A stretch of DNA of 36,528 nucleotides from a virus: the IMG/VR virus record IMGVR_UViG_3300026512_000038, positions 1-36,528 of that record. One strand, 5' to 3'. Each line of letters begins with the position of its first letter. The first letter of the stretch is position 1. Positions 1 to 36,528 of the stretch are shown here, in pieces. A model generated the notes under the pieces. That model did not search any database, was not told where the DNA came from, and saw nothing but the letters and a program-made list of their open reading frames with translations. Both the position numbers and the translations under genes were made by a program.

Positions 1-127
1 ACGTAACGGAAACAGGAATAGTAGCAACTGACAGTATTAATGTAGAAAGAATTGATTATAATATATATGATTTTAATTTATTTCAAAATTTAGAGAAAAA
101 GCAGTTAATTTTTGGATATCATTGTAA
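1..127. repeat. Terminal direct repeat, left copy (circular closure)
   Basis: Bases 1-127 are identical to 36402-36528. A 127-base exact overlap is the usual mark of a circular contig from an assembler with k = 127, so this is most likely an assembly overlap and not a biological terminal repeat. The repeat lies inside one open reading frame that reads through it without a stop. Confidence 0.95.
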
Positions 128-740
128 GAAACTCCATCAGGTTTGGTGGAGTTTTGTTTCTAAAGAAGCAAGTGAAAAAGATAAAATTCTTTATTATGAT
201 TATCTTAATAAAAATTGGGGAATTTTGAATTTAAACATAAATATAATTGGGGACGCAATAAAAAAAGAAAATGCAAAAACATGGGACGAGATTGAACAAA
301 CATGGAATGAAATTGAGCAAATATGGGACGAAAACACAACTAGTTTAGAAGAAGATGTAATGATTTTAGGAGATAAAAGTGGAAAAATTTATAGGCTAAA
401 TGGATATAGCGACGATGTTAACGATATAACAATGGAATTGGAAACTATACAAGTAAATCCGTTTGCAGTTGAAGGCAAAAAAGCTAGATTGGGTTGGGTA
501 GATATTTTGGTAGATAGTGTGGATACATTTATTGTTGTAGATTTTTTTATAGATTATAATACAACTCCTTTTTTATCACGGGAGGTCAATCTAAACGGTG
601 AAGGGGAAAAATGGGTAAGGGTTCAATGTGGTGTAACTGCGGAATTTCATAAAATACGAATAAGAAATACTTCAAAAAAAGCAATAAAATTTTATGCCAT
701 AATATATTATTTTAAACCTGTAAGAAGCAGGACAAGATGA
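1..740 (+). CDS. Tail nozzle/stabilisation-like protein, C-terminal part of a gene split by the contig ends
   Basis: This is the 3' part of the gene that begins at 35630. The frame with codon starts at positions 3, 6, 9 and so on is open from the left end to the TGA at 738-740, and it matches the frame of the right-end gene once the 127-base overlap is collapsed. The joined product is 503 residues. The TTG at 225 is only an internal codon. The C-terminal part is beta-rich with a Trp/Glu repeat around an 'EIEQTWNEIEQIW' segment. The stop overlaps the ATG of the next gene (ATGA at 737-740), so the two are probably translationally coupled. Confidence 0.88.
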   Translation, partial: VTETGIVATDSINVERIDYNIYDFNLFQNLEKKQLIFGYHCKKLHQVWWSFVSKEASEKDKILYYDYLNKNWGILNLNINIIGDAIKKENAKTWDEIEQTWNEIEQIWDENTTSLEEDVMILGDKSGKIYRLNGYSDDVNDITMELETIQVNPFAVEGKKARLGWVDILVDSVDTFIVVDFFIDYNTTPFLSREVNLNGEGEKWVRVQCGVTAEFHKIRIRNTSKKAIKFYAIIYYFKPVRSRTR

Positions 741-1282
741 GTCAACTTAAAAAAGTCGAAAAACCTCTTGTTGAATTGTCACAATTAAAAGATGTCAAGA
801 TTGCATATAATTATTTTGATATAAGGGTAACGAGAGCGGATAAAGCTGATTATGCTGACATAGCAAAAAGTTTGGTTGGACACGAAGATGAGAAGATTGA
901 TGTATCTAATTTTATGCTTAAATCTGAATATGATCCAGATAACGATAAGAAGGTAGAGAGAGCAAAAGATGCTGATCATGCTGGTGTGGCAGATAGATTA
1001 AAGGATATGAGCAATATAATGTTTAAGTCTGAATACGATAAAGATAAAGATGGGAAGGTAGATAAAGCTCAATTTGCTGATGAGGCCAGACACGCCAATA
1101 TTGCTGACAAATTAAGTGATATGTCTGATATTATGTTAAAGTCTCAATATGATCAAAACAACGACGGGATTGTAGATAATTCAAAAAGATGGGATAAATC
1201 TAAGAAATATGTATCTCCTAATGAACCTAACTCTGCTGTTGGTAGAGATGGTGATTTTTGGTTTCAATATGAATGCTTATAG
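737..1282 (+). CDS. Tail fibre-like protein with three EF-hand/dockerin-like calcium loops
   Basis: The 181-residue product has three tandem repeats of about 38 residues (residues ~60-95, ~95-133, ~133-152). Each begins with a 'LKSEYD'-type motif followed by an Asp-rich loop: D66-x-D68-x-D70, D101-x-D103-x-D105-G, and D139-x-N-x-D143-G. The spacing fits EF-hand or dockerin calcium loops. Ala/Asp-rich 'ADKADYADIA'-type segments lie between them, as is common in phage fibre shafts. The gene sits between the nozzle gene and a beta-propeller fibre gene, and its start overlaps the previous stop. I infer a calcium-stabilised fibre or linker; I do not recognise a named family. Confidence 0.75.
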   Translation: MSQLKKVEKPLVELSQLKDVKIAYNYFDIRVTRADKADYADIAKSLVGHEDEKIDVSNFMLKSEYDPDNDKKVERAKDADHAGVADRLKDMSNIMFKSEYDKDKDGKVDKAQFADEARHANIADKLSDMSDIMLKSQYDQNNDGIVDNSKRWDKSKKYVSPNEPNSAVGRDGDFWFQYECL

Positions 1283-1291
1283 GAAACTACA

Positions 1292-2392
1292 GTGGGTAGG
1301 GGAATATTTACTAAGCAGAATAATCAGTGGTGTTCTGTAAAAAATATTTGGACTAAACATAATGGAGTATGGTGTTCAGTTAAAAAAGTATATACTAAAG
1401 TAAATGGGCAATGGTGCTTGTGCTTTCCGTCTGGTGGTTTTTGTAGTTATAACCTCTCTGAATTTCTACGTGATTTTACTATAGGCTATTCAGGAGGACT
1501 GACACCAACTGAAAGTCCTAGTTGTTTAATCTTTCATCAGCAAATGCACAATGATTATGAAACTACAAATATTGAAGTTTTTGATTCTAGTGGAAACTAC
1601 ATAAAAACAGCATGTGAATCTACTGGCTGGCCACAATGTGTTAGAAAGATAGGAGATAGAATTTGGTTTAGTTACACGGGGGCTGAATATGCTGGATTCT
1701 ATTCTATTCCTTGGGATGAAACTCTACAAATCTATCCTGCTACAGCACGGGATGAGGTAATTATAGATTATAATTGGGATGTAAAACAATCTCCTGATGG
1801 GAAAATTTTTATTTGCGGTGCTGAAGGAATGAGTGGAGGACATAAAATTAGTTATGTAGATGGAAACAATACAATTCCAATTATAGAAATAGGCGGAAAT
1901 TCATGTGGATTTGATTTTGATAATGAGGGAAATTTGTGGGCTGGGGAATATGTTTTAGGATTCTCTCCATCTATGCACATAGAACCCTGTCGTGTTGGCA
2001 TGTGGACAAAAGAAGCTATAGATAGTGCTTTGGCAGGAGCAACACTTGATTGGAGTGATGCCTCAGTTGTTATTGGGCTTGGGGCATTAACTATTGAAGA
2101 CCAGTCCTGTAATTGGGGGCCTAATGATATAGCAGTTGATTCACAAGGAAATGTTTACGTATCTATGAATACTTACTCTTCTTGGGATAGTTCCTCAGAA
2201 TATGGCCGTATAGTAAAATATTATCCTGATGGAGAAGGTGGTTACGTTATGGATGTGATTTGGGAAGCAGAACAACGTATCAATAAATGGGACTGGGTGA
2301 GGACTTTAGCTATAGACGGTTCAAACTTATTAACACACTTGGACATGACCCGAGGTAAAGATATTGACCGCTGTGAGGTGATTCAAATTTAA
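1292..2392 (+). CDS. Tail fibre/appendage protein with a beta-propeller-like C-terminal domain
   Basis: The start is GTG, with AGGA at 1281-1284 as its ribosome binding site. The 366-residue product opens with three short repeats ('WCSVKNIW', 'WCSVKKVY', 'WCLCF' segments, residues 7-45), each with Trp-Cys, which resemble fibre attachment repeats. The rest has blades of the form 'D..GNVYVS' and 'D..GNLWAG', typical of NHL/SMP-30-like six-bladed propellers. No catalytic motif is evident. From its place after the nozzle and the calcium-loop protein, I infer host-surface binding. Confidence 0.7.
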   Translation: MGRGIFTKQNNQWCSVKNIWTKHNGVWCSVKKVYTKVNGQWCLCFPSGGFCSYNLSEFLRDFTIGYSGGLTPTESPSCLIFHQQMHNDYETTNIEVFDSSGNYIKTACESTGWPQCVRKIGDRIWFSYTGAEYAGFYSIPWDETLQIYPATARDEVIIDYNWDVKQSPDGKIFICGAEGMSGGHKISYVDGNNTIPIIEIGGNSCGFDFDNEGNLWAGEYVLGFSPSMHIEPCRVGMWTKEAIDSALAGATLDWSDASVVIGLGALTIEDQSCNWGPNDIAVDSQGNVYVSMNTYSSWDSSSEYGRIVKYYPDGEGGYVMDVIWEAEQRINKWDWVRTLAIDGSNLLTHLDMTRGKDIDRCEVIQI

Positions 2393-2401
2393 GGAGGCTT
2401 T

Positions 2402-2812
2402 ATGCCCTTCATCGGAGATTTGGTCGTAAAACAACTGCCTGTAAAGGTCGTTAGAAAGCAATTTCTTTGGTTCTTCTCATGCAAAAAGACAGTTTTGGAG
2501 TGGCAAATCTATGAAGATCTAACCTACAGGGACGACAAACTAGGCATCATAGTCACGGTCGTAAAAGGTGCGGCGACGGACTTTGCTTCAATCCCTCGTC
2601 CTTTTTGGCCTATCCTTCCGCCAGTCGGTCGCTACTCTAAGGCAGCCGTAGTCCATGACTACTGCTACCGTAATGGCCTCTTCGACAGGCAAACGGCTGA
2701 CCTTCTTTTTCTCCATGCAATGGAGGAGCTTGGGGTAGCTAAATGGAAGAGACTCGTTATGTATAACGCTGTGAGAGTTTTTGGTTTTAGCGCATATAGA
2801 GGGCTTATATGA
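2402..2812 (+). CDS. DUF1353 family protein
   Basis: The 136-residue product has the DUF1353 signature: 'TDFASIPRPFWPILPP' (residues ~60-75) followed by a Gly-Arg-Tyr segment and 'VVHDYCYR'. These proteins are common in tail-fibre or lysis-proximal regions of tailed phages; their biochemical role is not established. A clear GGAGG precedes the ATG. The stop overlaps the next ATG (ATGA, 2809-2812). The gene looks less AT-rich than the fibre genes before it, which fits module exchange at this point. Confidence 0.85.
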   Translation: MPFIGDLVVKQLPVKVVRKQFLWFFSCKKTVLEWQIYEDLTYRDDKLGIIVTVVKGAATDFASIPRPFWPILPPVGRYSKAAVVHDYCYRNGLFDRQTADLLFLHAMEELGVAKWKRLVMYNAVRVFGFSAYRGLI

Positions 2813-4146
2813 TTTTGTTTATGTCAAATAGCGGAGAATGTTTACCGATAGCTTATAGAATGCAGAAGGAAGGCACGGAAGTTAAGGTATATTTACATAA
2901 TCTCAAATACAGAAAAAATTATGATAATATTCTCCCAAAGGTAGGGTTGAAAGATTTAAAACGTGCCGTCAAAAAAGCGGAGCTTATTATTTTTGATATC
3001 ACCAGGGTTAATGAGAAAACTCGTCAAGATATTGCCTTACTTAAGATGTTTGGAGCGTCTAAAAATTCTCCAACGGTTTTTGGCCCTGTTGCAGACGAAA
3101 TGAAGGCGATGGGGAAAAAGGTCATCGGTGCATCTACATGGACTGAAAAAATAGAGATGGACAGGAAGTTGGGAAGTGATATAGCTAAAAAGACAGGCTT
3201 AAAAGACCCTGAGTCGGTAGAATTTTCCTCGTTAAAAGAAGGGGTAAAGTTTTTAAAGACGGAAGGGCGTAAAGATTTATGGGTGTTTAAACCAGAGAAT
3301 AATCTTGACCTTGATATGACTTATGTTGAAAAGTTTCATGGTGAGCTAGCTGATAAGATCGCTAATGAATACCGTCAGAGATTAGGAACAGATAAAATAG
3401 AATTTATTTTACAAAAGAGGATGGAAGGGATTGAGATTTCAACTGAGATGTGGTTTAATGGTAAAGATGCTGTCCACTTTAATCACACGATAGAAGACAA
3501 GCGGTTAATGAATTTCAATTTAGGACCTGCAATTGGTAGCCAGAGCAATACGGTCTGGATTAAAAAAGATGAGAATGGGTTGCTGGTTAAGGAGCTTAAA
3601 AGGCTTATCCCTTATCTTAAGAGAGCAAATTATGTTGGTCCCATTGATATAAACGCTATTATTAGCAAAAAAGACCATAAACCTTATTTTTTGGAGTTCT
3701 CGCCTCGCTTTGGGTATGATGCTATATATTGCTTTTTGACGTTTATCAAAGGCAGTTTGACGGACTTCTTTCTAAATGGATTCCAAACTGAATTCTATGG
3801 CGGCTTTGCAAGTTCACAAAGGGTAACGATTCCACCCTTTCCTTATGCGGATAAAGAATTACTTGACGCTATGGCAAAGGATATTTTAATAAAAAATAAA
3901 CTGGAAGATTTTTGGATGGAAGATGTTTACATGGATGATAAAGGCAATATCCGATGCGCAGGGTCTGATGGGATTATTGGAGTAGTAGCGGAGCGGGGCA
4001 ATAGTTTAGGCGGGTCTGTTGGGAATGTGTATAGAAAAATTGATAAATTAAAGATTGCTTCCTATATCCAATACCGAACCGATTTGGGTAAAAGAAGCAG
4101 CAAAGCTCTAAAAACCTTTAAAGAGTGGGGGATTACAGTTTTATGA
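2809..4146 (+). CDS. ATP-grasp ligase, PurD-like
   Basis: The 445-residue product has the layout of phosphoribosylamine-glycine ligase-type ATP-grasp enzymes: an N-terminal Rossmann-like part ('MILFMSNSGE'), a central ATP-binding region ('DLWVFKPENN', ~residues 158-167), and the metal-binding end 'PYFLEFSPRFGYD' (~residues 288-301), like the 'LEFNARFGDPE' segment of PurD. True purine synthesis is unlikely in a phage tail module. The gene overlaps the stop of DUF1353 and the start of a GNAT-like gene (ATGA both times). I infer a ligase that modifies a virion protein, peptide or cell-wall precursor; the substrate cannot be read from the sequence. Confidence 0.75.
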   Translation: MILFMSNSGECLPIAYRMQKEGTEVKVYLHNLKYRKNYDNILPKVGLKDLKRAVKKAELIIFDITRVNEKTRQDIALLKMFGASKNSPTVFGPVADEMKAMGKKVIGASTWTEKIEMDRKLGSDIAKKTGLKDPESVEFSSLKEGVKFLKTEGRKDLWVFKPENNLDLDMTYVEKFHGELADKIANEYRQRLGTDKIEFILQKRMEGIEISTEMWFNGKDAVHFNHTIEDKRLMNFNLGPAIGSQSNTVWIKKDENGLLVKELKRLIPYLKRANYVGPIDINAIISKKDHKPYFLEFSPRFGYDAIYCFLTFIKGSLTDFFLNGFQTEFYGGFASSQRVTIPPFPYADKELLDAMAKDILIKNKLEDFWMEDVYMDDKGNIRCAGSDGIIGVVAERGNSLGGSVGNVYRKIDKLKIASYIQYRTDLGKRSSKALKTFKEWGITVL

Positions 4147-4541
4147 GTAAGTTACGTTGGGTAAGGGCTAAAACTTTTTTAAAGATACCGCCACATCTTT
4201 TTAAGATTAAGGGCGTTAATATAAGAGTAGACAGGGTTTATGCTTTTGACCATATAGCGCAAGACCCTTATAACTTATTGTTTTTGCTAGAAGATAAAAA
4301 GGGTAAGGTTAAAGGTTTTTGCTGGGCAATAATCAATCCCCTTGATAACGTCCTTCACGTAAATATTTTATCCGTTGAGAAAGATCTTTACAATAAAGGG
4401 ATTGTCAAACAGGTTCATGATATGTTAAAAAAAATCAAAGACAAGCTGGAGCTGGACAAAATTGAATGGCGGACGACAAGGCCAAATGCTTTTAAAAAGT
4501 TGCTTGGAGCAAAGGTTTCAGCAACGATAATGGAGGTCTAA
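4143..4541 (+). CDS. GNAT-fold-like protein, positional equivalent of T7 gp13
   Basis: I chose the ATG at 4143, which overlaps the previous stop (ATGA), over the in-frame GTG at 4125. The 132-residue product has a GNAT-like order: two central strands ('GFCWAI', 'LHVNILSV'), a degenerate acetyl-CoA loop 'YNKGIV' where Gly-x-Gly would be usual, a helix, and a final 'EWRTTRPNAFKKLLGAK' segment. The weak loop suggests a structural or altered-activity member. Its size and place before the presumed ejection proteins match T7 gene 13 (138 residues). It may be either a modifying enzyme paired with the ATP-grasp gene or a virion core protein. Confidence 0.6.
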   Translation: MSKLRWVRAKTFLKIPPHLFKIKGVNIRVDRVYAFDHIAQDPYNLLFLLEDKKGKVKGFCWAIINPLDNVLHVNILSVEKDLYNKGIVKQVHDMLKKIKDKLELDKIEWRTTRPNAFKKLLGAKVSATIMEV

Positions 4542-4542
4542 T

Positions 4543-5382
4543 ATGGGTGGTGTTAAAGATTTTCTCTTTGGCAGCAAGCAAAAAGTAAAAACTAAAAAGA
4601 CGGAAGTATTGACTCCAGGGCAGATGGAGTTGTTGGATGAGTTGACCAATCTGCTCAAAGGGCAATTAGGTCAAGGCGTTGAACCTTATCCAGGGCAATT
4701 AGTCCCTGGGGCCTCTGAAATACAACAGCAGTTATTTGAGATGTTAATGCCGTCTGGTGGTGCGGTTGGTGGGCTTACAAAGCAAGGAGCCGATTATATC
4801 TCTCAGTTAATGCAGCAGCAATTTAATCCTGAAGAGGCGCAGGATTATTGGCAACGGGCGTATGTAAAACCAGCGCAAAGGACATGGGAGGAGACGGTAG
4901 TTCCAGAAGTGATGGAGCGCTATGCAGGGCAAAACGCCCTTGATAGCGGCGCAGCAAGACGAGCATTAGCAAAAAGCTGGGGCGATGTCCAGAGCCAATT
5001 AAATGCTGAGCTTGCTAAAATACTTTGGGGTGAAAAGCAAAGCCTAACACAAAGGCAGGATACAGCATCTCAATTAGGATTAAACTTATTGCCACAAGTG
5101 ATAGGTATGGGCGAGGAGCAGAGAGGTATAACGCAGGAGATGTTGCAAGAGCCGTATCAGAAGTGGCAAATGAGCCAGCCTTGGGCGAATCCATGGTTAC
5201 AATATCTCCCAACAACACTAGGAACGAACCCTTACCAAGTTAATACTTACACGACAGGCGGCGGTGGCGGTTTATTGGGCGGATTAATGCCATCATTAGG
5301 GCGTGCAGGTATGGGCGCCACTTTAGGTCACTTTATTCCAGGGATGGGTGCTGCAAAGGGTGCTTTGCTGGCTTTACTGTAA
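4543..5382 (+). CDS. Putative internal virion (ejection) protein, T7 gp14-like by position
   Basis: The 279-residue product has a charged N-terminus with a Lys/Thr stretch, a Gln-rich helical middle including 'ALDSGAARRALAKSWGDV' (~residues 131-148), and a glycine-rich hydrophobic C-terminus (~residues 238-279) that could enter a membrane. This is the usual look of the small pore-forming ejected protein of podoviruses. GGAGG lies inside the end of the upstream gene. It is followed by a 128-bp gap and two larger candidate ejection proteins. No sequence-level family assignment is made. Confidence 0.6.
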   Translation: MGGVKDFLFGSKQKVKTKKTEVLTPGQMELLDELTNLLKGQLGQGVEPYPGQLVPGASEIQQQLFEMLMPSGGAVGGLTKQGADYISQLMQQQFNPEEAQDYWQRAYVKPAQRTWEETVVPEVMERYAGQNALDSGAARRALAKSWGDVQSQLNAELAKILWGEKQSLTQRQDTASQLGLNLLPQVIGMGEEQRGITQEMLQEPYQKWQMSQPWANPWLQYLPTTLGTNPYQVNTYTTGGGGGLLGGLMPSLGRAGMGATLGHFIPGMGAAKGALLALL

Positions 5383-5510
5383 AAATAATGCCCTTTTAAG
5401 GCGCTTTAAAATTAAAACAGGTATTATAACCTATAAAGTTAAATAAACGGTGTTTAAAAAGCCATTATTAAATTTTGACAATTATTTTAATATTTTAAAG
5501 GAGCAAAAAA
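5383..5510. other. Intergenic gap before the second ejection-protein gene
   Basis: This is a 128-bp AT-rich gap inside an otherwise tightly packed late operon. It holds 'GCCCTTTTAAGGC' near 5390 and 'GTTTAAAAAGCC' near 5452, words that resemble ones in the gap at 24149-24299. A TTGACA at 5475-5480 has no acceptable -10 box at the right spacing. AAAGGAG at 5497-5503 serves the next gene. Confidence 0.5.
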
Positions 5511-6491
5511 ATGTATATAGGGCATTTGCCTGATAGATGGTCTCAGTTGGGGCAATTATTAGGCACTGGGATGTCGCAAGGGCTACAAAGTTTTAGGCAG
5601 AACTGGGCGAAAGAGACAGCGCTTAATAAATTGCAAGAAGTTTTGGGCGCTGGCAAGCCAGTTACATCGCAGCAGTTAGTAAAAACGTTGGCGCAGATAA
5701 ATGACCCTATGGCGAAACTATATGCTCTCCAGATGTTTAAACAAGCGTCAGGGATAACAGATCCTTCAAAGCAGTGGTTAAAGATGGGTCCTGGTGATAT
5801 ATATTATAATATAGCGACGGGGACAATGGTAAAGGCGCCTAGTAAGCCAATGAAAGTCAGTGAGGGGGAAACAGTTATTGACCCTGATACAGGTAAGTCA
5901 ATTTATAAAGGTAAAAGGCATCTTACCAAAAATGATGTTATAACTATAATTGACCAAAAAACTGGACGTCAATTATTAGTTCCATATAATAGTGCTGTAA
6001 GGTTACAAAAGAAAAATCCTGACAGATATGTATTGCCTCAAAAAGTAACTTTAACAAAGACGTTATCTGATGGAAGGATAAGAGAGGTTGATGTTCCTTT
6101 TGGTTCTAAGATGTATTATAAATTTATAAAACAGGGCTTTGAATTAGGGGATATTAAAGGAACTCCTGAAATGAAAGCATCAGAGGCGCTTAAGAGAATC
6201 TCTCAAATAAAAAAGGCGATGGCAACGTTGGAAAAAACTGACATAGTAACGGCGTCTTTAGCTGCGGTCAATCCAGCGTTAAAGGATATGGTAGGGCAGA
6301 AAATGAATCCTGCTTTAAAAAAGCAATTAATTAAGCAATGGAATACTGAAATTGCTTATTTAAATAGATTTATTCCAGAAGGGTATCAAGGCGAGTCAAT
6401 AGAGGACGAAACGTCGTTAGAGCCTAGTCCTGACCCTAGTCCCGCACCCGCAGCAGAGAATTATTATAGAAAGTATTTTCTAGGGAGATAA
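5511..6491 (+). CDS. Putative internal virion protein, T7 gp15-like by position
   Basis: The 326-residue product has an N-terminal helical part ('LGTGMSQGLQSFRQNW'), a middle with beta-rich 'GDIYYNIATGTMV' and 'VIDPDTGKSIYKGK' segments, and a C-terminal Pro/Ser/Glu tail. I recognise no family. It lies between a gp14-like gene and a giant polyvalent gene, three bases before the latter's start, so it is probably part of the ejected core or its chaperone. It is much shorter than T7 gp15 (747 residues), so the parallel is positional only. Confidence 0.55.
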   Translation: MYIGHLPDRWSQLGQLLGTGMSQGLQSFRQNWAKETALNKLQEVLGAGKPVTSQQLVKTLAQINDPMAKLYALQMFKQASGITDPSKQWLKMGPGDIYYNIATGTMVKAPSKPMKVSEGETVIDPDTGKSIYKGKRHLTKNDVITIIDQKTGRQLLVPYNSAVRLQKKNPDRYVLPQKVTLTKTLSDGRIREVDVPFGSKMYYKFIKQGFELGDIKGTPEMKASEALKRISQIKKAMATLEKTDIVTASLAAVNPALKDMVGQKMNPALKKQLIKQWNTEIAYLNRFIPEGYQGESIEDETSLEPSPDPSPAPAAENYYRKYFLGR

Positions 6492-6493
6492 TA

Positions 6494-9400
6494 ATGCTTT
6501 TATTGCAAAAAGTATTAGAGGATAGAGATCCTGCTTTTAAAAGTTTGACTCCGCAGGAAAAGAGCCAAGTTATTGTCCAGTTAGCGAACCAGCCAAGTAA
6601 ATTGTTTCAAGTTTTACGGGATAGAGACCCAGACTTTAAAAACTTATCTTTTGAGGAGAAAAAACAGGTATGGGAGCGGTTATTAAATGACGTCAAGCAG
6701 AAGCAAGGAACGGATCTTTTAAAGAGTGAATTAGCTATCAAACAAGACACGCAAGGGATAGAAGAGCCACCTAATATTTTTACAATGGGGAAAAAGGCGG
6801 GTAAAGCGCTATCAAACGTTGAGCATGCTGCTAGGGGACTTGCTGAAACGGGTGCGTCCTTTGGGACTAGCACGGTTGCTTTCCCTGTTAGTGGCTTAGG
6901 GATGTTATATCACTTGGGGAAAGCTTTTGCTACAAAGGGGAAAATAGACGATGAGGACTTAAGAGCAGCGGAAGAGTTTGGCAATAAGATAGCATCTTAT
7001 TTACAGTATCAGCCACAAACAGAATATGGCAAAATTTATAATGAATATCTTAGCAAGGTAATGTCTATTCCGCATGAAGCCGTTGTGGCCGCTGGTAACA
7101 AATTGGTAGAGAGAGGGTGGCATCCAGCACTTGTGACGGCTTTAACGACTCCAGCGGAACTTGCTGCTTATGGGGTCTTGTTTAAAGGGTTAGAAAAACC
7201 TTTTGAAAGACCTGCAGTGCCAGAGATTAAAGCACCTAAAGATTTCTTAAAACCAGCAGAAGAGCCAAAAACAGCGCCTAAAGAACCAGAACCAGAAGTG
7301 CCTAAAGAACCCACCGAACCAACAGAGCCAGAAGTAAAGCCTGAGCCTGAAACACCAAAACCAGAAGTAAAACCAGAACCAAAGACAGAGCCAGCGCCAG
7401 AATCGGTAGAAACAGGCAAAAAACCTGAACGTGAACCCTGGCAGATGACCCTTGAGGAGTATAAAAAAGAATATTTTAAACCTGGGAGTGCTTATAATGA
7501 AGAGGCGCAGGAAACTTGGAGAACTTGGCAAAAACAAAAGTTGCAGGGCATAAGAGGGAAAAATGAAGAGCCACCTTATGGTATTAAGGATTTTAAAGAT
7601 TTAGTAGATAAGATGGCAAGGGATTTTCATAAATATGAAGTGGATATGGCTTTAACGAAACAAGAGCCTGTTCTAGAAACCGTCTTAAAAGATTATCCTG
7701 ATTTGCAAAAAAAATATAATATAAAATTAAAGCCAAAATCTGAAATTAAAACATCAGAACCTGAACCAACACCTGAAGTAGAGCTACCTAAAGAAACGCA
7801 AGCTAATGAAATACGAGAAGGAGAACGAGGATTAGGTCCAAAAGAAGTTTGGGAGATGACGGCGGATGACTATGCTGAGAAAGTAGGTGCGGTTACCCCT
7901 GTTGAGCGCTCTATGGCTAGGCAAGAATGGAAGGATAAAGTTTGGGACGCCTACAGAGAAGGCAAATTTTACCTTAGCGCTGCAACTGATGACGTTATAA
8001 GAGTTATAGAAAAACGAGAAGGACTTTATGATTATGAGCCAGAAAGTTATGCACAAGAATATCAGCCGCCAGATAAAGAAGACTATTCTCATGCTTATTA
8101 TCAGGAGGGTCTTAATGAAGTAAAAAAACAAATGTTAGAGAATTATGAAAGAGTTCGCAATGTTTTATATGATTATGGTATAAATTCTAAAGACCTTACG
8201 TCTCATGCTGGGCAGCCTGGGCTGCAGATGATTAGAAGTAAATTTGGTTTTAAGGCAGTCAAAAAGAAAGGCTTACCTTTAGACGAGTTAGGTCAAAGAA
8301 TACAGGGAGTGGCGCCTGAGTTGCTGCCTGAAAATCCAGACGCTAATGATGTGTATAACCTGCTGGATGAGCTTCCAGCAAAAAGGGATATCCAAAACTA
8401 TACGGGGAGAGTAAAATATCGTGTAGACAAAGAGGAAGAGGCAGAACCAGCTAAAAGTAGTATTGAATTTAATCCTATCCCAAAAGGCAAGCGCAGGTCT
8501 GCTATTATAAAACTTCTATCCAAAAAGCTAGATGTTCCCATCCGTATTGGTAAATTTAGGACCAACAAAGGGAAAATACGTGGGATTTATAAGCCTACCG
8601 AGAAGGTTATCCGTCTCGCCAAAGCTAATGATATTGAAACTCTTTCTCACGAAATAGGGCATCACATCCAAAAGTTGTTAGGGTTTCCTGATGCCCTGCC
8701 TGATGAGGTGCGCAAACTTGCTTATGAGGGGGCAGATGACCTTGACTCAGAAGGCTTTGCAGAATTTGTAAGGTATTATATAACAAAGCCAGGTAAGGTC
8801 AAAAAAGAAGCACCAAATTTTTACGCTGAATTTGAGAGACGTTTGGAGATGTTTCCTGATGTCCAAGATGTTTTGGATAAGGCAAGAGAGGCATGGCACA
8901 TATGGCAACAATCGCCAGCAGTAGCCAGGATTGATTCTTTTATCGTAAGGGGTGGCAAAAAGAAGCCATTACTTACAAAGGAAAAATTAAACCAAATTTA
9001 TACGCAAGTAAAAGATGACCTACATCCCTTGCAGGTTCTTAAGAAAGAAGCCGAGAAAAGGGCAGGGCGCAAATTGTTTTCTTTTGAAGATCCGTATGTA
9101 TTAGCTCGTCTAACACGAGGCTGGGCAAGGAAAGCCGAGCAATTCTTAAAGTATAGAACTTTCCAATATGATTTTGAGACAGGCGTAAAATTTACGGGTA
9201 AGAGCTTAAAAGACATTCTTAAACCTGTTGCAAAAAGAGGTGAGCTGTCTTTATTGGAAGATTATTTAATCGCCAAAAGAGCCATAAATGATGAGCGTAT
9301 TCTTAAAGGGTTTAAGGGCATTATTGCTAAGAAAGATTTTGAGACTGTTGTTGAGCAATTAGAGCCTAAATTTAAAGATGTTGCAGAAGAGCTTTATAAA

Positions 9401-11533
9401 TACTCTGACGAGTTATTAAGATATCTGGTAGACAGTGGCAGGATAAGTGAAGACGTTGCCAAAATGATTAAAGAAAAAAATTTGTTTTACGTGCCTTTTT
9501 ATCGGGTGATGGACTATGAGCCTCCAGTGGGCGGTTTAAGTAGTAAGAAGTTTACTAACTTATTCAATCCTATAAAAAGGTTAAAGGGGTCTTCCAGGGA
9601 TATTTATAGCCCATTAGAAAGCCTAATATACAATACTTATACGATGATTAATATTGCGGAGAGGAACAGAATAGGGCATGCGTTAAATGAGATTGCAAAA
9701 ATCCCTGGAATGGGTAAGTTTATTGAGCGTGTTCCTTTTAGAATGAAACCTGTTAAGATGACCAAAGCGGAAGCTTTAAAGGCAATAGTAAAAGATTTAC
9801 CAGAAGAAGAGCGGAAAATATTTTTAAAAGAGTTAAAAGACCTGCCTAAAGAAGAGCTTAATAAACTGGTAACAACATTTAGACCACATATAAAAGCAGG
9901 ACCAAACGAGGCTATATTTTACGTAAACGGCAAGCCTGTCTTATTTGAACTTGACCCAGAATTGGCGAGGTCGCTTAATAATGTTGATGCTGCCAATACC
10001 AGTGTATTAATAAAAATTTTAAGTTATCCTGCTCAATGGTTAAGGGCGGGTGCGACTACATTTTCTCCTGAGTTTGGTTTAAGAAACCCTGCCAGAGACC
10101 AGTTGACCGCTTTTTTACAGACTAAATATGGTTTTAAACCAGGGATAGACTTCTTAAGGGGTCTATTCCATATGATAAAAAAGGATGAGCTATGGCAAAA
10201 GTTTAACGCTAGTGGTGCTGCACACAGTGCGCTAGTTTCCCTTGATAGAGATTACCTATCCCATAACCTTAAAGAGTTAATAGGTGGCGCTAAGATAAAA
10301 GGGATGGTAAAGAACCCTTTAAAACTCATCCAAGCTCTGTCGGAATATACAGAAGAGGCGACGAGAGTTGGTGAATTTGCTAGAGCGCTAAAGAAAGAGA
10401 AAGGTCATTATGAAGGTCTTTTACGGGCGGGCATGGCAGGCAGAGAAATAACGATGGATTTTGCAAGACAAGGTGGGACGGCTGCTAGATATTTGAATGC
10501 TATCAGTGCCTTTTGGAATGCAAGGATGGAAGGTATTGACAAAATGGTAAGGACATTCAGAGAGCAGCCTTTAAAAACTTCCAGCAAAGCCTTTTTAGGG
10601 ATAACATTACCATCTATATTGCTTTGGTATATCAATAAAGACGATCCGTATTATCAGGAACTCCCTGAATGGCGTAAAGTATTATTCTGGAATATTGTTT
10701 TACACAATGACGATGGGACATTAAAAACCATTATCTCCCTTCCAAAACCTTTTGAATACGGTCTCCTTTTTGGGTCTATTCCTGAATCTGCTTTGGATTG
10801 GATATATCGGGATGACCCTGATAATATGAAGGAGACGGCATCTCAAATAGCACAAGCGCTGAAACTTGTGCCTCTTCCAACGGCAACAGTTCCTATAATT
10901 GAGTGGTGGGCAAATAAGAGTATGTTTTTTGATAGACCTATAGTCCCTCGGGATAAAGAGGTGTTAGAGCCAGTTTTACAATATGGGACACATACATCTG
11001 AGACGGTAAAATTGGTTGCGAAGATTATGGATAAGGTTCCAGGGCTAAAAGAAGTAGCAAGTCCCGCCAAAATTGAAAATCTTCTTCATGGTTACTTTGC
11101 TGGTGGTGGTTCCTTAGCATTAAAAGCTGGAGACGAATTAATTAAACATTTTGGGATTGTAGATACTCCACCAGACCCAAAAATGACCTTGGCGGATATC
11201 CCTGGAATAAAGGCATTTATAACTCGCTTTCCATCTGCCAACACAAAATCAATTGAAGATTTTTATAAAAAATATAACGAATTAAATAGAAAATGGGAGA
11301 GCGCCAAAGAAAAAGCAGGGATAAGAGGTTATGAGATAAAAACTGCAACTCCACCAAATCTGTTATATTATCGCAAAGTAGCAAAAACTTTGAGCACATT
11401 AAGAAAGCAGTCGGATATAATTTATAATAGCAAAAATATATCTCCAGAGGAAAAGCGTGAGATGCTTGATAATATTTATTTAAGCATGATAAACGTTGCT
11501 AGGGCTGCTTTAGGTAAAAAAGAAATTAAATAA
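6494..11533 (+). CDS. Giant polyvalent ejection protein with zincin-type metallopeptidase motif and LPD38-like C-terminal domain
   Basis: The product is 1679 residues. The N-terminus has two ~35-residue repeats ('VLEDRDPAFKSL', 'VLRDRDPDFKNL'). A Pro/Glu/Lys-rich linker covers ~250-310. A zincin motif H719-E-I-G-H723 is followed by a likely third ligand in 'SEGFAEF' (E753 or E757). Long helical regions follow. Around residues 1330-1450 is 'LPSILLWYINKDDPYY' and 'LPKPFEYGLLFGSIPES', which resembles large polyvalent protein domain 38. Such proteins are thought to be ejected with the DNA. It is in the position of T7 gp16 (1318 residues), with a peptidase in place of a transglycosylase. The target (host protein, cell wall or self) is unknown. 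Confidence 0.8.
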   Translation: MLLLQKVLEDRDPAFKSLTPQEKSQVIVQLANQPSKLFQVLRDRDPDFKNLSFEEKKQVWERLLNDVKQKQGTDLLKSELAIKQDTQGIEEPPNIFTMGKKAGKALSNVEHAARGLAETGASFGTSTVAFPVSGLGMLYHLGKAFATKGKIDDEDLRAAEEFGNKIASYLQYQPQTEYGKIYNEYLSKVMSIPHEAVVAAGNKLVERGWHPALVTALTTPAELAAYGVLFKGLEKPFERPAVPEIKAPKDFLKPAEEPKTAPKEPEPEVPKEPTEPTEPEVKPEPETPKPEVKPEPKTEPAPESVETGKKPEREPWQMTLEEYKKEYFKPGSAYNEEAQETWRTWQKQKLQGIRGKNEEPPYGIKDFKDLVDKMARDFHKYEVDMALTKQEPVLETVLKDYPDLQKKYNIKLKPKSEIKTSEPEPTPEVELPKETQANEIREGERGLGPKEVWEMTADDYAEKVGAVTPVERSMARQEWKDKVWDAYREGKFYLSAATDDVIRVIEKREGLYDYEPESYAQEYQPPDKEDYSHAYYQEGLNEVKKQMLENYERVRNVLYDYGINSKDLTSHAGQPGLQMIRSKFGFKAVKKKGLPLDELGQRIQGVAPELLPENPDANDVYNLLDELPAKRDIQNYTGRVKYRVDKEEEAEPAKSSIEFNPIPKGKRRSAIIKLLSKKLDVPIRIGKFRTNKGKIRGIYKPTEKVIRLAKANDIETLSHEIGHHIQKLLGFPDALPDEVRKLAYEGADDLDSEGFAEFVRYYITKPGKVKKEAPNFYAEFERRLEMFPDVQDVLDKAREAWHIWQQSPAVARIDSFIVRGGKKKPLLTKEKLNQIYTQVKDDLHPLQVLKKEAEKRAGRKLFSFEDPYVLARLTRGWARKAEQFLKYRTFQYDFETGVKFTGKSLKDILKPVAKRGELSLLEDYLIAKRAINDERILKGFKGIIAKKDFETVVEQLEPKFKDVAEELYKYSDELLRYLVDSGRISEDVAKMIKEKNLFYVPFYRVMDYEPPVGGLSSKKFTNLFNPIKRLKGSSRDIYSPLESLIYNTYTMINIAERNRIGHALNEIAKIPGMGKFIERVPFRMKPVKMTKAEALKAIVKDLPEEERKIFLKELKDLPKEELNKLVTTFRPHIKAGPNEAIFYVNGKPVLFELDPELARSLNNVDAANTSVLIKILSYPAQWLRAGATTFSPEFGLRNPARDQLTAFLQTKYGFKPGIDFLRGLFHMIKKDELWQKFNASGAAHSALVSLDRDYLSHNLKELIGGAKIKGMVKNPLKLIQALSEYTEEATRVGEFARALKKEKGHYEGLLRAGMAGREITMDFARQGGTAARYLNAISAFWNARMEGIDKMVRTFREQPLKTSSKAFLGITLPSILLWYINKDDPYYQELPEWRKVLFWNIVLHNDDGTLKTIISLPKPFEYGLLFGSIPESALDWIYRDDPDNMKETASQIAQALKLVPLPTATVPIIEWWANKSMFFDRPIVPRDKEVLEPVLQYGTHTSETVKLVAKIMDKVPGLKEVASPAKIENLLHGYFAGGGSLALKAGDELIKHFGIVDTPPDPKMTLADIPGIKAFITRFPSANTKSIEDFYKKYNELNRKWESAKEKAGIRGYEIKTATPPNLLYYRKVAKTLSTLRKQSDIIYNSKNISPEEKREMLDNIYLSMINVARAALGKKEIK

Positions 11534-11544
11534 AGGGGGATATT

Positions 11545-11811
11545 ATGGAGATGTGTTCACTTCATGAAAAATTAGAGAATAAAATAGATGATATCTTTGA
11601 AAGATTAAGCAATAGGAAAAGCGCTGACGATGTTCAAGATGAACGCCTCAATAGGATAGAGGGCGCCATTCAACGTATTGAGAAAAAAACAGATTGCCTT
11701 AAAAAACAAATTTCTCAAGTCTCAGTAAAGGTTGGCATTATTATGGGTGTATTTTCTACAATTATCGCTATTTTACAGGTTTTGCCTGTTATAAAAACCA
11801 TATTAAAATAA
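11545..11811 (+). CDS. XhlA-like membrane-anchored coiled-coil protein (possible holin partner)
   Basis: The 88-residue product has a charged coiled-coil N-terminal part (residues ~5-58, heptad-like 'ERLNRIEGAIQRIEKK') and one C-terminal membrane segment (~63-83). This is the layout of haemolysin XhlA proteins, which are coded near phage lysis genes and may help holin function. The lysozyme gene lies about 1.9 kb downstream and no other strong holin candidate is seen between. GGGGGA precedes the ATG. Confidence 0.7.
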   Translation: MEMCSLHEKLENKIDDIFERLSNRKSADDVQDERLNRIEGAIQRIEKKTDCLKKQISQVSVKVGIIMGVFSTIIAILQVLPVIKTILK

Positions 11812-11828
11812 GAAAAGGGGGGATAATA

Positions 11829-12137
11829 ATGATAACTGCATTACCAAAAGATGCTCATAGAGAAACTATCCAGGCTGGGTCAAGGATTTTTATTTTTAAT
11901 GTCTCAGTTACAGCCAACACGTGGGCAGCAATAACGTTGCCAGAGGGGATAGACAGCAAAAACATTTTGATAAGAAATAGGAACAATATGAGTTATAAGT
12001 TGTCTCATGAGGCTGATGGGGATTATATTACTGTTAACTCTGAGCTATCTTTAAACATAGCTTGTGATGGTGGGACAACGCTATTCTATGTCCAAACCGA
12101 AAGCGATACTGTTTTTGAAGTTTTAGTTTTAAGATAA
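11829..12137 (+). CDS. Small beta-rich structural protein, unknown
   Basis: The 102-residue product alternates short hydrophobic strands ('RIFIFNVSV', 'TLFYVQTE', 'FEVLVLR') with polar turns, and has no cysteine pair, membrane segment or catalytic motif. It lies between the XhlA-like gene and two other unrecognised genes, each with its own strong ribosome binding site. The pattern resembles small decoration or tail-spike base proteins of other phages, but this is inference from composition and place. Confidence 0.55.
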   Translation: MITALPKDAHRETIQAGSRIFIFNVSVTANTWAAITLPEGIDSKNILIRNRNNMSYKLSHEADGDYITVNSELSLNIACDGGTTLFYVQTESDTVFEVLVLR

Positions 12138-12147
12138 GGGGGTTAAT

Positions 12148-12906
12148 ATGATGACTTTTTCTGCTATAAGAGGAGCACAAATAATAGACGTAACAAAGGA
12201 TTGTGAATTCCAGTGGGGTCAAAAGCCAGCATCTTGTTACGCATATTTACAAGTTTCCAGTGCATCTGGAAACTTTACAGAGGGTGAAACAGTTAGTTCT
12301 ACTAGTGCATCTGCTACAGTATTTAGCTCATATGTAGATGGTGGCAGAGTTTATGTTACTGATGTAAGCGGAACATTCCAAACTGGTGAGACTATTACAG
12401 GCAGTTCAAGTAATCAAACTGCGACTGTGGATGGATTCGTGTCGGAAAGAAGTTGGACTAGCACACCAAACAATATTATACGTGGAACTTTTCCTAATAG
12501 CATTATTTCTAAAGATATTGATGATTATTTAGAATGGGAAAGCACAAGAACTGGAAGTGGAAATATTGGATTATTAAAAATTATTGTTCCTAAAAACGGT
12601 ATATATGGGGTTATTATTATAGGAGGTGTTGGTGATAGAGTTGATTCTAAAATTTTTAGTAGGATGTTCCAATGGAGAGTAGTCCCTACTTATGCAACTC
12701 CTATTTCTATTGGTATGGCGTATGCAAGTAGTATTGAATTTAATAAATTTTTAGGTATATCTCAAACTTTAACTTTTTTCCCAGTTATGAAATACGGTAA
12801 TGAAGGGCAAGAAATGCAAATATTTTCTCTTTATTTTTATCAAAATAACAAAGGAACAGCTAGATGGCGTATTCACAACATCAGAATCTTAAAATTAGTA
12901 GTTTAA
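12148..12906 (+). CDS. Virion-associated beta-repeat protein, unknown
   Basis: The 252-residue product has two copies of a Gly/Thr/Ser beta motif, 'SGNFTEGETVSST' (residues ~40-52) and 'SGTFQTGETITGS' (~75-87), each followed by an Ala-Thr-Val strand. This 'G.F..GE.v.g..s.a' repeat is frequent in phage structural and adhesin-like proteins. The C-terminal half is beta-rich ('YGVIIIGGVGD'). The gene is AT-rich like the fibre genes. I infer a surface structural role; an exact function is not supported. Confidence 0.55.
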   Translation: MMTFSAIRGAQIIDVTKDCEFQWGQKPASCYAYLQVSSASGNFTEGETVSSTSASATVFSSYVDGGRVYVTDVSGTFQTGETITGSSSNQTATVDGFVSERSWTSTPNNIIRGTFPNSIISKDIDDYLEWESTRTGSGNIGLLKIIVPKNGIYGVIIIGGVGDRVDSKIFSRMFQWRVVPTYATPISIGMAYASSIEFNKFLGISQTLTFFPVMKYGNEGQEMQIFSLYFYQNNKGTARWRIHNIRILKLVV

Positions 12907-12918
12907 AGGAGCAACACT

Positions 12919-13434
12919 ATGATTTACGATACAACAAATTTAGAACAGTCTCCACATTTTAGTCCTGAAGACAGACAACTATACTGGCTAAACAAAGAAC
13001 ATACAATCTTAACTGACGGCTACAAACTATTCGACTATTCACCTTCTATCGGAGTCCAAGAGCGCCAGTATGCCGAAGTCCCTACAAACCATCAGCATAT
13101 TGATTACGAACTTATCAAGTCTACAATAGACAAATTTGCTCAAGCTGATGCTACTCGTGACGATGTTGTTTCTTTTCTCACTTCAAAGGGATTTTCAACT
13201 GAAAGAGCTAACTGGTGGATTGACTTGTTTATTGATGCTGTAGCCGAATTTACTCTTCAACCAAACAGTTTTGATAATTGTAAAATATGGGTAAAAGGGC
13301 AGTTAGATAATGGTAAGTCAAGCGATAAAGTTACAGAGATGTTGATTGGGATGCTGGCATTTGCAGACATTATAAAAACCAATATTGTTGTTTATAAAGA
13401 TAACTTACCTTATAGACAGGTGGCAACATGTTAA
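12919..13434 (+). CDS. Hypothetical protein, late operon
   Basis: The 171-residue product has a Tyr/Asp-rich first third ('EDRQLYWLNKEH') and a helical remainder with 'SFLTSKGFSTERANWWIDLF' (~residues 85-104), which looks like a UBA-like or small three-helix fold. I do not recognise it. It follows a strong AAAGGAG and precedes a tiny gene and the lysozyme, so it belongs to the late structural and lysis unit. Confidence 0.55.
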   Translation: MIYDTTNLEQSPHFSPEDRQLYWLNKEHTILTDGYKLFDYSPSIGVQERQYAEVPTNHQHIDYELIKSTIDKFAQADATRDDVVSFLTSKGFSTERANWWIDLFIDAVAEFTLQPNSFDNCKIWVKGQLDNGKSSDKVTEMLIGMLAFADIIKTNIVVYKDNLPYRQVATC

Positions 13435-13484
13435 CAAAACATGAAAAATCTATAGAAAAAAACTTTTAAACAAAGGAGAATAAC

Positions 13485-13658
13485 ATGGAACAAAAAATTA
13501 ATACAGCTAAAATCATCATGATTACTAGTAGAATATTTAATGAGGTTTTAAATGCTGCTAGTGATGGAAAAATTACGGTCAGAGAATTTTTAAACATCGC
13601 CGAAAGTGTTTTAAATGAGTTTGGTTATGACTTAGATAAAATTGCCATTAAACTTTAA
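13485..13658 (+). CDS. Small helical protein (57 aa) before the lysozyme gene
   Basis: ATG at 13485 is preceded by AAAGGAG and followed by 57 codons to TAA at 13656-13658. The predicted product is one amphipathic helix-turn-helix ('IIMITSRIFNEVLNAASDGK' then 'TVREFLNIAESVLNEFG'), which looks like short phage proteins of the type 'D GKIT..E...l....'. It lacks a convincing membrane segment, so a holin role is not supported. Its ribosome binding site and tight spacing to the lysozyme gene argue that it is real. Confidence 0.65.
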   Translation: MEQKINTAKIIMITSRIFNEVLNAASDGKITVREFLNIAESVLNEFGYDLDKIAIKL

Positions 13659-13669
13659 AGGAGATAAGA

Positions 13670-14197
13670 ATGGTTAAAGACCTTGATTATCTTTTTAAAA
13701 GGCTCAACGATATTAGCGAGGCGGTAAATTGTTTAAAAAAGTGCCTTCAAGCGATGCAAGCTGAACAAGAGAAGGTAGAGCCTAAAGAAGTTAAGGAGTT
13801 GAAAAAGCGCCTTAAAAAATTTGAAGGAATTCGCTTGTTTCCCTACCGTTGCTCAACAGGGCATCTGACCATTGGTTACGGACATAATCTTGAATCTAAG
13901 GGGATAACGCCTGACATTGCTGAGATACTCTTAGAGAAAGATATGCAAGATGCCTTTTATGACCTTAAAAAGTTACCAGAAGAATCTTGGAAGCATCTTA
14001 ACCTGAGACGCCAATGTGTGCTGGTAGAAATGATTTTTAATATGGGAGTGACAAAAGTTTTAAAATTTAAGCACATGCTAAAAGCGCTAGCAGAGAAAGA
14101 TTATAAAAGGGCTGCTGAGGAAATGCTGGACTCTAGGTGGGCTGAACAGGTGGGTGAGCGTGCTAAAACTTTAGCAAAAATTATGGAGGAAGGATAA
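13670..14197 (+). CDS. Endolysin: T4-type lysozyme (GH24) with N-terminal coiled coil
   Basis: The 175-residue product cleaves peptidoglycan glycan strands. Residues 1-45 form a charged coiled coil, unusual for the family. The GH24 domain begins at 'KKFEGIRLF': the catalytic Glu is E52, then C61 at +9 where T4 lysozyme has Asp20, then T67 at +15 in 'LTIGYGHN'. The E-x8-D/C-x5-T pattern is known for this family, so the cysteine does not imply loss of activity. No signal peptide is visible, so release depends on a holin such as the XhlA-like protein. AAAGGAG precedes the ATG. Confidence 0.92.
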   Translation: MVKDLDYLFKRLNDISEAVNCLKKCLQAMQAEQEKVEPKEVKELKKRLKKFEGIRLFPYRCSTGHLTIGYGHNLESKGITPDIAEILLEKDMQDAFYDLKKLPEESWKHLNLRRQCVLVEMIFNMGVTKVLKFKHMLKALAEKDYKRAAEEMLDSRWAEQVGERAKTLAKIMEEG

Positions 14198-14398
14198 ATG
14201 GCTAAAAAGAAAAAGAATTGGATACCTAAAGATTTAAAGAAGGGCGCTTTTACCGCTTACTGTAAGCGTCAGGGTTTTAAAGGCGTGACAAAGGCATGTA
14301 TTGAAAAGGGCAAACGGAGTAAAAATCCTACAACTAGGAAAAGGGCTGTCCTTGCAGAGAATTTTAGAAAAATGGCAAAAAAGAGAAAGAAAAAATAA
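14198..14398 (+). CDS. Small highly basic protein, last gene of the late operon
   Basis: The 66-residue product is about one third Lys/Arg, with basic ends and a conserved-looking core 'KKGAFTAYCKRQGF' (residues ~14-27). Its ATG directly follows the lysozyme stop, with AGGAGG inside the lysozyme end. Similar small basic proteins occur in virion modules of many phages; nucleic-acid binding or DNA condensation is a reasonable inference from charge only. Confidence 0.7.
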   Translation: MAKKKKNWIPKDLKKGAFTAYCKRQGFKGVTKACIEKGKRSKNPTTRKRAVLAENFRKMAKKRKKK

Positions 14399-14427
14399 AG
14401 AGGGCAAGGCAATCGACTTTACCCTCT
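14399..14427 (+). terminator. Hairpin after the late operon
   Basis: AGAGGG (14399-14404) pairs with CCCTCT (14422-14427), and after one mismatch four more pairs extend the stem. It starts right after the last late stop codon. There is no T-run immediately after; a T-rich stretch follows at ~14457-14471. It is a plausible weak terminator between converging operons. Confidence 0.5.
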
Positions 14428-14483
14428 GAGAGGCTATAGAATCCATTTAAAACGCTCTTTCTTTGTTTTTTAATAGTTTGATA

Positions 14484-14515
14484 TAGGCTAGGGCTAAAAA
14501 TAGCGCTCTAGCCTA
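14484..14515. terminator. Convergent hairpin at the meeting point of the two operons
   Basis: TAGGCTAGGGC (14484-14494) pairs with GCTCTAGCCTA (14505-14515): eleven base pairs with one G-U and a ten-base loop. It overlaps the last codons of the leftward operon and lies 86 bases after the late operon stop. It could end transcription from both sides, although neither side has a classical U-tract. Confidence 0.55.
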
Positions 14516-14943
14516 TTTAAATCGCTTACAGCCATATCCATAGTGATATTAGCATTTAATCCAGGGTCTATTTTTTGATATAGATTGAATAAGTGATCTA
14601 AAATTTTCTCTAGCCGTCTCTTCTCCTCTTTATCGTTCACCTTCTCCCAAATATCATTGCCTAGTCCCAGCAGGAAGTTTAAATAATACTTTAGGTCAAT
14701 CTCATCATAGTTTAAATTTTCAAAAAACTCTTTGCTCTTATTCATGGTGGTTTTTAACTGTTTATGTAAATTACCCTTAAAACTACCATAAATAAGTTTT
14801 TTAACAGCATCCCTTTGGCGTCTCAGGGCGTTTATATACGCCCAACTACCTCTGGGCAGCTTATATTCTTTTGCCATTAGGACAAAAGGATTATCGTCTA
14901 TACACGCCAGGAAAAAGAACTTTTTTTGATCTTTTTTAGCCAC
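14494..14943 (-). CDS. Hypothetical protein, last gene of the leftward operon
   Basis: I chose the GTG at 14943 because AAAGGAGG lies about seven bases upstream; the in-frame ATG at 14976 lies inside a repeat tract and has no such site. The 149-residue product is Lys/Leu-rich and helical, with 'LPRGSWAYINALRRQRDAVK' in the middle. I do not recognise a family. It is separated from the rest of the operon by a ~230-base degenerate-repeat tract and ends in a hairpin. Confidence 0.7.
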   Translation of the reverse strand: MAKKDQKKFFFLACIDDNPFVLMAKEYKLPRGSWAYINALRRQRDAVKKLIYGSFKGNLHKQLKTTMNKSKEFFENLNYDEIDLKYYLNFLLGLGNDIWEKVNDKEEKRRLEKILDHLFNLYQKIDPGLNANITMDMAVSDLNRLERYF

Positions 14944-14959
14944 TTCAAACCTCCTTTGC

Positions 14960-15172
14960 TTTACAGGATGTTGCATTGCTAGACCGTAGCTTTACAATTC
15001 TTTACACTACTATACCCATGCCCACCATTACGATACGTTACACTGCCGCTGCTTTACCTTACCTTTCTTTGCCACCGCATAGCTATACGGTGCTATACCC
15101 TTGCTATTCAGAACTATACTCATCATTGCCTTTGCGTTTCAAAGCTACTCAATACCTTTGCTTTTCTCCACC
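14960..15172. repeat. Degenerate short-word repeat tract 1 (no gene)
   Basis: This 213-base stretch is full of the words TTTGC, TTACC, TTGC and CTAYACC on the plus strand (GCAAA, GGTAA, GGTATAG on the transcribed minus strand), spaced about 5-6 or 10-12 bases. No gene with a ribosome binding site lies in it. It forms the untranslated gap before the last gene of the leftward operon. Tract 2 (15890-16400) has the same vocabulary. Confidence 0.75.
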
Positions 15173-15174
15173 CT

Positions 15175-15465
15175 TTATTTTTTGCAGGAGATATAAATAA
15201 AAGCATCTCCAGTATATGGGTTAAATTCAAGCCTACTTACATCGTAAAAACATTTATAAGCAGGCTCTTTAGATTCATCTATATAACCGACTAGAGAGAT
15301 AGATGGTTCAATAAAAATAAAAATTCTTTCAACGCCATCCACCAATTTGGTTTTATTAACGCCTGCATGTGTTTCATAAAAAAGGTAACAACTGTTTCCT
15401 TTTATCATTAATATCTCTTTATTAAAATGATAACGAATTATTTTTTTACCTTTTAATAAAAACAT
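15175..15465 (-). CDS. Hypothetical small beta-rich protein
   Basis: The 96-residue product alternates hydrophobic and charged residues ('RYHFNKEILMIKGNSCYLFY', 'RIFIFIEPSISLVGYID'), suggesting a small beta-barrel. GGAGGA precedes the ATG. It is the third gene of a small cassette (15863 down to 15175) bounded on both sides by the degenerate repeat tracts. No family is recognised. Confidence 0.65.
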   Translation of the reverse strand: MFLLKGKKIIRYHFNKEILMIKGNSCYLFYETHAGVNKTKLVDGVERIFIFIEPSISLVGYIDESKEPAYKCFYDVSRLEFNPYTGDAFIYISCKK

Positions 15466-15466
15466 C

Positions 15467-15667
15467 TTAATCCTCCTCTTTAGGTTTATAATATTGGCAA
15501 TCGGTTACAAAATCACACCAGGAACAGTGGTCGTCCCAAAAAGTTGTATGAAAAGGACATTCCGTATTGTCGCAAGGTCTTACATATTTGTAATATTCTA
15601 CCCTTAACTCTCCAATCGCTTGCTCATGTTCTTTGATTTTGTTTACTATTTCTTCCAGTTTTTGCAT
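15467..15667 (-). CDS. Small Cys-rich (zinc-ribbon-like) protein, paralogue A
   Basis: The 66-residue product has a helical N-terminus and a Cys-rich C-terminus: 'PCDNTECPFH', then 'HCSWCDFVTDC' and 'YYKPK'. The pattern C-N-x2-C-x-F, CSW-x2-FV-x2-C, YK is shared with the neighbouring product at 15684-15863, so the two genes look like a tandem duplication. It probably binds a metal ion. GGAG precedes the ATG, and the stop nearly abuts the next gene. Confidence 0.7.
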   Translation of the reverse strand: MQKLEEIVNKIKEHEQAIGELRVEYYKYVRPCDNTECPFHTTFWDDHCSWCDFVTDCQYYKPKEED

Positions 15668-15683
15668 TTTAAAACTCCTTTTT

Positions 15684-15863
15684 TTATTTTTCTTTATAAT
15701 CAGGACATTTATTCACAAACCATATCCAGGAGCAATTTTTTTTATAGGTTTTATCAAAAAATTTACAAGATTTATTTTGACATGGCACTATCATATCATT
15801 ACATAAATTTGTAATTTTATTTTCACGTATCACAATTTCTTTTGTTATTTCTTTTGTCCTCAT
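15684..15863 (-). CDS. Small Cys-rich (zinc-ribbon-like) protein, paralogue B
   Basis: I chose the ATG at 15863, which has GGAGAG a few bases upstream, over an upstream ATG at 15905 that lies at the edge of the repeat tract. The 59-residue product ends with 'PCQNKSCKFF', 'NCSWIWFVNKC' and 'DYK', matching the cysteine pattern of paralogue A at 15467. It is the first gene after the long repeat tract in the direction of transcription. Confidence 0.7.
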   Translation of the reverse strand: MRTKEITKEIVIRENKITNLCNDMIVPCQNKSCKFFDKTYKKNCSWIWFVNKCPDYKEK

Positions 15864-15889
15864 AATATTGCTCTCCTTTTTTTTAACGT

Positions 15890-16400
15890 TGCTAAACGTT
15901 GACAATCCATACTATACGTTACCTTTGCATATGCATAACCTTACCAAACTCTGCCTTACCCTTGCCTCCCCTCACCACACCTTGCTTTACCTTTGCATGT
16001 CTATCCCAAACCTTACCCTGCCTTTGCACCACTGATCTTTGCTTTACTATCCTTTGCCTTTGCCTTGCCCAGCTGAGGTCTGCCCTACCCTGCTTTTGCT
16101 ATGCTTTAGGACACAAAGCCTTACCAATGCTCCGCTCCTTATTACTATTGCTATACTCCGCCCTTGCCTCTCTCTGCCCCGCCTTACCGTTGCCCTACTT
16201 CTCATTGCCACAGCAGGACACAAAGCTTTGCCCTTGCCTTTGCTTTACTACTGATTACTTTGCTATCCTCTGCCATGGCTATGCCTTCTCAACAGTCCAT
16301 TGCTTTACCCTCGCATTGCCTTGATAAACTTTACCATTCATTGCCTTTGCGGAGCCCCTAGCCTATGCAAATCTTTACTTATCTTTTCAGTGCCGTTGCC
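15890..16400. repeat. Degenerate short-word repeat tract 2 (no gene, ~510 bp)
   Basis: This gene-free stretch is built almost wholly of TTTGC, TTACC and TTGCC words on the plus strand; by eye I count about 11, 9 and 12 copies. On the transcribed minus strand these read GCAAA, GGTAA and GGCAA. Spacing is irregular, mostly 5-6 bases or multiples. One exact 12-mer, AGGACACAAAGC, occurs at 16108-16119 and 16215-16226. Stops occur in all minus frames. No CRISPR-like unit, tRNA or promoter is seen. It lies between the RAMP-like gene and the Cys-rich cassette. Confidence 0.8.
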
Positions 16401-16403
16401 CTA

Positions 16404-17054
16404 TTAATTTTTCTTTTTACTCTTCTTTCCCTTTACACGCTCCCATTTAAAGCGCCCATAGCCAGCATTGCGCCACTGCCCTAGTCCTTTGAATTTCCCA
16501 TAATCCAGAAGCGCCTCAATGACCTTAAAGTTTAACTCTTTGTGTGGGAGTAGCGTTATTTTTATCTCAAAGGACATTGGATCAATGTAATCAGAGCTTA
16601 CCAAACTAACTCTGGGACCCTGCGGAGTCATTGCCCTTAACGGGCGCTGTAAAGCTCCGTCTGGATGTTCTTTAAGCCAGATCCAGTCTGGTTCAACAAA
16701 AACGTAATTGTCTATCTTAGATTTAAGATTTTTGATCTTTAGCGCCTGCTTAAGCACGTTACCTGCCTCTTTAAGGAACCCTTTTATCTGGTATGCTTTT
16801 AGATAAATCCCATCGGGGTCCGAGAAAAACCCTGTCTCATTATCACCATCTGGGGTCATCTTTTGTTCAATTTGTTGCTGCATCTCCTGTTCATCTAACT
16901 GTTCTGGATCTTCATCTGTCAAATCTTCGCTATTGCCATAATATTTCTCTTGAACGTATTTTCTAAATAATTCTTTGTTTTTTGGTAATGACCCTAAAAG
17001 TTTCTCCAGTAAAATTATTTTATAGCGCCTGCTTTCAAATTCAAAATCGCTCAT
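16404..17054 (-). CDS. Phage protein with RAMP-like (Cas7/Cas5-type) features
   Basis: The 216-residue product begins with 'YKIILLEKLLGSLPKN' (residues ~11-26), has an acidic Gln-rich insert (~42-72), then 'LKAYQIKGFLKEAG' (~85-98), 'PRVSLVSSDY', and near the end 'KFKGLGQWRNAGYGRFKWE'. The first and last strand-like segments with a Gly-rich loop, and the 'IKG.LKE' motif like 'IPGSSLKGALR', recall the RAMP superfamily of CRISPR proteins. The family is widespread in phages but has no named function that I know. RNA binding is an inference. It ends next to the large repeat tract. Confidence 0.6.
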   Translation of the reverse strand: MSDFEFESRRYKIILLEKLLGSLPKNKELFRKYVQEKYYGNSEDLTDEDPEQLDEQEMQQQIEQKMTPDGDNETGFFSDPDGIYLKAYQIKGFLKEAGNVLKQALKIKNLKSKIDNYVFVEPDWIWLKEHPDGALQRPLRAMTPQGPRVSLVSSDYIDPMSFEIKITLLPHKELNFKVIEALLDYGKFKGLGQWRNAGYGRFKWERVKGKKSKKKN

Positions 17055-17235
17055 CTTTTACCTCCTCTTTTTTTTTTAATTCTATCAAGCCTTTTCTTAT
17101 CTCATCCTTACTCCACATGCACAAGCCTTTTGCGTATGGATTGTAAAGGCGTCCGCATGTTTTTTTTGTCTTCACCCATGCTGCGCAATATTTCTCACAA
17201 AAGGCTTGTGGCACTTTTTTAATGTTAGGATACAT
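17041..17235 (-). CDS. Small Cys-containing protein (64 aa)
   Basis: The product has four cysteines, C13-x3-C17-x9-C27-x11-C39, in a basic N-terminal two thirds, followed by a charged tail. This suggests one small metal site. The gene overlaps the start of the RAMP-like gene by 14 bases and abuts the upstream gene, so it is firmly inside the operon. I do not recognise a family. Confidence 0.65.
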   Translation of the reverse strand: MYPNIKKVPQAFCEKYCAAWVKTKKTCGRLYNPYAKGLCMWSKDEIRKGLIELKKKEEVKDERF

Positions 17236-17682
17236 CTACATCCTCAAATGTTTTACTTTTTGTCTTAATTCAGCAAATTCTCTTTTTAAATCCTTAAGAG
17301 ATGCTTTGTCATCTTTATCGTCCCTTAAAAATCTTAATATTATCGGGTCCCCAGAAGTGGTTACGTATTCAGTTGGATATTCTTCACCCAGGTATCTACA
17401 ATTGCGTTCTCGGCAACAAACGTAAAGAGTTTTATCCATCGCCAAATTGCCTAAGATTAAACTGCCACATTTTTCACATATTGGATTTGGGTAAATAACA
17501 TATAAAGGCTCTTTTTTTCTAGGTGCAATTAGAACATTTTCCTCCCACTCCTTAGCTATCTCATAACAATCCTTAAGCTCGGTGCTTATAGCTTTTAAAA
17601 CTTTAAACTGTTCCTCATTAACAACTTCATGTGTCAAGCTATTAATTTTTATCAAAACGGATTTAATCTTTTCCTTAAGCAT
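17236..17682 (-). CDS. Zinc-finger-like protein, unknown
   Basis: The 148-residue product has a helical first half (~1-55), then a zinc-ribbon-like part with 'CEKCGS' (~69-74) and 'CCRERNC' (~89-95), and a charged helical tail with heptad-like spacing. It likely binds zinc and perhaps nucleic acid. GGAGG precedes the ATG. It lies one base from the next gene, in the leftward operon with recombination genes. Confidence 0.7.
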   Translation of the reverse strand: MLKEKIKSVLIKINSLTHEVVNEEQFKVLKAISTELKDCYEIAKEWEENVLIAPRKKEPLYVIYPNPICEKCGSLILGNLAMDKTLYVCCRERNCRYLGEEYPTEYVTTSGDPIILRFLRDDKDDKASLKDLKREFAELRQKVKHLRM

Positions 17683-17710
17683 TTTTGCCTCCTTTTTTAG
17701 TTTTAGTTTT

Positions 17711-17917
17711 TTAAAACTCTAACTCTTCTAACTCTTCTTTCTCGGCCTCTCGTAAGTAAAAACCAGGTTCTACTTTAAAATAAATGACAAGTTTCGTTTT
17801 ACAATAAGGACAGATTAAGCCTTCTATAGCCTCATCTTCATTGTATTCAAAGTAATTGGTAGGGTAATCAAAATCTACCAATCTTAAACATTTTGGGCAT
17901 AATTCACTTAACTTCAT
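17711..17917 (-). CDS. Small zinc-ribbon protein (68 aa)
   Basis: Two CxxC knuckles, 'CPKC' (residues 7-10) and 'CPYC' (36-39), are separated by about 25 residues, with an acidic C-terminal tail. This is a minimal zinc ribbon. AAGGA precedes the ATG. It is the first gene after the ~100-base gap below the metallo-beta-lactamase-fold gene. Function is unknown. Confidence 0.7.
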   Translation of the reverse strand: MKLSELCPKCLRLVDFDYPTNYFEYNEDEAIEGLICPYCKTKLVIYFKVEPGFYLREAEKEELEELEF

Positions 17918-17968
17918 ATTTATTTCCTTATTTATCAGTTTTTTTTTGGCCTTAGTTTTATGCCTAAA

Positions 17969-17993
17969 TACCAGGTCGAACGGCTGACTGGTA
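17969..17993. other. Inverted repeat in the 17918-18017 gap
   Basis: TACCAG (17969-17974) pairs with CTGGTA (17988-17993), with two further pairs after a one-base bulge and an eight-base loop. On the minus strand it follows the metallo-beta-lactamase-fold gene, but no clear U-tract follows. It could slow or process the leftward transcript. The minus-strand word TTTAGGCATAAAACTA beside it also occurs at about 24217-24232 on the plus strand. Confidence 0.4.
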
Positions 17994-18017
17994 TAATTGA
18001 TAAAACCTCTCTTAATT

Positions 18018-18722
18018 TCAACATATTGTTATTTTTGTTTTAGTTAGAACTATCCCTCTTACTTCTGCTAATATTCTTTTTTTATCGCTATGAGCATCAG
18101 ACAGGTGCAAAATCCAAATATGCTGGAGCTTAGACAGGTCGTTTCTTTTTAAGAAGACAAGTAAACCGTTTAACCCTAAATGAGTTTTCAATATTCTTTT
18201 TCTGACGGATGCAGTAAGGTCAGAATTTAGCAATAAATCCTCGCAATAGTTACATTCAATGGCAAGGTGTGTTATGTCTTTGAAACGATAAGGCACATAG
18301 GCAGTATCAGTTATGTAAAGAAACCTTCTCCCTGGATAATCTATTACCAGCCCTAATGGCTCAAGAGCATCATGCACAAGAGGAAAGAAGTTAAATTGTA
18401 TCTTAGGAGAAAAAGAAACTGGGATAAAACTTTTTACTAGGTTAATATTCCAACGGTTTGATAATCTTAAAAAACTTTTTGTTCCTTCTGATAAAAATAT
18501 AGGGATAGTTTTCTCTGCTATTTCTTTAATAGCTTTAGAATGATCCTTATGTTCGTGGGAGACAAAACAAAAATCTATGTCGGCAAAAGATAAATTTTCA
18601 ATATATAGTTTTTTTTGAATTTCTTTGAAAGGTAGGCCACATTCAATTAAACCAGTGAAGTCTAAATGCTCTAAAATATAGCAATTTCCTTTACTCCCTG
18701 AGCTTAAAACCTTTAAATTCAT
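18018..18722 (-). CDS. Metallo-beta-lactamase-fold hydrolase, WalJ/YycJ-like
   Basis: The 234-residue product has the metal-binding set of the fold: H56-E-H58-K-D60-H61, then H117-D118, D139 in 'YITDTAY', and a late His in 'LHLSDAH' (206-211). The N-terminal 'LSSGSKGNCYI' is typical of the YycJ/WalJ branch, in which exonuclease activity on DNA ends has been described. In phages such proteins commonly sit next to RecT and an SbcC-like ATPase, as here. I infer DNA end processing that feeds RecT annealing. GGAGG precedes the ATG. Confidence 0.85.
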   Translation of the reverse strand: MNLKVLSSGSKGNCYILEHLDFTGLIECGLPFKEIQKKLYIENLSFADIDFCFVSHEHKDHSKAIKEIAEKTIPIFLSEGTKSFLRLSNRWNINLVKSFIPVSFSPKIQFNFFPLVHDALEPLGLVIDYPGRRFLYITDTAYVPYRFKDITHLAIECNYCEDLLLNSDLTASVRKRILKTHLGLNGLLVFLKRNDLSKLQHIWILHLSDAHSDKKRILAEVRGIVLTKTKITIC

Positions 18723-18759
18723 TTTAGGTCTCCTCCTTTAGGGTGGCCTTTCCTTTATA

Positions 18760-19656
18760 TTAAAATCCAGGGTCTTCTCCCAAATCTTCTTCTTGTGGTG
18801 AAGACCCTTTTTTGCCTTCCTGTTTAGGTTGTTCTCCATTCGCCTGTTTTTCTACCTCTTCGTCAAAATCAACTGTTGCTGTTTCAGCTTCAACAATTTC
18901 CTCAACTTTTGCTTCTTCCACCTCTACTGTTTGATTGTTTACGGTCTCTACAAAAAGATCAGAGTCATCAGAACTTTGAATTATCTGTTTGCAAGCTCTT
19001 CTAATAACAGTCTTCTTTATCATTTCTTCCAGAAATTCAGCATGAGTAGAGCCTTTTTTAAGCTCACCGTTCTCCAAAACTGGGCGCATAGGGGATTTTT
19101 GCCAAGACTTTTTAATTTGCTCATAGGTCATTATCTCTGTCTTTAGCACATTCCCTTTGCCATCTAGCAACACACAATAAGCACCTTCAGGTTGGTTGTT
19201 CTTGTTAGCTAGTTTTTGTTTATGTTTGGTAATATATTTTTCACCAAACTTAATTTCGTATTCAAACTCATCACCTTCATAAACCACTTCTGCCACTATT
19301 TTATCTATTCGTGGATCAGCTCGCCTTGCCATGGTTTCATATCCATAACGGCTAGGCTGCATAATTAATTGCTTGCCGTAGGCGATAAAATAACATTGTT
19401 TTTTAGCAGGGTTAAGACCAAAAATCACCATCTCATAAAGAGCGTTTGCAATGCTAGCCTGAGAACATACTTGCAAAACTGGTTGGTTGTTCTTTGTAGT
19501 AATATGCTGAAGTTCCAGCCAAGCTGACATTAAGGCATTTTGGGGAGAATAGTTAGGTGGCAAAACTAATTGGTTATTTTTTTGCAGTTTTGTCACCTTT
19601 CCCATAACCATGCTTACAACGTCCTGTTTTTTTGCCACTGCTTTTTGTTGGGTCAT
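18760..19656 (-). CDS. recT: RecT-family single-strand annealing protein
   Basis: The 298-residue product has the RecT core: 'LPPNYSPQNALMSAW', 'SIANALYEMVIFGLNP', 'QCYFIAYGKQLIMQPSRYGY' and 'KKSWQKSP', with an acidic variable C-terminus after ~225. RecT binds single-stranded DNA and anneals complementary strands. With the nuclease-like and SbcC-like neighbours it forms a phage recombination module. The gene is preceded by GGAGG, two bases after the upstream gene. Confidence 0.95.
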   Translation of the reverse strand: MTQQKAVAKKQDVVSMVMGKVTKLQKNNQLVLPPNYSPQNALMSAWLELQHITTKNNQPVLQVCSQASIANALYEMVIFGLNPAKKQCYFIAYGKQLIMQPSRYGYETMARRADPRIDKIVAEVVYEGDEFEYEIKFGEKYITKHKQKLANKNNQPEGAYCVLLDGKGNVLKTEIMTYEQIKKSWQKSPMRPVLENGELKKGSTHAEFLEEMIKKTVIRRACKQIIQSSDDSDLFVETVNNQTVEVEEAKVEEIVEAETATVDFDEEVEKQANGEQPKQEGKKGSSPQEEDLGEDPGF

Positions 19657-19658
19657 GT

Positions 19659-19979
19659 TTAATCCTCCTTTTTATAATAATTATAAATTCCTACAACTTG
19701 TGATGTCCCGTTAGGCAACGAGAAAATCTTATATTTTTGTTTTTTTAACATAAAGCCAGAAGTGGATTCAAATTCCTTTTTTATTGCTTCTAACTCTTCT
19801 TGCGCAAACTTAAAAAGAGGATCATCTTTTGTTATGTGATCCGTAACCGTAATCTGTAGGCTTATTATGCCTAATAATTTTATTTTAGCCCTCCTTTCTC
19901 CAATTGAAGCTGGTTTAAACATATTACATCCAAAATATGGAGCGACATGAAGTTCAGCCACATAGCCATCATAATCCAT
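19659..19979 (-). CDS. Hypothetical protein, probably the body of a gene starting at 20019
   Basis: The 106-residue product from the ATG at 19979 has no ribosome binding site. Immediately upstream, a coupled ATG at 20019 opens a 16-codon frame ('MDKICKNCKYFNPNGL') that ends 11 bases inside this gene. A +1 shift near the CCC codon would join the CxxC start to this frame, which has 'YFGC' soon after. So the true product may be ~118 residues with a zinc-binding start. I do not recognise the rest. Confidence 0.6.
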   Translation of the reverse strand: MDYDGYVAELHVAPYFGCNMFKPASIGERRAKIKLLGIISLQITVTDHITKDDPLFKFAQEELEAIKKEFESTSGFMLKKQKYKIFSLPNGTSQVVGIYNYYKKED

Positions 19980-20019
19980 TGGGATTAAAATATTTACAAT
20001 TTTTACAAATCTTATCCAT
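19969..20019 (-). CDS. Short CxxC-coding frame, upstream part of a possible frameshifted gene
   Basis: ATG at 20019 has GGGGG upstream and overlaps the stop of the SbcC-like gene (ATGGATAA), the arrangement of a coupled start. The 16 codons encode 'CKNCKYFNP', the beginning of a common phage zinc-knuckle type, and then stop. The body of the gene is in the +1 frame (19659-19979). Either a programmed +1 shift, a consensus error, or a real mutation would explain this. Confidence 0.5.
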   Translation of the reverse strand: MDKICKNCKYFNPNGL

Positions 20020-21904
20020 TGTTGCCCCCAGTTATTTTAAGTTGTTTCTGTCCTTCTTTAACATATAGTTTAACAATTTGAGACTTAGTGGGAATTATTC
20101 TCACGGTGCTTTCTGCGTTGTCTATAAAAATAGGGGCATAGAAATTATAATGTTCAGATAAAGTATTTATAATGTCCAACCCCACATTTATCTGGGCGCC
20201 CCTATTAAGACCTTTATCAAAAGGCACTCCTTGATACAATATTTCACAGCACTCAGTTATACCGTCATTAATTTGTTGTTCAAATAATTTAAATTTAGCC
20301 AGCTTAAATTTAGAGTTAATTTTTTCTTCAAGTAGTTCTACCTTCTTAACAATAAATCTCTCGCAAAGATAAAGTTCCCTTTCTAGTTTTTCATATTCTC
20401 TTACCAAAGTCTTCTCTTCCTTTTTAAGCTCTTCAACCCTGTTATTTATTCTTTTTGCTGCTTCTATCTCAGCCAGCTTTTGCCTTTCCTGTTCAAGCTG
20501 AAGTTCCAAGTCTGAAGTATCTATCTGGAATTGAGCTTTTGTTATTTGTTTATCTATTTCTTCTAATTGCTGATGAAGGTTTGAGATTTCTTGAGAAGTA
20601 ATCAAAGAATCTATATGTGTAAAATCTTCCCATTGTTGTTGTGCTTCTTTATAAGCCCTCTTTATTTCTTTTTGTTGTTTTTGTAGAGCTTTTATCGTTT
20701 CTATATTTCTCTTAACCTCATTTTCCATTATCTCAGCTGATTGCTTGAGTTCCTGTCCTTGCTTTTTGATTTCTTTAAGCTGATTTTCTTTTTGTGTCTG
20801 AAACTTTTCATGAATCTCTTTAATTTTCTCTTGTGGAAAAGGTTGCCCACAAGTGGGACAAATTTCTTTTATCTCTGGTTGTTGGTTGAATATCTCTTTG
20901 TATTGTTTTCTTAATTCTTCTAGCTGTTGTTTTTTTATTTCTATTTGTTTGTTTAACCAATCATTTTTATTCTGGAATTTTTCTATTTCTTGATAATTTT
21001 GCTCTTGTTGCCTCTCTATTTCTAAAACTTTTTGCCAAAGACCCTTCTCTTTTATTTGTATCCTGTCCCTCTCTTCTTGTTCTAACTTAGCAAGTTTATC
21101 CTGCAATTCTCTTTTTTTGGTTATTAAATTTTCAATTTTATCACCACTTTTAACCGCCTTTATTTTGCTTTCAAGTTCTTTAATCCTCTGCTTTATCTCT
21201 TCAGAATTAACAATATCTTGTGGCAACGCTGCCATAAGCTCGTCTATCCTAGCTGGGATTTCTTTTAATCGTTTATTTATATCCCTTTGCTGTGATTTAA
21301 CAGCCTTAATGTGGTCTTGAATAGACCTTTTTGAGATGACCTCAAGCAGAGGGACAAGACTTTCGTCCTGCTCAATTACTTGCTGAGGAGACAGGTCTCC
21401 AAACATATCAATAAGGATTTGCCTCCTCTTCTCCCAATGTAAGGAAGGAAAATAGAAAGGATTGGTAACTAAACGGAAGATTTCCTCTGGGGCAAGCTCT
21501 TTGAGTTTTGCGTCCCAATCTTTCTTTTTGGCTGGGACGTCATTTATAAAATATTGGAAGGTATGGCCTGAGAAGGTTGCAGTGGCTGAGCCTCTCTTTT
21601 TTGTCCACTTCTCCTTCATAACTTTTTTCAATTTTATCTTTTCGCTATCAACTTCAATTTCAGTTTCAACTTCCACATCAAGGTTGTGAATAGGATTACC
21701 AGTAGAGTCTAAAGGCTTAACTGCAAAATCAGCTTTTCCCTGACTATCTTTACCAAACAACAACCAGAGAAAAGCATCAAAGAGCGATGTTTTTCCCGTG
21801 CCGTTGTCTCCATAGACGGAGACGTTACGGCCTTCAGGCCTGAAAGAGAATTCCTTAATACCTTTGAAGTTTTTCAAACGTAAAGAAATAAGTTTAATTT
21901 GCAT
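20012..21904 (-). CDS. SbcC/Rad50-like ATPase with zinc-hook motif
   Basis: I chose the ATG at 21904 (GGAGG upstream, product begins 'MQIKLISLRLKNFKGIKEF' like the family). An in-frame ATG at 21973 with GGGAGG is an alternative. The 630-residue product has Walker A 'GDNGTGKTS' (32-40), long coiled coils (~190-345 and ~355-510), a hook C349-P-T-C352 between them, and a C-terminal signature-like 'GLNRGAQINVG' plus Walker-B-like 'APIFIDNAES'. Such proteins regulate a nuclease at DNA ends. With the metallo-beta-lactamase-fold protein and RecT, it completes a recombination set. Confidence 0.92.
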   Translation of the reverse strand: MQIKLISLRLKNFKGIKEFSFRPEGRNVSVYGDNGTGKTSLFDAFLWLLFGKDSQGKADFAVKPLDSTGNPIHNLDVEVETEIEVDSEKIKLKKVMKEKWTKKRGSATATFSGHTFQYFINDVPAKKKDWDAKLKELAPEEIFRLVTNPFYFPSLHWEKRRQILIDMFGDLSPQQVIEQDESLVPLLEVISKRSIQDHIKAVKSQQRDINKRLKEIPARIDELMAALPQDIVNSEEIKQRIKELESKIKAVKSGDKIENLITKKRELQDKLAKLEQEERDRIQIKEKGLWQKVLEIERQQEQNYQEIEKFQNKNDWLNKQIEIKKQQLEELRKQYKEIFNQQPEIKEICPTCGQPFPQEKIKEIHEKFQTQKENQLKEIKKQGQELKQSAEIMENEVKRNIETIKALQKQQKEIKRAYKEAQQQWEDFTHIDSLITSQEISNLHQQLEEIDKQITKAQFQIDTSDLELQLEQERQKLAEIEAAKRINNRVEELKKEEKTLVREYEKLERELYLCERFIVKKVELLEEKINSKFKLAKFKLFEQQINDGITECCEILYQGVPFDKGLNRGAQINVGLDIINTLSEHYNFYAPIFIDNAESTVRIIPTKSQIVKLYVKEGQKQLKITGGNNG

Positions 21905-21995
21905 TATTATCCTCCTTCTTCTTTTTGTTAAAAAACTCTTCACAAATTGGTACTGCTCTCTTCTACTTTCCATTTCTATCGCCCTCCCTTTATAT

Positions 21996-22406
21996 TTATA
22001 AAACAATCCACTTTTTATGCTGGAAGATAGACTTTTTAATAACACGTCCATCCTCCAGTTTTTCCTCCACTACCTGTCTCTCGCTATGGGAGAAAAGGTA
22101 GCGAGGATACACACCAGCATTCTCTTCCACAACTTTACAAAATCTGGCCACCAGCCACATAAAAGCTGGTGACCCTGCTGGAAATATAACTCCAGCGTAA
22201 GAAAAGTTGTCTGGAAAAGCAGCTTCCACCACCCGACGAGCGAGATTTTTTAATGCATCCTCGTCAGATGGTGTGTTGAGGAGTTCTCCCCGAAGATGCT
22301 CAGGAAGCTCCTCAATTTCTACATGCTCAAGGAAAACCTCATCCTCCAACTCTTTTATCTGAGCTGGAGTGAGGTCATGGTTTAATATCTTTAAGACTTT
22401 TGCCAT
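21996..22406 (-). CDS. Csx20-like protein (candidate viral ring nuclease, anti-type III CRISPR)
   Basis: The 136-residue product has the motifs I know from the CRISPR-associated Csx20 family: N9-H10-x-L-T13-x2-Q16 near the N-terminus, 'ELPEHL' (33-38), 'NTPSD' (44-48), a Gly-rich strand 'FPAGSPAFMWLVA' (75-87) where family members have 'QGDFGATY'-type sequence, and a C-terminal 'SHSERQVVEEKLEDGRVIKK' like the 'TTKRE..E...DG.v' tail. Csx20 is linked to type III CRISPR loci, and members of the Csx15/16/20 group are considered cyclic oligoadenylate-binding or ring-nuclease proteins. As first gene of the strong leftward promoter, early defence inhibition is the natural inference. Not experimentally known here. 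Confidence 0.72.
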   Translation of the reverse strand: MAKVLKILNHDLTPAQIKELEDEVFLEHVEIEELPEHLRGELLNTPSDEDALKNLARRVVEAAFPDNFSYAGVIFPAGSPAFMWLVARFCKVVEENAGVYPRYLFSHSERQVVEEKLEDGRVIKKSIFQHKKWIVL

Positions 22407-22429
22407 GATGTCCTCCTTTTTTATAGGTT

Positions 22430-22458
22430 TTCATAGTTGTTGAAAAGCATTATATAAT
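22430..22458 (+). promoter_or_regulatory. Rightward early promoter overlapping the leftward one
   Basis: TTCATA (22430-22435) and TATAAT (22453-22458) are separated by 17 bases. The -10 box is part of the palindrome ATTATATAAT (22449-22458) that also holds the leftward -10. The two promoters therefore overlap face to face and probably exclude each other. The -35 matches the consensus at four of six bases. Confidence 0.6.
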
Positions 22459-22476
22459 TTCATATTGTCTTGTCAA
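22449..22476 (-). promoter_or_regulatory. Leftward sigma-70-type promoter
   Basis: Read on the minus strand: TTGACA (complement of 22471-22476), a 16-base spacer, and TATAAT (complement of 22449-22454), both boxes perfect. Transcription would begin near 22442, about 36 bases before the ATG at 22406. An inverted repeat TCTTG-T-CAAGA (22468-22478) covers the -35 box and could be an operator. Confidence 0.85.
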
Positions 22477-22525
22477 GAAAAAAATGAAAAAAAATGAAAA
22501 AAAATAAAATAAAGGGGGTAAGCAT

Positions 22526-22771
22526 ATGGAATATTTAAACGTTTCCGAGATAAGAGATATTTTATTAAAGAAGGGAATAAAGATGAGCTATATGTCGGTG
22601 AGGGATCTTACACGTGACCCTACTTTTCCTGAAGCTATTTATCTCCCTGGATATGTTAAGCCAAGATGGAAGGAACAGGATGTATTAAAATGGATTGATA
22701 ACTATTTAAACAAAGAAGGAGGAAACTATGGCAAAACCAAAAAAGTATCGCAAAAAACCGTTAATTGTTGA
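22526..22771 (+). CDS. AlpA/MerR-like helix-turn-helix DNA-binding protein
   Basis: The 81-residue product reads 'YLNVSEIRDILLKKGIKM', then 'SVRDLTRDPTFPEAIYLPGY' and 'RWKEQDVLKWIDNYL'. The 'RDP.FP......R.RW...DV..WI' pattern is that of AlpA-type excisionase/regulator proteins. As first gene of the rightward operon, beside the divergent promoters, it probably regulates the early switch. AGGGGG precedes the ATG. Its last 44 bases overlap the next gene. Confidence 0.8.
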   Translation: MEYLNVSEIRDILLKKGIKMSYMSVRDLTRDPTFPEAIYLPGYVKPRWKEQDVLKWIDNYLNKEGGNYGKTKKVSQKTVNC

Positions 22772-22988
22772 GGCTATTCAGTGGGATGGTGACAACTTTG
22801 AGGAGATATACGAGTTTACAAAGGGCAATTGCTGTCTCACTGTTGATACTGGGAAACTTATTATCAGAACGTTGGAAGGCGATATGGAAGCAGAGCGAGG
22901 CGCTTTTATAATTGAAGGATTAACTGGAGAGTTTTATCCTTGTAGAGAGGAAATATTTAAAGAAACCTATGAACCTGTAGAGGAGTAA
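22728..22988 (+). CDS. PGDYG-like phage protein
   Basis: The 86-residue product begins 'KYRKKPLIVEAIQWDGDN', continues with 'LIIRTLEGDMEAERGAFII' and ends 'GEFYPCREEIFKETYEPV', the pattern of a small protein common in phage early regions and named after a PGDYG motif, here replaced by 'ERGAF'. The function of the family is not established. GGAGG precedes the ATG, which lies inside the upstream gene. Confidence 0.8.
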   Translation: MAKPKKYRKKPLIVEAIQWDGDNFEEIYEFTKGNCCLTVDTGKLIIRTLEGDMEAERGAFIIEGLTGEFYPCREEIFKETYEPVEE

Positions 22989-22993
22989 AAACA

Positions 22994-23503
22994 ATGGAGA
23001 AAATAGGTAAAGTGGTTTATTACAATACTATTTTGGGCATTGACCCAGGGCAAAAGGGCGGTTGCGCATTAATAAGGGATAGTGAACTAATAGAACTCCA
23101 TCCCTTCACAAGAGACCGCTTTGAAAATGTAGTCCTTTTAAAAAATATACTTGATAAAGATTATTCTAATCTTCACGTTATAGTTGAGGAAGGACATGCC
23201 TTCAAGGGACAGGGCGTAAACTCCGTCTTTAGCTTTGGATTCTTTCATGGGATGATTTATGGAGTATTTTGCGGTAAAGCGCCTGTTGTTTATGTGCGCC
23301 CTCGTGAATGGCAAAAGTTTCATGGGTTAAACAAAAAAAGAACTACCAAAGACCGCAATGTCTGGCGCAGAGAACGTAAAAAGATGTCTGTCCAGAAGGC
23401 AAAAGAGCTTTATCCTGGATGGGCAAGCAAAATAAAAAACCACGACGGCATGGCAGAAGCTATCTTGATAGCAAGATATGGAATGGCTTTGCTAAAACCA
23501 TAA
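22994..23503 (+). CDS. RuvC-like Holliday junction resolvase
   Basis: The 169-residue product has the RuvC/RNase H fold residues: D17 in 'LGIDPGQKGG', E65-E66 in 'VIVEEGHAF', and H150-D151-x3-E155 in 'NHDGMAEAILIA'. Phage enzymes of this type cut four-way junctions made by recombination and replication before packaging. GAGGAG precedes the ATG. It sits among early replication genes. Confidence 0.88.
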   Translation: MEKIGKVVYYNTILGIDPGQKGGCALIRDSELIELHPFTRDRFENVVLLKNILDKDYSNLHVIVEEGHAFKGQGVNSVFSFGFFHGMIYGVFCGKAPVVYVRPREWQKFHGLNKKRTTKDRNVWRRERKKMSVQKAKELYPGWASKIKNHDGMAEAILIARYGMALLKP

Positions 23504-23535
23504 CCTTTTTAAGGAAATACAGAGGAGGAGTAAAA

Positions 23536-24072
23536 ATGCAGTATAACTTAACCAAATTTAAAAAAATCGCTATCTGCGGCGCTCATGGTGTAGGTAAGAC
23601 CACCCTTGCTAAAAAGATGAGCGAGAACTTTGGGTTGCCCTATATTCCAGAGTTTGCTCGGGAGTTGTTGAATGCCACTGATAACTTTAACTGGAAGGTT
23701 ACCAAAAACATAACATCCTGGTGGCACTTTGAACTTGCTATCACCTTTAGCCATCTTTTTACAGTCCAGAATAGAGAGCGCTTTGTTTCAGATAGGAGTC
23801 TTTGGGATGTCCTTGCTTATATCCACCTAAAAAGTTTAAGTTATCCAGAGATAGGCGAGTTTTTCCCTCTCTTGCAGGAACTTGTTAATAAACATCATCC
23901 TCTATACGACGCAATCATCTTTTATAATCCTCCAGAGGGTTATCAGAGCGAGACGGGATGGTTCATTCACTATTGCTTAAAAAATCAATTAAGAAATATA
24001 GAAGACATATTAATTTTTAATATTTATAGGGGAGATATTTTACTCTATAACGATAATTCAGTGGAGGTTTAA
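23536..24072 (+). CDS. P-loop NTPase, AAA_28/nucleotide kinase-like
   Basis: I chose the ATG at 23536, which has GGAGGAG upstream, over earlier in-frame starts that overlap the RuvC-like gene. The 178-residue product has Walker A G15-A-H-G-V-G-K-T22, 'LPYIPEFARELL' (~33-44) and 'RFVSDRSLWDVLAY' (~83-96), which is the layout of the AAA_28/NadR-type ATPases. It may phosphorylate a nucleotide or nucleoside-like cofactor; the exact substrate is not visible. Confidence 0.8.
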   Translation: MQYNLTKFKKIAICGAHGVGKTTLAKKMSENFGLPYIPEFARELLNATDNFNWKVTKNITSWWHFELAITFSHLFTVQNRERFVSDRSLWDVLAYIHLKSLSYPEIGEFFPLLQELVNKHHPLYDAIIFYNPPEGYQSETGWFIHYCLKNQLRNIEDILIFNIYRGDILLYNDNSVEV

Positions 24073-24073
24073 A

Positions 24074-24148
24074 ATGAGTAATGAAGATATCTTAATTCTT
24101 ACTATTATCGGGCTTTTAGTGGTCTTTGTTGGGGCTATGTTAGATTAA
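24074..24148 (+). CDS. Tiny single-span membrane peptide (24 aa)
   Basis: An ATG one base after the kinase-like stop, with GGAGG eight bases upstream, opens 24 codons. The product 'MSNEDILILTIIGLLVVFVG' plus four residues is one hydrophobic helix with acidic ends. The ribosome binding site and tight spacing argue for translation. It may be a membrane-acting small protein; no family is known to me. Confidence 0.5.
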   Translation: MSNEDILILTIIGLLVVFVGAMLD

Positions 24149-24153
24149 AAGCT

Positions 24154-24176
24154 GAGCCTGCCTTTATGGCGGGCTC
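24154..24176. terminator. Strong hairpin after the tiny membrane peptide gene
   Basis: GAGCCTGCC (24154-24162) pairs with GGCGGGCTC (24168-24176): nine pairs with one G-U and a TTTAT loop. No T-run follows on the plus strand; the minus strand has a short T-run. It probably attenuates the first part of the rightward early operon. The rest of the gap to 24299 holds no gene. Confidence 0.5.
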
Positions 24177-24299
24177 TGACACGCAAATAAAAGCCGTTTA
24201 AGGCGGGTCAAATGATTTTTAGGCATAAAACTATTAGGAAACAGTTTAAAAGGCTTTAAAACGTAAATATAAGCCTCTCAGGGCATAAAGGAGACTAAT

Positions 24300-24494
24300 A
24301 TGAGACACGTTTATCTTAAAAGCCCACAACAACAGCAACAACAAAAACCGTCTAACAATGTTAAAGATCGCAAAATTTCTAAAGTGAAAGATCCTGTCTG
24401 GGGTAAATTTGCAGGATACGCCAAAATGCTCAGGATAACTCAAGCGGAGTTCCTGGAGAGATTATTGGATCTTTTTGAACAGCAAAACAAATAA
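24300..24494 (+). CDS. Small DNA-binding-like protein (64 aa)
   Basis: After a Gln-rich low-complexity stretch (residues 10-15), the product has a basic linker and a helical end 'VWGKFAGYAKMLRITQAEFL', which resembles the helices of ribbon-helix-helix or other small phage regulators. AAAGGAG precedes the ATG. It is followed by a hairpin and then a promoter, so it ends a transcription sub-unit. Confidence 0.6.
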   Translation: MRHVYLKSPQQQQQQKPSNNVKDRKISKVKDPVWGKFAGYAKMLRITQAEFLERLLDLFEQQNK

Positions 24495-24504
24495 CAAAAA
24501 AATA

Positions 24505-24528
24505 GGCAGGGCGGAGGCAGACCCTGCC
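24505..24528 (+). terminator. Hairpin terminator-like element
   Basis: GGCAGGG (24505-24511) pairs with CCCTGCC (24522-24528), with a ten-base loop. Only two T follow before an A-run, so it is a weak or Rho-assisted terminator. It lies just after the stop of the 24300-24494 gene and before a new promoter. Confidence 0.5.
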
Positions 24529-24589
24529 TTAAAAGGAATGCGTGGGAGGGAGAAATATTTACCTGCCTTTTTATCTCGCCTTTATCTTT

Positions 24590-24626
24590 TTGTCAAGCAG
24601 TTTTTTTTAAAAAAAAGACTTGACAA
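24590..24626 (+). promoter_or_regulatory. Inverted repeat TTGTCAAG/CTTGACAA over a promoter
   Basis: TTGTCAAG (24590-24597) and CTTGACAA (24619-24626) are exact inverted copies separated by 21 bases that include eight T then eight A. The right arm contains the -35 box of the next promoter. A similar word covers the leftward -35 at 22471. It may be a regulator site, or a stem-loop. Confidence 0.5.
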
Positions 24627-24648
24627 TGTATTTACATTTTTGCATAAT
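24620..24648 (+). promoter_or_regulatory. Sigma-70-type promoter before the ribbon-helix-helix gene
   Basis: TTGACA (24620-24625), a 17-base spacer and CATAAT (24643-24648, five of six consensus). The start point would be near 24655, about 25 bases before the ATG at 24680. It drives the regulator, initiator and primase-helicase genes. Confidence 0.75.
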
Positions 24649-24679
24649 AATTCAAATTTTAAAATTAAAGGGGGATGAT

Positions 24680-25018
24680 ATGCATAGAACAAGTCTAATT
24701 TTACCAAAAACATTAGCCGCAAAAGTCAAATTAGCCGCCTTCCAGGAGGGGAAAAGTTTTTCAAAATTTGTCGCTGAAATTTTAGAAGATTATATTGAAA
24801 AACCAGAGTCTTTACTTAAAAAATTTGAAAAAGAAGCGAATTCTAAAACTGATGGACATCTTACAATATTCAAGTTCACAACTGAGTGGAAGGCATGCTT
24901 GGGGACTCCAAACCTTGATACTGGAGAAGGTAGGGAACAAGTACGGAAGTTAAAAGGTTGTAAAACATTAACTGAGGCTGTAAGATGGGCTATTGAAAAT
25001 CAAGTGGAACCCTATTAA
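24680..25018 (+). CDS. Ribbon-helix-helix regulator-like protein
   Basis: I chose the ATG at 24680 (GGGGG upstream) because an earlier in-frame ATG overlaps the promoter. The 112-residue product begins 'HRTSLILPKTLAAKVKLAA', 'GKSFSKFVAEILEDYI', the CopG/Arc-type strand and two helices, and has a longer C-terminal part of unknown type. With its own promoter and possible operator, it may control the replication genes and itself. Confidence 0.75.
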   Translation: MHRTSLILPKTLAAKVKLAAFQEGKSFSKFVAEILEDYIEKPESLLKKFEKEANSKTDGHLTIFKFTTEWKACLGTPNLDTGEGREQVRKLKGCKTLTEAVRWAIENQVEPY

Positions 25019-25029
25019 AAAAACAAACC

Positions 25030-25051
25030 CCGCTCTCCTGAGTGAGGGCGG
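25030..25051 (+). other. Stable hairpin before the initiator gene
   Basis: CCGCTCTC (25030-25037) pairs with GAGGGCGG (25044-25051): eight pairs with one G-U and a six-base loop. It ends eight bases before the GGGGG ribosome binding site of the initiator gene. No T-run follows, so it may affect translation or mRNA stability, or act as an attenuator. Confidence 0.55.
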
Positions 25052-25069
25052 CGACTAAAGGGGGTAAAA

Positions 25070-25822
25070 ATGATTATTAGAGTAAAAAAAAATAAAAACT
25101 ATACAGTAATTTGCAACGAATGCCTTCAAAGACCTGACATTTCCTTAAAAGCCAAGGGATTATTTGCTTATCTTATGAGCCTACCTGACAATTGGAAAAT
25201 TCATAAAAAAGAGTTGGTTAATCACTTTAAAGACGGAACAACTTCTATTAATTCAGCTTTTAAGGAACTTGAAAAGGCTGGCTATATAATTACTAAACAT
25301 ATTAGAGATAAAAAAGGCCGATTTGCAGATGTTGAATATATTATTAAAGAGTCAATTAACCCGATTACGGAAAACCTGATATCGGATTCTCTTATATCGG
25401 AAAATCAACCCCTACAAAATACTAATAAGAACAAAATACTAAAAAAACAAAATACTAAAATTATTTCCTCTGAGGTAAAAACCTCAGAGGCACTACCTAC
25501 ATCTTCTGGCCATTCTTTAAATGTGCCTGAGGAAAAACCTTTTATTACTATCCCTATTGTTCAACGTAATCCTAACGACCCACTAGAATACCCTATTTAT
25601 GAGCAAGATATTCAGGAATGGCAAGAAACTTTCCCAGGCGTTAATGTCAGGCAAGAACTAAAAAAAATAAGGTTGTGGAATAAAGACAACCCTAGAAGAC
25701 GAAAAACAAAAAATGGTATTCGTCGGCACATTACAACCTGGTTAAGTAAAGCGCAAGACAAAGGTAGACGGAGTAGTGGTGAAACGTCAAAGCCAAAGCC
25801 TAGAACTCCAGACTGGTATTAA
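25070..25822 (+). CDS. Replication initiator/helicase loader-like protein (HTH domain)
   Basis: The 250-residue product begins with a winged-helix-like domain: 'YTVICNECLQRPDISLKAKG', 'LFAYLMSLPDNWKI', 'INSAFKELEKAGYI' (residues ~10-75), typical of phage replication initiators of the DnaD-like or replisome-organiser type. A Ser/Asn/Lys-rich linker (~96-160) is coded by the iteron and hairpin region. The C-terminal ~175-240 ('VNVRQELKKIRLWNKDNP', 'IRRHITTWLSKA') resembles helicase-loader ends. It precedes the primase-helicase gene, as expected for a lambda O/P-like arrangement. Confidence 0.82.
   Translation: MIIRVKKNKNYTVICNECLQRPDISLKAKGLFAYLMSLPDNWKIHKKELVNHFKDGTTSINSAFKELEKAGYIITKHIRDKKGRFADVEYIIKESINPITENLISDSLISENQPLQNTNKNKILKKQNTKIISSEVKTSEALPTSSGHSLNVPEEKPFITIPIVQRNPNDPLEYPIYEQDIQEWQETFPGVNVRQELKKIRLWNKDNPRRRKTKNGIRRHITTWLSKAQDKGRRSSGETSKPKPRTPDWY
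25364..25401 (+). repeat. Three 8-bp repeats (ATWWCGGA) at 15-bp spacing in the initiator gene
   Basis: ATTACGGA (25364-25371), ATATCGGA (25379-25386) and ATATCGGA (25394-25401) lie exactly 15 bases apart. They encode the five-residue protein repeats ITENL, ISDSL, ISENQ. They may be protein-level repeats or part of a replication origin together with the next repeats. Confidence 0.65.
25414..25457 (+). repeat. Three 11-bp iterons (ACAAAATACTA) in the initiator gene
   Basis: The exact 11-mer occurs at 25414-25424, 25431-25441 and 25447-25457, spaced 17 and 16 bases. The frame differs between copies, so the repeat is at DNA level. It lies in an AT-rich linker-coding region, like the iterons in the lambda O gene. 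Candidate origin of replication. Confidence 0.7.
25467..25490 (+). repeat. Perfect 10-bp hairpin beside the iterons
   Basis: CCTCTGAGGT (25467-25476), loop AAAA, ACCTCAGAGG (25481-25490). A perfect long hairpin inside a coding sequence is uncommon and its place ten bases after the third iteron suggests an origin element. Confidence 0.75.
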
Positions 25823-25834
25823 AAGGGAGGAACT

Positions 25835-27535
25835 ATGCTAAAAATAGAGATCCTTGAGGCACTTAAAGAAAAAGGAATTGAAGTAACTAAAACAGAAGGG
25901 CAAACAAGAACTACTTGTCCTAAATGTTCGGCAGAAAGGATTAAACACTGGGATAAATGCTTGTCGGTGAATGTAGATGAGGGAGTTTGGTTGTGTTGGC
26001 ATTGTGGATGGAAAGGAAGCGTGAAGGCAGACATACGTAAGAAAAGCGTGGAAGAGTATGTCCGCCCTCAAATAGATATATCAAAACTACAATTGCCTGT
26101 CAAGATTATAAATTGGTTTCAAAAAAGAGGCATTTCTCCTACAACTCTCTACGAAAACAAAATTAAATTTGGAATTTTTAAAAGACAAAAAAAGAATGTA
26201 GAAGCTATTGTGTTCCCTTACTACAAAGATGGAGTAGTCGTTAATTGTAAATATAGAACCCTAGATAAACAATTCTGGCAACAGGCTGGAGCTGAAAAAT
26301 GTCTGTATCGTTATGATGAAATTGCTAAAGTTAATGGTTCTATCTTGATAATTACTGAGGGAGAGATGGATTGCCTTGCTTGCTATGAGGTTGGTTTTAG
26401 GATGGTAACTTCTGTCCCTGATGGTGCACCTAACGCTAATGCTAAAGAACTACATAAAAAGTTTGAATTCTTACTCTCGGCAGAAAATATAATTAATAGC
26501 TATGAAAGAATAATTATTTGTGGTGATAATGATGCTAACGGGAGAAAACTTACTAAAGAACTTGCTAGACGAATAGGTATAGAAAAATGTTATTACATTG
26601 AGTATCCCAAAAATTGTAAAGATTGCAATGATATTTTAGTTAAATATGGAGCTAGAAAATTAAGGGAAGTGATATTCCAGGCTAAACCTTGGCCTGTAGA
26701 TGGGATTTTTAGTATAGCAGATTGCACGCAGGCTGTTATCACGCTTTATGAGGAAGGTGTAACACGTGGAATGTCCACTGGATGGCCTGCCCTAGATAAA
26801 TATTTTACTGTCCATCCAGGGCAATTAACAGTGATAACAGGAATCCCAGGGTCTGGGAAGAGTAGTTTTTTGGATAGTTTACTCGTAAATTTAGTAAAGC
26901 AATATCAAATCCCTTGTGCCTTATTCTCTCCAGAAAATTGGCCGTTAGAAAGACATATCCAAACAATCTTGGAAAAATATACAGAAAGGCCTTTTGCTCA
27001 AGATGGGTATGAAGTTAAAAGACTTACTAAACAAGAAATATTGAAAGCAATTAAAGAACTAAAAGAATACTTTTATTTTATCATGCCAGAAGATGATTTG
27101 TTGACTGTTGATGTTATTTTAGAAAGAGCAAAAGTTTTATTGTATCGGCATGGGATTAAAATCCTTGTGATTGACCCTTGGAACGAAATAGAGCACAACT
27201 ATAAAGGCATGACTGAGGCTCAATACCTTTCACAACAACTTACAAAAATTAGGCGATGGGCACGACAAACAGGCGTCCATGTCTTTATTGTGGCGCATCC
27301 AAGAAATTTAGAGAAGGATAAAAAAACAGGCGATTATAAACCCCCTACTATGTATGACATTTCAGGGGGTGCTAATTGGCGTAACAAGGCTGACAATGGT
27401 TTGTGTGTGCATAGACCAGATATTAAACAGCCTAAAACTTTAATAATTATCCAAAAGATTAGGTTTAAAGAAGTGGGAAAATTGGGAGAATTAGAATTCT
27501 TTTATAGCCAGGAATGTGGGAAATATTTCACTTAA
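25835..27535 (+). CDS. Bifunctional primase-helicase (T7 gp4/Twinkle-like)
   Basis: The 566-residue product has an N-terminal zinc-binding domain (C28, C31, C54, C57), a TOPRIM domain with E175 in 'IITEGEMD' (D179) and D231-x-D233 in 'IICGDNDANG', and a C-terminal RecA/DnaB-type helicase with Walker A 'GIPGSGKSS' (336-344), 'LFSPEN' and Walker B 'ILVIDPWNE'. The single protein can both synthesise primers and unwind DNA. The phage codes no polymerase, so host polymerase is probably used. GGGAGG precedes the ATG. Confidence 0.95.
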   Translation: MLKIEILEALKEKGIEVTKTEGQTRTTCPKCSAERIKHWDKCLSVNVDEGVWLCWHCGWKGSVKADIRKKSVEEYVRPQIDISKLQLPVKIINWFQKRGISPTTLYENKIKFGIFKRQKKNVEAIVFPYYKDGVVVNCKYRTLDKQFWQQAGAEKCLYRYDEIAKVNGSILIITEGEMDCLACYEVGFRMVTSVPDGAPNANAKELHKKFEFLLSAENIINSYERIIICGDNDANGRKLTKELARRIGIEKCYYIEYPKNCKDCNDILVKYGARKLREVIFQAKPWPVDGIFSIADCTQAVITLYEEGVTRGMSTGWPALDKYFTVHPGQLTVITGIPGSGKSSFLDSLLVNLVKQYQIPCALFSPENWPLERHIQTILEKYTERPFAQDGYEVKRLTKQEILKAIKELKEYFYFIMPEDDLLTVDVILERAKVLLYRHGIKILVIDPWNEIEHNYKGMTEAQYLSQQLTKIRRWARQTGVHVFIVAHPRNLEKDKKTGDYKPPTMYDISGGANWRNKADNGLCVHRPDIKQPKTLIIIQKIRFKEVGKLGELEFFYSQECGKYFT

Positions 27536-27557
27536 TTTTTTTAAGAGGAGGATAACT

Positions 27558-27701
27558 ATGAAAATTATTAGGATCCTTATTTTGAAATGGCTCAGGAGAC
27601 AATACGCTAGGAAAGTAAATATTAACAAGTTTGACCTGCAACTTAGTCAGGTGCTTGATTGCTTGGAATATATTTTAGATTATGAAAAGACACGTATATA
27701 A
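27558..27701 (+). CDS. Small basic protein (47 aa), end of the early operon
   Basis: I chose the ATG at 27558, with GAGGAGG upstream, over an in-frame start at 27516 that overlaps the helicase gene. The product is basic at its start ('LKWLRRQYARK') and helical at the end ('SQVLDCLEYILDYEK'). No family is recognised. It closes the replication unit before the late promoter. Confidence 0.6.
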   Translation: MKIIRILILKWLRRQYARKVNINKFDLQLSQVLDCLEYILDYEKTRI

Positions 27702-27869
27702 TACTGAGAGGCTAATAATGGCTTTTTAAGGTAGGTTAAACTGGGTCTAAGTAGTTTTATATAAGTAGAAATTTGGATGCAAAATAAGGGTAATTATGGC
27801 GCTCTCAGGGCTGGGTGTTAAGAAAATCAATATTTAATAAAAAAATCTCAAGAAAAACTTTAACAAATC
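27702..27869. other. Gap before the late promoter, no gene seen
   Basis: No coding frame with a ribosome binding site is seen. It holds CTGAGAGGCTA (27704-27714), also found in the 14399-14493 gap, and CTCTCAGGGC near 27812, which also occurs near 24277. TCTCAAGA (27846-27853) and TCTTGACA (27868-27875) form a near-inverted repeat around the promoter's -35 box. Confidence 0.45.
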
Positions 27870-27899
27870 TTGACAAAATAGTTAATTTTCTTTTAAGAT
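27870..27899 (+). promoter_or_regulatory. Late (packaging/structural) promoter
   Basis: TTGACA (27870-27875), an 18-base spacer and TAAGAT (27894-27899, four of six). Transcription would start about 20 bases before the small terminase ATG. That gene lacks a clear GGAGG, so translation may start from a short leader. It feeds the whole late operon. Confidence 0.6.
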
Positions 27900-27926
27900 T
27901 TAAAAAAACTTATAAAACCATAAGAT

Positions 27927-28310
27927 ATGGCTACAAAAGATAAAATTTTAGAAGAGATAGACAAGCTGCCTCGACGGCTAAAAAAAGTGATGCTCTTGCT
28001 GATAAAAGAAGAGAACTGGACAAAGTCGTTTAGTCAGTTTTGTAGAGAGCACGATTTTAACGAGCCATCTCTTAGGGATGCAATTTGTAAATATGGCACT
28101 CAACGTTTTTGGGCGCTCCGCTCTGCCTATGTAAAGGCAGCGATGGAAGAGCATATGCCGAAAGTATATGAGGCGATGCTCGCCAAGGCTTGCAAGGGAG
28201 ATTCGCAAGTGCTGAAGCTTATTTTGCAATGGCGGGGTGAGCTTGTGAATAAGCATGAACTTGAAGGGAAAGGGATAGTAAATTTTAATTTTAATCTGGA
28301 TAGCGATTAA
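27927..28310 (+). CDS. terS: Terminase small subunit
   Basis: The 127-residue product has an N-terminal helix-turn-helix-like part ('KSFSQFCREHDFNEPSLRDA'), a middle coiled region and 'MLAKACKGDSQVLKLILQWR' (~92-111), which is the usual small-terminase tail. It recognises the packaging site and positions the large subunit. It is placed directly before the large subunit gene and after the late promoter. Confidence 0.85.
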   Translation: MATKDKILEEIDKLPRRLKKVMLLLIKEENWTKSFSQFCREHDFNEPSLRDAICKYGTQRFWALRSAYVKAAMEEHMPKVYEAMLAKACKGDSQVLKLILQWRGELVNKHELEGKGIVNFNFNLDSD

Positions 28311-28320
28311 GATACCCATT

Positions 28321-28332
28321 GGCTGCGCAGCC
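28321..28332. repeat. 12-bp GC palindrome between the terminase genes
   Basis: GGCTGCGCAGCC is a perfect palindrome in an AT-rich gap of 36 bases between the small and large terminase genes. It could be a packaging-related site, a small RNA hairpin before the large-subunit start (which lacks a clear ribosome binding site), or chance. Confidence 0.5.
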
Positions 28333-28346
28333 TTATACATGTAGCC

Positions 28347-29819
28347 ATGAATATAAATTATAAGCCAACGCCAACGCTTAAATTATTTCACAAATCTGAC
28401 GCCTTTATGCGTGTTGTTATTGGACCCGTAAGGTCAGGCAAGTCCACTGCTATGTGTATGGAGATTATGCGCAGGGCTTGTCAGCAGAGAGCTTTTAAGG
28501 GCGTCCGTCATAGTCGCTGGGCTATCGTTAGGAACACCTATCCAGAGTTGCGGGATACCACCTTAAAAACCTGGCTGATGTGGTTTCCTGAGGAACATTT
28601 TGGCAAGTTTAATTGGCAACAAATGGTTCATCCTGTTGAGTTTTATTTGCAGGATGGGACTTTAGTAAAAGCTGAAATCCTTTTCAGGGCGTTGGATAGA
28701 CCGAATGACGTGAGAAAATTACTTTCTCTGGAGCTTACTGGTGGTTGGATAAATGAGGCTCGGGAGGTTCCAAAGGCTATCGTTGATGCCTTAGGCGACA
28801 GAGTAGGGCAGTATCCTTCACGGTTTATAGGCGGGTGCACCTGGCGGGGCGTAATGTTGGATACGAACCCACCAGATGAAGACCACTGGTTATATAAGCT
28901 AGCCGAGGAGGAGCGCCCAGAAGGCTGGGACTTCTTTAAACAGCCTGGGGCATTGATAGAGAAAGACGGTAAGTTTTTACCAAATCCAAAAGCTGAGAAT
29001 ATAGAAAATTTAAACGAAGGGCATAATTACTATTTAACAAGACTTGCAGGCAAATCGCCTGATTATATTAGGGTCTATTATTGCGCTCAATACGGCTTTG
29101 TTATAGACGGAAAGCCAGTCTTTCCAGAATATGTAGATGCCGTGCATTGCAGCCATGAAATACTTAAGCCTGAGCGTGATTTGCCCATCTATATAGGGCT
29201 TGACTTTGGGCTTACTCCAGCAGCTTTATTTGCTCAGCGTTTGGTTAATGGCCGATGGATTTGGTTTGATGAGCTGGTGAGCGATAATATGGGCATCTTC
29301 AGATTTGCTGAACTGCTAGGCAATAAAATCCATCGTGAATACCCAGGCTTTAAGTTTGAAATATACGGAGACCCTGCTGGGCAACAGCGGGCGCAAACCG
29401 ACGAAAAGACTTGCTTTCAGATACTTCACGCTAAGGGCATTCAAGCAGTGCCAGCACCCACAAACGATTGGACAACTAGGCGTGAGGCGATTGCAGTGCC
29501 CTTGAGTAGGCTAATAGACGGCAAGCCAGGGCTAATAATATCGCCTAAATGCAAGATGGCTAGAAAAGGGCTTGCTGGCGGGTATTGTTACAAGCGCCTA
29601 CAAGTAGTGGGTGATGAGCGCTATAGAGATAAACCTGATAAAAATATTTACTCCCACGTGATTGACGCTGCTGGTTATGCGATGTTAGGCGGTGGTGAAG
29701 GCAATAGAATAGTAACTGGTGAGCAAAGTATGACGCCTGAAGAGGCTAGAAAACTTTATATCCAAAACCTGCCACCAGATGCTAGGCAATACGTTAATTT
29801 TGACTTTGGAGGATTTTAA
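28347..29819 (+). CDS. terL: Terminase large subunit (ATPase and nuclease)
   Basis: The 490-residue product powers DNA packaging and cuts the genome. Walker A is 'GPVRSGKST' (26-34); the Walker-B/catalytic region is 'WINEARE' with E137; 'LDTNPP' (171-176) is the coupling motif. The RNase-H-fold nuclease has D286 in 'GLDFG', D342 in 'YGDPAG' and D440 in 'SHVIDAAGYA'. No clear ribosome binding site is visible; the start may depend on coupling with the small-subunit gene. The stop overlaps the portal ATG. Confidence 0.95.
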   Translation: MNINYKPTPTLKLFHKSDAFMRVVIGPVRSGKSTAMCMEIMRRACQQRAFKGVRHSRWAIVRNTYPELRDTTLKTWLMWFPEEHFGKFNWQQMVHPVEFYLQDGTLVKAEILFRALDRPNDVRKLLSLELTGGWINEAREVPKAIVDALGDRVGQYPSRFIGGCTWRGVMLDTNPPDEDHWLYKLAEEERPEGWDFFKQPGALIEKDGKFLPNPKAENIENLNEGHNYYLTRLAGKSPDYIRVYYCAQYGFVIDGKPVFPEYVDAVHCSHEILKPERDLPIYIGLDFGLTPAALFAQRLVNGRWIWFDELVSDNMGIFRFAELLGNKIHREYPGFKFEIYGDPAGQQRAQTDEKTCFQILHAKGIQAVPAPTNDWTTRREAIAVPLSRLIDGKPGLIISPKCKMARKGLAGGYCYKRLQVVGDERYRDKPDKNIYSHVIDAAGYAMLGGGEGNRIVTGEQSMTPEEARKLYIQNLPPDARQYVNFDFGGF

Positions 29820-31732
29820 TGAGCGCCGAACGTAAAGAATTTGAAGACGCCTACATGACAGCGATAACGCATTGGTCGCCTTTCCTGGTGGAGGCTGAGA
29901 AAGATCTTAATATGGCTCTTGGTGATCAGTGGGACGCTGCAATGAAGGCGTATTTAAAGCAAAGAAGGCGTGAAGCCTACGTCTTTAATAAAATTCATAG
30001 AATTATTAAGTTAATTACTGGCTTTCAGCGTAAAAATAGACTTTCGCTAAAGTTTGAGGCTTTACTTGGCGGGGATAGTCAGACAGCATCGCAGTTCACT
30101 AAGGCAGTTATGTGGCACATGCAGTATGCGGGCGGGTATCAAGAGATGAGCGAGGCTTTTGAGAAGGGCGCTTTAATTACAGGGATTAATCTAGTCCATC
30201 TTTACGTTGACCGTTTAACAGACCCAGTTAATGGCGATATTAGATTTTCCAGATGTCCTTACAATAGTTTTTTGTTTGATCCAAATATGACCAAAAAAGA
30301 TTTGAGCGATTGCGCCTATATCCTCCGCAGGAAGTATCTCTCAAAGGAACAGGTAAAGGCGCTGCTGCCCTGGGCCGAGAAAGATATTGAGTTAATAAAG
30401 CCAGGGAGTGGTGATAATAAGTTCCCACAATTAAAGCCAGCTTCCAAAAACCCTTATGCTTATGACGAGTTCTGGCGCATGGATACTAAGAAGATATGGC
30501 TGGCGACTTTACCAGATGGAAGTTTTAAGCAGTTTGAAGATAAGAAGGAGATAAAGCAATTATTTGAAATGTATCCTCCACTAGCCGAGCACATTAAAAT
30601 TATCCCATCTTGGAAAAAAGTAATTAAATTGCAGGTTTTTGTGGAAGGTAATTTGCTTTATGATGGCGATTCTCCCTGGATAACGGACAATTATCCCTTT
30701 GTGCCTGTCTGGGGATTCTTTACTCCAGAGGCTAAAAACCCAGATCTGAAGATTTTTGGGATTGTGCGGGTGGCAAGAGATCCACAAACAGAAGTAAACA
30801 AGCGTAGAAGCCAGATGATTGACTTGCTTGAGTCAACGATTACTGCGGGCTGGAAGGCGAAAGAAGGCAAGCTCGTTGACCCGAACGTTTTATATCAAAG
30901 TGGTCAGGGGCTTGTAGCTTGGTTAAAAGAGACTGCCAACATGGACGATGTTCAAAGGCTAGATCCACCACCTATTCCAGCGGGGCTATTCCAGCTTTCA
31001 GAAATCTTTGACAAGGACGTTTACGAGAACGTTGGTGCTAACGCTGAGCTTTTAGGATCGCCTGAAAATGAGAATATTCAAATTGCTGCCTTGTTGAGTA
31101 AATTAAGGCAAGGTAGCGGTTTAACGATACTTCAAGATCTGTTTGACAGTTACAGAAGTTCAAAGAAGTTATTAGGCATGAAGTTGTTGCAGATGATACA
31201 GGAAAATTATACGTCTGGTAAGGTTCAACAGATTATTGGAGAGCCACCAACGCAGATATTTTTTAATAAAGATTATGCCAAGTATAACTGCACGCCTGCG
31301 GAAGGTATCTTAACTGATAGCCAGCGTCAGATGTATTTTGGTCAACTCGTTGCCTTGCAGCAAATGGGTGTGCCGATTCCTCCATCTGCTTTATTGGAAG
31401 CAGCGCCTATCCAGAATAAAGAAAAGCTTATACAGTTCGTTAAAACTGCTGAGCAGGCACAAGCACAACAGGCGCAGGAGAATAAGGAGCTTGAAGATAT
31501 TATTAAACAAGTTAATGTCGCTAAGATGCAGGCTGACCTTGCTAGGGCGCATGAAAGAGTATCTCAGGAGCAGGAGAACAGAGCGAACGCCTTGCTTGAT
31601 AGAATAAAAGCGATAAAAGAGCTTGAAAAAATTGACGTGGAAAAATTTAAGATGTTGGCTGATGCTTTACATACGATGGAACTTGCAAAGGAAAAAAGAG
31701 AGAAAATAAAGAAACTTTTAACAACGAGGTAA
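29819..31732 (+). CDS. Portal protein, P22-like
   Basis: The 637-residue product matches the P22-like portal layout: 'VFNKIHRIIKLITGFQRKNR' (~56-75), 'GALITGINLVHLYVDR' (~119-134), 'FLFDPNMTKKDLSDC' (~152-166), and a long C-terminal Gln/Glu/Lys-rich coiled coil (~535-637), like the barrel of P22 gp1. Twelve copies form the DNA channel. The size is near P22's 725 residues. The start overlaps the terminase stop. Confidence 0.92.
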   Translation: MSAERKEFEDAYMTAITHWSPFLVEAEKDLNMALGDQWDAAMKAYLKQRRREAYVFNKIHRIIKLITGFQRKNRLSLKFEALLGGDSQTASQFTKAVMWHMQYAGGYQEMSEAFEKGALITGINLVHLYVDRLTDPVNGDIRFSRCPYNSFLFDPNMTKKDLSDCAYILRRKYLSKEQVKALLPWAEKDIELIKPGSGDNKFPQLKPASKNPYAYDEFWRMDTKKIWLATLPDGSFKQFEDKKEIKQLFEMYPPLAEHIKIIPSWKKVIKLQVFVEGNLLYDGDSPWITDNYPFVPVWGFFTPEAKNPDLKIFGIVRVARDPQTEVNKRRSQMIDLLESTITAGWKAKEGKLVDPNVLYQSGQGLVAWLKETANMDDVQRLDPPPIPAGLFQLSEIFDKDVYENVGANAELLGSPENENIQIAALLSKLRQGSGLTILQDLFDSYRSSKKLLGMKLLQMIQENYTSGKVQQIIGEPPTQIFFNKDYAKYNCTPAEGILTDSQRQMYFGQLVALQQMGVPIPPSALLEAAPIQNKEKLIQFVKTAEQAQAQQAQENKELEDIIKQVNVAKMQADLARAHERVSQEQENRANALLDRIKAIKELEKIDVEKFKMLADALHTMELAKEKREKIKKLLTTR

Positions 31733-31735
31733 AGT

Positions 31736-32113
31736 ATGTATAAACAACTTGCAAAGGCGCTTAATTATAAACCTAAAAGCGGGTTGGTTATTGGCGATTT
31801 AAGAGAGGAGCTTGCCAGAGATACTATCCTTAACTTGGAGAAGGTTATTAACGCCAACAAGCACAGGGAGAAATATTATCTCCTTGTTCATGCTGGTAAT
31901 TTTGGTAAAAATATAAAAACTACAATTATGATAAGCAATAAAGAACCACCAAAACTTTTGGGAACTATTTGCTTAAAGGTAAACAACGTTAAAGGTAGGG
32001 TAGATAGACTTTGGGTTTTGCCTTATGATATTCCTAAGGATGATGGGGATTTATCAAGTGTAGGCATTGAGGAGGTTTTTAAATCCGTTAAAGGGATACC
32101 TTTAAAATATTAA
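31736..32113 (+). CDS. Hypothetical protein between portal and scaffold
   Basis: The 125-residue product is mixed alpha/beta with 'YYLLVHAGNFGKNIKTTIM' and 'VDRLWVLPYDIPKDDGD'. It lies where some phages have a head-assembly or head-maturation protein, three bases after the portal stop. I see no protease, Walker or metal motif. Function is unknown. Confidence 0.7.
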   Translation: MYKQLAKALNYKPKSGLVIGDLREELARDTILNLEKVINANKHREKYYLLVHAGNFGKNIKTTIMISNKEPPKLLGTICLKVNNVKGRVDRLWVLPYDIPKDDGDLSSVGIEEVFKSVKGIPLKY

Positions 32114-32129
32114 ATAAAAGGAGCAAACT

Positions 32130-32858
32130 ATGAATAATAACCAAATACAAAGTGGAGAGCCAACTCCACAACAGCAAGTTCAAGGGCAGCAACAGGAGCA
32201 ACAAGGTCAGGTTCAAGGGCAAGAGCAAGCGCAGCAGGTTCAGGAACAGCAACAGCAGCAAGCGCAAGCGCCACAAGACTTGTTGCAGCAGGTCACGCAA
32301 GAGTTGGAGCAGTTGAAACAACAGAACGCTGCTTTGCAGGCACAACTTGCCTTTTTTGGGCAACAGGCTGGAGGAGAGCCAACTCCCCAGATACAACAGC
32401 AAGACCCTTTTGAAGGGCTAGAGGACGATGATGTCCTTACTGTTGCCGACGTTAAGAGGCTGATGGCGCAAGTCCAGAGACCAGCGGTAGATCCAAATCT
32501 GTATAAAGAAATTCAGATGCTCAAGCTATCCGTGCAAGAGCCGAATTGGCAAGATGTGATAAAGAATTATTTGCCTGATATGATAAATAGCAATCCGTTG
32601 TTAGGGCAGATGATTCAGAATGCGCCAAATCCATTAGAAGCTGCATTGCATATTGCTAAACTCAATCCTCGTTATCAACAGCAGCAACAAGCGCCACAGC
32701 AACAATCTCAACAGATTATAAATCAATTAATTAATAAACCTGCCTCGCCAGACCAATTTGGCGGTGGCGGTGGAGTAAGTAAGGCGGATAAAATTGTATC
32801 CATGAGCGATGAGGAGTTTGACAAATACGTTCAGGATGTTTTATCTGGGAAAGTATAA
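32130..32858 (+). CDS. Scaffolding protein
   Basis: The 242-residue product has a Gln-rich N-terminus (about 30 Gln in the first 65 residues), a helical middle ('LQQVTQELEQLKQQNAALQ', ~52-70) and a basic-acidic C-terminus. This composition and the position immediately before the major capsid gene are typical of scaffolds that direct capsid assembly and are then removed. AAAGGAG precedes the ATG. Confidence 0.85.
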   Translation: MNNNQIQSGEPTPQQQVQGQQQEQQGQVQGQEQAQQVQEQQQQQAQAPQDLLQQVTQELEQLKQQNAALQAQLAFFGQQAGGEPTPQIQQQDPFEGLEDDDVLTVADVKRLMAQVQRPAVDPNLYKEIQMLKLSVQEPNWQDVIKNYLPDMINSNPLLGQMIQNAPNPLEAALHIAKLNPRYQQQQQAPQQQSQQIINQLINKPASPDQFGGGGGVSKADKIVSMSDEEFDKYVQDVLSGKV

Positions 32859-32880
32859 AAACCTTTAAAGGAGGGGTATT

Positions 32881-33819
32881 ATGGCTTTAACAACTACAGC
32901 ACAAATAGATCCTGCGGTGCAGGTCTTTTATGATAGAGTCCTTTTAAGGGCTGCTTATCCAAAGTTAGTCCATCTTAAATTTGCCCAGCATGCTAGGCTG
33001 GATAAGAAGCACGGGAATACCTATAAGTGGAGGAGATATGCGCATCTTAGCGATGCGACTGTCCCTCTAACTGAAGGCGAAACCCCACCAGGGCAACAGT
33101 TATCCAAGACTGACTTGACTGTTCAGGTCAGTCAATACGGTGATTACGTCCACATTACTGATTTGGTGGACCTAACCGTTGAAGATCCAGTTTTAACTAT
33201 CGCCGCTGATCTGTTAGGTAAACAGATGGGTAAAACCTTTGATAGTTTGATGAGGGATATTCTTGCTGCTTGCGCAAGTCAGACTGATGCTGCTGGTGGT
33301 TCTAACGGGAAGAGTCCAACTGAAATTACAACTGCTGATATTGATACGGTAGTTAAGACTTTATTAAATAACGATGCTGATCCAATTACCGAGATTGTTA
33401 AGGCGGGTCCTGGTCAAGGCACAATGCCTGTAAGGGCTGCCTTCTATGGTATTGCTCATACAGAGCTAATTGATGATCTTGAGGCTTGTGGCGGTTTTAT
33501 CCCAGTAGCTCAGTATCCGAGGCAGAATGATGTTGATGATGCTGAATGGGGTAGTATAAAGAACACCAGGTGGCTTGTAACTTCAAATGCATATAAAGAT
33601 ACATCTGGTTCGGATGATATTTACCACCTACCAATTATCGGCAAGGACGCTTACGGTGATGTTGAGCTGACAACTGCAAAGAACATCGTGAAACCATTTG
33701 GTAGCGCTGGAACTGCTGACCCATTGAATCAGAGGGCAACTTCTGGCTGGAAGGCAGTTTGGGCTGCCAGAATTCTTAACGATAATTTTATGCATGTGTT
33801 AAGGGTGACACATAGTTAA
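32881..33819 (+). CDS. Major capsid protein, N4-gp56 family
   Basis: The 312-residue product has the N4-gp56 hallmarks: 'DPAVQVFYDRVLLRAAYP' (10-27), 'NTYKWRRYAHLSDATVPLTEG' in part (~46-66), 'QYGDYVHITDLVDLTVED' (~84-101), and a C-terminal 'SGWKAVWAARILNDNFMHVL' (~288-307). It has the HK97-type fold in related phages. A terminator-like hairpin follows the gene, so capsid protein can be made in excess over the genes after it. AAAGGAGG precedes the ATG. Confidence 0.93.
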   Translation: MALTTTAQIDPAVQVFYDRVLLRAAYPKLVHLKFAQHARLDKKHGNTYKWRRYAHLSDATVPLTEGETPPGQQLSKTDLTVQVSQYGDYVHITDLVDLTVEDPVLTIAADLLGKQMGKTFDSLMRDILAACASQTDAAGGSNGKSPTEITTADIDTVVKTLLNNDADPITEIVKAGPGQGTMPVRAAFYGIAHTELIDDLEACGGFIPVAQYPRQNDVDDAEWGSIKNTRWLVTSNAYKDTSGSDDIYHLPIIGKDAYGDVELTTAKNIVKPFGSAGTADPLNQRATSGWKAVWAARILNDNFMHVLRVTHS

Positions 33820-33825
33820 TCAACT

Positions 33826-33856
33826 GCCTCTCCCTAACGGGAGGGGCAAATTTTTT
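33826..33856 (+). terminator. Rho-independent terminator after the capsid gene
   Basis: GCCTCTCCC (33826-33834), loop TAAC, GGGAGGGGC (33839-33847), followed within three bases by six T (33851-33856). Nine pairs with one G-U. It is a classic intrinsic terminator in the middle of the late operon, presumably partial. Confidence 0.85.
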
Positions 33857-33870
33857 AAGAGAGGTGTAGT

Positions 33871-34242
33871 ATGACTAATCATGAGAAAAAGAAATATGAG
33901 GAACAACGTGCAAGGATAATGAAAAAGAGACAGGAGCTAGCTAAAAAACTGGCTCGTGAAAAAAAAGTAAAAGTTATTTTTCAAAATTTAGAAGAGCCTG
34001 TTGATGTTGAATTTACTTATCAAGGCGTTAAGACTTTTTATTTAAAACATGGTGAAGTAATTGAATTGCCAACATCTGTTTTAAAGCATTTAATGAGCCT
34101 TAAAGTCCCTGTTTATCGCTATGAAACTGACGCCAAAACAGGGCAGGTAAAGCCTGTTACAAAGGTAGCCGAATGGCGGAATAGGTTTGCTTTTGTGCCT
34201 GTAGATGCAGAGGAGATAACAGGCACGGAAAAGACGGAGTAA
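33871..34242 (+). CDS. Head-proximal hypothetical protein after the capsid gene
   Basis: The 123-residue product has a very basic helical N-terminus (~1-34) followed by 'VKVIFQNLEEPVDVEFTYQG' and a beta-rich remainder. Small proteins of this type commonly follow N4-gp56 capsid genes. It may be a capsid-associated or completion protein; no named family is assigned. GAGAGG precedes the ATG. Confidence 0.65.
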   Translation: MTNHEKKKYEEQRARIMKKRQELAKKLAREKKVKVIFQNLEEPVDVEFTYQGVKTFYLKHGEVIELPTSVLKHLMSLKVPVYRYETDAKTGQVKPVTKVAEWRNRFAFVPVDAEEITGTEKTE

Positions 34243-34246
34243 CGAT

Positions 34247-34873
34247 ATGGAATGGACTCTGGCAGATATAAGAAATAAAGTGAGAAAATATACGGGTTTT
34301 TTGTCTGTTCAGCAGATATCCGACGACTTTATAAACGATGCTATAAATGATTTTTACGTTAATGAGTTCCCTTTGTTAGTCAACTCTACCAGTTTAAACA
34401 CATGGCATGCTTTTAATACTTCTCCAGGTGTGGGCGAATATCCGCTTGAAGTAGCGATTTTAAATACTATCTCTCCTATATATGTTGCCGACTATCCTGT
34501 TTGGTTTACAAGGGATAGGGACTTATTCTTTGCTAATTATCCCTTGAATGAACCAGCGCAGCAAGGAAAACCTTTTGCCGCTTATCTGGATGATGACAGA
34601 ACGTTATATTTGCGTCCCGTTCCTGATGCTGAGTATAATGTAAGAGTTTTAGTAGCAAAAAAGCCAACAGCGCTTGTAAATGATACAGATAAGCCGCTTG
34701 ACCCTGCATGGGGGCGGGCGGTCGCTGTTGGTGCTGCTATCCATTTTTTACTAGAAGAAGGCGACAAAGATGCCGCTAATGAACTGAGCGATTTGTTAAA
34801 ATCGCTTTTAGGGCAAATTAACCGTAAGGCAACGCTTTTTTCTGTAAGTAAAGAGGCAATAAGGAGCTTTTAA
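34247..34873 (+). CDS. Head-tail adaptor (P22 gp4/T7 gp11-like)
   Basis: The 208-residue product begins with helices ('TLADIRNKVRKYTGF', 'DDFINDAINDFY'), has a beta part with 'TLYLRPVPDAEYNVRVLV' (~123-140) and ends in helices with 'FLLEEGDKDAANEL' (~168-181). This is the pattern of the adaptor that binds beneath the portal in podoviruses. The gene is four bases after the previous stop and next to fibre and nozzle genes. Confidence 0.8.
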   Translation: MEWTLADIRNKVRKYTGFLSVQQISDDFINDAINDFYVNEFPLLVNSTSLNTWHAFNTSPGVGEYPLEVAILNTISPIYVADYPVWFTRDRDLFFANYPLNEPAQQGKPFAAYLDDDRTLYLRPVPDAEYNVRVLVAKKPTALVNDTDKPLDPAWGRAVAVGAAIHFLLEEGDKDAANELSDLLKSLLGQINRKATLFSVSKEAIRSF

Positions 34874-34874
34874 T

Positions 34875-35627
34875 ATGACTTGGAATAAAAATAAACCTGC
34901 TGGTTCTGATCCTTTAAATATTAGCGATGATTTAATAAGACAAAATTGGGCAGCTTTAGAGGATGCTCTTGCAAGAGACCATAATTTTCCTGGGACAGAG
35001 GGGTCAGATGCTGGAGAACATGAGAAAGTTACCTTAAGAGAGCAAACAGAAAAACCTTCGGTTGATTCGGGGAAGTCTGTGCTTTATGCAAAAAGTGATG
35101 GAATTTATATAGAAAAATCAGATGGAACAGAAATAAAGCTTTTTGATTTTTCTATAGAAAAATTAACGAATACTGATAATGCTGATAATGCTGATAAGGT
35201 AGATGGTTTTGATGCGTCTCAAACAAGAACGCCTAATACTATTCCAGTAGCTGATGCGGATGGTTGGATAAATGATTGGATAAAACAAGGAGAAGGAAGT
35301 GGTTTAGATGCCGATACAGTAAGAGGTTCAACTGTTGAATTTCAATATAATTTTAGTGATAATGGATACATAATATTTCCTAATGGGTTTATTATTCAGT
35401 GGGGGCATGATCAAATAAATGAAAATTCTAATAAGACGATTAATTTTAATATAAGTTTCCCTAACTTATGTTGTGGTGTTTTTATAACTGCTATAAATGC
35501 TAGTGGACAAGGCGGTGGTGAGGAAGATTATTGGGGATTAACAGCTTTAGCTGATACTAATGCTTTCACAATTGTTAATCAATATGATAGTGGTCAACAG
35601 TTTTATTGGGTTGCGATAGGGTATTAA
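34875..35627 (+). CDS. Tail fibre protein, fibre-tip-like C-terminus
   Basis: The 250-residue product starts with 'WNKNKPAGSDPLNISDDL', a segment found at the base of many phage fibre proteins. The middle has Asn/Ala/Asp repeats ('NADNADKVDGFDASQT') and 'GLDADTVRG'. The C-terminal part ('NGFIIQWGHDQINENSN', 'FYWVAIGY') looks like the small beta receptor-binding tip of fibres. It lies before the nozzle gene, which is unusual but found in mosaic podoviruses. Confidence 0.75.
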   Translation: MTWNKNKPAGSDPLNISDDLIRQNWAALEDALARDHNFPGTEGSDAGEHEKVTLREQTEKPSVDSGKSVLYAKSDGIYIEKSDGTEIKLFDFSIEKLTNTDNADNADKVDGFDASQTRTPNTIPVADADGWINDWIKQGEGSGLDADTVRGSTVEFQYNFSDNGYIIFPNGFIIQWGHDQINENSNKTINFNISFPNLCCGVFITAINASGQGGGEEDYWGLTALADTNAFTIVNQYDSGQQFYWVAIGY

Positions 35628-35629
35628 AA

Positions 35630-36528
35630 ATGTATATACCTTTTCCAATTTATGATTTTAAAAGTGGTCTGAAACTTGATAAAGAACCATTTTTGCTTCC
35701 TGCCGATGCCTTTACGGTTTTTCAGAATGTTTATATAGATAAAGGTTGTCTTGTCAAAAGAAAAGGAATAGAAAACTTATCGTTAAATATAGATGAACCT
35801 ATTTTGGGAATAAAAACTTTAAGAGACAATGCCAATAATGTTTATAATATTGTTTTTGGAAAACAAAAAATATTTTGTTTAGATTTGTTTAATTCTCGAA
35901 TTACTGAAATATCATCTATGTTGAATGGGAGGGATGATAGTTATGTGATAGCAGATGAATGGAAGTTCTATCTTTTTTGTTCTAACCAAATTGATCGACC
36001 TTTTTATGTATGGAATAATGGAGCAGAATGGTTAAATGTTGATTTTGATAATGATGGACAAAATGATATAGAACGATGTTTAGCTTGCATACAATTTAAA
36101 GGACGACTTCTTTTATTCAGTCCGATGGAAAAAGGGACTTTTTATCCACAAAGGATAAGATGGTCTAAAGTTAATCTACCTTTTGATTGGACTAATGATG
36201 ATTTTTTAGATATTCCTACAAGTGAAATTATTGTTTCTGCACAAAGGTTAGAAGATAAAATAATAATTTGGTGTTCTAATTCTGTATGGGAATTGTTATA
36301 TACAGCAAATTATGATCTACCTTTTGTAGTGAGATGTATAGCAAGAGAAATAAAAACATATAGTCCTTTTAGTGGTGTGAAAGCAAATAATCAAATTTTT
36401 AACGTAACGGAAACAGGAATAGTAGCAACTGACAGTATTAATGTAGAAAGAATTGATTATAATATATATGATTTTAATTTATTTCAAAATTTAGAGAAAA
36501 AGCAGTTAATTTTTGGATATCATTGTAA
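35630..36528 (+). CDS. Tail nozzle/stabilisation-like protein, N-terminal part (continues at base 128)
   Basis: ATG at 35630 opens a frame that has no stop to the right end; across the closed circle it continues to 740, giving 503 residues. The start 'YIPFPIYDFKSGLKLDKEPF' and 'LPADAFTVFQNVYIDKGCLV' followed by 'KRKG' is the typical start of phage tail proteins such as T7 gp12 (nozzle) and P22 gp10 (packaged DNA stabilisation protein), which fold as beta-propeller-like tubes. The gene follows the adaptor and a fibre gene. I cannot tell the two families apart from sequence alone. Confidence 0.82.
   Translation, partial: MYIPFPIYDFKSGLKLDKEPFLLPADAFTVFQNVYIDKGCLVKRKGIENLSLNIDEPILGIKTLRDNANNVYNIVFGKQKIFCLDLFNSRITEISSMLNGRDDSYVIADEWKFYLFCSNQIDRPFYVWNNGAEWLNVDFDNDGQNDIERCLACIQFKGRLLLFSPMEKGTFYPQRIRWSKVNLPFDWTNDDFLDIPTSEIIVSAQRLEDKIIIWCSNSVWELLYTANYDLPFVVRCIAREIKTYSPFSGVKANNQIFNVTETGIVATDSINVERIDYNIYDFNLFQNLEKKQLIFGYHC
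36402..36528. repeat. Terminal direct repeat, right copy (circular closure)
   Basis: This is the exact copy of bases 1-127. Removing one copy gives a 36,401-bp circle in which the reading frame from 35630 continues at base 128 and stops at 740. It supports a complete genome (circular or circularly permuted by headful packaging). Confidence 0.95.

Follow-up and report, generated by a model that had tools for sequence, protein, structure and literature searches.

Does a small gene at the head of a leftward phage operon encode a ring nuclease directed against type III CRISPR? An earlier note, made from the sequence alone, had proposed this for the gene at 21996-22406 (minus strand), here called csx20-like. 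We examined the proposal in the whole stretch of DNA of 36,528 nucleotides that holds the gene (the window), in a sister phage (L002, IMGVR_UViG_3300021505_000003) and in related viral and plasmid records. The window ends in an exact direct terminal repeat of 127 bp (1-127 and 36402-36528), and the record thus probably represents a complete phage genome of some 36.4 kb. PHROGs matches in the window include a terminase, a portal, a major head protein, a primase/helicase, SbcC and RecT; those to the portal and primase are distant and widely spread, pointing to no single host. Among the structural genes, 2809-4146 (plus strand) encodes an enzyme of the ATP-grasp type that is akin to phosphoribosylamine-glycine ligase (TIGR00877, E=5.8e-12, under the cut-off). 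Neither Cas10 nor a CRISPR array was seen among the window ORFs and repeats examined, and the csx20-like gene therefore lies outside any complete phage-borne type III system, the one Cas-like gene seen being a single gene of Cas7 type at a distance of about 5 kb.

The csx20-like gene, its promoter and its operon

The csx20-like open reading frame runs from an ATG through 136 codons to a stop, all within 21996-22406, and a ribosome-binding site, AAGGAGG (22412-22418, minus strand), stands 5 nt upstream of the ATG. Ahead of it is the perfect sigma-70 type promoter that had been claimed for the gene, TTGACA-16-TATAAT (22449-22476, minus strand), which matches the consensus at 12 of 12 positions, compared with 10 for the runner-up site in 5.8 kb. 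In L002, whose csx20-like protein is 82% identical, the promoter is identical (12/12, 16-nt spacer). The protein is probably made early in infection from this strong host-type promoter. Several sequence motifs named in the earlier note could be read directly from the translation: the start N-H-x-L-T-x2-Q is present as NHDLTPAQ, LPE as ELPEH and N-x-P as NTP. The tail, given as E-x2-DG, actually reads E-E-K-L-E-D-G, so that the literal motif is absent, and the supposedly Gly-rich central strand, FPAGSPAF, holds one glycine, the invariant Gly78. The ratio dN/dS between the window and L002 copies is 0.18, and the gene is under purifying selection; this value, together with the sister identity and full-length profile matches at E values of about 1e-9 to 1e-10, indicates that the gene is more than a chance reading frame. 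We dropped the idea of a relic gene in view of the same dN/dS and the intact frame.

The gene had been described as standing alone at the operon head. It is indeed first but is not alone, since a gene for an SbcC/Rad50-like ATPase (20012-21904, minus strand; phrog_77, E=1.6e-77) follows about 90 nt downstream, as RecT does about 20 nt downstream in L002. Next in the leftward operon are the genes for a RecT ssDNA-annealing protein (18760-19656, minus strand; PF03837, E=1.3e-35) and a metallo-beta-lactamase-fold hydrolase (18018-18722, minus strand; PF12706, E=4.5e-13; phrog_392, E=6.8e-59). These three genes separate the csx20-like gene from the leftward genes that the two phages share, whereas the corresponding place in L002 is taken by another RecT gene and one for a PD-(D/E)XK nuclease; the SbcC-like and hydrolase genes are missing there, and no SbcC-like gene was found anywhere in the L002 stretch. 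The operon-head position of the csx20-like gene is thus constant while its neighbours change. The company of SbcC-like, RecT and nuclease-fold genes could also speak for a role outside defence, in phage gene regulation or as part of a recombination operon, and plasmid relatives likewise adjoin RecT and lambda-exonuclease genes. We consider such a role improbable, since L002 retains both gene and promoter although the genes beside them are gone or different. Moreover, around 76 non-redundant viral relatives (mainly of the LTQH clade described below) the neighbours varied, each neighbour family being confined to 8 loci at most; a stand-alone accessory gene would be expected to show such variety. 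The window and IncT-type plasmids both place csx20-like genes with RecT operons, but the neighbours at these 76 loci do not support this link as a general one.

Family membership and predicted fold

At E<=10 the sole NCBIfam match of the protein was CAS_Csx20 (NF040559; E=2.7e-10, 40.7 bits), with residues 5-133 aligned to positions 2-121 of 124, nearly the full profile. PADLOC likewise returned Csx20 (E=1.2e-9), its combined Csx15/20 profile being weaker, and the separate NCBIfam profiles of Csx15 and Csx16 gave no match at E<=10. Neither Pfam (E<=1) nor PHROGs yielded a match, and the DUF1874 (AcrIII-1) domain is absent from the protein at the same Pfam threshold. The Csx20 assignment made earlier is therefore borne out by the full-length match to CAS_Csx20, the PADLOC match, the conserved residues and the tree, and no unrelated family was matched, an outcome that the note had named as one that would refute it. 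As judged by sequence, the window protein is a phage-encoded member of the Csx20 superfamily. Of the observations counted against a ring-nuclease reading, two concern sequence. The first is the score of 40.7 bits, which lies below the curated NF040559 equivalog cut-off of 70 bits (a CRISPR-encoded Arcobacter Csx20 scores 157.7 bits), and for this reason we call the protein Csx20-like rather than a Csx20 equivalog. The second is its low identity to CRISPR-linked Csx20, 27% for Arcobacter and 23% for Persicobacter, which is similar to its distance from other phage copies; the CRISPR-linked sample consists of these two plasmid copies together with the library profiles.

Searches with tblastn found relatives in a Manatee Spring phage, three Fusobacterium phages, Rhodothermus phage RM378 and, as a fragment, Pasteurella phage Pm86; an Arcobacter plasmid also gave a match, to the csx20 gene of its type III-A locus. 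The phage copies that were run against the NF040559 profile all match it and all fall under the cut-off. The Pm86 fragment (L008, 309-509) covers the C-terminal half of a Csx20-like gene, lacks annotation and is perhaps a remnant. Two scans of genome contigs returned no cellular Csx20. Alignment scans of IMG/VR gave 48 loci and then 157 stretches encoding relatives, two overlapping sets that place the viral superfamily at a lower bound of at least 157 stretches. Most of the 157 belong to a clade whose proteins start N-L-T-Q-H (LTQH). Members of this viral and plasmid clade (L016-L141) begin N-L-T-Q-H-x-A-T and carry GGAP and DGSVRK motifs; those tested had no Pfam assignment and no credible PHROG match. 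The clade also matched 215 plasmid records, and the wider superfamily is present on conjugative plasmids of Enterobacterales, namely in Citrobacter, Providencia and Proteus. In this order type III CRISPR is uncommon, and some members of the superfamily therefore probably serve other ends, which also counts against the ring-nuclease reading.

The same plasmid relatives raise the question of whether the window protein, as ring nuclease or as binder, targets a signal outside type III CRISPR, such as the cA3 of CBASS or of another cyclic nucleotide defence. In Hoikkala et al. 2025 (PMC12409355), cA3 is also degraded by Csx20, though weakly and at high enzyme concentration. In our tree, however, the LTQH clade is split (99/95) from a clade in which the window protein stands with the two CRISPR copies and the remaining phage copies. 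The tree does not resolve the branching order inside the latter, but it places the window protein on the CRISPR-linked side, apart from the plasmid/LTQH clade, and we regard another signal as unlikely.

In an alignment of eight members (A1: the window protein and its L002 counterpart, the Arcobacter Csx20 linked to type III CRISPR, and five further phage proteins), H10, Q16, G78, R110 and E114 are invariant, and H10, G78 and R110 remain so across 37 viral sequences. An AlphaFold (AF2) model from 37 sequences (pLDDT 85, pTM 0.74) has the topology b-a-b-a-a-b-a-b-b; it is Rossmann-like, and its chain closes, like that of CARF proteins, with a long antiparallel hairpin. Such an ending is expected where a turn takes the place of the last crossover in a CARF-type fold (PMC13148439). 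In the Foldseek comparison, which the earlier note had suggested as a check, the search against the PDB gave nothing at E<=0.001 and only a weak match to a CARF protein, Csm6 (9w3w; probability 0.91, E=0.02), a further point against the ring-nuclease reading. Against viral models there were three matches at E<=0.001, all unnamed or uncharacterised. By sequence no solved structure was credibly matched, and Armadillo matches were taken for helix-repeat artefacts.

In the model His10 sits in the b1-a1 loop. Csx15, which probably belongs to the same fold class, has its catalytic His in this loop and needs it for activity (PMC13148439); on topology, His10 may be the equivalent residue. Binding and cleavage need not go together in this fold class, since some Csx15 proteins sequester cA4 uncleaved (PMC13148439), and the window protein could in principle be a sponge that holds cA4 (or another cyclic oligoadenylate, cOA) tightly without cutting it. 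Distant relatives on IncT-type and similar conjugative plasmids (L144, 7995-8375; L145, 7989-8369), whose genes lie between RecT/lambda-exonuclease and MoxR/VWA genes, have lost both the conserved His and the GG motif, L144 reading NLTTY and INAKAFF at these sites and L145 being similar. These plasmid proteins are possibly binding-only variants, and such variants may thus exist in the superfamily. The window protein nevertheless retains His10 and the other shared residues, His10 pointing rather to cleavage, and the Csx20 tested by Hoikkala et al. is an efficient cA4 nuclease (PMC12409355). We therefore think it unlikely that the window protein is a sponge.

A Cas7-like gene and a G-periodic array

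The lone Cas7-like gene (16404-17054, minus strand) lies on the same strand as the csx20-like gene and probably in the same operon. Pfam, NCBIfam and PHROG gave no assignment for its product, which is 93% conserved in two sister phages and was recognized as a Cas7/Csm3-like RAMP protein by Foldseek of an AF2 model (pLDDT 82) against the PDB. This search gave 102 matches at E<=0.001; the best 50 of these all come from CRISPR effector complexes, with type VII Cas7 (E=6.6e-8) and the Csm complexes of type III-A at the top. A profile of 36 relatives run against the PDB agreed, with Cas7 at E=8.6e-4 and Csm4 at E=7e-3. Relatives are encoded on at least 105 IMG/VR stretches (L153-L232 among them), and the gene is phage-encoded, outside any CRISPR locus.

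Beside the Cas7-like gene is a noncoding array in which Gs recur every about 5.17 nt (15754-16385, minus strand, edges approximate). A second, weaker G-periodic stretch (14851-15300, minus strand, edges approximate) lies between two small genes and overlaps the ends of neighbouring ORFs. Counting as an array any stretch in which the power of the G periodicity at 5.08-5.28 nt exceeded a fixed threshold, we found one on the strand of the gene, no more than about 1.6 kb away, in 72 of 85 Cas7-like loci, and in 0 of 115 control viral loci. The threshold was set after the data were seen, and the 85 loci are related to one another; even so, the contrast far exceeds the effect of that choice. Further examples are L002 8555-9054, L142 2780-3279, L149 6532-7151 and L154 3504-4263. 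The autocorrelation of G peaks at 5, 10, 21, 26, 31, 36 and 62 nt, giving a superperiod of 31 nt that spans six G positions (5.17 nt being 31/6). The arrays have a median length of 540 nt; their unit is approximately G-C-A-A-N, and an additional base is interposed, most commonly after four or five units. Rfam held no credible match to the array, and the literature searched, which was covered incompletely, gave no description of the pair of Cas7-like protein and array.

The Cas7 fold and the strand bias suggest an RNA-coating role, and the array may give rise to an RNA that the Cas7-like protein binds. A tentative extension, which we hold as a possibility rather than an expectation, is that the Cas7/Csm3-like protein coats the G-periodic transcript as a guide-less ribonucleoprotein, for example a type III decoy or inhibitor, while the Csx20-like protein clears cA4. 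If this were true, protein and array would make up a type of viral system for which we found no description; the gene and its periodic array may in any case be an undescribed phage RNA-protein system, and one that is directly testable. The csx20-like gene was found in 0 of 20 viral records that have the Cas7-like gene, which rules it out as a regular partner, and the pairing in the window may be coincidence.

Proposed function and relation to known systems

The reading that we favour, and consider reasonably probable from the profile matches, shared residues, tree, promoter and phage context, is that the Csx20-like protein is a cA4 ring nuclease against type III CRISPR, working like Csx20. Phage RNA would trigger the type III complex of the host, the Cas10 of which would then make cyclic tetra-adenylate (cA4). 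A dimer of the Csx20-like protein may bind cA4 in its CARF-like pocket and cut it to linear products, a step in which His10 of the b1-a1 loop would probably take part, and cA4-activated effectors would thereby be kept off.

Viral ring nucleases have already been described, AcrIII-1, AcrIII-2 and relatives of Crn4 occurring in phages. The idea that a Csx20-type viral protein would be a separate solution has been overtaken by the literature: Hoikkala et al. 2025 (PMC12409355) report efficient cA4 ring nuclease activity of Csx20 in vitro and its presence in 4 of 28,114 phage genomes, so that the concept was right in outline but is already published. The window protein is a new, diverged representative of a kind already known in phages. 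What is new is the extent of the viral superfamily, which at no fewer than 157 IMG/VR stretches is much larger than the four phage genomes reported. Csx20-like genes are thus common in viruses and plasmids. If the window protein cleaves cA4, it would extend the few known phage ways of silencing cOA signalling by one more, independent viral lineage, and because some plasmid copies are without the presumed catalytic His, nuclease and sponge forms are open to comparison.

Compared with known systems, the window protein is closest to Csx20 (NF040559), with which it shares full-length homology, a similar length, the residues H10, Q16, G78, R110 and E114 and probably, to judge by the model, a CARF-like topology; it differs in being encoded by a phage outside a CRISPR locus, in its divergence from the two CRISPR copies and in scoring below the curated cut-off. 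With the phage Csx20 of Hoikkala et al. (PMC12409355) it has in common the superfamily, the phage genome and the proposed role, but the window phage and L002 form a separate deep viral branch. Csx15, a cA4 sponge or slow ring nuclease, resembles it in its probable CARF-type fold class and in the His of the b1-a1 loop, whereas Csx20 is the one family of the two that the window protein matched in NCBIfam. The likeness to the viral ring nuclease AcrIII-1/Crn2 (DUF1874) lies in the proposed function, removal of cA4 during infection, the families being unrelated. Similarly, AcrIII-2/Crn5 is a viral enzyme against cA4 but has a SAVED fold and belongs to another protein family (PMC12751052).
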